Positions 1 to 51,648 of a DNA stretch of 51,648 nucleotides are shown piece after piece (position 1 is the first letter of the stretch; each line of letters begins with the position of its first letter). Both the position numbers and the translations under genes were made by a program. Source of the stretch: Opitutia bacterium Tous-C4FEB (GTDB lineage: Bacteria; Verrucomicrobiota; Verrucomicrobiia; Opitutales; Opitutaceae); contig NEVA01000024.1 in assembly GCA_002304445.1 (NCBI GenBank), positions 1 to 51,648 of the forward strand, given 5' to 3'. The notes under the pieces are model-generated. The model was not told the origin of the DNA. It saw only the letters and a program-made list of their open reading frames with translations, and searched no databases.

Positions 1-1
1 C

Positions 2-952
2 GCGATCATCACCCCGGCGCTGATCGTCGGCGCGATCGCCGAACGCATGAAGTTCTCCGCGATTTTGCTCTTCGTCGCGATCTGGATGCTCGTCGTCTAC
101 TTCCCGTTGGCCCACATGATCTGGGGCGTGACCGGTTTAATGAACGGCGTCTGGAATGGCGACGCGGTCATAAAGGCGATCGACTTTGCCGGCGGCACCG
201 TGGTCCACATGTCCTCGGGTTGGTCCGCCTTGGTGCTTTGCATCATCCTCGGGCCGCGCCTTGGATTCGGTAAGGAAAAAATGGCGCCGCACAGCCTCGT
301 GCTTTGCATGGTCGGCACCGGCATGCTCTGGGTCGGCTGGTATGGCTTCAACGCCGGCAGCGCGCTCGCCGCCGACGGCGTAGCGGCCAACGCCTTCATG
401 ACGACCACGCTCGCTGCCGCCGTCGCCGCGTTCACGTGGGGAATGATCGAAAAACTGTTTCGCGGCCACGCCTCGATTTTGGGTTTCTGTTCCGGCGCGG
501 TCGCCGGGTTGGTCGTGATCACGCCGGCCGCCGGCTTCGTTGATCCGACCGGCGCGATCGTCATCGGCGTGCTTGCCGGCGCCGTGCCGTATTTGGCCTG
601 CACCAAGTTGAAGTCGATGTTCGGCTACGACGACGCGCTCGACACCTTCGGCGTCCACGCCGTGGGCGGCACGCTCGGAGCTTTGCTCACCGGCTTCCTC
701 GCCACAGCGAGCGTCAATTCGAACCTGACCGGCGCTTACGCCACCAAGAACGGTCTCGCGAAGCTTGTGACCGACGGCGGTCTCTGGCTCGAACAGGTCA
801 AGGCTATCGGCATCACGCTGGTGCTCTCGATCCTCGCGACGGTGGTGATCGCCTACATCGTGAAAGCCCTCGTCGGTCTGCGGCCCACGCCGGAAGCCGA
901 GTCGCAAGGGCTCGACATCACCGATCACCAAGAAGAAGGCTATATCAACTGA
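2..952 (+). CDS. amt: Ammonium transporter Amt, 5'-truncated by the window edge
   Basis: Membrane channel for ammonium/ammonia uptake. The frame is open from base 2, and the residues before the first in-window ATG (base 47), ALIVGAIAER, are typical Amt sequence, so the start lies outside the window and ATG 47 is internal. About 317 residues are visible. Amt hallmarks include the FAGGTVVHMSSG segment, the GTGMLWVGWYGFNAGSA segment and FGVHAVGGTLGALLTG, with many hydrophobic helices. The protein ends in a short charged cytosolic tail. The gene sits 23 bases before a P-II gene, the classic amt-glnK pair in which uridylylation-controlled GlnK blocks the channel. Family assignment is secure; only the N-terminus is missing. 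Confidence 0.96.
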   Translation, partial: AIITPALIVGAIAERMKFSAILLFVAIWMLVVYFPLAHMIWGVTGLMNGVWNGDAVIKAIDFAGGTVVHMSSGWSALVLCIILGPRLGFGKEKMAPHSLVLCMVGTGMLWVGWYGFNAGSALAADGVAANAFMTTTLAAAVAAFTWGMIEKLFRGHASILGFCSGAVAGLVVITPAAGFVDPTGAIVIGVLAGAVPYLACTKLKSMFGYDDALDTFGVHAVGGTLGALLTGFLATASVNSNLTGAYATKNGLAKLVTDGGLWLEQVKAIGITLVLSILATVVIAYIVKALVGLRPTPEAESQGLDITDHQEEGYIN

Positions 953-957
953 GTTAA

Positions 958-1314
<357 letters not shown>

Positions 1315-1334
1315 GCGTTTTTTAAACTGATCCG

Positions 1335-1364
1335 AAGGCCGGCTCATGAGGAGCCGGCCTTTTT
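1335..1364 (+). terminator. Rho-independent terminator of amt-glnK
   Basis: Perfect 11-bp stem (1335-1345 with 1351-1361), 5-nt loop, and a T run at 1360-1364. It lies 20 bases after the glnK stop and ends the operon before the convergent TPR gene. Confidence 0.9.
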
Positions 1365-1367
1365 CGT

Positions 1368-1847
1368 TCAAAGCCGGTTCGCCTCGTGGCGGATCGAACG
1401 CTGGTAGGCGGTGATGCCGGGATCTTCGCTGGTGTCGGCGAGAGCGAGCAAAAGAAGCTGGGTGGCTTCGGCGTGATTGCCTTGCTCGTGGAGCGTCAAA
1501 GCCAAGAAGACGTCGAATTCACGATTGTCGGGAAATTGCGTTTGGCCCGACCGGAGGACCTCGGCGGAGCGGGCGAACTGGCCGGTGTGACGGAGCGTGG
1601 AGCCGAGACCGAGGAGCGCGCCGGCGAGTTCGTTGGGTGCGAGGCCGAGGGCGATGGCTCGTTCGTAGTGAGGGACGGCCTCGGCTGCGCGGTCGAGCAC
1701 CTCGCTCGTCCATGCGAGTTGGTAGGCGATCTCGGGAACGTGGGGAAAACGGGCGTCGAGTTTCTGCAGCAGCCCGAGGACGTGATCCACTTGGCCGCCG
1801 TGGCGGGCGCCGATGATGGCGTCGAGTTCGGATTTCCAGTCAGACAT
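1368..1847 (-). CDS. Tetratricopeptide repeat protein (TPR_5-like)
   Basis: A 159-residue soluble protein made of helix-turn-helix TPR units, with no signal peptide. The middle part (AYQLAWTSEVLDRAAEAV, then GALLGLGSTLRHTGQ, then FLALTLHEQGNHAEA) matches the pattern of the small TPR_5 family of bacterial proteins whose partners are unknown. TPRs normally mediate protein contacts; no catalytic motif is visible. It lies downstream of thrS on the same strand but is separated from it by a strong terminator (1858-1886), so it may have its own promoter or rely on readthrough. The family call is fairly sure; the function is unknown. Confidence 0.85.
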   Translation of the reverse strand: MSDWKSELDAIIGARHGGQVDHVLGLLQKLDARFPHVPEIAYQLAWTSEVLDRAAEAVPHYERAIALGLAPNELAGALLGLGSTLRHTGQFARSAEVLRSGQTQFPDNREFDVFLALTLHEQGNHAEATQLLLLALADTSEDPGITAYQRSIRHEANRL

Positions 1848-1886
1848 CGGAAAAGAAGAAAGCGCGGAGGTAAGCTCCGCGCTTTC
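1848..1886 (-). terminator. Rho-independent terminator of thrS
   Basis: Read on the minus strand: a perfect 12-bp stem (1875-1886 with 1858-1869), a 5-nt loop and a T-rich tail TTCTTTTCC. It lies 19 bases past the thrS stop and directly before the TPR start. Confidence 0.88.
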
Positions 1887-1904
1887 GGACTTAGGATGGG
1901 TCGC

Positions 1905-3845
1905 TCAGTTGGCCGGAGCGGCGCCGGGGGCGGCGGGCTTGACCGTCTTTATGGCGAGGGCGCGGGTGGCGATCTCGATCTTGAGGCGGGCGAGGTAGTC
2001 GGCGAAGGGCATGACGCCTTCGTCGCCCTTGGCGCGGCTGCGGACGCTGATCGACTGGGTCTCGGCTTCCTTGCCGCCGAGGACGAGAGTGTAGGGGACC
2101 TTGTCGATTTCGGCGCGGCGGATTTTGGCGCCGAGCTTGTCGCTCTGCTCGTCGAGTTTGGCGCGGACGCCCGCGGCCTTGAGCTGTGCGAGCAGTTGCG
2201 CGCCGTAGTCGTTCACGCGGTCGGTGATCGGCACGAGGCGGACTTGTTCAGGGGCGAGCCACACAGGGAAATCTCCGCCAAAGTGCTCGATGAGCACGCC
2301 ACAGAAACGCTCCATCGAGCCAAAGGGCGCGCGGTGGATCATGACGGGGCGGTGCGACTGGTTGTCGGCGCCCATGTAGTGGAGGTCGAAGCGGACGGGG
2401 AGATTGTAGTCCACCTGCACGGTGCCGAGCTGCCACTCGCGGCCGATCACGTCTTTGATAACGAAATCGATCTTGGGGCCGTAGAACGCGGCCTCGCCGG
2501 GTTCCTCTGTGAAGGGCACGCCGAGGGTCTTGGCGGCCTCGCGGCAGGCGTTCTCGGCTTTGTCCCAGTTAGCGGTGTCTCCGGTGTATTTGTTGGAGTC
2601 GGGATCGCGGAGCCCGACGCGCACGCGGTAATCGGCCATGCCGAGCGTGGAGAGGACGGTCTTCACGAGGGAGAGACAGCCGAGGACTTCGGCGGCGACC
2701 TGGTCCTCGGTGCAGAAGAGATGGGCGTCGTCCTGCGTGAAGCCGCGGACGCGGGTCATGCCGTTGAGCTCGCCGGACTGCTCCCAGCGGTAAACGGTGC
2801 CGAACTCGGCAAGGCGCACGGGGAGGTCGCGGTAACTATGAGGCTGGGACGCGAAGATCTTGATGTGGTGCGGGCAGTTCATCGGCTTCAGCATGAAGCC
2901 ATCGAGGAGCTTGGCCGGGTCCATGACGCGGTCTTTGCCGATCATTTCTTTGCCCACGCGGGTGTTGAGCTGGTCGGCGAACTGCGAGGAAACGGCTTCG
3001 AGACGCGCGGTGAGTTCGGCGCAGCCGCAGCCTTCAGCGGACATCTTGGCGAGAGCGTCGGGTTCGGCGAACGCGGGGAACTGCGACTCCTTGTAGTACG
3101 GGAAGTGGCCCGAGGTTTTGTAGAGCGAGAGTTTGCCGATGTGCGGCGTGAAGACCTGAGAGTAACCCTGTTTGCGGAGCTCGCCGCCGATGAAGTCCTG
3201 CAATTCTTGGCGGATGATCGAGCCGTTGGGCGTCCAGAGGATGAGGCCTTGGCCGACATCTTCGTCGATGTGGAAGAGCTTCAGATCGCGGCCGAGTTTA
3301 CGGTGGTCGCGGGCCTTGGCCTGCTCCTGGCGGTCGAGGTATTGGTCGAGTTCTTCGCGCGTGGGGAAGGCGGTGCCGTAGATGCGCTGGAGCTGTTTGT
3401 TCTTCTCGTCGCCGCGGTGGTAGGCGCCGGCGATGGACAGAAGTTTGAAGGCTTTGAGTTTCGAGGAGTAGCGCACGTGTGTGCCGGCGCAGAGGTCCAT
3501 GAACTCGCCGTTCTGGTAGAAGGAGATTTTCTCGTCGGCGGGGATGTCGGCGAGACGGCCGAGTTTGTAGCGTTCTTGGCCGCGGGAGATGATAAGCGCG
3601 GTGGCTTCTTCGCGGGAGAGTTCTTTGCGGTAAAACGGCTGGTTCTCGCCGGCGACTTTCTTCATCTCGGCTTCGATTTTGATGAGGTCGTCGGCGGTGA
3701 ATTTATGGTCGAGATCGAAGTCGTAGTAGAAGCCGGTGTCGGTGGGCGGGCCGATGTCGAGTTTGGCGTCGGGGAAAAGACGGAGGACAGCCGTCGCGAG
3801 GATGTGCGAGGCCGAGTGGCGGAGTTCTTCGAGGGGAGACATCAT
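1905..3845 (-). CDS. thrS: Threonine--tRNA ligase, lacking the N-terminal TGS domain
   Basis: Charges tRNA-Thr and edits mis-attached serine. The 646-residue protein starts almost directly at the editing domain: HSASH at 10-14 and DLCAGTH at 117-123 (Cys119, His123) are the editing-site motifs. The catalytic core has the zinc ligands Cys324 (KPMNCP), His375 (DDAHLF) and His504 (MIHRAPFGS), followed by the anticodon-binding domain (LAPEQVRLVPI onward). The TGS domain of about 60 residues found at the start of E. coli ThrRS is absent. Instead there is an extra block of about 55 residues (258-316) between the first class II motif region and the zinc Cys, so total length is near normal. The start has two ATGs in a row and no clear Shine-Dalgarno; a short AT-rich repeat sits in its place. 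Confidence 0.97.
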   Translation of the reverse strand: MMSPLEELRHSASHILATAVLRLFPDAKLDIGPPTDTGFYYDFDLDHKFTADDLIKIEAEMKKVAGENQPFYRKELSREEATALIISRGQERYKLGRLADIPADEKISFYQNGEFMDLCAGTHVRYSSKLKAFKLLSIAGAYHRGDEKNKQLQRIYGTAFPTREELDQYLDRQEQAKARDHRKLGRDLKLFHIDEDVGQGLILWTPNGSIIRQELQDFIGGELRKQGYSQVFTPHIGKLSLYKTSGHFPYYKESQFPAFAEPDALAKMSAEGCGCAELTARLEAVSSQFADQLNTRVGKEMIGKDRVMDPAKLLDGFMLKPMNCPHHIKIFASQPHSYRDLPVRLAEFGTVYRWEQSGELNGMTRVRGFTQDDAHLFCTEDQVAAEVLGCLSLVKTVLSTLGMADYRVRVGLRDPDSNKYTGDTANWDKAENACREAAKTLGVPFTEEPGEAAFYGPKIDFVIKDVIGREWQLGTVQVDYNLPVRFDLHYMGADNQSHRPVMIHRAPFGSMERFCGVLIEHFGGDFPVWLAPEQVRLVPITDRVNDYGAQLLAQLKAAGVRAKLDEQSDKLGAKIRRAEIDKVPYTLVLGGKEAETQSISVRSRAKGDEGVMPFADYLARLKIEIATRALAIKTVKPAAPGAAPAN

Positions 3846-3846
3846 G

Positions 3847-3883
3847 GGAATTTTCGATTTTAGATTCTGGATTTTCGATTTCA
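3847..3883. repeat. AT-rich short repeat directly upstream of thrS
   Basis: The 11-mer ATTTTCGATTT occurs at 3850-3860 and again at 3871-3881, 21 bases apart. The 14-mer at 3847-3860 recurs exactly at 17875-17888 in front of pyrB. It contrasts with the GC-rich surroundings and covers the ribosome-binding region of thrS. Confidence 0.6.
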
Positions 3884-3904
3884 GGACCGGCGGCCGGTGG
3901 CCTG

Positions 3905-5266
3905 TTATTTTTTCACCGGTTCGAGTTTGTAGGCGGTTTTGCTATCGAGCATCGACCAACCGGCGGCGGCGAGTTCCTTGCGAAGCGCGTCGGCGGCGGC
4001 GAAGTCTTTGGCCTGTTTCGCGGCCCAGCGCTTTTCGGCGAGGGCGGTGATGGCGGCGGGGATTTCGGCTTTCATTTCGACCGTGAGGTCGAGCCCAAGG
4101 GCGAAGAGCACGGCGTCGAAAGAGCTCAGATCCACGTTAGTAGGGCCGCGGTTCACGATTGAGAAGAGAGCGCCGAGCGCTCCGGGCGTATTGAGGTCGT
4201 CGTGCAACGAGGAGAACACGCTGGCGAACGTCTCGGCGTCCTCGCCGGCGGCAGTGCCCAACGAGGATCGGAACGTGCGCAACGAATTCAACGCGCTCTC
4301 GGCCGCGCGCAGCGAATCCAACATGAAATTCAACTGCTTCCTCGGGTGGCCCATGAGCAGGGCGTAGCGGACGGCCATCGGGGAGTAACCCTTCTCGACG
4401 AGATCGCCCAAGGTGTAGTAGTTGCCCTTGCTCTTGCTCATCGTGGTGCCTTCGACGAGCAGGTGTTCGCTGTGATACCAGTGGCGGGAGAAGGTCGTGC
4501 CGTTGCAGCACTGGCTCTGGGCGATCTCGTTTTCGTGGTGGGGGAAGAGCAAATCGACGCCGCCCGTGTGGAGATCGATCGTGTCGCCCAAAATGGCTTT
4601 GCTCATGGCGCTGCACTCGATGTGCCAGCCGGGTCGGCCTTCGCCGGCGCCGCGGGGGCCGGGCCATTTCACGTCGCCGTCTTCCTCGGGTTTGTAGGCC
4701 TTCCAAAGGGCAAAGTCGGAGACAGAGTCTTTATGATCCGCGTCGGCGACGGTGTTGGTGATCTTGAGTTCGCGCTCTTTGATGCGGGAGAGGGCGCCGT
4801 AGCCGGGAAACGAATCGAGTTTGAAATACACGGAGCCGTCGGCGGCGCGGTAGGCGTTCCCTTTCTCCATGAGCACCTCGATCATGTTGACCTGCTCCTT
4901 GATGTAGCCGGTGGCGGTGGGCTCGGCGTGGGGGCGTAGGCAGTTGAGGGCGTCGCAGTCGGCGTGGAATTTATCGGTCCACTTTTTGGTGATCTCGGCG
5001 AGCGGGCGTTGCTCTTTTTGGGTCTGGCCGATGGTGCGGTCGTCAACGTCGGTCAGGTTGCGGACGTGGTTTACTTTGTCGCGGCCGAACTGGAGCTCGA
5101 GCAACCGACGGATGACGTCGTTGACGACAAAGGTGCGAAAGTTGCCGATGTGCGCGGGCGCGTAGACGGTCGGGCCGCAATTATAAAAGCGGACCACGCC
5201 ATCGGCGTGCGACGGCGTGATCGGTTTGAGGCGGCGGTCGAGGGAATCGTAAAGCTGAAGGGCCAT
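3905..5266 (-). CDS. cysS: Cysteine--tRNA ligase
   Basis: Class I synthetase that charges tRNA-Cys; monomeric, zinc-dependent. 453 residues from the start at 5266 (MALQLYDS), chosen because the family begins there; the open frame continues 41 codons upstream without family similarity. Signature HIGN (39-42) stands for HIGH, and TMSKSKGN (275-282) for KMSKS. Zinc ligands are visible as Cys30 (CGPTVY), Cys218 (WHIECSA), His243 and Glu247 (FPHHENE). The upstream gene on the same strand side is divergent hemB. It lies 59 bases upstream of thrS, so the two synthetase genes may be co-transcribed (cysS first). No unusual features apart from the G-to-N HIGH variant, which is known in related phyla. 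Confidence 0.97.
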   Translation of the reverse strand: MALQLYDSLDRRLKPITPSHADGVVRFYNCGPTVYAPAHIGNFRTFVVNDVIRRLLELQFGRDKVNHVRNLTDVDDRTIGQTQKEQRPLAEITKKWTDKFHADCDALNCLRPHAEPTATGYIKEQVNMIEVLMEKGNAYRAADGSVYFKLDSFPGYGALSRIKERELKITNTVADADHKDSVSDFALWKAYKPEEDGDVKWPGPRGAGEGRPGWHIECSAMSKAILGDTIDLHTGGVDLLFPHHENEIAQSQCCNGTTFSRHWYHSEHLLVEGTTMSKSKGNYYTLGDLVEKGYSPMAVRYALLMGHPRKQLNFMLDSLRAAESALNSLRTFRSSLGTAAGEDAETFASVFSSLHDDLNTPGALGALFSIVNRGPTNVDLSSFDAVLFALGLDLTVEMKAEIPAAITALAEKRWAAKQAKDFAAADALRKELAAAGWSMLDSKTAYKLEPVKK

Positions 5267-5493
5267 ATTCGGAGAATCGGGAAGGAAGGTGTTAACGGAA
5301 TTCCGACGGAGCGGAACGTTCTTTTTATCGGTCGTTGGACCGACGGTTTTCGCCTGACGGCGCGCGCGGGCGCCGGCGGTTGCGGTCAATAACCGCAGCC
5401 CGTAGTTCGCGCCAAAACGGAGCGAATCGAGGAGGTCGAAAAATTGATGGCGGGCCGGCGCATGGCGTGATTTCTTCGCGGAGAAACACGGAT

Positions 5494-6504
5494 ATGACGG
5501 ACCACTTCAAGCTCGATTTAACCCAACGGCCGCGGCGCTTGCGTCGCACGGCCAGCTTGCGGGCGATGGTGGAAGAGACGGTGTTGCGTCCGGCGGATTT
5601 TGTCGCGCCGTTGTTCGTGATCGAAGGCAAAGCGGCGCCGGAGCCGATCGGTTCGATGCCGGGGGTGCGGCGGCTGTGCATCGGTGACGCGGTGAAGGAG
5701 TGCCGGGCGTTGGCGAAATTGGGCGTGCGGGCGGTCGCGTTGTTTCCAAAGCTGGACGGGTCTTTGAAAGATGCGGAGGGCAGCGCGGCGTTAAGCGAGG
5801 ATGCGTTGATTTTGCGGGCGGTGCGGGCGGTGAAGCGCGCTGTGCCGGAGTTGACCGTGATGACGGATATCGCGCTCGATCCTTATACGACGCACGGGCA
5901 CGACGGGGTATTGTCCGAAGACGGTGGCGAGGTGGCGAATGACCGGACAGTGGATCTCCTCCGCGAGATGGCGGTGTTACATGCGCGGGCGGGCGTCGAC
6001 CTGGTGGCGCCGAGTGATATGATGGACGGCCGGGTCGGTGCGATCCGGCGCGCGCTGGATGCGGCGGGATTTGAGCAGACGGGGATCATGGCTTATTCGG
6101 TGAAGTTCGCCTCGGCCTATTATGGACCGTTTCGCGAAGCCGTTGGCAGTGCGCGGGCGGCGGGGACGGCACCGTTGGACAAAAGGACTTATCAAATGAA
6201 TCCGGCGAACCGCCGCGAGGCGCTCCGCGAGCTCGAACTCGATGACGCCGAGGGTGCGGATATTTTGATGGTGAAACCGGCAGGTCTTTATCTGGACATC
6301 ATCCGCGAGGTGCGTGGGGTGACGAGAAAGCCCATCGCCGCTTATCAAGTTTCTGGCGAGTATGCGCAAATCCACGCGGCCGCCGAGCGCGGCTGGCTTG
6401 AGTTGGCGCCGGCGCGAAACGAGTCGTTGCTCGCGATCAAGCGGGCGGGTGCCGACTTGATCTTGACGTATTTCGCCAAAGACATGGCGCTGGCTTTGCG
6501 TTAA
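5494..6504 (+). CDS. hemB: Delta-aminolevulinic acid dehydratase (porphobilinogen synthase), Mg-type
   Basis: Condenses two 5-aminolevulinate molecules to porphobilinogen in heme and tetrapyrrole synthesis. 336 residues from ATG 5494, preceded by a GGAG; the frame is open further upstream but without family similarity. The two active-site lysines that form Schiff bases are Lys204 (YSVKFAS) and Lys261 (MVKPAG). The metal segment reads ALDPYTTHGHDG (127-138): the cysteines of the zinc enzymes are replaced by Ala and Asp, which marks the Mg2+-dependent class known from Pseudomonas and plants. Divergent from cysS. Start and function are well supported. Confidence 0.97.
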   Translation: MTDHFKLDLTQRPRRLRRTASLRAMVEETVLRPADFVAPLFVIEGKAAPEPIGSMPGVRRLCIGDAVKECRALAKLGVRAVALFPKLDGSLKDAEGSAALSEDALILRAVRAVKRAVPELTVMTDIALDPYTTHGHDGVLSEDGGEVANDRTVDLLREMAVLHARAGVDLVAPSDMMDGRVGAIRRALDAAGFEQTGIMAYSVKFASAYYGPFREAVGSARAAGTAPLDKRTYQMNPANRREALRELELDDAEGADILMVKPAGLYLDIIREVRGVTRKPIAAYQVSGEYAQIHAAAERGWLELAPARNESLLAIKRAGADLILTYFAKDMALALR

Positions 6505-6525
6505 AATTCACGCTTGGTTTTTCCC

Positions 6526-6810
6526 ATGAGCACCCCGCCCGTCATTCTTCCGCGCAGCATCGCCCAACGGGCCGTCACCGTGGTTTTTGGGCTGCTGAGC
6601 CTGGCGTTTTTGTTTCGCGCGGGCCAGTTCGGCTACAAGTGGCTGAGCGGGGTGGTCGAGGGCGACACCAACTTCAAGGCCATGACGATCTGGGCGCTGA
6701 TCTACGTGGTGGTGTGCGCCGGGATCGCGGCGGTGGCGTATTTCATGCCGCGTGAGACGGAGGAAAACGAGGTTTCCGAAGAAAATCAGAAAGCCGAGCG
6801 GGGGACCTGA
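6526..6810 (+). CDS. Small two-helix membrane protein of unknown function
   Basis: 94 residues from ATG 6526 (MSTPP); an ATG 12 bases upstream is also possible. Two predicted membrane helices: one around residues 18-33 (VTVVFGLLSLAFLF) and one near 56-73 (IWALIYVVVCAGIAAVAYF). A charged Glu/Lys-rich tail follows, probably cytosolic. It follows hemB by 21 bases on the same strand, so it may be co-transcribed. I do not recognise a family. The last 25 bases overlap the 3' end of the convergent export-protein remnant. Confidence 0.7.
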   Translation: MSTPPVILPRSIAQRAVTVVFGLLSLAFLFRAGQFGYKWLSGVVEGDTNFKAMTIWALIYVVVCAGIAAVAYFMPRETEENEVSEENQKAERGT

Positions 6811-7333
6811 AGAGAATCGCTGGGCATGGGCCGCGGGTCTTGAGCCGGATTTTGTTGGGCGGGGTGGGCGTTTAGGTCGTAGGCGGTTTGGTCGCGAACC
6901 AAGGTGACTTTACCTTCTTTGGCGTAGAGCGAGAAACCGCCGGCACCTTGAACGGCTTTGGCGACCGTCAGATCCGGGGGCCAAATGATGCGACCGGGTT
7001 TGGCCACCTCGCCGCCGACGTAAACAAAGAGTTCGGTGGCGCTGACGAAAACATCAACCGTGGCATAAATCTTTTTGCGATATAGGCGGCGCGAATCCCG
7101 GTGGAGATCGTCCGCGCTCACGCCGGCGGCGGGATGCGGGCCGATGAAGGAGAGGGTGATAAGTCCTTGGTCGTCGATTTGGACGGTAGTGGTGGAGGGA
7201 TCGGGGACGATTTGGAGGGCGATAATGAGGCGGTCCTTGGGCGGAGTTGAGCAGTGGTCGTCGCAGCGAGGATGCTAAGATCGCTGCCCTTTATCTCGTC
7301 GGTTGCACACCGGGTCAGAAGCGCGAAGGCCAT
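6786..7333 (-). pseudogene. Frameshifted polysaccharide-export (Wza/SLBB-type) lipoprotein
   Basis: Two frames together give one small outer-membrane polysaccharide export protein. The upstream frame, from ATG 7331-7333, encodes a lipoprotein-like signal (FALLTRC) followed by a short linker to LRP. Homology then continues in the next frame as KDRLIIAL, VQIDDQGLITLSFIG, and an SLBB part (FVYVGGEVAKPGRI, VAKAVQGAGGF, SLQVPRS). The frames join at the C run 7239-7241; one extra base there would restore a continuous protein of about 180 residues. Several other changes look like decay (lipobox Gly to Arg, MPSDS for the usual MPGDS). A GTG at 7119-7121 could start only the C-terminal fragment. A sequencing error cannot be excluded, so pseudogene is an inference. 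Confidence 0.7.
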
Positions 7334-7445
7334 GGCCCCAACGGCGAAAAGACCGTGACGCGGGGGAGAGCCCGTGGGGTTATCTCGTGGGAAAAGGTGC
7401 GGGGAAGTACAACTGCGGCGCAGCCGGCACGATGTGAATGGGCAC

Positions 7446-7474
7446 AAAAAAGCGGCGGTCCAAAAGACCGCCGC
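7446..7474 (-). terminator. Rho-independent terminator of the acidic-protein gene
   Basis: On the minus strand: perfect 9-bp GC-rich stem (7466-7474 with 7452-7460), 5-nt loop, then six T (7446-7451 as A on the plus strand). It lies 16 bases past the stop of the gene at 7490-8299. Confidence 0.93.
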
Positions 7475-7489
7475 CAAGATTACGTGGAA

Positions 7490-8299
7490 TTATTTTTTCT
7501 TGGAGCCGCGCGCGGGCTTCTTGGGCAAATCGTCGTCATCGTCGATGGACCTGGACTTTTTCGGCGCGTCATCATCGTCGTCGGAGTCCTCGTCATCGTC
7601 GTCCTTCTTTTTCTTTTCGTCGTCGTCCTCATCCTCGTCGTCATCGCCATCCCACTTGAGCGAATCGTCGTTCTTGAGTTTTTCTTCCTCGGCGGCGTCG
7701 ATCTCGGGCAAGTCGTCATCGGTCTCGTCTTCGGCGTCTTTGGCCGGAGCTTCATCGTCGCCGTCATAGCCGGCAGGCATGAAATCGAGAATGGCGGTGA
7801 GCTCTTCGAAGGTGTGGACCGCTTTCCCCTCGATGAACGAGCTGTTTTGGTCCTCCCGGATCTCGTCCTCGACTTCATCGACCGAGAGCTTGGACTCGAA
7901 TTTGAAGAGGTCGTTCAGCATCTTCACGCGGCAGCGGGTGAGATGGTCGAGCAGGTCGGCGTAGGGGCCGTTTTCCTCGTCGAGGGTATCGGCGAGGGCA
8001 AAGAGTTTGTCGTCGGATTCGACGATGGATTCTTTCACGCGCTTGAGACGCACCTTGCCGTTGCCGAGGTCTTTCTCGATTCGGAACGGGATAAACGCGG
8101 CGTCGAACATCTCCTGATCGAAACCATAGTCGCGCAGGGAATCGACGAGCTCGATGAGATGGGCGACTTGGCGCGGGTCGACGATGCTGAGGCCGTCGAC
8201 ATCCCAGCGCACGGGGTCGGAGGTCTCATTGACCCACCAATTATGGTCGTCACCGAGACGAACGTTACACCAGCTGAGAGTAGAAGTTGCTTTGGCCAT
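7490..8299 (-). CDS. Unknown protein with long Asp/Glu/Lys-rich C-terminal tail
   Basis: 269 residues from ATG 8297-8299 (MAKATSTLSW); a start 21 bases upstream is possible but less likely. Residues 1-190 look like a folded globular domain (WCNVRLGDDHNWWVNE, then FRIEKDLGNGKVRLKRVKESI). The last 80 residues are low complexity: runs of Asp with Lys blocks, ending in RGSKKK, presumably disordered. No signal peptide, membrane helix or catalytic motif is visible and I do not recognise a family. Acidic tails of this kind often bind basic proteins or nucleic-acid complexes, but that is a guess. It has its own terminator and no same-strand neighbour close upstream, so it is probably monocistronic. 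Confidence 0.8.
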   Translation of the reverse strand: MAKATSTLSWCNVRLGDDHNWWVNETSDPVRWDVDGLSIVDPRQVAHLIELVDSLRDYGFDQEMFDAAFIPFRIEKDLGNGKVRLKRVKESIVESDDKLFALADTLDEENGPYADLLDHLTRCRVKMLNDLFKFESKLSVDEVEDEIREDQNSSFIEGKAVHTFEELTAILDFMPAGYDGDDEAPAKDAEDETDDDLPEIDAAEEEKLKNDDSLKWDGDDDEDEDDDEKKKKDDDDEDSDDDDDAPKKSRSIDDDDDLPKKPARGSKKK

Positions 8300-8472
8300 G
8301 AAAGGGAAAATTTTTCTCAACGTGCGAGCGGTGTTTCAAAAAACAAGCACAAAACCGGGAGTAAGTTACAGGAGTGTGGCAGGGATTTTTTCGCTCGGTG
8401 GAATCGGGGCGGCGAGGGCTGAGACGGTTCGGGCTCTTGCGTTTTTATGAGCGGGTTTCAGGGTCAGACGCC

Positions 8473-9522
8473 ATGGGCATGATCTACGAAAAACTTTTCC
8501 GGCCGGTATTGTTCCGGCAGGATTCGGAACGGGCGCATGAGCACGGAGTGGATGCGATGGCGCTGTTGGCGAAACTCGCGCCGCTGCGGCGGGCGCTGGA
8601 GCTTTACTCGCGTTTGGATGCGGGGCGGTTCCGGCCCGTGAAGGTCTTCGGCCTCGAATTTCCAAATCGGGTCGGCTTGGCGGCTGGTTTCGACAAAAAC
8701 GCCCGGGCTTGGACGGCGGCGGCGGCGATGGGATTTGGTCATGTCGAAATCGGCACCGTTACCGCGCTCGCCCAGGACGGAAATCCGAAGCCCCGAATGT
8801 TCCGATATCCGGCCGAGGAAGCCGTGATCAACCGGATGGGTTTCAACAACGAAGGCTCGGTGGCGGTGGCGGCGCGCCTTGCTGGACAGCCGGGGCGGGG
8901 AGCGAGGACGATCCCGCTGGGAGTAAATCTGGGCAAGTCGAAGGTCGCGGATATCGACCGGGCGACGGAAGATTATTTGGCGAGCTTCGCGAGATTGGCG
9001 GACTTCGCGGACTATTTGGTGCTAAACGTATCAAGTCCGAACACGCCGGGTCTGCGCCAGCTGCAGGACGAGTCGAGACTCCGTGAACTGTTGGGCGCCA
9101 TCACGGCGGCGAACCGGGCGAGGTCGATGCGGGTGCCGGTGCTTTTGAAGATCGCGCCGGATCTGACTTGGCCGCAGGTCGACGCGGTGCTGGGCGTGAT
9201 CGACGAATTTCGCCTCGACGGCGTGATCGCGACGAACACGACGCTGGCCCGGCCGGGAATTTTCGCGTCGGTGAACGAAGCGGGCGGTCTCAGCGGTGCG
9301 CCCGTGCGCCGACGCTCGACGCAACTCGTGAGCTACATTTCGAAAAAGACGGAGGGGAAATTGCCGATCATCGGGGTGGGCGGGATCACGGATGTGATCG
9401 GAGCGGCGGAGAAGCTCGATGCGGGCGCTGCACTTGTGCAGGTGTATACGGGAATGATTTACCGCGGGCCGTTCTTCGCGGCGGAGTTGGCGCACGGGGT
9501 ATCGGCCCGGGACGCGCGTTGA
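8473..9522 (+). CDS. pyrD: Dihydroorotate dehydrogenase (quinone), class 2
   Basis: Oxidises dihydroorotate to orotate with FMN, passing electrons to quinone at the inner membrane; fourth step of UMP synthesis. 349 residues from ATG 8473 (a second ATG at 8479 is possible). The N-terminal amphipathic segment of about 50 residues marks the membrane-bound class 2 type. Motifs: GLAAGFDKN (68-76), LGVNLGKSK for FMN and substrate binding, NVSSPNTPGLR with the catalytic base Ser188, and GVGGITD and YTGMIYRGP near the C-terminus for phosphate binding. It stands alone between divergent genes and away from the pyrRBC cluster at 15.5-18.4 kb. Confidence 0.97.
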   Translation: MGMIYEKLFRPVLFRQDSERAHEHGVDAMALLAKLAPLRRALELYSRLDAGRFRPVKVFGLEFPNRVGLAAGFDKNARAWTAAAAMGFGHVEIGTVTALAQDGNPKPRMFRYPAEEAVINRMGFNNEGSVAVAARLAGQPGRGARTIPLGVNLGKSKVADIDRATEDYLASFARLADFADYLVLNVSSPNTPGLRQLQDESRLRELLGAITAANRARSMRVPVLLKIAPDLTWPQVDAVLGVIDEFRLDGVIATNTTLARPGIFASVNEAGGLSGAPVRRRSTQLVSYISKKTEGKLPIIGVGGITDVIGAAEKLDAGAALVQVYTGMIYRGPFFAAELAHGVSARDAR

Positions 9523-9631
9523 GTGGGTCACGCGGAACCGGTCGGCAGCGCGGGGTGACCGAAACTGGGCGTAGGTCTGTTGCCGACGATTTCGAAACTT
9601 GGTCGGGGCGCCCGGGCCACGCCGAACTCCG

Positions 9632-10570
9632 TCAGATCGACCAGTCTTCGGGGCTTGGGGCGGGAGGCTTGGACGAAATGAGCGCAGCTTCCAGTTTGCG
9701 GCGGGGGCGAATGACCACGTTGTCGCCCTTCTGTTGAACGATGCTGTGCGCGGGCACGGATTGGAGGAGCCAGACGTTGCCGCCGATAATGCTGTGCGCT
9801 CCGATGCGCGTGTCGCCCCCGAGAATGGTGGCGTGGGCATAGATGGTGACGTGATCCTCGATGTCGGGATGACGTTTCACGCCCTTGATCGGGTGGCCGT
9901 CGTTGTCGACCTCGAAGGATTTCGCGCCAAGGGTGACGCCTTGGTAGATTTTGACGTGGCTGCCGATGGTGCAGGACTCGCCGATGACGACGCCGGTGGC
10001 GTGGTCGATAAAGAAGTGAGGACCGATGCGGGCTCCCGGATGAATGTCGGTGCCGGTGCGTTCGTGGGCATACTCGGTCAACATGCGCGGCAGAAGGGGC
10101 ACGCCGAGCGTGTAGAGCACGTGGGCGATGCGCTGGAGTGAGATCGCCAGCACGCAGGGGTAAGCCAGAATGATCTCCTCGACGCTGCGGGCTGCGGGGT
10201 CCCCTTGATAGGCGGCGGTGACGTCGGTCTGGATAATGCGCCGCAATTCCGGGAGTCGCTCGAGGACCTGCGCGGTAAGTGCCCGGGCGGACGCGGCAGG
10301 ATCCGGTGCGCGGGCGAAGCGCAGGCATTTTTCCACCTCGGCGTTGAGACGAAGGTCGATGCCGGCGAGGAGGCGGCCGACATGGGCGGGCACGGCGTTT
10401 TTTTCCAAAGCCACGGCTTCGAAATAGCCGGGAAAAAGCAGGTGCATGCAGTCGCGCGCGAGGGCGTTGACCGAGTCTTGAGCGGGCAGATTTACCCCGT
10501 CGAGGTGGTTGATGCCGCCGTCGGATTCATAGGAGGCAAGGAGCGCGGCTTGGACGGCGTCGAGGGACAT
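9632..10570 (-). CDS. cysE: Serine O-acetyltransferase (long EpsC-like subfamily)
   Basis: Transfers acetyl from acetyl-CoA to serine, the first step of cysteine synthesis; cytosolic. 312 residues. The N-terminal half is helical (about 1-165). The C-terminal half is a left-handed hexapeptide-repeat beta-helix: DIHPGARIG, FFIDHATGVVIGE (holding the catalytic Asp/His pair), VKIYQGVTLGA, DHVTIYAHATILGG, HSIIGGNVWL. The length and the N-terminal region fit the long SAT branch often called EpsC. No sulfur-pathway neighbour is present. A 26-bp palindrome sits 19 bases upstream of the start (10590-10615) and may be an operator. No Shine-Dalgarno is obvious. Confidence 0.93.
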   Translation of the reverse strand: MSLDAVQAALLASYESDGGINHLDGVNLPAQDSVNALARDCMHLLFPGYFEAVALEKNAVPAHVGRLLAGIDLRLNAEVEKCLRFARAPDPAASARALTAQVLERLPELRRIIQTDVTAAYQGDPAARSVEEIILAYPCVLAISLQRIAHVLYTLGVPLLPRMLTEYAHERTGTDIHPGARIGPHFFIDHATGVVIGESCTIGSHVKIYQGVTLGAKSFEVDNDGHPIKGVKRHPDIEDHVTIYAHATILGGDTRIGAHSIIGGNVWLLQSVPAHSIVQQKGDNVVIRPRRKLEAALISSKPPAPSPEDWSI

Positions 10571-10589
10571 GGCTTCGGAACGCGGAGAG

Positions 10590-10615
10590 TTTGACCGTGC
10601 TCCACTACGGTCAAA
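10590..10615. promoter_or_regulatory. Operator-like inverted repeat upstream of cysE
   Basis: Perfect 9-bp inverted repeat TTTGACCGT / ACGGTCAAA separated by 8 bases. It lies between the divergent cysE (start 10570) and tRNA-Leu (10696). The symmetry and spacing resemble a dimeric regulator site. It could equally form a hairpin in the cysE leader. The regulator is unknown. Confidence 0.55.
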
Positions 10616-10695
10616 GCCAATTTCGGCGTTTTCGTTTTCGGGGCTTTACAAGGCGGAGGCGATTTCACTTATTCCGCCTTCCTCTGTTCATTTTT

Positions 10696-10780
10696 GCTCG
10701 GGTGGTGGAATTGGTAGACACACACGTTTGAGGGGCGTGTGCCGTAAGGCGTGCAGGTTCGAGTCCTGTCCCGAGCACCA
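10696..10780 (+). tRNA. tRNA-Leu (anticodon GAG)
   Basis: Cloverleaf with 7-bp acceptor GCTCGGG/CCCGAGC, discriminator A and an encoded CCA end. Anticodon stem CACGT/GCGTG with loop TTGAGGG gives anticodon GAG (10730-10732). A long type II variable arm (GCCGTAAGGC) and T-loop GTTCGAGTC follow. It closely resembles the E. coli Leu-GAG tRNA. It reads Leu CUU/CUC codons. Confidence 0.96.
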
Positions 10781-10935
10781 TTTTAGGCGACAGGGAAACG
10801 AATTAAGGAAGTAGTGAATCCCCTCGGAAACCGCTTGCCTCTGTCGAGAGCGGGATTGGACTCTGGTTCGCGCGGGCAATCGCCTTCGCACTACCAAGAT
10901 CACCCTCGTGGGTTAACCACCCGCTTTTCGACACC

Positions 10936-12852
10936 ATGGACGACAACGCTCCCCAAGAGAAATCCCCGCCCGCAGACTTGAATAAAATCGATCTGAGCCA
11001 ATTGAGCGGCTTCAGCTTCGGCACCTCGTGGGTGCAGGACAAATCGACTCCAAATGAGCGGCGCAGCCGTGAGGGTGGCGACGACCGGCCGAGGCGTGAT
11101 GCCGGCGGTGCACCGGATAGGCGTGACCGTCGTGGGTTTAGCCGTCCGGCCGGTGGCCCGGGACCAGGCGGGCCAGCAGGCCCAAGCGGCGGCGCACCAG
11201 AACGTCGGGAGTTTTCCGGCGAACGTCCCTCATTTCCCCGCGAAGGCGGCGGTGAGTTTCGTGGGGCTCCGCGGCGTGATTTTCAAGGCGGCCAAGGTGG
11301 CGGCGGAGGCGATCGGGGCGAGCGTTTTGGCGGACGTGGCCAACCGGTTGATCGCGGCCCCTACGATAGTCCCTGGTTCTCCGCGACGTTTTATCCGGAG
11401 GACACAAGCTTCAGCACGTTGGTGCAGACTATTCGCAAGTCATTCCGGACCTTCGAGCTCTTTGAAGTTGCGCGCACGGTAGTGGCGAAAGTGGACCGGT
11501 TTGTCGTGGTGCTCGCGCGCAGGCCAAACGGCGAGAGCGGCGCGCCTGATTCTTCGGGGCGTTCGGCTCCGGCAGGCTTTTATGTGTCGGTGCCGGATGG
11601 ACTGCCGTTCGAGACCGAAGAGGCGGCCTTGAACCATGTGTTGACGAAGCATCTCGGCCTGTTTTTCGACAGCGCTGAAGTCACCATTGATCCGCCCAAG
11701 GGTAATTTCCAAGTCGTCAACCGCTGCGGTGTGACGGGCGAGTTGATCGGGCCGCCCAACTTCCATCGCTACAATCAACTCGTGCAGCAACATTACGCGG
11801 CGCGGGTGGACCGGATGCCGTTTGAGGCATTCAAGTCCCGGATCGAGAGCGTGCGTGAACCGGAGGCGATTCAGGCGTGGCTCGACAAGATGAAGAAGAC
11901 CACCCGCTACACGTGGAAGACGGCAGCCCCGGTGGTCGCGTCGGCGGCTGCGGAGTCCGCTGAGTCGGCGCCAGCGTCTGGGGACGTGGCCCCGGCCGAG
12001 ACGGCTGTTTCTGCTTCGGCAGACGTGCCGGTTGAAACGGCTCCCGTCGTGTCGTTCGATTCTTTTGACGATGCGAAGGCTCACTTGTTGGCGACGGCGA
12101 AGGATAAAGTCATTCGCCCGGTCGAGCAGGCGCGTCTGCATGGCAAAAACCTCGAGTTGCTGCCGCCGGGCGAAATCCGGGCGGCGATCGAAGGAGCGCT
12201 CGAGCGTCAACGCCGCTTCCCCCTTGATACGGCGAATGCGTTGCGCGGCCGGCTACGGCGCGAGCATCTGACGATCTTCAAGAAAGGCTCGAAGGGCGTG
12301 AGCTATGTGTGCGCCGTGAAGCGGAAATTCCGGGTGCCCGGCCAAGTGTTCTCGGACAGCATCGGTGCGCTGATTTCGTTCATCGAAATGCATCCGATGG
12401 TAAAGGTGAGCGAGCTCGGGAAGAAATTCCTCAACGTCCAAGCTCCCCCGTCGCCCGTCGAGGGACAGCCCGCGGTCGAGCACGTGCTGACACCCGAACA
12501 ACGCGAGAAGCTTTCGAAGATGCAGAGCGATCTGCCTTGGCTCGTGCGCGAAGGCTACGTCACGGAATTCATCGACGGCGCGCTCTACGCGCCGCTGGCG
12601 ATGGCCGAGTCGAAAAAACGCGAGGTGGAAGCCTCCGAGCATGATCCCGAAAACTTTCCGGATGCTCCCGCGCCGGCAGCGCGCGAAGCGGCCAAGGCGC
12701 CCGTTGCGCCGGTTCCTACTGAGCTTTCGGTACCGGAAGCCGAAGTGATCGAACCGACCCCGGCGCCTGCCGAGGTTGCGCCGACGGCCGAGGCGTCGCC
12801 CGCGGCGGAGGAAACTCCGAAGTCCGAGCCGCCGTCGGCTCCCGCGGTCTGA
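10936..12852 (+). CDS. Large unknown protein with Arg/Gly-rich N-terminal region
   Basis: 638 residues from ATG 10936; no family recognised. A short conserved-looking start (DLSQLSGFSFGTSWV, about 20-34) is followed by a low-complexity stretch of Arg, Gly, Pro and Asp with many RG/RGG-like steps (about 45-140). Two globular parts follow, about 145-330 (starting YDSPWFSATFYPED) and 375-560 (starting SFDSFDDAKAHLL, containing LPPGEIRAAIEGAL and YVCAVKRKFRVPG). They are linked and closed by Ala/Pro/Glu-rich disordered stretches. RGG regions in other proteins bind RNA, so an RNA-associated role is conceivable but unproven. No signal peptide or membrane helix. It starts 155 bases after tRNA-Leu. 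Confidence 0.85.
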   Translation: MDDNAPQEKSPPADLNKIDLSQLSGFSFGTSWVQDKSTPNERRSREGGDDRPRRDAGGAPDRRDRRGFSRPAGGPGPGGPAGPSGGAPERREFSGERPSFPREGGGEFRGAPRRDFQGGQGGGGGDRGERFGGRGQPVDRGPYDSPWFSATFYPEDTSFSTLVQTIRKSFRTFELFEVARTVVAKVDRFVVVLARRPNGESGAPDSSGRSAPAGFYVSVPDGLPFETEEAALNHVLTKHLGLFFDSAEVTIDPPKGNFQVVNRCGVTGELIGPPNFHRYNQLVQQHYAARVDRMPFEAFKSRIESVREPEAIQAWLDKMKKTTRYTWKTAAPVVASAAAESAESAPASGDVAPAETAVSASADVPVETAPVVSFDSFDDAKAHLLATAKDKVIRPVEQARLHGKNLELLPPGEIRAAIEGALERQRRFPLDTANALRGRLRREHLTIFKKGSKGVSYVCAVKRKFRVPGQVFSDSIGALISFIEMHPMVKVSELGKKFLNVQAPPSPVEGQPAVEHVLTPEQREKLSKMQSDLPWLVREGYVTEFIDGALYAPLAMAESKKREVEASEHDPENFPDAPAPAAREAAKAPVAPVPTELSVPEAEVIEPTPAPAEVAPTAEASPAAEETPKSEPPSAPAV

Positions 12853-13186
12853 TTGAAGTGAGCGGCAGCACGGAGTGTTTCCGGGCTGCCGCGGGATCGG
12901 GTCACGCGGCAGTAGGCGCTACCTGCATGAACGCAGTCCGATCCCAGCCGCGATGGGTGTAGGTGGCGTGAGTTGAGTTGCAACGGGCTTGAAGCTCGCG
13001 GCAGCTCCGGCGCCGAGCATCCTCAGCGGTCAACCGTGATTGGCGGAAGCGTGTCGTCGTCGGCGATTCTGGCGGCGTAGACCTGCCTGCAGGTTGCGCT
13101 GCGCGGGTCGGAGATGGCGACGTGACTCGTGATCCAGTGCAACACCTTCGACTGCCTTGTCCGGGCCCGAAGTGCCGTCGCGCTGA
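12853..13186. other. Intergenic gap of about 330 bases, no gene recognised
   Basis: Between the convergent 638-residue protein gene and tsaE. It holds a hairpin with 8-bp arms (12862-12869 with 12885-12892) but no T run, so it is at most a weak terminator. A minus-strand open frame crosses 13023-13301 but mostly shadows tsaE and shows no family similarity. Confidence 0.6.
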
Positions 13187-13621
13187 TCAGCGGAGGCGAA
13201 TTGTGTGGCGCTCGCCGGACGTGATGCCGAGGTCGAGGTGGAGCGCGTCGGAGGGCAGCCAGTCGGCGATTTTCTCCGGCCACTCGACGGCGAGGCACCA
13301 CGGCGGATTGAGAAAATCCTCGATGAGGAGCGACTCGATCTGCGCCGCGGTTTCGAGGCGGTAAGCGTCGAGGTGGACGAGCGTGCGGCCGGAGCCGCGA
13401 TGCACGTTGTAGATGTTGAACGTGGGGCTCGTGACGGTCCCGGTCAGGCCAAGTCCGCGGGCGAGACCTTGCACAAAGGTGGTCTTGCCGACGCCAAGGT
13501 CCCCGTGCAGCGCGAGAGTGCAGGTCGCGGGCAGGGCGGCGGCGAACTCCGCAGCGAGGGTTTGCGATTCCTCGGCGGATGTCGTCGTCGCGCCGGCGCG
13601 GAGTTTATCGAAGATGTTCAT
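13187..13621 (-). CDS. tsaE: tRNA threonylcarbamoyladenosine biosynthesis ATPase TsaE
   Basis: ATPase partner of TsaB/TsaD in making t6A37 on ANN-decoding tRNAs. 144 residues, normal for the family. Walker A GDLGVGKTTFVQG (about 40-52), then TSPTFNIYNVH, HLDAYRL and the C-terminal VEWPEKI, all in the family order. The gene overlaps the 3' end of thiL by 17 bases, so the two are probably translationally coupled; it is the last gene of the minus-strand run. A good match throughout. Confidence 0.95.
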   Translation of the reverse strand: MNIFDKLRAGATTTSAEESQTLAAEFAAALPATCTLALHGDLGVGKTTFVQGLARGLGLTGTVTSPTFNIYNVHRGSGRTLVHLDAYRLETAAQIESLLIEDFLNPPWCLAVEWPEKIADWLPSDALHLDLGITSGERHTIRLR

Positions 13622-14534
13622 AGCCGGAAAAATCTTCGAGCCGAACGGCGGAGGGGGAAAGCGCGTTTGAACGGGCGAAGTGGCCGATATTCGTCAGGCG
13701 CGTGCGGGGAAAGCGGCGGTGCCACGCGCGGGCAAAGGCTGCGGCATCGGTGTGAGCCGCGAGGGCGAAGACGAGTTCGTAGTCCTCGCCGTCGGTAAGC
13801 GCGGCGCGAAGGTCGGCCCCGCGGCGGAGAGGCAACGCTCCGGGCTCAAGGGAGGGCTTCGCGTGAGGCGGGGTGAGGGCGCCGAGGTCTTTGGCCAAGC
13901 CGTCGCTGACGTCCATCATGGCGCGGACTTCGGGGCGGCCGGCGAGCCACGCGCCCTCGGCCAGACGCGGGTGGAACGCGAAGTGATGGCCCGAGGCGAG
14001 GCTGCGGCCGAGGACTCCGGTCACATAAATCGAGTCGCCGATGCGGGCGCCTGTGCGGGTAACGACCCGGGGGCCGGCTGCGGCCCCGAGGAGAGTAAGA
14101 CTGGCCGCGAGGACGCCGTCGGCTTGGGCGATGTCTCCGCCGACGATGGGAACGCGGTAGCGGCGGGCGCAGGTGGCGAGCCCGCGGTAAAATTGCTCGA
14201 GCCAAGGGAGGGAGGTGTGCGGGTCCAACGTGAGCGCGAGGACGGCGGCCGAGGGACAGCCGCCCATAGCAGCGAGGTCGCTGAGATTGCGCTTGAGGAG
14301 CTTTGCTCCGACCGCCCGGGGCGGGACCGCGGCATCGAAGTGGCGGCCAAAGATGACGGGATCGACGGTGATGAGCTGTGGGCCGCGCGAGGCTGGCAGA
14401 ACGGCACAATCGTCGCCGATCCCGAACGGAGCACGGGGCGACGCCGCCCCGAGCCAGCGACGGATCGCCGTGATCAGTTTTGCTTCGCCGAAGGCAGTGA
14501 CGGAGTCGGCGGATTTTTTGGCGAAGGGATGCAC
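13605..14534 (-). CDS. thiL: Thiamine-monophosphate kinase
   Basis: Phosphorylates thiamine monophosphate to the active cofactor thiamine diphosphate. 309 residues, usual length. AIR-synthase-like fold motifs: GIGDDCAVL (38-46), a Mg/ATP site; VGGDIAQADG; DVSDGLAKDLG; DGEDYELVFAL near the C-terminus. The exact start is uncertain: family similarity begins around residue 14 (AFGEAKLI), and ATG 14534 is the first in frame. It overlaps tsaE at its end and starts 25 bases after the CPBP protease gene, fitting one transcript. Confidence 0.94.
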   Translation of the reverse strand: MHPFAKKSADSVTAFGEAKLITAIRRWLGAASPRAPFGIGDDCAVLPASRGPQLITVDPVIFGRHFDAAVPPRAVGAKLLKRNLSDLAAMGGCPSAAVLALTLDPHTSLPWLEQFYRGLATCARRYRVPIVGGDIAQADGVLAASLTLLGAAAGPRVVTRTGARIGDSIYVTGVLGRSLASGHHFAFHPRLAEGAWLAGRPEVRAMMDVSDGLAKDLGALTPPHAKPSLEPGALPLRRGADLRAALTDGEDYELVFALAAHTDAAAFARAWHRRFPRTRLTNIGHFARSNALSPSAVRLEDFSGYEHLR

Positions 14535-14559
14535 GGCCGAAAGAGGCGTGGCGGCGCGC

Positions 14560-15375
14560 TCAGGTGGTGACGCCGCAGAGGATGAGCACGATGGTGTTTA
14601 GGTTGAACAGGCCGTGGGCGATGATCGTGGTGCCGATGCGTCCGGTGCGCTCGTAGGCGAGGGAGAAGATGATCCCGAGCGCCACCAGCGGGGCGAAGCT
14701 GGCGAGATTGGCGTGGAGTGCGGCGAAGAGCACGCCGGGCAAGAGCAGCGCAATCCAACGCGGCGCGCGGGTGCGGGCGTAGCGAAAGATACCCCAGCGG
14801 AAGAGAAGTTCCTCGGTGATGGGTGCGATCACGGCGGCGAGCACGATCATGAAGGCGAGCAGTGCGGGGGATTTTGCGTTGGCGAAAAGGTCGATCAGAT
14901 CCTGCTTTTCGGCCTCGATTCCGCAGAGCTGTAACGCCCCTTGCCACACGAGGCTCACCACGGTGAGCACAGGCAGCGCGATCAGAAATGTGGCGAGGCC
15001 GCTGAGCGCCGGGTGCAGCGTGACTAAGGGTGGTGCGGCGGCAATGCGGCGGCGAAGAATGAGCCGGAAAACGGCGATGCCGGTGAGCATCCCGAGTTGG
15101 AACGCGCCGCCGGCAAAGATGAGGCGCTCGGTTTGATCGAGGTTGGCCGACTTGAGCAGCTGACCGGCACCGAGCTGGAACAACACTCCGCCCATCACGA
15201 CGCACCAAAGAAAGAGTAGGAAATCGCTGACTGAGATTTCCCATGCGACCAAGCGGGGCGCGGCGGTCTCGGCCCGAGCGGAGGGGCTGAGCACAAGGCG
15301 CCAGAGGAGCCAGGCGCCGCTCAGGATGAGGGCGAGCTCGATCCCGACGGCAATTTGGGCGGAGAGTTCGGACAT
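14560..15375 (-). CDS. CPBP-family intramembrane metalloprotease
   Basis: Membrane protein of 271 residues with about seven hydrophobic helices. The CPBP (Abi/CAAX-protease-like) motifs are complete: EELLFRWGIFRYAR with the two Glu and Arg, then FAALHANLASF with His, then the last HGLFNLN. In other bacteria this family processes peptides or prenylated substrates or confers self-immunity; the substrate here is unknown. It sits between pyrC and thiL on the same strand. It is separated from pyrC by 160 bases, so its link to the pyr operon is unclear. Confidence 0.9.
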   Translation of the reverse strand: MSELSAQIAVGIELALILSGAWLLWRLVLSPSARAETAAPRLVAWEISVSDFLLFLWCVVMGGVLFQLGAGQLLKSANLDQTERLIFAGGAFQLGMLTGIAVFRLILRRRIAAAPPLVTLHPALSGLATFLIALPVLTVVSLVWQGALQLCGIEAEKQDLIDLFANAKSPALLAFMIVLAAVIAPITEELLFRWGIFRYARTRAPRWIALLLPGVLFAALHANLASFAPLVALGIIFSLAYERTGRIGTTIIAHGLFNLNTIVLILCGVTT

Positions 15376-15535
15376 ACGGAACCAGTGCGGGGGAATTTAG
15401 ACCGGCGCGCAAGCGTGCGGGCCGGAGTGGCGGGAAGGGGTGGGCAAAAGTGGGCGGTACGGTGAAACTCGTGTGGGCACAACGCGATCCACCTCGGGGG
15501 GAAGGACGCCTAGGCCACGCCGGAAGCGATTTGCT

Positions 15536-16825
15536 TCAGCGGATTTTACCGTGATCGAAGACAATCTCGCCGGCGAAGACGGTGGTCTTTACGCGTCCGG
15601 TGAGCGTGGTGCCGTGCCAAGGAGAGTTGCTGGATTTGCTGAAGCCGGCTTTGGCGTCGTAGGTCCAATCTTCATCGGGATTAAAGAGGCAGAGATCGGC
15701 TTCGGCACCGGCGGCGAGCGTACCGGAAGGCAGGCCTAGCAACGCGGCGGGGCGGCGGGTGAGCAGGTCGATGACAAACGGGAGTTTGAATTTCTCCTGG
15801 CGCACCAGAATGCCGAGGGTGACCGGGAGCGCGGTCTCGAGGCCGAGGATGCCGTTGGGAGCGAAATCGAATTCCTTATCTTTCTCGTAGTCGGTGTGCG
15901 GAGCGTGGTCGGTGGCGACGATGTCGATGGTGCCATCGCGCAAGCCGGCGATGATGGCGCGGCGGTCCTCCTCGGTGCGGAGGGGCGGGTTCATCTTGAA
16001 ATGGGTGTCGTAGGTCGCGAGGGACTCGTCGGTGAGCGCGATATGGTGGGGCGTGGCCTCGGCGGTGATTTTCACTCCGCGGGCTTTTGCGCGGCGGATG
16101 ATGTCGACGGAGTGGCGCGAGGAAATGTGCTGCAGATGGATGTGCGCCCCGGTGTGTTCGGAGAGGATGGCGTTGCGGGCGACGATGAGATCTTCGGCGG
16201 CGTTGGGCCAACCGCGGAGGCCGAGCCGGGTGGACATGACGCCTTCATTCATGACGGCGCCGACCGTCATGGAGTGGTCCTGGCAGTGGTCCATGATCGG
16301 CAGGTCGAACATCTTCGCGTATTCGCAGGCGCGGCGCATGAGTTCGTTGGACTGCACGCAGTCGCCATCGTCGGTGATGGCGACGACGCCGGCGCGCTTG
16401 AGCGAACCAATGGGCGCGAGGGCCTGACCCTTCATCCCGACGGTGATACAACCGGTGGGGAGCACACGAACGACCGCGTCACGACGCACGGCGTCGTTGA
16501 TGAACTGGATGGTGCCGGCGTTATCCGCGACCGGCGAGGTATTGGGCATACATACGACGGTGGTGAAACCGCCGGCGGCGGCGGCGCGGGAGCCGGTGGC
16601 GATGGTTTCTTTGTGGGTCTGGCCGGGCTCGCGGAAGTGGACGTGGACATCGACGAGGCCCGGGCAGGCGACGAGGCCGGTCGCATCGATTTTTTTGGCG
16701 CGCTTCTTTTCTGCGGCGTTGAGGGAGTCGACGAAGAGGCCGTCGCGAATGAAGACGTCGCCGACCGCATCGCGTTTGGCGGCGGGGTCGATGACGCGGG
16801 CGTTTTGGATGTGAAGGGAAGGCAT
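15536..16825 (-). CDS. pyrC: Dihydroorotase (class I)
   Basis: Closes N-carbamoyl-aspartate to dihydroorotate, third step of UMP synthesis. 429 residues, amidohydrolase barrel. Metal and substrate motifs: VDVHVHFREPG (59-69), the MPNTSP segment, DHCQD, LQHIS, and ATDHAPHT near residue 305 with the catalytic Asp. The length and the GCITVGMKG segment fit the class I type that in some bacteria needs PyrB for activity; pyrB lies 101 bases upstream on the same strand. Intact. Confidence 0.97.
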   Translation of the reverse strand: MPSLHIQNARVIDPAAKRDAVGDVFIRDGLFVDSLNAAEKKRAKKIDATGLVACPGLVDVHVHFREPGQTHKETIATGSRAAAAGGFTTVVCMPNTSPVADNAGTIQFINDAVRRDAVVRVLPTGCITVGMKGQALAPIGSLKRAGVVAITDDGDCVQSNELMRRACEYAKMFDLPIMDHCQDHSMTVGAVMNEGVMSTRLGLRGWPNAAEDLIVARNAILSEHTGAHIHLQHISSRHSVDIIRRAKARGVKITAEATPHHIALTDESLATYDTHFKMNPPLRTEEDRRAIIAGLRDGTIDIVATDHAPHTDYEKDKEFDFAPNGILGLETALPVTLGILVRQEKFKLPFVIDLLTRRPAALLGLPSGTLAAGAEADLCLFNPDEDWTYDAKAGFSKSSNSPWHGTTLTGRVKTTVFAGEIVFDHGKIR

Positions 16826-16926
16826 CGCTGGAAGATCGTTTGCTTAATCTTTCGGGCTCCTCGTTCTCCGGTTATCGGGCTGAGGCCTGACGTAAGAGAA
16901 AACGTAAGAGGAAAGAGAAGGAGGGT

Positions 16927-17871
16927 TCAGGTCGTCGGCATGACGGATTCAGGTTGGCCGCCGGCGCAGAGGAAAAGGACGGCCATGCGGACGGCGATGC
17001 CGTTGGTCACTTGTTCGAGGATGACGCTGCGGGGACCGTCCGCCAGTTCGCTGTCGATTTCGACGCCGCGGTTGATGGGGCCCGGGTGCATGATGATCGC
17101 CTTCGGATTGAGCCAGCTGGCGCGGGTTTTATTGAGGCCGAACATGCTGGTGTATTCGCCGAGTGAGGGGAAATGGCCGCTCGACTGACGCTCGTGCTGG
17201 ATGCGGAGGAGCATGACGACTTCGGCATCCGCGAGGGCGCTGCGGAGGTCGTGAGACACTTTGACGCCGAGATCGGTGAACCAGTGAGGCACCAGCGTCG
17301 ACGGGCCGACGAGGGTGACGGCGGCGCCGAGCTTGGTGAGGGCGTGGATGTTGGAGCGGGCGACGCGGCTGAACAGAATGTCGCCGAGGATGACAACTTT
17401 TCGGCCTTTCAGCGTGCCGAGGTGCTCGAGCATCGTGAAGGTATCAAGGAGGCCTTGGGTGGGATGCTCGTGGGCGCCGTCGCCGGCGTTGATGACGGGG
17501 ATCTCGAGGAACTTGGAGAGGTAGAGCGGCGAGCCGGCGGCGGCGTGCCGGAGGATAATCATATCGGCGCCGAGGGCGCGGATATTTTCCGCCGTGTCGC
17601 GGAGGGTTTCGCCCTTGGTGGTGCTGGAGCTGGCGCCGTCGAGGGAGATGACATCGGCGCTGAGGCGCTTGGCGGCCATGTCGAAGGCCATGCGGGTGCG
17701 CGTGCTGGGTTCGAGGAAGAGGTTGACGATGGTCTTGCCGCGCAGCGCGGGAACTTTCTTCACGCTCCGGCCGAGGATTTTTTTGAAGGCGGTGGCGGTG
17801 GCGTGGATCTGGTCGATCTCGGCGCGGGAGAGTTCCTCGATCGTTAGAAGATGGCGGCGGGTCCAGGGCAT
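16927..17871 (-). CDS. pyrB: Aspartate carbamoyltransferase catalytic subunit
   Basis: Joins carbamoyl phosphate and aspartate, the committed step of pyrimidine synthesis. 314 residues from ATG 17869-17871 (MPWTRRHLLT). The frame stays open 33 codons further upstream, but that part is intergenic repeat and the end of pyrR. Carbamoyl-phosphate motif EPSTRTRMAF (about 52-61), the HAAAGS segment in place of the usual H-x-x-x-G-S loop, HPTQGLLD and HPGPINRGVEID. No pyrI regulatory subunit gene is present in the window. The gene follows pyrR by 28 bases; control is probably through PyrR, though I could not find a PyrR-binding RNA element. Confidence 0.96.
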   Translation of the reverse strand: MPWTRRHLLTIEELSRAEIDQIHATATAFKKILGRSVKKVPALRGKTIVNLFLEPSTRTRMAFDMAAKRLSADVISLDGASSSTTKGETLRDTAENIRALGADMIILRHAAAGSPLYLSKFLEIPVINAGDGAHEHPTQGLLDTFTMLEHLGTLKGRKVVILGDILFSRVARSNIHALTKLGAAVTLVGPSTLVPHWFTDLGVKVSHDLRSALADAEVVMLLRIQHERQSSGHFPSLGEYTSMFGLNKTRASWLNPKAIIMHPGPINRGVEIDSELADGPRSVILEQVTNGIAVRMAVLFLCAGGQPESVMPTT

Positions 17872-17874
17872 GAT

Positions 17875-17899
17875 GGAATTTTCGATTTCGTAATTTCGA
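17875..17899. repeat. AT-rich short repeat between pyrR and pyrB
   Basis: The 14-mer at 17875-17888 (GGAATTTTCGATTT) is identical to 3847-3860 in front of thrS. A partial second copy (AATTTCGATT) follows at 17892-17901. As at thrS it lies within 1-4 bases of the start codon of a minus-strand gene, where a Shine-Dalgarno would be. Confidence 0.55.
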
Positions 17900-18448
17900 T
17901 TATTTGGCGAGCGCGGGGCGGACGGTGATGCGGTCGCGGGCGGGGCTTTGGGCGTCGAGGGCGACAACAACTTTCTCGGCGGCGGTGGTGGTCAGGGTCA
18001 GGCCGGTGTAGTCGGCGGCGACGGGCATGAGGTGGTGGCCACGGTTGACGAGGACGGCGAGTTCGACTTTCCCGGGGCGGCCGTGGTCGAAGAGCTCGTC
18101 GAGGGCGGCTTTGACGGTGCGACCGGAGAAGAGGACGTCGTCGATGAGGATGACATTGGCGCCGTTGACGTCGGCGGGGAGGACGGTGGGCGTGAACTCC
18201 TTGGGGATGGGGTTGCGGCCGATGTCGTCGCGGTGAAAGGAAATGTCGATGATGCCGGTGGCCGGCTTAAGCTTGGGGGCTATGACGGAAAGGCGGGCGG
18301 CAAGGCGATGAGCGAGGAGAATGCCGCCGTTGGCGATACCGAGGAGAATCAGCCGTGAATCGGCGCGGTGCCGGGCGACGATGGACTCTGCGATTTGGTT
18401 GAGGGCGGCGTGAATGTCATCGGCGCCGATAGTTTTGGGCGTGGCCAC
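17900..18448 (-). CDS. pyrR: Bifunctional pyrimidine operon regulator / uracil phosphoribosyltransferase PyrR
   Basis: In known systems PyrR binds pyr mRNA when UMP is plentiful and causes termination or blocks translation; it also makes UMP from uracil and PRPP. 182 residues, normal length. The PRPP-binding loop is VILIDDVLFSGRT (about 109-121); other family segments are LLGIANGGILLAHRLA near residue 35 and DISFHRDD near 72. It is the first gene of the minus-strand pyr run, the usual place for pyrR. The start at 18446-18448 (MATPKT) is followed by good homology from residue 8. Confidence 0.95.
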   Translation of the reverse strand: MATPKTIGADDIHAALNQIAESIVARHRADSRLILLGIANGGILLAHRLAARLSVIAPKLKPATGIIDISFHRDDIGRNPIPKEFTPTVLPADVNGANVILIDDVLFSGRTVKAALDELFDHGRPGKVELAVLVNRGHHLMPVAADYTGLTLTTTAAEKVVVALDAQSPARDRITVRPALAK

Positions 18449-18740
18449 AGGAAAGAGTGAGGCGGCGGTGAGAAAGCCGGTAAAGCAGGAAAGCAGCAGG
18501 AGCGCGGGGAGGCGCCGAGTATGAGTGTTAGCTCACAAAACACGCGAACGGCGCGAAACCCGGTGGATGCGGAGGAGGGCGCGGGTGGAGCTTCGGGGCC
18601 TTGGCCGGCGAGAGATAAGCAAAGACACGCCTCCTTAACACATGAACCAGGTTCGTCTCGAGAAGTCCTGATTCGCACTTCCGCTCGGGGTGCCACTCCA
18701 TTCGTTTCCGGGTTTTGTCGTCACTGAGTCGAAACGAGGC
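18449..18740. other. Intergenic leader region upstream of pyrR, no gene recognised
   Basis: About 290 bases between pyrR (minus) and tRNA-Asn (minus), presumably holding the pyr promoter and leader. On the minus strand an AAGGAGG lies at 18629-18636, followed by an open stretch of 29 Arg-rich codons from TTG; a leader peptide is possible but there is no support beyond that. I found no convincing PyrR-box or terminator/antiterminator pair. Confidence 0.45.
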
Positions 18741-18781
18741 TTTAGAATTGAAAGGCCCAACAACTCGAAAGTTGTTGGGCC
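18741..18781 (-). terminator. Terminator of tRNA-Asn
   Basis: Perfect 12-bp stem (18754-18765 with 18770-18781) closed by a 4-base loop (TTCG on the minus strand), with a moderately T-rich tail TTTCAATTCT. It begins 4 bases after the tRNA 3' end. Confidence 0.8.
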
Positions 18782-18785
18782 AAAA

Positions 18786-18860
18786 TGGCTGCCCGGGTAG
18801 GGGTCGAACCTACGACCAAGTGATTAACAGTCACCTGCTCTGCCACTGAGCTACCAGGCA
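18786..18860 (-). tRNA. tRNA-Asn (anticodon GTT)
   Basis: 75 bases including an encoded CCA. Acceptor TGCCTGG/CCGGGCA, D-arm with AGCTCAGTGGCAGAGC, anticodon stem GTGAC/ATCAC with loop TGTTAAT giving anticodon GTT (18826-18828), and T-arm GTAGGTTCGACCCCTAC. Followed by its own terminator. It reads AAU/AAC codons. Confidence 0.95.
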
Positions 18861-19066
18861 TCGTAGCTTGGCTGACGTAATCAACCAAACGAAGGGGTGA
18901 AAAACAGAAGCAGGCGAAGGCTTGTCAACGCTCCATTTGCACCCGGCGAATAAAAAAAGCGGAGACCTCAAACTTTTGATTGCTTTCGATCGGGGCGTTT
19001 CTATCTCTTCAACCCTTTTCCATTACGCCTGCCCCCGATTCCCGGGGTCTCAGGGGGACCGAATTC

Positions 19067-19840
19067 ATGAAAACACAGCTCTCGCTCACTGTCACTCCAC
19101 GCACGCAAACCGGTCGCAGCGCATCGCGCCGGGTTCGTAAAGCCAACGCCATCCCGGCAATTCTCTACGGGAAGCACACGAAACCAGAAAAACTTTCCGT
19201 TGATACCCCGGAGTTTGTTCGCCTCCTGAAGGTCGTTTCCGGGCGTGCGGTCCTTATCGAGCTCCAGCAATCGGGCAAGGCCGAGAAGGCCCTCTCGTTT
19301 TTGCAGGAGATTCAACGAGATCCGATCACAGACAAATATCTCCATCTCGACCTCCAAGAAGTGAAGGCCGATGAAAAATTTGAAATTCGGGTTCCAGTCA
19401 TGGCGGTTGGAGAGGCGTTCGGCGTTAAGAACCAAAGCGGAGTTCTCGAAATTAATGCTCATTTACTTCGGGTTCGTTGTTTGCCGAAAGATTTGCCCGA
19501 GTTGGTCAACGTGGATGTTTCCGAGCTCAAGGTAGGGGAGACGATCAAGGTTTCGGAGTTAAAACCAATCCCGGGAGTTGAGTTTCTTGAATCCAAGGGT
19601 CAGCCAATCGTTTCTTGTGTCGAGCCGGTCGCAGAAATCGCTCAAGCAGCAGCAGCAACAACCCCAGCCGATGGTGCTGCCGCGCCAGCTGCTGGTGCAG
19701 CTCCCGCCGCCGGCGCCGCGCCGGCCGCCGGCGACGCCAAAGCAGGTGCGGCACCGGCAAAAGCCGGTGCTCCTGCCGCCGCGTCTGCTGCAGCCAAACC
19801 GGGCGCAGCGGCCAAGCCGGCCGCTCCGGCCAAGAAGTAA
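19067..19840 (+). CDS. rplY: 50S ribosomal protein bL25 (CTC form)
   Basis: Binds 5S rRNA in the large ribosomal subunit. 257 residues from ATG 19067, preceded by AGGGGG at about 10 bases; the frame is open earlier without homology. Residues 1-95 form the 5S-binding L25 domain (ILYGKHTKPEKLSV; FLQEIQRDPITDKYLHLDLQEV). Residues 96-190 form the second beta domain of the long CTC type (LPELVNVDVSEL, IKVSELKPIPGVEF). The tail of about 65 residues is Ala/Pro/Gly-rich and probably disordered. It heads the run rplY-pth-rpsF-ssb-rplI, a common bacterial order. Confidence 0.95.
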   Translation: MKTQLSLTVTPRTQTGRSASRRVRKANAIPAILYGKHTKPEKLSVDTPEFVRLLKVVSGRAVLIELQQSGKAEKALSFLQEIQRDPITDKYLHLDLQEVKADEKFEIRVPVMAVGEAFGVKNQSGVLEINAHLLRVRCLPKDLPELVNVDVSELKVGETIKVSELKPIPGVEFLESKGQPIVSCVEPVAEIAQAAAATTPADGAAAPAAGAAPAAGAAPAAGDAKAGAAPAKAGAPAAASAAAKPGAAAKPAAPAKK

Positions 19841-19859
19841 AGGTTCGTCGATCGCTTGG

Positions 19860-19878
19860 GTGCCTACTTGGTAGGCAC
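19860..19878 (+). other. Short hairpin between rplY and pth
   Basis: 8-bp perfect stem (19860-19867 with 19871-19878) with a 3-base loop; no T run follows, so it is at most an attenuator or mRNA-stability structure. Confidence 0.4.
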
Positions 19879-19901
19879 TCAGAGCGTGTGTTCTTTGAGT
19901 C

Positions 19902-20489
19902 ATGCCCATTTCGCTTGTGGTCGGTTTGGGAAATCCCGGCCGTAACTACGCAGAAACGCGTCATAATCTCGGTTGGATCATTCTGGATGCGCTCGCCAAA
20001 AAGCATGGTCTTGTTTGGCAGCACCGGGCGAACTTTGAGTCTGAGATTGCTCGCTGGGACGTGAGTCCTGGTTGCACGCGATGGCTGGTAAAGCCACAAA
20101 CATTCATGAATGACAGCGGACGCGCGGTAGGTGCTCTTGCTCGCTATCACCGGTTCACAAACAACTCGATTGCTGTCGTTTACGACGATATCAACATCGA
20201 AGTGGGTTTGGTAAAGGTTTCGGAATCTGGGAGTGCAGGAGGGCACAACGGTATTGCCAGTTTGCTCGAGCATTTGGGTGAAGGCTTCATTAGGTACCGT
20301 CTCGGCATTGGCCCGAAACTTCCGGCGGCGATGGACCTCAAGGATTTCGTTTTGGGAAAATTTTCTTCAGATCACAGTATTCTTCTTAATCAAAAAAACT
20401 CTTATTTTATCGACGGCCTAGAATTGCTGCTGACTCGCGGTCCTTCTTTTGCCATGAATCAACTTAATCGCCGAGAATCTACTACATGA
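19902..20489 (+). CDS. pth: Peptidyl-tRNA hydrolase
   Basis: Recycles tRNAs by cutting peptidyl-tRNA released from stalled ribosomes. 195 residues, normal length. Motifs: VVGLGNPGRNYAETRHNLGW (6-25) with the catalytic His21, KPQTFMNDSG, VVYDDINIEVG with the catalytic Asp, and ESGSAGGHNGIASL. Located between rplY and rpsF, its usual place. Its stop overlaps the rpsF start (ATGA), so translation is probably coupled. Confidence 0.96.
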   Translation: MPISLVVGLGNPGRNYAETRHNLGWIILDALAKKHGLVWQHRANFESEIARWDVSPGCTRWLVKPQTFMNDSGRAVGALARYHRFTNNSIAVVYDDINIEVGLVKVSESGSAGGHNGIASLLEHLGEGFIRYRLGIGPKLPAAMDLKDFVLGKFSSDHSILLNQKNSYFIDGLELLLTRGPSFAMNQLNRRESTT

Positions 20490-20782
20490 ATCCGACCAAA
20501 CGTAACTACCGCGCCACATTCATTATCGACAATCGCGGAAAGGAAGAATCCGTCGATCAAATCATTGACGGCGTAAAGCAAGTCATCACCTCCGCCAGCG
20601 GTGAAGTGACGGCGGTTGAAAATTTGGGTCGCCGTGACTTCGTGCGCGTGACCGACCCCAAGCTCACCGGCGCGACCTACGTTCACATCTCATTCGCCGC
20701 ACCGTCCGAGGGTCCGGGTCAAATCAAGGAGCGCCTTCGTCTCAACCAGAGCGTTTATCGGACTTTCGTAGAGGCCGTGTAA
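20486..20782 (+). CDS. rpsF: 30S ribosomal protein bS6
   Basis: Small-subunit protein that pairs with bS18 on 16S rRNA. 98 residues. The ferredoxin-like fold pattern is visible: YRATFIIDNR, a helix EESVDQIIDGVKQVI, VTAVENLGRRDF, YVHISFAAP, and a final helix ending VYRTFVEAV. The S6 family is variable, but the context (pth before, ssb after) makes the call firm. Starts inside the pth stop. The usual bS18 gene after ssb is missing here. Confidence 0.9.
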   Translation: MNPTKRNYRATFIIDNRGKEESVDQIIDGVKQVITSASGEVTAVENLGRRDFVRVTDPKLTGATYVHISFAAPSEGPGQIKERLRLNQSVYRTFVEAV

Positions 20783-20810
20783 CACTTTACTACTGCGTGG
20801 GCGTGGAGCC

Positions 20811-21302
20811 ATGGCATATCTTAACAAAGTTTTTTTGATTGGGAACCTAACACGGGACCCTGAGTTGCGGGTCACACCGAAAGGAACCGCGATTTGCCAG
20901 TTTGGCTTGGCGGTGAATCGCCAATTCAAGGATGAATCTGGCGCCACGAGAGACGAAACGACGTTCGTCGATATCGAAGCATGGGGTAAGCAGGGCGAAC
21001 TCGTCGCAAAGTATCTCACGAAAGGAAGTCCAGCGATGGTTGAGGGCCGCTTGAAACTTGATCAGTGGGAGGATAAGCAAAGCGGTCAGAAGCGCAGTAA
21101 GATGAAGGTAGTTTTGGAGAACGTTCAGTTTCTTTCAACGCGCGGCGCCGGGACAGCGGGTGGTTCAGGGGCCTCGGCTGTCGGTGCCTCTTCCAGCGAC
21201 GACATCGACCAAACTTCACCGGAACGTCACTCACCGCCCGCGCGTGGAGCGACTCCGAAGGCCCCGGCACCGGGAAATATTGATGAAGATGTGCCGTTCT
21301 GA
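20811..21302 (+). CDS. ssb: Single-stranded DNA-binding protein
   Basis: Coats single-stranded DNA during replication and repair and recruits partners. 163 residues. OB-fold, residues 1-108: NKVFLIGNLTRDPELR, GTAICQFGLAVNR, DETTFVDIEAWGKQGE, KGSPAMVEGRLKLDQWEDK. A Gly/Ser/Pro linker follows, then the acidic tip IDEDVPF, the partner-binding tail found in bacterial SSBs. Lies between rpsF and rplI and upstream of dnaB. Confidence 0.97.
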   Translation: MAYLNKVFLIGNLTRDPELRVTPKGTAICQFGLAVNRQFKDESGATRDETTFVDIEAWGKQGELVAKYLTKGSPAMVEGRLKLDQWEDKQSGQKRSKMKVVLENVQFLSTRGAGTAGGSGASAVGASSSDDIDQTSPERHSPPARGATPKAPAPGNIDEDVPF

Positions 21303-21353
21303 TTACGTCTAGCATTCTTTTCTCAGCGGTAAAATTTTAAAAAATGAAAAATT

Positions 21354-21863
21354 ATGGCAAACAGTGAAATCCTCCTGCTCAAACCCGTCGAAGGCCTCGG
21401 CGGGGAAGGCGATCAAGTCAAAGTGCGTGCCGGTTACGCCCGAAATTACCTGCTTCCCCGGGGATTTGCGGCGCCCGTAACGGTAGCCAATCGCAAGCAA
21501 GTTGATGCGCTTAAGCGCCGGCGGGCTGAGCGTGAGTCACTTGAACTCAATGGTGCTCAGGAACTCGCTAAGAAGCTCGAGAAAACGAGCTTTGCTTTCG
21601 CGGTAAAGACCGGAGAGGGCGGCAAAATGTTCGGCGCAATCACCGGCAGTGATGTTCATGATAAATTAACTGCAGCCGGCTTCTCTATCGATAAGAAGCG
21701 GATTCTCTTGCACACTCCGGTGAAGACGCTCGGAAAACACACGGTGAAGGTTAAACTCCATGCCGATGTTACCGTCGAGTTGGCGTTCGATGTGGTCTCG
21801 GAAAATCCCATCGAAGTGGCGACTCCCGAGGTTAAGCCAGTTGGAAGAGCCGATCGGAAGTAA
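21354..21863 (+). CDS. rplI: 50S ribosomal protein bL9
   Basis: Large-subunit protein with two globular domains joined by a long helix. 169 residues; N-domain signature ILLLKPVEGLGGEGDQVKV, then the VRAGYARNYLLPRGFA rRNA-binding loop (25-40), connecting helix about 43-75, and the C-domain with GKMFGAITGSDV. The tail after about 150 is a short extension. It follows ssb by 51 bases without rpsR between them and is closed by a terminator. Confidence 0.96.
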   Translation: MANSEILLLKPVEGLGGEGDQVKVRAGYARNYLLPRGFAAPVTVANRKQVDALKRRRAERESLELNGAQELAKKLEKTSFAFAVKTGEGGKMFGAITGSDVHDKLTAAGFSIDKKRILLHTPVKTLGKHTVKVKLHADVTVELAFDVVSENPIEVATPEVKPVGRADRK

Positions 21864-21887
21864 GAGACAGGCGCATTCTGTAGCCGG

Positions 21888-21918
21888 GCCGCGTCGAAAG
21901 ACGCGGCTTTCGTTTTTT
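21888..21918 (+). terminator. Rho-independent terminator after rplI
   Basis: 8-bp GC-rich stem (21888-21895 with 21900-21907), GAAA tetraloop, then TTTCGTTTTTT. It ends the rplY-rplI run before dnaB. Confidence 0.92.
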
Positions 21919-21984
21919 CAAGCCGTTTGAGGACATCTCGGCGTTGCCGAACGCACTGTTGTCCTTTCTGATTCTAGGATACGC

Positions 21985-23376
21985 ATGGCAGAAGAATCCA
22001 AATTCCAAAATCGCCGATCGGAGAGTTCACCAGGGGTTTTTTCCGGGCGGACGGCTCCACATAGCCTAGAAGCGGAGGAGTATCTTCTCTCGTGTTGCTT
22101 GTTGGACGGTTCAGACGTGATTTCTCGCTGTTTGGAAGCGCGGATCAGGCCGGAGTCGTTTTACTTGGCTGCTCACGGGATCGTTTTCGAACGGTTGCTC
22201 GATCTCTACAACCGGCAAACGCCGATCGACGTGGCGGTCTTGGCGGAGGATTTAAAGACGATCAAACAGCTGGATTTGGTCGGCGGTTTTGCGTTTCTGA
22301 CCCAGATTAGTAGCCGGATTCCAACGACCGCCCAAGCAGGTTACTTCATTGAGAAAGTTCGTGAATTGCACCTGTTGCGGGAGTTGATCCGTTCGGCAAC
22401 CGGTGCCGTTGAAGAGTGCTATGCGTTCACCGGTGGCATCGACGAATTTGTCGACCAGATCGAGCAGCGAATCTTCAACGTTACTCAAAATCGAGTGAGC
22501 GAAAGTGCCAAGCCTATGCGTGAACCGACGCGTGAGGCCATGAGCGTCATCACAAAAATGATGATGAAGAAAGGTGAGATGACCGGTGTGACTTCCGGCT
22601 TTAAGGATCTCGATGCTCTCACTTGGGGATTTCAACGGCAGGAGATGATTATCTTGGCGGCACGGCCCTCGATGGGAAAGACCTCCCTCGCTTTGAACAT
22701 GGCGGAATCAGCGGCCATGCCGCTGCGTGGCGAGCCGGTTGGGGTTTTGATTTTCTCTTTGGAGATGAGTTCAGCGCAACTGGCGTTACGCATGCTGTGT
22801 TCGCGCGCCCGCGTGAACATGAAGCTCCTGCGCGACGGCTTGTTGTCGAAGAACGGTGAGGAGCAGGCGCGGTTGCTCTCGGCTGCGGATCAATTCTCAA
22901 AGGCACCCATCTTCATCGACGATTCCAGTGCGCTTTCGATCATGCAACTACGGGCGAAGGCGCGTCGCATTCATGCCCGCCACCCTTTGGGCTTTATCGT
23001 CGTGGATTACTTGCAGCTCCTTGCCCCCACCGATTCGAAGATGCCGCGAGAACAGCAAGTGGCCGAAGCTTCCCGCGGGTTAAAGGCTCTTGCGAAGGAA
23101 CTGAACCTTCCGGTCGTTGTATTAAGTCAATTGAATCGCTCCTCTGAAAAGGAAAACCGAACGCCCAAACTGGCAGACTTGCGTGAATCCGGCTCAATCG
23201 AACAAGACGCTGACGTAGTGCTTATGCTCGCCCGACCCAAAGACGCCGATGAAAAATTCCAAGTCGCCGCCGACTCGGCCGAGTTAATCGTTGCCAAGCA
23301 ACGAAACGGACCGGTAGGAGAATTGAAGCTTACGTTCCTAAGAGACATCACCCGCTTTGAAAACTACACACAGTAA
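21985..23376 (+). CDS. dnaB: Replicative DNA helicase DnaB
   Basis: Hexameric helicase that unwinds DNA at the replication fork. 463 residues. N-terminal primase-interacting domain about 25-175 (PHSLEAEEYLLSCCLLD), linker helix, then the RecA-like motor: Walker A ARPSMGKTSLA (GKT 231-233), IFSLEMSS, Walker B FIVVDYLQLL, and RESGSIEQDADVV and KQRNGPVGE near the end. No intein. The gene overlaps the start of bamA by 20 bases. Confidence 0.97.
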   Translation: MAEESKFQNRRSESSPGVFSGRTAPHSLEAEEYLLSCCLLDGSDVISRCLEARIRPESFYLAAHGIVFERLLDLYNRQTPIDVAVLAEDLKTIKQLDLVGGFAFLTQISSRIPTTAQAGYFIEKVRELHLLRELIRSATGAVEECYAFTGGIDEFVDQIEQRIFNVTQNRVSESAKPMREPTREAMSVITKMMMKKGEMTGVTSGFKDLDALTWGFQRQEMIILAARPSMGKTSLALNMAESAAMPLRGEPVGVLIFSLEMSSAQLALRMLCSRARVNMKLLRDGLLSKNGEEQARLLSAADQFSKAPIFIDDSSALSIMQLRAKARRIHARHPLGFIVVDYLQLLAPTDSKMPREQQVAEASRGLKALAKELNLPVVVLSQLNRSSEKENRTPKLADLRESGSIEQDADVVLMLARPKDADEKFQVAADSAELIVAKQRNGPVGELKLTFLRDITRFENYTQ

Positions 23377-25732
23377 CCCTGCGCGCAGGGTCGCCTGCCT
23401 TGCCTTCGCCATTTTTGGATTCTTGTCCGTGGGCCCGTTGCCGGTTCTTGCTCAGTTGCAAGCTCCTGCTAGTGGCCAAGAAGCCACTGCTCCGGTATTC
23501 AAGGTTGGATCGATTACCGTCAAATTTGTCGGAGCGGCGAACGTCAATGAACAGGTGGTTCGCGCGAACATGCAGGTTCGTGAAGGTGGAGATTTGGACG
23601 ACACGATGCTCGATCGAGATATCCGGTCTCTCTACCGAACTGGCTTATTTGAATTCATCGAAATCAAGCGGGAGAGCGTTGACGGAAAATCGTTCAATTT
23701 AGTCGTCGAAGTAACTCCGAAATTTCGGGTGCTCGCGGTGAGGTATGAGGGGAATAAACGGGTCAAAGGCACCCGGCTTGAAAAGGAGATCAAGACGAAG
23801 CCAAACACCGCGTTGGACGAGCGTCAGGTAAAAGAAGATGCCGAAAAGATCCGAGAATATTACCAGAAATCAGGCTACAATCAGGTGTCGATCAATTATG
23901 CCGTCGAACGCGATCGGGCCACCGGATTTGGCACGGTAGTCTTTAAGATCAAAGAAGGAAACAAGGTTAAGATCTCTGACGTTCGTTTTGTTGGAAACGC
24001 CAACGTCAAGGCGAGGGCGCTAAGAGGGGTGATGGAAACGAAGAAGTGGTGGATGTTTTCGTGGCTCACTGGATCGGGTCGTTTCAAGGATGACGAGTTT
24101 GACGACGATTTGGAGAAACTGCGGGACTACTATCGCGAGAAAGGTTATCTCGATGTCGAAATCGCGCAGGAGAACGTGCTGTTCGATTATCCGTCGCCTG
24201 AGAAATTGGTTCTCACGGTCAACTTGACGGAGGGGCGTCAGTACCGGATCGGCGAGATATCTTTTAAGGGCAACAAGCTCTTTACGTCGGCTTTATTGAA
24301 GCGCGTAGCGCGCCAGAAGAGCGGCCTGGTCTTTGTCCCGTCTAAACTCGATAAAGACGTCGAGCGCTTGGAGGACTTTTACGGTAAGGACGGTTACTTG
24401 GATACCCGGGTGCGGCTTACCCGAAAGCCCAACGTTAACACGGGCGATATCGATATCGAGTACGCGATCAACGAGAGCGAGAAATTCAATGTTGAATCCA
24501 TCGTGATCGAAGGGAACTCCAAGACGAAGAGCACAGTGGTCGTTCGTGAATTGGTATTGGGGCCGGGTGACGTTTTCAGCACGGTCTTGATGAAGATAAG
24601 CAAACTCCGACTTGAGAATACTCGCTTCTTTGAGGACGTGAATGTTACCCCACAGGAGACCAATATTCCGGGGCGTCGGAACATGCGGATCGCCCTGAAA
24701 GAGGGTCGCACCGGCAACCTGACGTTCGGCGCGGGGTTCAGTTCGCTTGAGCGGGCGACAATCTTTGCGGAAATTTCCCAATCGAATTTCGATATCTTCA
24801 ACCGTAGGTCACTGTTTCAAGGTGACGGCCAGAAATTTCGTTTGAGAATGCAACTTGGCAGTCAATCTAGCGAAGTCGTTCTCTCCTTCGAGGAGCCGTG
24901 GTTGTTTCAAAAGCAGCTTGCTCTCGGATTTAGCATCTTTCGAACAAGCTCCGACTACAACAGCACCTTCTACAGCCAAGTTGAAACAGGTGCTGAGATT
25001 TATCTGCGGAAGCGATTGTTCGAGTTGGTCGAGGGAAAGCTGTCCTACACTTATCAGATCATCGAGATCACAGATGTTTCGAGCAGCGCCTCGAATCAAA
25101 TTCGATCACTGGAAGGCAATAACACCGTGTCCAAGGTTGGCTTCCAACTCTTGCGTGATACCCGTGACAAAATCATCAACACCACTTCGGGTAATCGCGT
25201 AGAAATAAACACCGATATCGCCGGTGGTCCCATCGGCGGGAGTGATAACTTTTATCGATTCGAGTTTCGCGGATCCCAATTCTTCCCGGTATTCGAAACT
25301 CAAGCGCAGGTGTTATCTCTAATTGCGCGCGCGGGTGTGGTGCAGAATTTCGGCGATTCAAAGATTTTGCCTTACTACAATGCCTTCTATCTAGGTGGCC
25401 CTTACACTTTGCGCGGTTATGAATTTCGTGAAGTGGGTCCTCGGGACGAGTTCGGCGAACCGGTCGGTGGTAAATCGTATGGGTTTTTCAGCGCCGAGTA
25501 TTCAGTCGATATCGTCAGCCCGATCCGTTTTGCGGTATTCTACGACGCGGGCTTCGTGAACAAGGGGGCTTACGATTTCAATCCGGCATCCTATAACGAT
25601 AACTTTGGCTTTGGCCTGAGGCTCTTTGTTGCCGGTGCCCCACTTAGTTTGGATTTCGGCATTCCTATCACGGGCACGGTCCAAAATAAGAAGGGAAATC
25701 AGTTCAATTTTTCCTTTGGCACGCGGTTCTGA
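23357..25732 (+). CDS. bamA: Outer membrane protein assembly factor BamA
   Basis: Central barrel of the machine that inserts outer-membrane proteins. 791 residues from a TTG start at 23357 that lies inside dnaB; it is supported by the signal peptide that follows at once (RRVACLAFAIFGFLSVG, cut near VLAQ). Five POTRA repeats span about 48-447, each with the GNxxxxxxxL pattern (YEGNKRVKGTRL, FVGNANVKARAL, FKGNKLFTSALL, IEGNSKTKSTVV). A 16-strand barrel follows with the LRGY motif (YTLRGYEF) near residue 680, and the chain ends in FSFGTRF with the C-terminal Phe. It heads bamA-ompH, with lpxD after a terminator. Confidence 0.96.
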   Translation: MKTTHSNPARRVACLAFAIFGFLSVGPLPVLAQLQAPASGQEATAPVFKVGSITVKFVGAANVNEQVVRANMQVREGGDLDDTMLDRDIRSLYRTGLFEFIEIKRESVDGKSFNLVVEVTPKFRVLAVRYEGNKRVKGTRLEKEIKTKPNTALDERQVKEDAEKIREYYQKSGYNQVSINYAVERDRATGFGTVVFKIKEGNKVKISDVRFVGNANVKARALRGVMETKKWWMFSWLTGSGRFKDDEFDDDLEKLRDYYREKGYLDVEIAQENVLFDYPSPEKLVLTVNLTEGRQYRIGEISFKGNKLFTSALLKRVARQKSGLVFVPSKLDKDVERLEDFYGKDGYLDTRVRLTRKPNVNTGDIDIEYAINESEKFNVESIVIEGNSKTKSTVVVRELVLGPGDVFSTVLMKISKLRLENTRFFEDVNVTPQETNIPGRRNMRIALKEGRTGNLTFGAGFSSLERATIFAEISQSNFDIFNRRSLFQGDGQKFRLRMQLGSQSSEVVLSFEEPWLFQKQLALGFSIFRTSSDYNSTFYSQVETGAEIYLRKRLFELVEGKLSYTYQIIEITDVSSSASNQIRSLEGNNTVSKVGFQLLRDTRDKIINTTSGNRVEINTDIAGGPIGGSDNFYRFEFRGSQFFPVFETQAQVLSLIARAGVVQNFGDSKILPYYNAFYLGGPYTLRGYEFREVGPRDEFGEPVGGKSYGFFSAEYSVDIVSPIRFAVFYDAGFVNKGAYDFNPASYNDNFGFGLRLFVAGAPLSLDFGIPITGTVQNKKGNQFNFSFGTRF

Positions 25733-25773
25733 TTTTGATTCCGTCTTCGATTTATTTCCAAACCCAACACATC

Positions 25774-26439
25774 ATGAAATCCATTCGCACCCTCTCTGTA
25801 TTCGCGGCTTTCGCGCTCTCTGCCGCGATCGCACACGCCCAGCCAGCGCCCAAGCTGCTCGTGGTTGATATGGCCAAACTCTACGACTCGCACTACAGGA
25901 CGGATGAACAGAATTCGAAACTGCGCACGGACGAGCAAAAGGCGCAGGAAGAGATCGAGAAAATGAACAAGGACGGCAACGTTCTCGTCGAAGAATACAA
26001 GACCTTGTCTGATCAGTCCAACAACCCTGCCTTGACGTCGGATGCCAAGGCCAAATCGCAGATCGACGCGCAGAAGAAGCTCGAAGAAATCCAACGCAAG
26101 AAAAACGAAATCAGCACCTTCGCGCAGAATACTCAGAGGTCTCTCCAGCAGAGACTCCAGACGTTTCGCAGTATGATGCTTGAGGAGATCAGTAAGACTG
26201 CAACGGAAGTAGCTAAACGAAAGGGCGCCACTTTGTTGTTGGACAAGGCTGGTCCCACCTTGATCGGTGTTTCCAATGTGATTTACGCGGATACGGCCTA
26301 TGAAATCACCGATGAAGTGATGAAGGAAATAAACAAAGACCGTCCGGCAGTCTCGGCCGTCGCAGACCCGGCACCGGCGGCAGCTTCCTCGCCTGAGGCT
26401 CCGAAGATCACGGTCCCGGGCGTATCTTCTAAGAATTAA
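25774..26439 (+). CDS. OmpH/Skp-family periplasmic chaperone
   Basis: Holds unfolded outer-membrane proteins in the periplasm on the way to BamA. 221 residues from ATG 25774, with a clear signal peptide (MKSIRTLSVFAAFALSAAIAHA, cut before QPAP). The mature part opens with KLLVVDMAKLYDSHY, the small beta core, followed by long charged coiled-coil helices (about 45-150), as in the tentacles of Skp. The tail is Ala/Pro-rich. It lies 41 bases after bamA, the usual arrangement. Confidence 0.9.
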   Translation: MKSIRTLSVFAAFALSAAIAHAQPAPKLLVVDMAKLYDSHYRTDEQNSKLRTDEQKAQEEIEKMNKDGNVLVEEYKTLSDQSNNPALTSDAKAKSQIDAQKKLEEIQRKKNEISTFAQNTQRSLQQRLQTFRSMMLEEISKTATEVAKRKGATLLLDKAGPTLIGVSNVIYADTAYEITDEVMKEINKDRPAVSAVADPAPAAASSPEAPKITVPGVSSKN

Positions 26440-26462
26440 ACCTAGCGACGCTTTACGATCTC

Positions 26463-26490
26463 GCCCCGCTGAGTCCAGCGGGGCTTTTTT
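26463..26490 (+). terminator. Rho-independent terminator after ompH
   Basis: Perfect 9-bp stem (26463-26471 with 26476-26484), 4-base loop, six T at 26485-26490. It separates bamA-ompH from lpxD, whose own promoter would lie in or after this element. Confidence 0.93.
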
Positions 26491-26562
26491 GTGCCCGAAA
26501 ACGACACCGATTCTCAACATCTGAATATTGCAGACGAGCCTTTGACCTACACGTTTCCGACT

Positions 26563-27621
26563 ATGGGATTCGCATTCTCCGCCGCTCAAATTGCCGATTT
26601 TGTCCAAGCTTCGCGAATGCGAGGAGCTACGACGGACATGATTTCCGGTGTGGCCTCTTTGACTCGGGCAACATCTGGCGACCTGTCTTTTTTAGGCAAC
26701 CCTCGGTATCGGTCGGACGTGGCAAATAGTCAGGCTTCCGTGATTCTGGTACCTCCGGATTACGTCGGTAATCCTCGAACAGGTCAGTGCTATCTTGAGG
26801 TTTCGAGCCCTTCTGTGGGACTCGCCGAAGTGTGCGCTCGAATTGAGCACTCGCTATGGCCACGACCTAAAGCAGGTATGCACCGGTCGGCGGCGATTGG
26901 CGAGAACGTAGTGATCCCGGAAAGCGCCATGATCGGCCCTGGATGTGTGATTGAAGATGGGGTGCGGATCGGTGAGCGGGTGTATCTTCAGGCCCAGGTT
27001 TTTCTGGGCAGGGGAGCTGTCGTGGGCGACGATTGCTGGCTGATGCCCGGTGTCATTGTTGCAGCTGAGTGCACGTTGGGGGAACGTGTCCGTCTTCAGC
27101 CCGGTGTGGTGATCGGCTCGGATGGTTTCGGATATGAGTTCGTCGATGGGCGTCATGCGAAGGTTCCTCAAATCGGCACGGTGGTGATTGGCAATGATGT
27201 CGAGATTGGCGCCAATTCGACAATCGACCGGGCGCGTTTCAACAAAACGTCGGTGGGCGATGGTTCGAAGATCGATAATTTGGTTCAAATCGCGCACAAT
27301 GTTGAGATCGGGAGACACTGTATTGTCTGTGCCCAAGTGGGTATTTCGGGGAGCACCACGATCGAGGATTTTGTCATTGTCGGCGGCCAAGCGGGTTTGG
27401 CGGGACATCTGACGGTGCATCGAGGGGCCAAGATTGATGGCCAGACCGGCGTGAACTCGGATGTTGCCGCGGGGGCTTTTGTGAAAGGTTCCCCGTGTTT
27501 ACCCTACCAATTGGAGCAGCGTATAAACGTTCTTCGGCAAAAGTTACCCGAGCTGTTCCGCCGGGTGGACGCTCTTGAGTCGCAGTTTGGTGACTCTGTC
27601 CAAGAAAAGACTTCCGCCTGA
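26563..27621 (+). CDS. lpxD: UDP-3-O-acylglucosamine N-acyltransferase
   Basis: Adds the N-linked hydroxy-acyl chain in lipid A synthesis, third step; trimer in the cytosol. 352 residues from ATG 26563 ([14 protein letters not shown]), which fits the family start; a GTG at 26491 would overlap the terminator tail and is unlikely. Residues 1-100 are the uridine-binding domain. After that come many hexapeptide repeats of a left-handed beta-helix. The catalytic His is in [10 protein letters not shown] (His245). A C-terminal helix (residues about 315-345) closes the protein. It implies a lipid A-bearing outer membrane. Confidence 0.95.
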
Positions 27622-27648
27622 ACTGCCCGCCCTCAAGCTAACCGACAC

Positions 27649-28596
27649 ATGAGCGACTCCCGACTTAAGATTTTCACCGGAAACTCGAATCGGCCTCTGG
27701 CTGAAGAGATCTGCCAGGCCATCGGTATGCCTTTGGGGGAAGCGACCGTGACCAGCTTTCCCGACGGGGAATCGTTCGTGAAAATCAACGAGAACGTCCG
27801 AGGCCACGACGTCTACATCATTCAGTCGACGTGCCCTCCGACTAATCACCACATGATGGAGCTGCTGATCATGATTGATGCCGCGCGGCGTGCTTCCGCT
27901 CAGCGAATCACTGCGGTCCTGCCTTTTTATGGCTACGCGAGGCAGGATCGTAAGGATCAACCGCGCGTTCCGATCACCGCCAAGCTGGTGGCAAATCTGT
28001 TGGTATCCGCCGGTGCCAATCGTGTTCTAACGATGGATCTGCACAGCCAACAGATTCAGGGCTTCTTTGATATTCCGGTGGATCATCTTTTTGCATCGCC
28101 CGTCTTCTTCGACTACCTCGCCAAAACCCGAAGCGACAAGTTAGTCGTCTGCTCACCCGATGTCGGCGGGATGAAAATGGCTTCGGCTTATGCCGACATT
28201 CTTGGAGCTGGATTGGGTTTGGTGGCCAAAAAACGAAAGAACGCCACCACGGTCGAAGCGATCAATGTTGTGGGTGAGGTTGCCGGCTGCGATGTGCTAC
28301 TGGTCGACGACATTACGGAGACTGCCGGCACGCTGACCGCTGCGGCAAAGATGTTGCGTGATCACGGTGCCCGAAGTGTCAGGGCGGCCGTCAGTCACTG
28401 TGTTTTGAACCAAGTCGCCTACGAGCGGTTGCGGAGCGGAGTGATTGACGAGTTGATCACCACGAATTCCGTGCCGGTCGACACGCGTGGATTGCCGATT
28501 ACGGTTCTGAGTATCGCCCCGCTGTTGGGCCAGGCGATTACCCGAATCAACAGCAACTCGAGCGTCACAGGACTTTTTAGGATTAAGGGTTTTTGA
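27649..28596 (+). CDS. prs: Ribose-phosphate pyrophosphokinase
   Basis: Makes PRPP from ribose 5-phosphate and ATP, feeding pyrimidine, purine, His and Trp pathways. 315 residues, standard length. Motifs: FTGNSNRPLAEEI, FPDGESFVKI, YARQDRK, the divalent-cation site TMDLHSQQIQGFFD (about 129-142), and the PRPP loop LLVDDITETAGT. It lies 27 bases after lpxD on the same strand. PyrR and PyrE in this window use its product. Confidence 0.97.
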   Translation: MSDSRLKIFTGNSNRPLAEEICQAIGMPLGEATVTSFPDGESFVKINENVRGHDVYIIQSTCPPTNHHMMELLIMIDAARRASAQRITAVLPFYGYARQDRKDQPRVPITAKLVANLLVSAGANRVLTMDLHSQQIQGFFDIPVDHLFASPVFFDYLAKTRSDKLVVCSPDVGGMKMASAYADILGAGLGLVAKKRKNATTVEAINVVGEVAGCDVLLVDDITETAGTLTAAAKMLRDHGARSVRAAVSHCVLNQVAYERLRSGVIDELITTNSVPVDTRGLPITVLSIAPLLGQAITRINSNSSVTGLFRIKGF

Positions 28597-28663
28597 GGCA
28601 AACGCCCTTGGCGCCGTTTTTGACGGTGGAACAATTCGACCATGTGTCGGACGAAATCATTTC

Positions 28664-30070
28664 ATGAACTTCACGCTTACTCGGTCGCTGGCTTTATACA
28701 TCGTTGCTGCCGTATCTTTCACCGGGCTGAAAGGAGAAGAAAGGGCGGGAAAACAGCCGGTCTTAAAGATTGATCCTTCGCCTGTCGTTGAGGGCAGGTC
28801 GTCCGGCGTCGTCAGTTACGCGGACGTCATCGAACCTGTGCAGAAATCGGTCGTTTCGATTTACTCGACGAAGATCGTGAAGCAACGGGTCGCTAATCCA
28901 CTGCGCCAGTTTTTTGGCGACGCTGTGCCGGATTCCGAGCGCAACAGTAAGCAAGAAGGCTTGGGATCGGGTGTGATTGTTTCGGCCGACGGCTACATTT
29001 TGACCAACAATCACGTCATTGAAGGCGCCGATGAGTTAAAGGTGTCATTGACCGATGACCGGGAATTTACGGCCAAGGTTATCGGCGCCGATCCCAAGAC
29101 GGATGTAGCCGTGATCAAGATCGACGCCGATAATCTGCCGGTCATCACGCTCGCGGACAGTGAAAAACTCCGGGTCGGGGATGTTGTGTTTGCCGTGGGT
29201 AATCCTCTGGGAGTCGGGCAGACTGTTACGATGGGGATCGTTTCCGCGAAAGGCCGCAACCAACTCGGCTTACTCGAAAACGTGGCCGGCTATGAAAACT
29301 TCATTCAAACTGATGCCGCAATAAACATGGGCAATTCAGGCGGTGCTTTGGTTGACGCAAGGGGGCGCTTGGTCGGCGTGAATAGCGCCATCATTTCTCC
29401 TTCGCGCGGAAATATCGGAATCGGTTTTGCGATCCCAATCAATTTTGCCGCAAGTGTCATGGGCAGTCTGATCGAGACGGGCACCGTCACCCGAGGCTAC
29501 CTGGGAGTTACAACCGAAACTGTAACGGCTGACGTGGCGGAGCAACTCGGTTTGCCGAAGGACGCCAAAGGCGTGGCGATCACCGACATCTCCCCAGACG
29601 GACCGGCGGATCAAGCCGGCCTCAAACGGAGCGACGTGATTCTGATGCTCAATGGAAAATCCGTAAGCTCGCTCGAAGAGCTGCGTTTGGCCGTCGCCCA
29701 GATGGCCCCGAACTCGAAAGCGAAGGTTAAGTTAATGAGGGATGGGAAAGAAATGACGCTCGACGTCACGTTGGGTAAGCTGTCCGAAAAGCCCGACGAG
29801 CTGCTGGCCGGGGTGAACGCCGCGAATCTGGACGATGAGCAACGGCAGAGGAGCGGCCTCGAAGCCCGGGTGAACGGCTTGGTCATCACCGACGTTGAGT
29901 CCACTTCACCTTTCGCCGATCGGATATTTCCAGGCATGGTCATCATCGAAATCAACCGCGTGCCGGTTGTTAATCTGGCCATGGCCAAGCAATCCCTCGT
30001 CCAAGGTCGCAATCTTCTCTTGGTTAACTTTCGTGGCGCCTATCGGTTTATCGCCGTGTCGGTGAAGTAA
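28664..30070 (+). CDS. htrA: HtrA/Deg-family periplasmic serine protease with two PDZ domains
   Basis: Envelope quality-control protease. 468 residues with an N-terminal signal segment (about 1-23). The trypsin-like domain carries the triad His117 (TNNHVIE), Asp147 (PKTDVAV) and Ser225 (MGNSGGAL). The first PDZ domain (about 274-375) begins near TRGYLGV; the second (about 380-468) is shorter and ends the protein. The layout matches DegP/DegQ. The exact subtype cannot be named. It lies 67 bases after prs on the same strand. Confidence 0.93.
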   Translation: MNFTLTRSLALYIVAAVSFTGLKGEERAGKQPVLKIDPSPVVEGRSSGVVSYADVIEPVQKSVVSIYSTKIVKQRVANPLRQFFGDAVPDSERNSKQEGLGSGVIVSADGYILTNNHVIEGADELKVSLTDDREFTAKVIGADPKTDVAVIKIDADNLPVITLADSEKLRVGDVVFAVGNPLGVGQTVTMGIVSAKGRNQLGLLENVAGYENFIQTDAAINMGNSGGALVDARGRLVGVNSAIISPSRGNIGIGFAIPINFAASVMGSLIETGTVTRGYLGVTTETVTADVAEQLGLPKDAKGVAITDISPDGPADQAGLKRSDVILMLNGKSVSSLEELRLAVAQMAPNSKAKVKLMRDGKEMTLDVTLGKLSEKPDELLAGVNAANLDDEQRQRSGLEARVNGLVITDVESTSPFADRIFPGMVIIEINRVPVVNLAMAKQSLVQGRNLLLVNFRGAYRFIAVSVK

Positions 30071-30073
30071 CGT

Positions 30074-30092
30074 GGGGCGGGTTTGGCGCCCC
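30074..30092. other. Hairpin between convergent htrA and pyrE
   Basis: 6-bp GC stem (30074-30079 with 30087-30092) with a 7-base loop and no T run. It sits in the 43-base gap between convergent genes; weak terminator at best. Confidence 0.35.
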
Positions 30093-30113
30093 TCCCGAAA
30101 ATCCGGATAAGTT

Positions 30114-30689
30114 TCAACTCCCGGGTTTCTGCACCGGGATCCTCATCAGCGATTCGGGCACCGCATCGGCGGCATACGTAGGGAAGCTGAGTTCCAATAA
30201 AGATAGCGCTGGAATCGCAAATCGCGCGCTTCCAGCGCTGCGATCAACCAACATGGCTACGGCACTTGAGGCACCGCCGGCAGCGCGAACAATTTCGAGG
30301 CACTCAATCACGCGGCCTCCCCGGGTCACTACATCCTCAACGATCAAAATTCGTTCACCCGGCTTAAGTGTGAAACCTCGGCGCAACACCAGCACGTTGT
30401 TCTCTTTCTCGGCAAAAATGTAGCGGGCTTTGGCCTGCCGAGCGACCTCCTGTCCAATCACCAAGCCGCCCATCGCTGGCGCCAGAACGGTATCGAATTG
30501 GATTCCGGCGCCGCGCACTTTCGCCAACAGCAGCTCGGCCAAGCGTTCGACGGCGTCCATCTGCTGGCAAACTTGGGCGCATTGGAAGTAATGTCCGCTA
30601 TGCATCCCGGAGCGGAGCACAAAGTGCCCACTCAAAAGAGCTCGGGTGCGGGTGAAGATTTCGAGAACCTCGTTTTGCTCGTTAGCCAT
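30114..30689 (-). CDS. pyrE: Orotate phosphoribosyltransferase
   Basis: Makes OMP from orotate and PRPP, fifth step of UMP synthesis. 191 residues. Family segments: LLSGHFVLRSGMHSGHYFQCA near the N-terminus (residues 18-38), TVLAPAMGGLVIGQEVA, FAEKENN, and the PRPP loop ILIVEDVVTRGGR (about 113-125). It stands alone on the minus strand, convergent with htrA and away from pyrRBC and pyrD. No pyrF is in the window. Confidence 0.95.
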   Translation of the reverse strand: MANEQNEVLEIFTRTRALLSGHFVLRSGMHSGHYFQCAQVCQQMDAVERLAELLLAKVRGAGIQFDTVLAPAMGGLVIGQEVARQAKARYIFAEKENNVLVLRRGFTLKPGERILIVEDVVTRGGRVIECLEIVRAAGGASSAVAMLVDRSAGSARFAIPALSLLELSFPTYAADAVPESLMRIPVQKPGS

Positions 30690-31160
30690 GTCGGGACAGT
30701 GGTAAACAGAAGGAAAAAAACAAAATCAAAGTCACAGGGATAAAGATTTCTCCTGAGTTGGGGGTCTTTTTCGCTGCTGAATGAATCGAAGCATCAGCAA
30801 CGCTTGGCGGCGTAAAGGCTCGGGCGGTGAGATTTGAACGGCGTGACCCCCTGCCTCCCGAACGTGGTGCCCGGCGCGGCTACATGACGCCCGCGACAAA
30901 GGATTCGGGTAGGCGCACGCGGGTAGGGCGGTTGATTCGTCTAACTAGGCGTTCAAACGGACGGCTCTTGGCGGCTTGTGACTGTGCTGACCGCCTGTCG
31001 CTGTCTGCGAGGCATTCCCGACGCCCAAACCGAACGGGTCCTTGTGCCGCTTGTTGAAAGACAGGTGTTCGTTACCGAGCCCGCTGGCCTGCCGGTACCG
31101 GAGATTCGTGGAAATTGTGAACAACTTGAGCGTGTTTTGACGGTTCTTTGCTTGACGGAA
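30690..31160. other. Intergenic region between divergent pyrE and mraZ
   Basis: About 470 bases. It contains the tRNA-Pro-like remnant at 30817-30893 (listed separately) and, close to mraZ, two TTGACG hexamers (31137-31142 and 31152-31157) that could serve as -35 elements, though no convincing -10 follows. Nothing else recognised between 30894 and 31130. Confidence 0.5.
30817..30893 (-). pseudogene. Decayed tRNA-Pro (CGG)-like sequence
   Basis: 77 bases that align nearly gap-free to a bacterial Pro-CGG tRNA. The acceptor ends CGGGCG/CGCCCG still pair, the anticodon loop TTCGGGA with CGG is intact, and the T-loop TTCAAAT and the GGGGGTC junction are kept. The anticodon stem (CCACG against GGCAG), D-stem and T-stem are mostly mispaired, and the 3' end reads GCC instead of CCA. 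It is probably not functional. The alternative is chance similarity, which I think unlikely given several collinear blocks. Confidence 0.55.
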
Positions 31161-31186
31161 ATGGGCTGAAATGGGTTGAAATGGGG
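31161..31186 (+). promoter_or_regulatory. MraZ-box operator (three TGGG repeats)
   Basis: Three tandem 10-bp units ATGGGNTGAA give TGGG at 31162, 31172 and 31182, each separated by the spacer TGAAA. This is the TGGGN-N5 direct-repeat design bound by MraZ in E. coli. It lies 31 bases upstream of the chosen mraZ start, consistent with autoregulation of the dcw operon. Confidence 0.85.
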
Positions 31187-31217
31187 TGTTGTGGAGCAAT
31201 TCGCGGCTTCACCCCCC

Positions 31218-31670
31218 ATGGCGCAAACCGGCAAAGCATTTTATACGGGCCTTTTCAGGCACACCCTCGACGAGAAAGGTCGTTTAACGATCCCCTCGGC
31301 GTGGCGGTATGCGCACGAAGAGAGCGACACGTTTCTGGCGACGCCGCATCCAGACGGTTACGTCGCCGTTTTGCCGCCTTCAGAAGTGGAAAAACTCCAC
31401 GCCAAGATCGCCCAGATGGCCCTGAGCGATGGAGCCGGGCAGGATTTTGCCGCACGCTTCTTTTCTCGGACCCAATCGTTCTCATTCGATAAGCAAGGTC
31501 GGGTCGGCGTGAGTGCCGAGTTATTGTCCTTCGCCGGAATTGGCAAAGACGCAGTGCTGGTCGGCTCGTTGACCAAATTTAATCTCTACGCACCCGCACG
31601 GTGGGAAAAGGTCGAGGCGCGAACCTCGGACGCAAGTTTTGGCGATGTGATGCGCCGAATCGGAATCTGA
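31218..31670 (+). CDS. mraZ: Transcriptional regulator MraZ
   Basis: DNA-binding protein that represses its own dcw operon. 150 residues from ATG 31218 (MAQTGKAFYTG). An in-frame ATG at 31176 lies inside the operator repeats and adds residues without homology, so it is rejected. Two AbrB-like swapped-hairpin motifs are present: LDEKGRLTIPSAWR (about 15-28) and FDKQGRVGVSAEL (about 89-101). First gene of the dcw cluster, as usual. Confidence 0.94.
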   Translation: MAQTGKAFYTGLFRHTLDEKGRLTIPSAWRYAHEESDTFLATPHPDGYVAVLPPSEVEKLHAKIAQMALSDGAGQDFAARFFSRTQSFSFDKQGRVGVSAELLSFAGIGKDAVLVGSLTKFNLYAPARWEKVEARTSDASFGDVMRRIGI

Positions 31671-31674
31671 CGCC

Positions 31675-31914
31675 ATGCGCCGCATCGCCAAAGTTTCCGC
31701 TGCCCAGCTGCTCTTGTGCAGGGCCGCCTCCGGGCGCGTCGCCGTTCGCCGGGCGGTTCCGGCGTGGATCGCTGCAGCGCAAGGTCTCGATTTCGCCGCG
31801 TTGGCCACGCCCGCTGTCAGCTCGCGGGTCCGGGTCGGGTTAGTCCTGCGCGCGGTGCCCGCCCCGCACTCCAAACAACTCCGACGTTCCCACAATGTCC
31901 GCGGCGTTTTTTGA
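31675..31914 (+). CDS. Possible small ORF between mraZ and rsmH
   Basis: 79 codons from ATG 31675, 4 bases after the mraZ stop, overlapping the rsmH start by 20 bases. Ala/Arg/Val-rich with weak helix character; no family recognised. It fills an otherwise empty gap of 224 bases in a tightly packed cluster, which is the main argument for it. It may also be chance in GC-rich DNA. Confidence 0.35.
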   Translation: MRRIAKVSAAQLLLCRAASGRVAVRRAVPAWIAAAQGLDFAALATPAVSSRVRVGLVLRAVPAPHSKQLRRSHNVRGVF

Positions 31915-32851
31915 ACCCCATTTTCCCTCCATGGTTCCCGGCCATCAGCCTGTTCTCTTGCGTGAGACGTTGGCGTTGTTGAACCCGCGCCCGGCTGGAC
32001 GTTATTTGGACTGCACGTTTGGTGGCGGCGGCCATTCAAAGGCGATTCTCGATGCGGCCCACGATGTTTCGGTCGTCGCAATGGACCGTGATCCTTCCGC
32101 CGTAACGCGGGCCGGTGAGTTGTCGGAGATTTACGGTTCGCGGTTTACGCTCATCGACTTGGATTTTGGCCGGCTTGGTGAAATCGAGCCTTCGAATTTC
32201 GACGGGATTCTTTTCGATCTGGGCGTTTCGTCATTTCAGATCGACGAAGTCGAGCGCGGTTTCTCGTTCCGTTGTGACGCTCCGGCCGACATGCGGATGG
32301 ATCCGCGCGTAGGAGTGTCCGCCAGTCAGTTGCTGGAAACGGCGACTGAGGAAATGCTGGTGCGGGCGATTCGCGATTTTGGTGAAGAGCAAAACTGGCG
32401 TCGGGTCGTCCGCGCGATCGTCGCGGCGCGTGCGACCGGGGCGCTGGCTCGCACGGCGTCGCTCGCCGCACTGATCTCAGACGCGATTCCCCCGCGCGAT
32501 CGCCACACGTCCAGAATTCATCCCGCGACCCGTGCTTTCCAGGGGATCCGCATCGCGGTGAACGACGAACTTGGAGCCATTGATCGGGCCTTGCCGGCGG
32601 CATTTGCGAAGCTGGCGCCTGCCGGCGTCTTGGTGGTGATCAGCTTCCACTCGCTCGAAGACCGACCCGTGAAGCAATTTTTCCGCCGGCAATGCGGCCA
32701 GCCCGAGGGTGCCCACGACTCGTTGCCGCAGGACCTGCGCGCAAAGTTCGCCGAGCCTCTCACGCGCAAGCCCGTGACGCCGTCCGACGAAGAGATCGCC
32801 GCCAATCCCCGCAGCCGTTCCGCCAAACTGCGCGCCCTAAGGAAACTCTAA
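31895..32851 (+). CDS. rsmH: 16S rRNA (cytosine1402-N4)-methyltransferase
   Basis: Methylates C1402 in the 16S rRNA P-site using SAM. 318 residues from ATG 31895; an internal ATG at 31931 (MVPGHQPVLL) is the alternative and matches the family start well. Motifs: HQPVLLRETL, the SAM loop DCTFGGGGHS, FDLGVSSFQID, RGFSFRCDAPADMRMD, and the C-terminal VISFHSLEDRPVKQFF. Second recognised gene of the dcw cluster, as usual. Confidence 0.95.
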   Translation: MSAAFFEPHFPSMVPGHQPVLLRETLALLNPRPAGRYLDCTFGGGGHSKAILDAAHDVSVVAMDRDPSAVTRAGELSEIYGSRFTLIDLDFGRLGEIEPSNFDGILFDLGVSSFQIDEVERGFSFRCDAPADMRMDPRVGVSASQLLETATEEMLVRAIRDFGEEQNWRRVVRAIVAARATGALARTASLAALISDAIPPRDRHTSRIHPATRAFQGIRIAVNDELGAIDRALPAAFAKLAPAGVLVVISFHSLEDRPVKQFFRRQCGQPEGAHDSLPQDLRAKFAEPLTRKPVTPSDEEIAANPRSRSAKLRALRKL

Positions 32852-32897
32852 CGCTTCGCCTCATTCTTCCCGCTCCAGACCCGCTTATTCATTCCCT

Positions 32898-33275
32898 ATG
32901 CGCACTGCCAATCATGCCTTCGTGAATCAATTTGTGATCTACACTCTGCTGACCATTTGCTTCACCGGATCGATCGGGTTGGGCACCGTCTGGATGCGGC
33001 ATCAGATCTCGATCACGGCCAATGCAAACAAGGTGCTCGAGGCCCGCCTCGCCGAGCTGAAACGCCACCTTGCGGAGACCAACACGGCGATAGAAATCCA
33101 ACAAAGCCCGGCGGTGCTGAGGCAGCGCAATGCCAGCATGAATCTCGGGCTGATTTTACCCGAGGTGCAGAGCGTCACGGAGAGCCCGACCTTGCGGCTT
33201 GTCGCCAAATCGAGTCGAGCGCTGCTCAATGATCGCGCTGTGCCTGTGACCTTCAGGCTCGCGGCCAAGGAGTGA
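32898..33275 (+). CDS. ftsL: FtsL-like division protein
   Basis: 125 residues: short cytosolic start, one membrane helix (about 12-32, FVIYTLLTICFTGSIGLGTVW), then a predicted coiled coil (about 38-72, ANKVLEARLAELKRHLAETN) and a small periplasmic tail. FtsL sequences are poorly conserved; the call rests on topology, size and position between rsmH and ftsI, where ftsL always sits. In known systems FtsL joins FtsB and FtsQ and activates FtsW-FtsI. Confidence 0.65.
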   Translation: MRTANHAFVNQFVIYTLLTICFTGSIGLGTVWMRHQISITANANKVLEARLAELKRHLAETNTAIEIQQSPAVLRQRNASMNLGLILPEVQSVTESPTLRLVAKSSRALLNDRAVPVTFRLAAKE

Positions 33276-33277
33276 CT

Positions 33278-35242
33278 ATGTCCAAAGGTTTCGCCTCAAA
33301 TTCCCGTCAGCTGATCCTCGCGACATTCGTGTTGCTGAGTTTCGCTGGGGTGGGAGCGCGCCTCGTTTGGCTGCATGTTATTGATCGGGATTCCTTGCTG
33401 GGCTTCGTCTCCAAGGCGCGCTTCAAAATCGACCCCATTCCGGCTCGGCGCGGTGACATCTTGGATACCAACGGCGCGAAACTCGCGACGAGCCGTTCCC
33501 TGATCATCTTGGGAGTGGATCCTCAGATTTTGCGTAAAGAGGACGAAGCCAAGTGGCCCCGGCTCGCCAGCTTGATTGGCCTGCCGCTCGCTGAACTGAC
33601 CAAGATTTTCAACACGAAGAACCGACCGCTCGATAGTGCTGCGGCTAGCCGCCGCTCTGATGCAGAATCGAATCAGCGCGGGGGCGAGACGGGACCATTA
33701 AAGTTCGACCTCATGGCTGCGACGACCAAAGCCGATGTTTTGCCCCAAGCGGATGCGGACGACGAAGCGGAAGAGGAAACGAACGGCGATTCCTCCGGGG
33801 GCCGGCCGATTCGCTGGGCGAAGTTGAGCGATACGATTACTGAATCCACGTTCGCGGCGATCAATGCCCTTGGGGTCAAGGGCGTCTATGGCAAGCGGGT
33901 CTACCGGCGCGCTTACCCGAACAATGCCTTGGCCGCGCACATCATCGGCTACGTCGATCGCGAGGAACGGGCGGTCACCGGCATCGAACGATACGCGGAC
34001 AGTTATCTCCACGGACACAACGGTTGGATTGAATCCGAAAAAGACGGCAAGCGGGAGGAACTCGCCCAATTCCGCAGCCGTGAGGTTCCGGCTTCAGACG
34101 GCTACAGCGTAAAGCTTTCGATCGACGCGGTGGTGCAGCAAATTGTCGACGAGGAACTCGCCGCCATCGCAGCCAAGTTCGCGCCCGAGAAAGCCACCAT
34201 TATCGTCAGTGACCCTCGCACCGGCTTCATCTTGGCGCTCGGGAACTATCCGTCGTTCGATCTCAATCGCTACAACCTGTTGTCGAAGGAAGAGGAGGGT
34301 CGGATGCGTAATATCGCATTGGCCGACATGTATGAGCCCGGCTCTGTCTTCAAAATCGTCGCGGCGGCCGGGGCAATGAACGAAAGGCTCGTCACCGCCC
34401 AAACGACGTTCGACTGCAGTCGTCCGACCGTTGACTACAAGGGCCGGACGCGGAGTTTGCCAAAAGATGATCACACCTACGACCACCGCCTTTCGGTCGC
34501 GGAGATTGTAGCCCGATCCTCGAACAAAGGGGCCGCGCACCTCGCCATGGCGATGGGCGACGAGCGGTTTTACAATTACGCACGGGCCTTCGGCTTCGGC
34601 CGCACCACCGGATTTCCGAACCTCGGCATCGAAACGCCGGGGATGCTCGCCGCGCCAAAAAATTGGGACGGTCTCACGATTACCCGGATCCCGATGGGGC
34701 ATGCGGTGGCTGCGACCCCGTTGCAGATGCATCAAGCCATGTGCGTCATCGCGAGCGGGGGACTTCTGATCAAGCCCAGCGTGATCCGCCAGGTAACCGA
34801 CGCTGCGGGCGAAATCGTCTTTCGTTTCGAGGGGCGCGTCGGTGAGCGCGTGATATCCGAGCAAGTAGCCCGTGAAGTTGCCCGGCTCTTACAAGGAGTG
34901 GTGGCAAAAGGAGGCACGGCACCCGATGCGGCGATCAAAGACTACGAGGTCGCGGGAAAGACCGGGACGACGCAAAAGATCATCAATGGCGTCTACTCCA
35001 ACCAGGCCCACGTGGCGTCGTTCGTCGGATTCCTGCCGGCGTCCCGGCCGCAAGTCGCGATCTCCGTAATCGTCGACGGAGCAAAACTAAATCTCACTAG
35101 GGGCGCGGCGTATGGTTCAAAAATTGCCGCCCCTTCGTTCACGCTCATCGCCGAGAAGCTCATCCGGCATCTCGACATCAAGCCCGTCGCACCGTCGGTC
35201 GCGGCGTCGGGTTCGTTGCTGGCCACAAACGGAGTTCGCTGA
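33278..35242 (+). CDS. ftsI: Peptidoglycan D,D-transpeptidase FtsI (PBP3)
   Basis: Cross-links septal peptidoglycan. 654 residues from ATG 33278, which has AAGGAG 5 bases upstream; a GTG 6 bases earlier is less likely. N-terminal membrane anchor about 10-28, dimerisation domain (RRGDILDTNG), then the transpeptidase with Ser356 of SVFK, SSN at 414-416 and KTGT from Lys561. A hydrophilic, acidic insertion of about 65 residues (roughly 112-180, with DADDEAEEET) breaks the pedestal region and is not usual. The last bases overlap the murE start (TGATG). Confidence 0.95.
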   Translation: MSKGFASNSRQLILATFVLLSFAGVGARLVWLHVIDRDSLLGFVSKARFKIDPIPARRGDILDTNGAKLATSRSLIILGVDPQILRKEDEAKWPRLASLIGLPLAELTKIFNTKNRPLDSAAASRRSDAESNQRGGETGPLKFDLMAATTKADVLPQADADDEAEEETNGDSSGGRPIRWAKLSDTITESTFAAINALGVKGVYGKRVYRRAYPNNALAAHIIGYVDREERAVTGIERYADSYLHGHNGWIESEKDGKREELAQFRSREVPASDGYSVKLSIDAVVQQIVDEELAAIAAKFAPEKATIIVSDPRTGFILALGNYPSFDLNRYNLLSKEEEGRMRNIALADMYEPGSVFKIVAAAGAMNERLVTAQTTFDCSRPTVDYKGRTRSLPKDDHTYDHRLSVAEIVARSSNKGAAHLAMAMGDERFYNYARAFGFGRTTGFPNLGIETPGMLAAPKNWDGLTITRIPMGHAVAATPLQMHQAMCVIASGGLLIKPSVIRQVTDAAGEIVFRFEGRVGERVISEQVAREVARLLQGVVAKGGTAPDAAIKDYEVAGKTGTTQKIINGVYSNQAHVASFVGFLPASRPQVAISVIVDGAKLNLTRGAAYGSKIAAPSFTLIAEKLIRHLDIKPVAPSVAASGSLLATNGVR

Positions 35243-36828
35243 TGCTTGGCTATCTTTCATCCAATCATGCCTTGATCGCCGCGTTCGCGCCTCGCCAAGT
35301 GCGTCGCACGCGGCACGAAACGCTTTCGCTCAATCGCGTCTTCAAGCAGGCGCCGAAGCTCGCCGACTATTTTGAGGACGTTGAAATCCCCGGGCTGAAA
35401 GGGAGCCTGGACCGCCCGATCTCCGGTGTCGCTTTTGACAGTCGGCGGGTTTTGCCGGGAAATGTTTTCTTTGCGATTCCCGATCTTGGTCGCGGCGCGG
35501 GTAACTCGATCGACGAGGCGGCCAGTCGTGGTGCGGTGGCGATTGTCACAGAGACCATGCCGGCGTTTCCACCGTCGAAGGTCACTTTCATTCAGGTGGC
35601 CGATGCCCGGGCGGCGCTCGCGCGGTTCGCACAGCGCTACTTTAAATTCCCTGACCGTGATCTTTCCGTCGTGGGCGTCACCGGCACGGCCGGAAAAACA
35701 ACCGTGGCGCACTTGGTCAAATATTTCCTCAGTGGCGATCAACGGGTGGGGCTTATCGGCACGATCAATTACGATTTGGGCGCGCGCGTCGTCCCTGCGT
35801 ATCGCAGCACGCCGGAGTCGCTCGATATCTACGGCATGATGGCTCAAATGCGCGATGCGGGTTGTCGCCAGGCGGTGCTCGAGGTGACCGCCGGAGGCAT
35901 CGGCCAAAAACGCGTGCACGGCGTCCAACTGGCAGCCGCGGTGTTTACGAACCACGCCGATGGAAATGAAGCGGGAGCCGGTTCACCCGAGGCTGATTTC
36001 GGCGTGAAGTTGCGTCTCTTTTCCGGAGAGGCCGGTCCCCTGCCCAAAGCGGCCGTTGTGAACCTTGATGATTCGTACGGCGCGGCGCTGCTGGCGGCGC
36101 TCCCGCCCGAGGTTCGCCGGGTAACTTTTGGGGAAAATGCTTTTGCCCAAGTTCGGGCTGCAAATGTGGCGTTCACCTCAAGGAACACGACCTTCACGCT
36201 GGTTTGGCCCGGCGGGGAGATGTCGATTGATTCACCGCTGATCGGACGCGCAAATCTCAGCAACCTTCTCGCCGCGGTCGCCACCGCTTGGAGTCTGGGG
36301 CGTGACCCTGTGGTCTTTCTGGCCAAGCTGCGTGCGTTCAAAGGTGTTCCCGGCCGCATGGAGCGCATCGACGCCGGGCAGTCGTTCAATGTGTTCGTCG
36401 ACTATGCCCGTACGTCTGACGCAATCCGACAATCGCTCGGGGGGTTGCGCTCACTCACCTCCGGTCGATTGGTTGTCGTCTTTGGCAGCGGCGAAAATCT
36501 AAACCGCGCCGGCCGATCGCAGTTGGTGCAGACGGTGCAAAGCTTGGCGGATTTTTCGGTCGCTACCGCGAATAATCCCGGTTCCGAGCCGATGGCCGAT
36601 AGTTTCGCGGAAATGAGCGCGGGTGTCAGCGACTCCCAGCGCATCGAATGGATTGCCGATCGTCGCCAGGCGATCGCGCGGGGCATCGCGATCTGCGAGC
36701 CGGGAGACACGCTGCTCATCACTGGGAAAGGCCATGAAAGTTACCAGAAACTGGCTGACACCGTCGTGCCATTCGACGACCGCGAGGTTGTTCGGGAGCT
36801 CATCGTCAGCGGCATGGAAAAGTCCTGA
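35242..36828 (+). CDS. murE: MurE-like Mur ligase with altered amino-acid site
   Basis: By position (ftsI-murE-murF) and overall alignment this is UDP-MurNAc-L-Ala-D-Glu ligase, which adds the third stem residue. 528 residues. Kept: the DSRRVLPGNVFFAI domain 1 segment, P-loop GTAGKTT (Lys152), STPESLD, the carbamylated-Lys position Lys256, NLDDSYG, and GKGHESYQ. Changed: the NLxxDHLDYH segment is shortened to NHADGN (237-242). YAHTPDA is YARTSDA (388-394), GCGGDRDxGKRP is GSGENLNRAGRS (415-426), and the diaminopimelate motif DNPR is NNPG (444-447). An N-terminal extension of about 30 residues is also present. ATP use seems possible, but the normal third-residue site is gone. It could add another residue or be a pseudoenzyme. 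Confidence 0.85.
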   Translation: MLGYLSSNHALIAAFAPRQVRRTRHETLSLNRVFKQAPKLADYFEDVEIPGLKGSLDRPISGVAFDSRRVLPGNVFFAIPDLGRGAGNSIDEAASRGAVAIVTETMPAFPPSKVTFIQVADARAALARFAQRYFKFPDRDLSVVGVTGTAGKTTVAHLVKYFLSGDQRVGLIGTINYDLGARVVPAYRSTPESLDIYGMMAQMRDAGCRQAVLEVTAGGIGQKRVHGVQLAAAVFTNHADGNEAGAGSPEADFGVKLRLFSGEAGPLPKAAVVNLDDSYGAALLAALPPEVRRVTFGENAFAQVRAANVAFTSRNTTFTLVWPGGEMSIDSPLIGRANLSNLLAAVATAWSLGRDPVVFLAKLRAFKGVPGRMERIDAGQSFNVFVDYARTSDAIRQSLGGLRSLTSGRLVVVFGSGENLNRAGRSQLVQTVQSLADFSVATANNPGSEPMADSFAEMSAGVSDSQRIEWIADRRQAIARGIAICEPGDTLLITGKGHESYQKLADTVVPFDDREVVRELIVSGMEKS

Positions 36829-38237
36829 TGCTCGCTTTTGATCCCACGCACCTTGCCCGCTGGACGTCCGGAAAGTGGACGTCGGTCCCGGTCGTGCCGC
36901 TGCGCGGCTTTAGTATCGACTCGCGGGGCACGCGCGCGGGCGAGGTGTTTGTCGCGCTGAAGAGCGCGACCCGCGATGGTCACGACTTCGTCGCCGCCGC
37001 GGCAGCGCAGGGCGCAGCGGCCGCACTTGTTGCCGTGGCGAATCCCGAGCTTAGCCTGCCGCAACTTGTCGTCGCCGATCCGCTCACGGCCTTTCAAGCG
37101 ATTGCCCGCGAGCATCGGCGGGTTTTCTCCGGGCCGGTCGTCGGCATCACCGGCAGCGCGGGCAAAACCTCGACCAAGAATCTTCTTACGTTGTTGCTCG
37201 GTGGTTCTGCGCCTGGGGAGCCGGTGCTTTCAACCGAGGGAAATCTCAACAATCACCTCGGCGTTCCTCTTACGCTGACCCGACTGGATCCGGCCCGGCA
37301 TCGATTCGCGGTGATTGAAGCCGGCATCAGCGCGCCCGGCGATATGTCGACCTTAGCCTCAATGATCGAGCCCGACCTCGCGCTTACGACGCTCATCGGT
37401 CCGGCGCATATCAAGGAATTGGGTTCGCTTGAGGGCGTCGCGCGCGAGAAATCGCGGTTGTCCGCTTCTGTCCGTTCGGCCGGTGTGGCAATCTTTCCCG
37501 CCCAGTGCGCGGGCTTCGGACCGTTCCGTGAGCTCGGCGTTCGCCAAATGATCATCGAGCCGTCGGAGGTTCTCCCGCCGGTCGCCCCACCCGCTGATCG
37601 GGTTTACTTTGTGACCACCCAGCGGGGAAACACCACGTCCATCGCGCTCGCCTATGGTGAGCATCCGCCGCTCGCTTTTGCCTTTTGCCGGGTAACCGAT
37701 GGCATGGCGCAAAATGCGGTTATTGCGATTTGCGCCGCGCTTAGGCTCGGGGTGACTCGCGACGACATTCAAGCCCGGCTGGCTGCTTATGCTCCGGGCC
37801 CAATGCGGGGAGAGTGGCGAAATACTTCGGAGAACGTGTTCTATCTTGATTGCTACAATGCCAATCCGGCTTCGATGCATGACGCGCTTGGAACGTTTTG
37901 CGCAGTCGCTCCGCAAGATTCACCCCGTCTTTTCGTGCTCGGCGGCATGGAGGAGCTGGGACCACTCGCGGCCAACCATCATCGCGAGTTGGGCCGTGCG
38001 TTGGCGCTGCGTCCCGGTGACGAAGTGGTGACGATCGGAGACCACGCGGCCGAAGTGTTCGCCGGAGCGCTGGAGCGGGGCAATCAAGCCACGGCCGTGG
38101 CGATTGCCACCGATCTCTCGGACATCGCCGACCGAATCAATCGTTTCCGCGGTGCAATCTTCGTGAAAGGCAGCCGCCGATACCAACTCGAACGCGCTCT
38201 GCCGGCGGCCCTCGCGCCCGCCTCCGCCCATGTTTAG
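36828..38237 (+). CDS. murF: UDP-N-acetylmuramoyl-tripeptide--D-alanyl-D-alanine ligase
   Basis: Adds D-Ala-D-Ala to the UDP-MurNAc-tripeptide. 469 residues. Domain 1: FSIDSRGTRAGEVFVAL. P-loop GITGSAGKTSTKNL (about 104-117, Lys retained), STEGNLNNHLGVPLTL, the E and H ligands in IEAGIS and GPAHIKELGS, the carbamylated-Lys segment AREKSRL, DCYNANPASMHDAL and VLGGMEELG. Unlike its neighbours MurE and MurD-like, all catalytic motifs are present. Start overlaps the murE stop (TGATG); its end overlaps mraY by 8 bases. Confidence 0.94.
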   Translation: MLAFDPTHLARWTSGKWTSVPVVPLRGFSIDSRGTRAGEVFVALKSATRDGHDFVAAAAAQGAAAALVAVANPELSLPQLVVADPLTAFQAIAREHRRVFSGPVVGITGSAGKTSTKNLLTLLLGGSAPGEPVLSTEGNLNNHLGVPLTLTRLDPARHRFAVIEAGISAPGDMSTLASMIEPDLALTTLIGPAHIKELGSLEGVAREKSRLSASVRSAGVAIFPAQCAGFGPFRELGVRQMIIEPSEVLPPVAPPADRVYFVTTQRGNTTSIALAYGEHPPLAFAFCRVTDGMAQNAVIAICAALRLGVTRDDIQARLAAYAPGPMRGEWRNTSENVFYLDCYNANPASMHDALGTFCAVAPQDSPRLFVLGGMEELGPLAANHHRELGRALALRPGDEVVTIGDHAAEVFAGALERGNQATAVAIATDLSDIADRINRFRGAIFVKGSRRYQLERALPAALAPASAHV

Positions 38238-39357
38238 TTATCTCGCAGAATACTCTGACCAATTCGGACCTCTCCGTGTGCTCCGTTACATCAGCGTGCG
38301 CACCCTTGGCGCCACGGGGACGGCGGCGATCATCGGATTTATCATCGGTCCGTGGCTGATCCACCAGTTACGCCGGCTGAAGTTTGGCCAGCATTACGAT
38401 GACGACCGGACCGGGGACCTCGCGCAGCGTTTCGACAAAAAGAATACGCCCACGATGGGGGGCTTGCTCATCTTCGGCTGTGTGTTCCTGAGTTCGGTGC
38501 TGTGGGCGACGCCCAATGTGTGGGTCGTGACGGCGCTCTTTGTCTATGCCGCGCTCACCGCCGTGGGCTTTCGGGACGATTACCTGAAGGTGGTGCACAA
38601 AAACCGCGATGGCATCTCTTCGCGTGAGAAAATTTTCTGGCAAACGCTGATCACGGTTGTGGCCTTGGCCGTGCTGCTTTGGCACCCGACCAGCGCCGGC
38701 AAAATCCGCGAGCTCTGGGTCCCGTTTATCAAGCATCCCTTGCTGGTGTTCTCCGGCATCTTGGGTCTGCCCGCCTTGTTTATCTTCATTTACCTGTGGC
38801 TCGTGGGGTTTTCCAACGCGATCAACCTCACCGACGGGCTCGATGGTCTGGCGATCGGCTGCACGATCAGCGTCGCGTTGGTTTACGGCATTATGGCGTA
38901 TGCCGCGGGCAATATTCTTATCTCGGATTATCTCTTGATCAGCTACGTGCCGGGCACCGGCGAACTCACCGTGCTTTGCGGTGCGTTGGTCGGAGCCGGC
39001 GTGGCCTTTCTTTGGTACAACTCCCACCCGGCGGAAGTTTTTATGGGCGATACGGGATCACTGGCCCTCGGCGGGTTGATCGGAATCATCGCCTTTATGG
39101 TGCAGCAACCGCTCACCCTGATTATCGTCGGCGGCGTATTTGTTTGGGAGGCGGCGTCGGTCATCATCCAAGTCGGCTACTTCAAATATACCAAACGCCG
39201 GAGCCCGACCGGGCAGGGGAGTCGCTACTTCCTGATGGCTCCGATCCATCATCATTTTCAGAAAAAGGGTTGGCCCGAGACCAAGGTCGTCCTGCGGTTT
39301 TGGGTCCTGTCCCTGATCTTCGCCCTGATCGGTCTCGCAACGCTGAAGATCCGCTAA
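38230..39357 (+). CDS. mraY: Phospho-N-acetylmuramoyl-pentapeptide-transferase
   Basis: Inner-membrane enzyme that makes lipid I from UDP-MurNAc-pentapeptide and undecaprenyl phosphate. 375 residues with about ten membrane helices. Motifs: KKNTPTMGGLLIF (about 72-84), the catalytic pair in FRDDYLKV, NAINLTDGLDGLAIG, GDTGSLALGG, and APIHHHFQKKGWPE with the His cluster. Intact. It overlaps the end of murF. Confidence 0.97.
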   Translation: MFSYLAEYSDQFGPLRVLRYISVRTLGATGTAAIIGFIIGPWLIHQLRRLKFGQHYDDDRTGDLAQRFDKKNTPTMGGLLIFGCVFLSSVLWATPNVWVVTALFVYAALTAVGFRDDYLKVVHKNRDGISSREKIFWQTLITVVALAVLLWHPTSAGKIRELWVPFIKHPLLVFSGILGLPALFIFIYLWLVGFSNAINLTDGLDGLAIGCTISVALVYGIMAYAAGNILISDYLLISYVPGTGELTVLCGALVGAGVAFLWYNSHPAEVFMGDTGSLALGGLIGIIAFMVQQPLTLIIVGGVFVWEAASVIIQVGYFKYTKRRSPTGQGSRYFLMAPIHHHFQKKGWPETKVVLRFWVLSLIFALIGLATLKIR

Positions 39358-39428
39358 ATTTCGCCCTGCTCAAAACCCACAAAAAATCAAAAACACCGTC
39401 CTTCCTAACGTCGCTCCCGATTACTCCC

Positions 39429-40439
39429 ATGTCGCTCACCACCCCCATATTCCTTCGCCCGTTGCTGGCTCGTCCCGTTGCAATCCTCGGTGCCGGTGCG
39501 TGCGGCCGTGGTCTCGCCGCCTTGTTGGATAAACTCGGGGTCATTGAATCTCAGGTTTATGACCAAGCACATGGCACGGCGTTTGATTTCAACACGGACG
39601 CGGCCGCGCGATGCGGATTGGTGATTTTTTCATCGGATTTCCGCTCCGATCATCCGTGGCTGGCGACCGCGAGGGCTGCCGGTTGCGAGTGTATGGGTGA
39701 ACTCGATTTTGCGGCGCTCTTTTGGCGCGGTCAGGTAATCGCGGTCGCCGGTTCTGAAGGACGAGAGACCCTGGTCGATTTTCTAACCTTTGCTCTGCGG
39801 ACGAACGGTTTTGAGGCCAGCGCCGTTTGCGACCGACGGTATCCCTTCGCTCAACTGGTCGCCGACTGCGGCGGCGGGTCGCTCGCGGCGGCGGAAAAAA
39901 TTGCCGTCTGCGAGGTGAACCCAAGCCAAGCCGGAACGCTGCGGCATTTCCGTGCGGATGCCACGCTTTGGACGAGCTTTTCGGAGTCGGATTCCGATGG
40001 GTATTCTAATCCCGCGGCCTGCTTTGCGGCCAACTGGACGCTCGTTGCCTGCACGGCTCCGGGCGGCTTCGTCGCGGGTAGTTCCGTGCAGGTCTTTGCC
40101 TCACGTTGGCATCTCCCGCTGCCGGCTCGTGCAGCCGTGGCGACGGTGGCGCAGCCCGCCGATCCCCTTCTCGCCGATACCCTCTTTGCGACGTATCCCA
40201 TGCGGGAGAGTTTTGTTTTGGCCGCCGCTTGGTGGGTGGCCGCCGGTTTCCAACCTGGTGAACTTTACGCCGCAGCCCGCACCTTCCGACTGGCTCGGAA
40301 ATGCCCGGGCTCCGATGTCGAAACGGTGGGAACAGCACGCGGGTCAAATTCGAAAACTACCGATTTCTTGAGCCCAGATGCGTCGCCCGGAAACTCCACT
40401 GCGCTGCACGCGATGACTCTGCTAAATCGTCCATATTGA
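39429..40439 (+). CDS. murD: MurD-like protein without catalytic residues (truncated)
   Basis: Sits in the murD slot (after mraY) and aligns to MurD, but as a 336-residue protein instead of about 450. Domain 1 is recognisable: VAILGAGACGRGLAALLDKLGV, then SSDFRSDHPWL and MGELDFAALFWRG. The P-loop GTNGKTT reads GSEGRET (108-114). The ELSSFQ segment is EVNPSQ (Glu162 kept); NxxEDHLDRH is SFSESDSDGY (183-192), without a gap; the carbamylated Lys of FAAKW is Asn202 (FAANW). NDSKATN is SNSKTTD, and domain 3 stops soon after. ATP-dependent ligase activity is therefore very unlikely. The frame has no stops or shifts. The frame is open far upstream, antisense to nothing but overlapping mraY; ATG 39429 fits the family start. 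Confidence 0.8.
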   Translation: MSLTTPIFLRPLLARPVAILGAGACGRGLAALLDKLGVIESQVYDQAHGTAFDFNTDAAARCGLVIFSSDFRSDHPWLATARAAGCECMGELDFAALFWRGQVIAVAGSEGRETLVDFLTFALRTNGFEASAVCDRRYPFAQLVADCGGGSLAAAEKIAVCEVNPSQAGTLRHFRADATLWTSFSESDSDGYSNPAACFAANWTLVACTAPGGFVAGSSVQVFASRWHLPLPARAAVATVAQPADPLLADTLFATYPMRESFVLAAAWWVAAGFQPGELYAAARTFRLARKCPGSDVETVGTARGSNSKTTDFLSPDASPGNSTALHAMTLLNRPY

Positions 40440-40476
40440 TCGTGCGTTTCTCATCTAAGCTAACATAATTTTTCCT

Positions 40477-41403
40477 ATGAAAATCATCCGTGTATTCGGC
40501 GTCGTCGTGGGCATCCACCTCTTTGCGCTCATGCTTATTTTTGCCAATCCGGGCTGCAGCTCCACGAGCAAACCGGCCCCGAAACCCGCTGAGACTGCTT
40601 CGGCGCCGGCGCCGTCCGCTCCCGTGGTGACGGTTCCGCTCGCCGGTGCCGCCGATGCGTCGTCGATCTCGGCCGCGCCGATCGGGTTTGATCCTGCCGC
40701 GCCCGCCGTTGCCGGCGTCCGTTACTCGCCGACCCGTCCCGGCACGCCGGCTGCGAGCGCCATCGTCGCTGCGCCTGTCGCCGATGTCACCCCGGCCACG
40801 ACTTACCTCGTCGCAAAAGGCGACAGCCTTTGGACGATCGCGAAGAAGAATCAACTGACGGTCGCTGAACTTGCCGCTGCAAATAATCTCAAGCCGGCAA
40901 GCACCCTCCGGCTCGGTCAAAAATTGATTATCCCCGGCAAAGCTCCGGTGTCCGGAGGAGCAGGCACCGCCCAGTCTCCGGCGGCGTCAACAGTTCCGAT
41001 GGCGACACCGGCAAATGGCGCGACACCGGCGGACGCATCCAAGGCCAAGGGCGAATCCATCTCCCATACCGTCAAAATGGGTGAATCTCTCGGCACCATC
41101 GCCCGCAAGTACGGTGTTCGTCAGGGCGACATCGCGGTGGCCAACAACATCACGGATCCGCAGAAAATAACCGCCGGACAGATTCTCTCCATCCCCGGAT
41201 GGCAGACACCTGTCGGCAAAGCCAAGGCTGCCGCGAAGCCCGGTGACCCTGTCGCCAAGCCGGCCGAGCCCGCTCGATCCTATTTTGTGGTGCCCCCCGT
41301 CGAGCAAGATCTCGACTCTGGACTCAAGCCGGTACCCGTGACCGAAGTGCCCGTCATCAGGGTCGACGATCCCGCGGCGCCCGCGCCTAAACCGGCGCCT
41401 TGA
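40477..41403 (+). CDS. Two-LysM-domain putative lipoprotein within the dcw cluster
   Basis: 308 residues. N-terminal hydrophobic segment ending at a possible lipobox (FANPGC, Cys27), so it may be a lipoprotein or a membrane-anchored periplasmic protein. After an Ala/Pro-rich linker come two LysM motifs that bind glycan chains: about 109-152 (TYLVAKGDSLWTIAKKNQ, LRLGQKLIIPG) and about 196-240 (HTVKMGESLGTIARKYGV, ITAGQILSIPG). The tail is Pro/Ala-rich. Its place between murD-like and ftsW suggests a wall or septum role. LysM genes are not a standard dcw member. Confidence 0.85.
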   Translation: MKIIRVFGVVVGIHLFALMLIFANPGCSSTSKPAPKPAETASAPAPSAPVVTVPLAGAADASSISAAPIGFDPAAPAVAGVRYSPTRPGTPAASAIVAAPVADVTPATTYLVAKGDSLWTIAKKNQLTVAELAAANNLKPASTLRLGQKLIIPGKAPVSGGAGTAQSPAASTVPMATPANGATPADASKAKGESISHTVKMGESLGTIARKYGVRQGDIAVANNITDPQKITAGQILSIPGWQTPVGKAKAAAKPGDPVAKPAEPARSYFVVPPVEQDLDSGLKPVPVTEVPVIRVDDPAAPAPKPAP

Positions 41404-41481
41404 TCGGCCGCTTAAGTGCGAACGCCACACCGCGAATCTTGTCCCATCGCCGCGCTCACCCCGCATTCTGACCGACCGTCG

Positions 41482-42642
41482 ATGTCGCCCGCGTCCGTCG
41501 CACCTTCCAGAGCCAGTCTCTTCGTCAATCCGGCCGCATTGATCGCGGTCTGTTGCATCGGCCTCACGATTCTCGGGCTGACGATCTTATTCAGTGCAAG
41601 TGCCTCGTTTCGACAGGGACCCTACTTCTATCTTAACAAGCAACTGATCGGCGTCTTCCTTGCCGGGGTGGTCTGTTTCGTGGCGAGCCGCGTCAACCTC
41701 GACTATGCGCGTCGCTACGCGTGGTGGATTGCCGGCATCACGCTCTTTCTCCTCGTGCTGGTACTGATTCCACACATCGGAATTGAGGTGAAAGGCAGTC
41801 GCCGCTGGCTCGGCTTGGGACCGGTTCGCGTGCAAGTCTCCGAGTTCGCCAAACTCGGTTTGGTCTTCTGCCTCGCGCATTATCTCGCGCTTAATCAGAC
41901 GCGAATCGCCGAGCTTACCCGCGGCTATCTTTATCCGCTCGCGATCATCGGCGCCTTCGCGGGCCTCATCGTGCTCGAGCCCGACTTTGGCACGGCGGCC
42001 CTTGTTGTCGTCGTTGGCCTTACCATGCTGTTCCTCGCCGGCGCCAAGTGGCGCTATATCGTGCCCACGGTCGCTTTGGTCGTATCGGCGTTCACGATTT
42101 TGGTCGTCAACAATCCCAACCGCTTGCGCCGGTTCTTGGCCTTTCTCGATGTTGAGGGCAATAAGCAGGGCGGCACTTATCAGCTCTACCAAGCACTGGC
42201 CGCCTACGCGGCCGGAGGCACGGACGGTGCCGGTTTGGGACAGGGACGTCAGCAACTCAACTTTCTGCCCGAGGCGCATACCGACTTCATCTTTGCCGTC
42301 ATCGGCGAGGAATTGGGCCTTTGGTTCACTTTGGGCGTGGTTGTGGTCTTTGCGGTGATTTTTATCGCGGGATTGGTCCACCTTCGGCGCGCCCCCAATC
42401 TGTTTCACTTCCTGCTGGTAGTGGGCTGCCTCATGTTGATCTGTCTCCAAGCCATTGTGAATCTCGGCGTGGTTACCGGTGTTTTTCCCACCAAGGGTAT
42501 GTCGCTGCCGTTTATCAGCGCCGGTCTCTCCAACCTGCTGCTGATGGGATTACTGGTCGGCATTTTTCTCAACACCCAGCGCACCTGGGGCCGCGCAGTT
42601 CTGGCCGAAGACTCCCGCGCGATGCGCGAAGTATCTGTATGA
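41482..42642 (+). CDS. ftsW: Lipid II glycosyltransferase FtsW
   Basis: SEDS-family membrane enzyme that polymerises lipid II at the septum with FtsI. 386 residues from ATG 41482; a GTG at 41416 would add residues without homology. About ten membrane helices. Motifs: KGSRRWLGLGPVRVQVSEFAKL, LEPDFGTAALV, GAGLGQGRQQLNFLPEAHTDFIFAVIGEELG (conserved extracytoplasmic loop), and TKGMSLPFISAGLSNLL. Stop overlaps the murG start. Confidence 0.95.
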   Translation: MSPASVAPSRASLFVNPAALIAVCCIGLTILGLTILFSASASFRQGPYFYLNKQLIGVFLAGVVCFVASRVNLDYARRYAWWIAGITLFLLVLVLIPHIGIEVKGSRRWLGLGPVRVQVSEFAKLGLVFCLAHYLALNQTRIAELTRGYLYPLAIIGAFAGLIVLEPDFGTAALVVVVGLTMLFLAGAKWRYIVPTVALVVSAFTILVVNNPNRLRRFLAFLDVEGNKQGGTYQLYQALAAYAAGGTDGAGLGQGRQQLNFLPEAHTDFIFAVIGEELGLWFTLGVVVVFAVIFIAGLVHLRRAPNLFHFLLVVGCLMLICLQAIVNLGVVTGVFPTKGMSLPFISAGLSNLLLMGLLVGIFLNTQRTWGRAVLAEDSRAMREVSV

Positions 42643-43766
42643 GCCACTTTCTCATTTCTTGCGGCGGCACGGGCGGCCATCTCTCACCGGGCATCGCGTT
42701 GGCCGAGGGGCTGGCGGAGCGCGGTCACGCTGCGACGCTCCTGATCAGCGAGAAGAAAGTCGACGCGCGGCTGATTGAAAAATACCCGCACTTGAGTTTC
42801 GCCCGGATGCCCGGCTCGGGTTTTGCCTGGCACCCGGTGCAACTGGCCCGGTGCATCGTTTCCCAATTGCGGGCGTTGCGTTTTTGTCGGCGGCTCATCC
42901 GCGAACGTGCGCCGGATGGCATCGTCGGCTTTGGCGGATTCACTTCAGCGCCCGTGGCACTGGCGGGACGGCTCGCGGGTTTGCCGGTGATGTTGCATGA
43001 GTCCAACCGGGTGCCGGGTCTTGCGATCCGCACGCTCGGGCGATTTGCGACCCGGGTCTATCTGCCACCGGGGGTGCACCTCGGCAGTGTCCGGGCCGCT
43101 GCGACCCGCTATGCGGGACCGCCCGTCCGCCGAGAAATCGTGCGCACGCCGCAGACCGCAGCGCGGATCGCTCTCGGATTAGATCCCGCTCAAAAGTTGC
43201 TTGTTTTGCTCGGTGGCAGCCAAGGGGCGAGTGCACTCAACCAGTGGGCCCGTGACCACGTCGCTTCGCTCGCAAACGAGGGCGTTCAACTTTATTGCGT
43301 GACGGGCCTGGGGAAGGGCGCGGCCGAGAATCTCGATCTGAGATCGAAACTCGGCTCGCCGGTGCGCTCGGTGTTTATCCCGTTCAGCGATCGCGTGGCC
43401 GAACTGCTCTCGGCGGCTGATCTGGTGGTTTCCCGGGCCGGAGCCGGATCGATCGCCGAACTCATCCGGTGTGAAAGCCCGGCCATTCTGATCCCGTTTC
43501 CGCACGCGGCGGATGACCACCAACGCGCCAACGCCTCATTCTTCGAGCGTCAAGGCGGCGGCATCGTCGTCGAACAGTCGGGTCTTGGGAATCTCCGGGC
43601 TGAGGTGCTTGAACTGATTTTCAACGATTGGTTGCTCCGAAAATTCCGAGGCAATCTCCGGCGAATGGATCGGGAGAACTCGCTCGACCTGATGTTGCGG
43701 GATTTGGAAACCCTCACCGCGCCGACCGGGGAGCCCCGGCGGGCGATAAACGCCGTCGCCCGATGA
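42639..43766 (+). CDS. murG: Undecaprenyldiphospho-muramoylpentapeptide beta-N-acetylglucosaminyltransferase
   Basis: Adds GlcNAc to lipid I to give lipid II on the inner face of the membrane. 375 residues from ATG 42639, overlapping the ftsW stop (ATGA). The frame is open upstream within ftsW but without homology. GT-B fold motifs: GGTGGHLSPGIAL (9-21), GFGGFTSAPVALAG, MLHESNRVPG, LGGSQGASALN and SRAGAGSIAEL. Intact. It is followed at once by murB, not murC. Confidence 0.96.
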   Translation: MSHFLISCGGTGGHLSPGIALAEGLAERGHAATLLISEKKVDARLIEKYPHLSFARMPGSGFAWHPVQLARCIVSQLRALRFCRRLIRERAPDGIVGFGGFTSAPVALAGRLAGLPVMLHESNRVPGLAIRTLGRFATRVYLPPGVHLGSVRAAATRYAGPPVRREIVRTPQTAARIALGLDPAQKLLVLLGGSQGASALNQWARDHVASLANEGVQLYCVTGLGKGAAENLDLRSKLGSPVRSVFIPFSDRVAELLSAADLVVSRAGAGSIAELIRCESPAILIPFPHAADDHQRANASFFERQGGGIVVEQSGLGNLRAEVLELIFNDWLLRKFRGNLRRMDRENSLDLMLRDLETLTAPTGEPRRAINAVAR

Positions 43767-44737
43767 TGACTGCGACCGTTTCTAGACTATCGGGTGACGT
43801 CGCGTTTTGGGACGAATTCTTGGCGACGGTTCGCCCGCGGCTCGGTGAAACCGCTAAGTTTACCCGCGGAGAACCGCTCGCGGCGAAAACCACGATCCGG
43901 ATCGGGGGGGCCGCGCGTCTTTATGCCGAGCCCGGTTCGGTTCGTGATTTTCAGACGCTGATGGTCGCGGCGGCCGCAGCGGGCATTCCCATTTTCCCGT
44001 TGGGACGGGGTTCGAATCTGGTGGTCCCGGATGAAGGCGTTGACGGCCTTGTCCTCTCGCTGGCGCACGAAGCCTGGGCGGTTTTCGAGCCGCGCGCCGA
44101 CGGGCTTTTGTGGGTCGGGGCCGGGCTTCGGCTGAAAAACTTATGCGGCTTGGCGGCCAAAACGGGACTCACGGGGTTTGAGTTTCTGGAAGGAATTCCG
44201 GGCAATGTCGGGGGCGCCTTGCGGATGAATGCCGGGGCGATGGGCGGTTGGATGTTCGATGTGGTGGAGGAGGTGCGATTCATTTCACTGGATGGAACGG
44301 TGCGCACCGCGAGTCGCGCCGAGATGCACGTCGATTACCGGCACTGCGCCGAACTTCAGACTGCGATCGCGCTTGGCGCTTTGCTCCGGCCGGTCGCGCC
44401 TGCCGATACGGAATCGGTTGCCCGGCAGATCGACGTCTACAAAAAGAAACGGCAGGAATCCCAGCCGCGGGACCCGAGTGCGGGCTGCATTTTCAAGAAT
44501 CCACCCGGGAACTCAGCCGGCCGGCTGATCGACCAAAGCGGCCTCAAAGGGGAGCGGGTAGGGGACGCGGAGGTTTCACCCATTCACGCCAATTTCATCG
44601 TCAATCGCGGGTCGGCCACCAGTGCCGAACTGATCGCTTTGGTGCGAACGATCCGGAAGCGCGTCGCTGACGCCCATGGGATCGAACTCGAACCGGAGGT
44701 TTTGCTTTACGGCAAAGAATGGCGCGACGTGCTTTAA
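43763..44737 (+). CDS. murB: UDP-N-acetylmuramate dehydrogenase
   Basis: FAD/NADPH enzyme that reduces enolpyruvyl-UDP-GlcNAc to UDP-MurNAc. 324 residues from ATG 43763, overlapping the murG stop (ATGA). FAD-binding segments NTTIRIGGAARLY-like (TTIRIGGAA, 43-51), FPLGRGSNLVVPD (78-90), FLEGIPGNVGGALRMNAGAMG and YRHCAEL. The catalytic proton-donor segment reads SAGCIFKNP with Cys242 where E. coli has Ser229; the final Glu (ELEPEV) is present. MurC, which normally lies before or around murB, is absent. Confidence 0.95.
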   Translation: MMTATVSRLSGDVAFWDEFLATVRPRLGETAKFTRGEPLAAKTTIRIGGAARLYAEPGSVRDFQTLMVAAAAAGIPIFPLGRGSNLVVPDEGVDGLVLSLAHEAWAVFEPRADGLLWVGAGLRLKNLCGLAAKTGLTGFEFLEGIPGNVGGALRMNAGAMGGWMFDVVEEVRFISLDGTVRTASRAEMHVDYRHCAELQTAIALGALLRPVAPADTESVARQIDVYKKKRQESQPRDPSAGCIFKNPPGNSAGRLIDQSGLKGERVGDAEVSPIHANFIVNRGSATSAELIALVRTIRKRVADAHGIELEPEVLLYGKEWRDVL

Positions 44738-44755
44738 ACGTTTCATCACTTTAAA

Positions 44756-45685
44756 ATGACGCCAACCCCGATCATCGCCGTGTTTGCCGGTGGAATTTCC
44801 TCCGAGAGAGACGTTTCGCTCGGCTCCGGTCGCTCCAGTGCGGTCGCGCTCGCCCGGTCGTTTCCCACGCAGCTTTTCGAACTCAACTCGGATGCGCTGC
44901 CGGCCGGGCTCGATCCATCGCGGCACGTGGTTTTCTCGACCCTCCACGGCACGTTCGGCGAAGATGGTTCAATGCAACGTCTGCTCGACGCGGCCGGAAT
45001 CGTCTACGCCGGATGCGACGCCGCCAGCAGCGCGCTCACGATGGACAAGACGCTCACGAAGCGGGCCGCCGCCAAACGGGGCGTCCGGATCGGGGCGGGG
45101 GTTTCGTTTGAAGCGGCGAGCGCGCCCTCGGCCGAGTCGTTGGTCGCCGAACTTGGAGCAGAGGTTGTGCTCAAGCCCAATGACCAAGGCAGCAGCGTCG
45201 GGTTGACGATCAACCGCAGCCGCGAAGAGCTCGCGGGCGCGTTGGCGCGACTCACTCCCGGTTCGTGGCTAGCCGAGCGGCGGCTCGTCGGTCGCGAGCT
45301 CTCGGTCGGAGTTTTGCTCGGCGCGGCGATGGGCGTGGTCGAGATCCGGCCGAAGTCGGGCGTCTATGACTTCGCCAGCAAATACACGGTGGGCGCTACG
45401 GAGTATTTTGCGCCCGCGCCCTTGGACGCGGCGATGACCTTAGCCGTACAGCGTGCGGCTGAAGCGGCGTTTGCCGCTTGCGGTTGTCGCGACTACGCTC
45501 GCGTCGATTTCATTTTAGTTGGAGACGCCGAGCTTTATTTGCTCGAAATCAATACACTCCCCGGCATGAAAGAGACGAGTTTGCTGCCGATGAGTGCGCG
45601 CTGTGCGGGCTTGGATTTCACGGCTTTGGTCCGCGAGCTGGTGTTGCCTGCGCTGGGGCGTTTTTCGGAGGCGGCGTCGCGCTAA
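44756..45685 (+). CDS. ddl: D-alanine--D-alanine ligase
   Basis: Makes the D-Ala-D-Ala dipeptide used by MurF. ATP-grasp enzyme, 309 residues, normal for DdlB. Motifs: FAGGISSERDVSLGSG (10-25), LHGTFGEDGSMQ (63-74), the ATP segment VLKPNDQGSSVGL, ARVDFIL, and LEINTLPGMKETSLLP with Mg ligands near the C-terminus. It lies 18 bases after murB and just before ftsQ. Confidence 0.96.
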   Translation: MTPTPIIAVFAGGISSERDVSLGSGRSSAVALARSFPTQLFELNSDALPAGLDPSRHVVFSTLHGTFGEDGSMQRLLDAAGIVYAGCDAASSALTMDKTLTKRAAAKRGVRIGAGVSFEAASAPSAESLVAELGAEVVLKPNDQGSSVGLTINRSREELAGALARLTPGSWLAERRLVGRELSVGVLLGAAMGVVEIRPKSGVYDFASKYTVGATEYFAPAPLDAAMTLAVQRAAEAAFAACGCRDYARVDFILVGDAELYLLEINTLPGMKETSLLPMSARCAGLDFTALVRELVLPALGRFSEAASR

Positions 45686-45690
45686 TTTCT

Positions 45691-46713
45691 GTGAGTCTGA
45701 TCAACGACAATTTTCCCACGGCCCGGAGCTGGAGAGACATTCCCCAGCCGGTGAAGCCCCGCGCCATGTCGCGCGGCGGGCGGCAGCGCTTCATATTGTC
45801 GATCGTCCGCTCGTCTCTCGTGTTTGCGGTGATAGTCGGTGTGGGAGTGGGTGGGTGGCAGGTTTTTCGGGTGACGCATGAGACCCTCGGCAAACCTTCG
45901 GTGTCTGCGGCGGCGCCACTGAGTTCTACCCAACTCGAGACGACCGGCTATCTCGGTGGTGACGCCACCTGGCTCGCCCGCACGCTTGCGTTACCGCGCA
46001 ACGCGACGCTGATGGGGCTCGACTTGGACGGCCTGCGGGCGCGGTTGCTGGCGCAGGGTCAGGTTCAGTCGGCGGTGCTCACAAAAGTTTTCCCGTCCAC
46101 GTTGCGCGTGCAGCTGACCGAGCGCACCCCGGTGGTGAGGGTGATGGCCCAACTACCCGGAGCCGAGCCGCGCCAGTTTTTGGTGGCCCGCGATGGCGTG
46201 GTTTTTTCCGGCGTGGGCTTTCCGGCCGAGATTGTCGAGTCGCTGCCGTGGTTGGAGCCGACAAAATTAGTCCGGGACGGTGACGGCTTCGTCCCGGTCG
46301 CGGGCATGGTAGTCGTGGCCGATTTGCTCGGCAAAGCGCGGCTCGAGGCGGAACACCTCTACAAGACGTGGCGAATCGTCTCTTTGGCCGCGTTGAACAC
46401 GGATGCGGAGGTCGAGGTCCGCACGGCTTCAGGCGCTTCAATGGTGTTCAGCGCCAGCGCGGATACTCTTTCCCAGATCGCCAAACTGGATCTGATTCTG
46501 GACCGGCTCGCTCAGCGAGGTTCCACTTTCAAGCGCATCACGCTCGGCGGAGGGCGCGATGCGATTGTGACGTTGGACGTGCCCTTGGTTCCTGTGGCAA
46601 CGTCCGCTTCGACCAAGACGGCACCCGCCACCGCGCCCCGCCGGGGTTCAACTTCTTTTTCTCCCGCCTTCGGCAACTTCTCCCCTTCTTCAAAAAAGTC
46701 CCGTGAGCTCTAA
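45691..46713 (+). CDS. ftsQ: Cell division protein FtsQ
   Basis: Bitopic membrane protein of the FtsQBL complex at the septum. 340 residues from a GTG start at 45691, 5 bases after the ddl stop; the frame is open upstream inside ddl without homology. Basic cytosolic N-terminus, one membrane helix (about 38-60, SLVFAVIVGVGVGGWQVF), then a POTRA domain (LPRNATLMGLDLDGLRARL, then VFPSTLRVQLTERTPVVRV) and a beta domain. The C-terminal 40 residues are Ser/Ala/Pro-rich. Overlaps ftsA by 11 bases. FtsQ is variable, but context and layout make it firm. Confidence 0.85.
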   Translation: MSLINDNFPTARSWRDIPQPVKPRAMSRGGRQRFILSIVRSSLVFAVIVGVGVGGWQVFRVTHETLGKPSVSAAAPLSSTQLETTGYLGGDATWLARTLALPRNATLMGLDLDGLRARLLAQGQVQSAVLTKVFPSTLRVQLTERTPVVRVMAQLPGAEPRQFLVARDGVVFSGVGFPAEIVESLPWLEPTKLVRDGDGFVPVAGMVVVADLLGKARLEAEHLYKTWRIVSLAALNTDAEVEVRTASGASMVFSASADTLSQIAKLDLILDRLAQRGSTFKRITLGGGRDAIVTLDVPLVPVATSASTKTAPATAPRRGSTSFSPAFGNFSPSSKKSREL

Positions 46714-47917
46714 GCCCAGTTTTATCGGTGCCGTAGAAATCGGCACCTCGAAAATCACCGCTCTAATCGGCGAATATAACGGCCGGGAACTCGCCATCAT
46801 CGGCCGCGGTGAATGCGCTTCCCGCGGTGTGATCAAGGGCTCCGTCGTTGACTATAAGGCGGCGAGCGATTGCGCGCACAGTGCCCTCGAGCTTGCCGAG
46901 CGCGACGCCGGCGAACGCATTGAGCTCGTCTTCCTCGCCCAGACCGGCGGTCACCTCGATGGCTTCTACAACGAAGCCTCCGTGAACGTGAAGTCTTCGG
47001 ACAACATGATTGGTCGCGACGACATCCGCACCGTTTGTGATCTCGCTAAATCCAAAGAGCTGCCGGCCGGCCGGATGGTAGTGCACAACATTCGCCGCCC
47101 CTTCCGCGTCGATGGACGGTTGGTGCCGACTTCGCCCGAGAATCTTGTCGGCCAAAAATTAGAGGTCGGTTACTGGACCGTTCACGGCCAGGAGCAGCGA
47201 CTCGCGGACAATATTCATGTGATCCGGGGCTTTAATCTCGAGGTGCGGGAGCTCGTTCTCGCGAGTCTGGCGTCCGGCCACATGGTGACGACGGCCGAAG
47301 AACGCCAAAACGGAGTGCTCGCGATCGACATCGGCGCGGGCACCACGGATTTTGTGCTCTACCGAGATGGCGTCGGGCACACCACGGGGGTGGTGCCGGT
47401 GGGCGGAACGCACCTGACCAACGATCTCAGCCTCGGGCTTCGTCTCACGGAGGGACAGGCGGAGAAATTGAAACTCAGACACGGTCGCGCGACGGTTCAA
47501 GCCCGCGACAAGTCCGAGAAGGTTTGGCTCGATGGGAATTTCGCCATCGGTGACCGCCAATTCCCCCGCCACGCAATCGAGCAAATCACCGCGGCCCGCA
47601 CTTGGGAGTTGCTTGAAGTGGTGAAGAAGAAGCTGGGCCACTCGTTCTCGACCGAGACGTGTCAGGCCGGCGTCGTGCTTACCGGTGGAACCGCCAAACT
47701 TCCCGGAATCGCCGAGTGTGCGGCCAAGGTTTTCGGAGTGCCGGCGCATTTGGGCGAAACGCCGTCTTGGGTGGCCGAGAATCTCCGCGATCCCGGTTAC
47801 CACACGGCGCTTGGTCTGCTTTATTACGGGGTCAGCTCGCAGGGTGAAAAATCGGCGCCGATCCGACGCAAAGCCGGATTCCTCCACAGTGTGTCCCGTC
47901 TGTTTGCCACTTCCTGA
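46703..47917 (+). CDS. ftsA: Cell division protein FtsA
   Basis: Actin-like ATPase that ties FtsZ filaments to the membrane. 404 residues from GTG 46703 inside the ftsQ end. Motifs: FIGAVEIGTSKITALIGE (phosphate 1), the SHS2 insertion about 85-165, LAIDIGAGTTDFVLY (phosphate 2), VPVGGTHLTNDLS, and VVLTGGTAKLPGI (adenosine). The last residues (GFLHSVSRLFA) form a short amphipathic helix suited to membrane binding. It lies 8 bases before ftsZ. Confidence 0.95.
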   Translation: MSSKPSFIGAVEIGTSKITALIGEYNGRELAIIGRGECASRGVIKGSVVDYKAASDCAHSALELAERDAGERIELVFLAQTGGHLDGFYNEASVNVKSSDNMIGRDDIRTVCDLAKSKELPAGRMVVHNIRRPFRVDGRLVPTSPENLVGQKLEVGYWTVHGQEQRLADNIHVIRGFNLEVRELVLASLASGHMVTTAEERQNGVLAIDIGAGTTDFVLYRDGVGHTTGVVPVGGTHLTNDLSLGLRLTEGQAEKLKLRHGRATVQARDKSEKVWLDGNFAIGDRQFPRHAIEQITAARTWELLEVVKKKLGHSFSTETCQAGVVLTGGTAKLPGIAECAAKVFGVPAHLGETPSWVAENLRDPGYHTALGLLYYGVSSQGEKSAPIRRKAGFLHSVSRLFATS

Positions 47918-47925
47918 TTCGCACC

Positions 47926-50287
<2,362 letters not shown>

Positions 50288-50310
50288 ATCACCGCTGATT
50301 CGTGTCCGTT

Positions 50311-50541
50311 ATGTCCACCGAACATCGAACGTCGCTGATGAACGCCAACCGGCGCCTCGGCGCGGCGTTGGTTGAACACAATCTCGTCAAGATTGAGGAT
50401 TTGTAACAGGCGAACGAGCGATTGCTTGAAATCGTCGCCACCAATCAGCCGCGAAAGAGCACGATCCTTGGGGGTCTGGCGGATGAGATGAAGGACGTGC
50501 ATGAATACGATAGCTGGTTCCTCGCTGTTCCCGGTGGGTAG
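50311..50541 (+). pseudogene. Broken 5' fragment of a gene with in-frame stop
   Basis: ATG 50311 opens MSTEHRTSLMNANRRLGAAL and reaches a TAA at 50404 after 31 codons. The same frame continues with protein-like sequence (QANERLLEIVATNQPRKSTI, GLADEMKDVHE) to a TAG at 50539. The pattern NRRLGAALVEHNLVKIEDL resembles the N-terminal helical domain of type II secretion/pilus ATPase-like (MshEN) proteins, so this may be the start of such a gene, cut off shortly before the IS element. Identity is an inference; the broken state is seen directly. Confidence 0.6.
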
Positions 50542-50623
50542 ATCGACTGTTCGGCTTTTTTGACCTGCCGCGGCAAAACTGGACACGGAAGATCAGAATT
50601 TTGGTCGGGTGGCGGTCACAACC

Positions 50624-50884
50624 ATGAAAGGAAAACGCTACAGTCAGGAGCAGCAGGTGTATGCCCTCAAGCAGGTGGAGGCCGGCAGTCAGGTGGTGGA
50701 AGTGTGCCGGCAACTGGGGGTGAGTGTCGCGACGTTTTATCAATAGAAACGGACGCTGGGATCGATGGGCATCAGCGAGCTGAACGAGCTGAGGGTGCTG
50801 AGAGATGAGAACCAGCGACTGAAACGGCTGGTGGCCGATTTGACGCTGGATAAGCACATCCTGCAGGAGGTGGGCGCAAAAAAA
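50624..50884 (+). pseudogene. IS3-family transposase OrfA, nonsense-mutated
   Basis: ATG 50624 begins MKGKRYSQEQQVYALKQVEA, the HTH of IS3 OrfA, and runs to VSVATFYQ. The next codon is TAG (50744-50746), where the family has Trp (TGG). The frame continues as the leucine zipper (LRVLRDENQRLKRLVADLTLDK, HILQEV) up to an A7 run at 50878-50884, the place where IS3 elements shift frame into orfB. Inactive as read. Confidence 0.8.
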
Positions 50885-51566
50885 TCTGAAGCCAGCACGT
50901 CGCCGGGAGGTCGCGCAGTGGATCTGCGCGACCTTTGCGGTGACGATTTTGCGATCGTGCAGGCTGATCCTATTGCGGCGCTCGGTGTATTATTGCAAAG
51001 GCCGCCCGCGGGACTATACGGTCCTTCGGCGACGATTGCGCGAGTTGGCAGGAATCAGGGTGCGCTACGGCTATCGGTGGCTGATGGTGCTGTCGCGGCG
51101 ACAAGGGATCATGAACGGTCACAACGCGGTTTATCGGATTTGCCGAGAGGAAAACCTGGGGGTGAAACGACGGAAGCGGCGGAAACTTGCTGCGCAGGCG
51201 CGCAAGGTGCCAGCACCGGCGCAGCGCGTGAACGACCGCTGGTCGATGGACTTTGTGACCGACCGACTGGAGAACGGCCGGGCATTCCGGATTTTGACGT
51301 TGGTGGATCAATACACAAGAGAGTGTCCGATCCTAGAGCCCGGAGTCAGTCTGACCGGCAGCGCGGTCGTGGCCTGTCTGCAAAGAGTGGCAACAGAGCG
51401 GTCATTGCCGGTCTCGATCACCGTCGACAATGGCGGCGAGTTTGCCGGTCGAGCGCTGGATACCCGGGCCTTTCACAACAAGGTGAAGCTCGACTTCATC
51501 CGTCCCGGGAATCCCGTGTAGAACGGCTTCATCGAAAGCTTCAAAGGAAAACTCAGCCGGACTCAT
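50880..51566 (+). pseudogene. IS3-family transposase OrfB, nonsense-mutated and truncated
   Basis: Starts in the frame after the A7 run (NLKPARRREVAQWI) and continues with VRYGYRW, RWSMDFVTD (first Asp), ITVDNGGEF (second Asp) and FIRPGNPV. The next codon is TAG (51519-51521), where the family has Glu; the last catalytic Glu (GFIESF) lies just after, exactly 35 residues past the second Asp. Similarity then ends after FKGKL. The C-terminal part is missing. The orfB frame is +1, not -1, to orfA, which suggests an extra indel. Confidence 0.78.
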
Positions 51567-51648
51567 TCAGATAACGCAGTAGTCGCCAAAAGGCGCACCG
51601 TTTGGCGTCGTTGATGGTGTGAAACATAAAACGAGCAGGGCCGTCGAC

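Follow-up and report, generated by a model that had tools for sequence, protein, structure and literature searches.

A catalytically dead MurD under purifying selection, and repeated loss of MurC and MurD in the Opitutaceae, suggest a salvage route for the peptidoglycan stem peptide

At the murD place in the division cluster of the Opitutaceae genome Tous-C4FEB lies a MurD homologue, here called murDx, in which the catalytic motifs are replaced and domain 3 is lost, and which has been held under purifying selection in three species. The window, that is the whole stretch of 51,648 nucleotides analysed, also encodes a MurE that has lost catalytic residues, searches of the genome assembly turned up neither a MurC nor a further MurD, and MurC and MurD have been lost together repeatedly in the family. 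We consider it rather probable that, taken as a whole, these features reflect salvage, with peptides of muropeptides entering precursor synthesis via Mpl and MurF and the dead MurD and MurE being kept as structural parts. A wider proposal, that lake bacteria, many of them with genomes of 3-8 Mb, have repeatedly dropped MurC, MurD and often MurE catalysis, live by AmpG/Mpl salvage of wall peptides of other cells and have turned dead MurD and MurE into scaffolds at least twice, is put forward tentatively, as a real possibility that falls somewhat short of being probable.

The reading frame of murDx is clean, with zero internal stops over its 336 residues, and every change that the initial annotation had listed in it (GSEGRET, SDSDGY, Asn202 and the loss of domain 3) was found as described (Table 1). 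Motifs were compared with the intact 440-residue MurD of the congener G011, to which murDx is 56% identical and with which it shares its place in the cluster, between mraY and the LysM gene, so that it is a MurD by descent and by position. Further replacements are seen at residues 164-166, which read NPS instead of SSF, and in the QREN motif, where Gln has become Met258 and Asn has become Ser261. A column was counted as conserved if 24 or more of 25 intact MurDs from Opitutaceae agree in it; 98 such columns fell within residues 1-285, and 28 of these are altered in all three species of the window's own clade. The TIGR01087 murD model scores murDx at 37.1 bits, below its equivalog cut-off of 211.95; searches of murDx against Pfam families gave no match up to an E-value of 1, and phmmer against the sequences of the PDB found nothing. 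AlphaFold2 predicts the first 290 or so residues with confidence and disorder over residues 291-336, and the model's best Foldseek matches in the PDB are MurDs (E 1.5e-12). To judge by its residues, murDx would be unable to bind ATP and Mg or to add D-Glu, and it is without the third domain of an active MurD, which bears out the earlier view that it is no D-Glu ligase. The SPG and GNIG loops, which we take to be the UDP-MurNAc contacts in MurD, are also replaced, and on this ground murDx would be unable to hold UDP-MurNAc-Ala. The initial annotation had suggested that it binds this compound, and here it was not upheld: UDP-MurNAc-Ala is the product of MurC, and a sensor role is unlikely because no MurC was found in the genome. 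No obvious Shine-Dalgarno sequence was seen upstream of murDx, which counts against our main reading.

Table 1. Positions in the window of murDx, its altered motifs and the genes of the surrounding cluster
Feature	Position	Strand	Remarks
Pseudo-MurD (murDx)	39429..40439	+	336 aa, made up of domains 1 and 2 and a 46-residue tail predicted to be disordered
SSDFRSDHP	39630..39656	+	Replaces SPGFAPEHP of intact congener MurD; SPG to SSD at residues 68-70
Dead P-loop GSEGRET	39750..39770	+	Residues 108-114; canonical GTNGKTT; K112R, T113E
CDRRYP	39828..39845	+	Replaces GNIGYP; GNIG to CDRR at residues 134-137
SESDSDGY	39981..40004	+	Replaces AEDHLERH (metal/ATP segment); SDSDGY is residues 187-192
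Asn202 at position of carbamylated Lys	40032..40034	+	By alignment to intact MurD
Predicted disordered tail, residues 291-336	40299..40436	+	Stands where domain 3 is lost
Pseudo-MurE	35242..36828	+	528 aa; still recognised by the MurE models of Pfam and NCBIfam; has lost catalytic residues; dN/dS 0.09
MurE EVTAGGIGQKR and TNHADGNEAGAG	35881..35982	+	Replace EVSSHGIDQQR and TNLTRDHLDYH
MurE VDYARTSD, FGSGENLNRAGR, NNPG	36397..36591	+	Replace VDYAHTDD, FGCGGNRDRSKR, DNPR
MurF	36828..38237	+	Motifs kept; GSAGKTS at 37152-37172
MraY	38230..39357	+	murDx lies between this gene and the LysM gene
LysM protein	40477..41403	+	After murD place
MurG	42639..43766	+	murB directly after; starts chosen by homology
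MurB alone	43763..44737	+	MurC-MurB fusion stands here in relatives with MurC

The window's genome (G000) and two sister species (G007 and G010), assembled as separate MAGs, carry the dead murDx in forms that are 90% identical. Since the losses are common to all three, their divergence gauges selection after catalysis ended. The three species pairs give dN/dS values of 0.16, 0.21 and 0.19, the remaining genes of the cluster giving 0.03-0.43 in the same own-clade comparison, and only 36 of the 102 differences between G000 and G010 are nonsynonymous, against an expected fraction of 0.70-0.74 (p 6e-13 and 3e-16). The tail (residues 289-336; dN/dS 0.44-0.48) is loosely held and the two-domain body (segments at 0.09-0.25) is not. 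Catalytic loss common to several species and followed by purifying selection marks murDx as a conserved pseudoenzyme, and agrees with the initial annotation, which had taken the gene to be kept open in the division operon and had proposed that its orthologs be compared for motifs and dN/dS. Intact MurDs in close relatives, which would have pointed to a recent pseudogene or an assembly error, were not seen in the two nearest species; in the sister clades the murD gene is deleted, and an intact MurD is present only in the more distant congener G011.

A shortened MurD has been made separately in a second lineage (L154, L156 and L158), where a 280-residue protein without domain 3 stands beside a broken MurE and has GTRGKTR as its P-loop and Gly at the Lys position. 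Its dN/dS is 0.08-0.10 at dS 0.5-1.3, and it is predicted to fold (mean pLDDT 87). The two lineages have lost 28 and 43 of the 98 conserved columns, 21 of them the same (hypergeometric p 1e-4), and the 48 columns lost by neither look like fold core.

Four Mur-ligase middle domains were found in the genome of the window (39 contigs, 3.76 Mb, 96% complete), those of MurE, MurF, Mpl and a FolC-type protein, the last two assigned from sequence. The genome search for a canonical MurD that had been advised found none in the assembly, and since the murD model finds nothing better than murDx, a second MurD elsewhere in the assembly is ruled out. A search with the murC model did not find MurC in this genome either. 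Among 27 genomes, this model gives 288-298 bits to the MurC half of a MurC-MurB fusion in four (G004, G011, G068 and G072), and in the other 23 its best match is Mpl (216-245 bits), weaker still in G010, G012 and G061. Relatives with MurC have at the murB place the MurC-MurB fusion, which is 810 aa long in G011 and 770 aa in G004, so the MurC half has been cut out in the window. The MurE of the window has lost the P-loop Asn and the His of SSH; in DHLDYH the Asp and both His are gone, in DYAHT the His, and in DNPR the Asp and the Arg. Its own-clade dN/dS comes from G000 and G010, both of which have the murE losses, the murE of G007 lying off its contig. The de novo peptide-adding steps thus appear to be missing in this genome, MurC and MurD not being found and MurE being dead by its residues. 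The motifs of Mpl are kept in all six genomes aligned. No Mpl was found in G010, G012 and G061, all incomplete genomes, and this counts against our main reading. The initial annotation had not noticed that MurC is lost, that the MurE at 35242-36828 is dead or that the pattern recurs across the family.

Within the window's genus (g1; 13 genomes, 68-96% complete), 11 genomes show neither MurC nor an intact MurD, the exceptions being G011, with both, and G004, with MurC and with contigs that break at the murD place. Two sister clades have murD cleanly deleted (mraY-LysM-ftsW), and the window's own clade keeps the remnant. To the best 80 of 319 loci related by mraY, some of which are genus members again, 18 later loci and the window were added, giving 99. 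Eighteen of these 99 are cut before the needed genes and have one or both states unread; among the 81 with both states known (from the same best 80 of 319, the 18 and the window), 45 have MurC and MurD, 29 have neither, 6 are without MurC and have a dead MurD, and a single one (G098) is without MurC and has a full MurD, where presence of MurD means any frame with a MurD match and L154, L156 and L158 were set as dead by hand. Parsimony on the tree of these loci (best 80 of 319, 18 and window, leaving out L320, a second piece of G109, and L321) requires at least 5 changes of MurC and at least 7 of MurD, and in the Opitutaceae changes of MurC come nearly always together with changes of MurD; an independent-pairs test of the two had 4 supported pairs only, all of which agree (p 0.125). 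As G098 and G191 keep a full-length MurD with no MurC detected (in G191 the contig ends before the murC place), the loss of MurC probably precedes that of MurD.

In 79 of 250 genomes of the family, incomplete ones included, no match separable from Mpl was found with the MurC search, the line being drawn where E-values jump from 1e-41 to 6e-34. Thirty of these 79 genomes, chosen as at least 95% complete, were searched again; MurD was recognisable in three (G098, G191 and, as a piece at a contig end, G134) and was not found in the other 27, among which G284 is also without MurE and MurF. All 30 have a match of Mpl type; outside the window's genome, Mpl and FolC are names given by the pattern of PF08245 matches and not checked one by one. 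One genome, G125, is a single contig of 4.15 Mb and 100% complete; its matches are MurE, MurF, Mpl-type and FolC-type only, its cluster displays both the MurC and the MurD deletion, and the 714 bases that separate lysM from mraY contain no clear remnant of murD. This genome, together with the deletion junctions in continuous clusters, rules out incompleteness of MAGs as the general cause of the absence of MurC and MurD. The genome sets are not independent, as G067 is the same genome as G002 and several of G057-G080 recur in the family sample G081-G293 (G076, for example, is G191).

The state of MurE follows that of MurC in most lineages. All of 17 catalytic positions of MurE are unchanged in 40 of 41 loci with MurC, the exception (L163) being a frame break, and at least one is changed or missing in 25 of 33 loci without MurC, where the P-loop Asn is affected in 25, the His of SSH in 14 and the carbamylated Lys in 11; these counts include L156, which is cut by the start of its contig and whose missing positions were scored as changed or deleted. 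The remaining 8 of the 33, G125 among them, are unchanged at all 17 positions, and this counts against our main reading, since a pure tripeptide route needs no MurE. Some dead MurEs are tightly constrained, with dN/dS of 0.07-0.17 in G292-G109 (where values for neighbouring genes include some over-long frames), in L154/L156/L158 and in the window's own clade, but others evolve loosely, with dN/dS of 0.38 and 0.54 in other pairs, which also counts against our main reading. MurE thus decays after loss of MurC in most, not all lineages, and tight constraint is found only in some. A change of the MurE P-loop from GTNGKT to GTSGKT is the sole change among the 17 positions in, for example, L096, L099, L101, L102, L104 and L119, and is apparently the first step after MurC loss.

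Genomes without MurC and MurD commonly carry the muropeptide permease AmpG. The AmpG model gives 165-198 bits in 18 of 21 such genomes (the exceptions being G000, G060 and G063) and in 3 of 15 others (G079, G080 and G076, the last itself without detected MurC), with a weaker AmpG-like match of 124-140 bits in G011, G072, G075 and G078; all of these scores, taken from 36 chosen genomes, fall short of the curated cut-off of the model (350 bits). In the larger sample, the close type of AmpG (type 1) is present in 57 of 79 genomes without MurC and in 41 of 171 with MurC (Fisher p 6e-13, kinship ignored), where the counts, and four split matches besides, were entered by hand, unlisted genomes were scored as negative and two AmpGs of 44-47% identity (G036 and G263) were scored as type 1 by E-value. 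Against the association stand the 22 of 79 genomes that have neither MurC nor type-1 AmpG, as well as the 41 that have both. In g1 and several genomes without MurC (e.g. G064, G066 and G076), AmpG lies near genes for NagZ, an AmpD-like amidase (a weak match) and AnmK; a GHL10-type glycosidase and an enzyme of the dipeptide-epimerase type are also encoded nearby, as is MurQ in some, the GHL10 and MurQ assignments being a reading of the sequences. Among the proteins of this recycling island in L237, only AnmK, an M20 hydrolase and a NagB-type protein score over the NCBIfam cut-offs. In G125 and G057 AmpG is present without the surrounding island, and neither AmpG nor the island was found in the window's own assembly, both of which count against our main reading. 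In this assembly the upstream flank of the island is found on contig C21, 4.3 kb from its start, and contig C38 opens at base 1 with the downstream flank, within the M20 gene of the island, so the island probably falls in an assembly gap, which would explain the absence of AmpG. Bases 1-4300 of C21 (L264) hold ORFs for an MFS transporter, a DUF1643-like protein and a Fic-type protein (the latter two by reading) at the place where the sister species have the island boundary; each of the three species has a different sequence at this boundary, which is perhaps an insertion hotspot. In genus g7 (G109, G271, G290 and G292) a single frame of about 645 residues gives a split AmpG match, the two pieces lying on either side of an insertion of about 200 residues.

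On the account that we favour, the stem peptide in this branch of the Opitutaceae would no longer be built stepwise by MurC, MurD and MurE. AmpG would take up muropeptides of outside origin, which NagZ- and AmpD-type enzymes would trim to L-Ala-D-Glu-mDAP; Mpl, which is reported to attach this tripeptide to UDP-MurNAc (PMC3060825), would carry out the same ligation here, and MurF, MraY and MurG would finish the precursor. With peptides arriving via Mpl and MurF, catalysis by MurC, MurD and MurE would be redundant; MurC would have been lost first, MurD then deleted or truncated, and the active site of MurE lost. As its MurE appears dead, the window's species would need the whole tripeptide, which favours salvage through Mpl; in lineages with an intact MurE, Mpl may instead admit a dipeptide. 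Dead MurD and MurE may persist in some lineages as structural members of a Mur/MraY/MurG assembly, and a scaffold for MraY, MurG and MurF had been the alternative offered for murDx in the initial annotation; such a role possibly accounts for the selection seen on both in the same cluster, although sister clades manage without MurD.

Other explanations have to be weighed against salvage through Mpl. It is unlikely, though a serious contender, that the lost steps have been replaced from within, by an Mpl broadened to L-Ala or L-Ala-D-Glu or by an unrelated ligase, with no use of outside wall material. An L-Ala-D/L-Glu epimerase would make L-Ala-D-Glu from ordinary dipeptide, and the epimerase-type genes of the island are in keeping with internal replacement, as are the 8 of 33 loci in which MurE is unchanged in spite of the loss of MurC, two pairs of which are constrained (dN/dS 0.06 and 0.13), and the size of genomes without MurC, which reaches 8 Mb, unlike that of dependent symbionts. 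The Mpl of P. arcticus is also weakly active on the shorter substrates, with reported rates of 0.7/min for L-Ala and 1.4/min for L-Ala-D-Glu against 260/min for the tripeptide (PMC3060825). With MurE dead in the window's own clade, though, a dipeptide route alone cannot complete the peptide there, and Mpl looks much the same whether or not a genome has MurC, the other five aligned being 77-83% identical to that of the window's genome. We know of no candidate replacement ligase.

The retention of the dead proteins can also be read in two further ways. That dead MurD (and MurE) have acquired a new function, in which they would regulate wall synthesis by binding some other ligand or partner, would agree with the strong constraint on proteins whose old catalytic and substrate loops are gone and with the convergence of two lineages, but no new conserved motif stood out in an unsystematic look, the conserved columns that are retained look like fold core, and the sister clades live without the gene; we regard this as improbable. 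Plain decay, with murDx a pseudogene open by chance or an assembly error, is more doubtful still and is rejected as very unlikely, given that three MAGs carry the same dead form at dN/dS of 0.16-0.21, that values are lower still in the second lineage, and that confident folds are predicted for the dead MurDs. This is so even though decay would account for the loss of catalytic sites and of domain 3, for the loosely evolving tail, for a GC3 slightly lower than that of 14 neighbours (0.629 against 0.686-0.761) and for a dN that is the highest or joint highest among the cluster genes compared.

The enzymes from MurC to MurF count as essential in textbooks and are targets of drugs. Compared with known MurD (TIGR01087; PDB 2jfg and 3lk7), murDx is alike in its place in the dcw cluster and in the predicted fold of domains 1 and 2, and differs in that the P-loop, metal segment, carbamylated Lys and substrate loops are replaced and domain 3 is missing. 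Peptidoglycan is present in the Opitutaceae, as sacculi have been isolated from Lacunisphaera IG16b, an isolate of the family that is reported to encode murB and murC together (PMC5303756). The MurC-MurB fusion of Verrucomicrobium spinosum is the same as that of Opitutaceae with MurC (PMC4803751, PMC12283558), but that species reportedly cannot do without murCB, murD and murE (PMC12283558), whereas here the MurC half and MurD are gone. Some planctomycetes, of the same superphylum, are reported to have lost murC and murD along with murA, murF and murG (PMC12283558). A known parallel in wall material is Fidelibacter multiformis IA91, which is reported to build its wall from fragments of other bacteria and whose class lost peptidoglycan synthesis genes and kept recycling genes (PMC11652737). 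IA91 is described there as unable to make MurNAc, D-Ala, D-Glu or DAP, in contrast to the Opitutaceae studied here, which keep MurB, MurF, Ddl, MraY and MurG; many of the present genomes are also of 3-8 Mb and have dead Mur ligases under selection, and their dependence on muropeptides is something we infer. Tannerella forsythia, a MurNAc auxotroph, is alike in salvaging wall material and in having AmpG, but it is without MurA and MurB and needs the sugar (PMC5388701, PMC7670621), whereas in the present case it is the peptide-adding steps that have gone, with MurB retained. Known Mpl is reported to work beside MurC to MurF and to be non-essential (PMC3060825); here it would be the only entry point. 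A literature search largely without subscription journals found no report of loss of MurC and MurD in the Opitutaceae or of conserved dead Mur ligases. With 79 of the 250 sampled genomes lacking a detectable MurC, one of them a single contig, a wall built on Mpl alone becomes testable, as does murein peptide as a traded nutrient in lakes; structural roles of Mur ligases also become testable apart from catalysis, which has here been removed while the protein was kept.

Some minor observations concern neighbouring functions. The glutamate racemase MurI model (TIGR00067) reaches its cut-off in none of 37 Opitutaceae genomes (G000-G012 and G057-G080), including those in which MurC and MurD are intact, with one weak fragment in G072. 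The neighbourhood of the Mpl gene resembles housekeeping genes on a reading of the sequences. The LysM protein lies between the murD place and ftsW in all the clusters examined that reach it, and it stays when murD is deleted.
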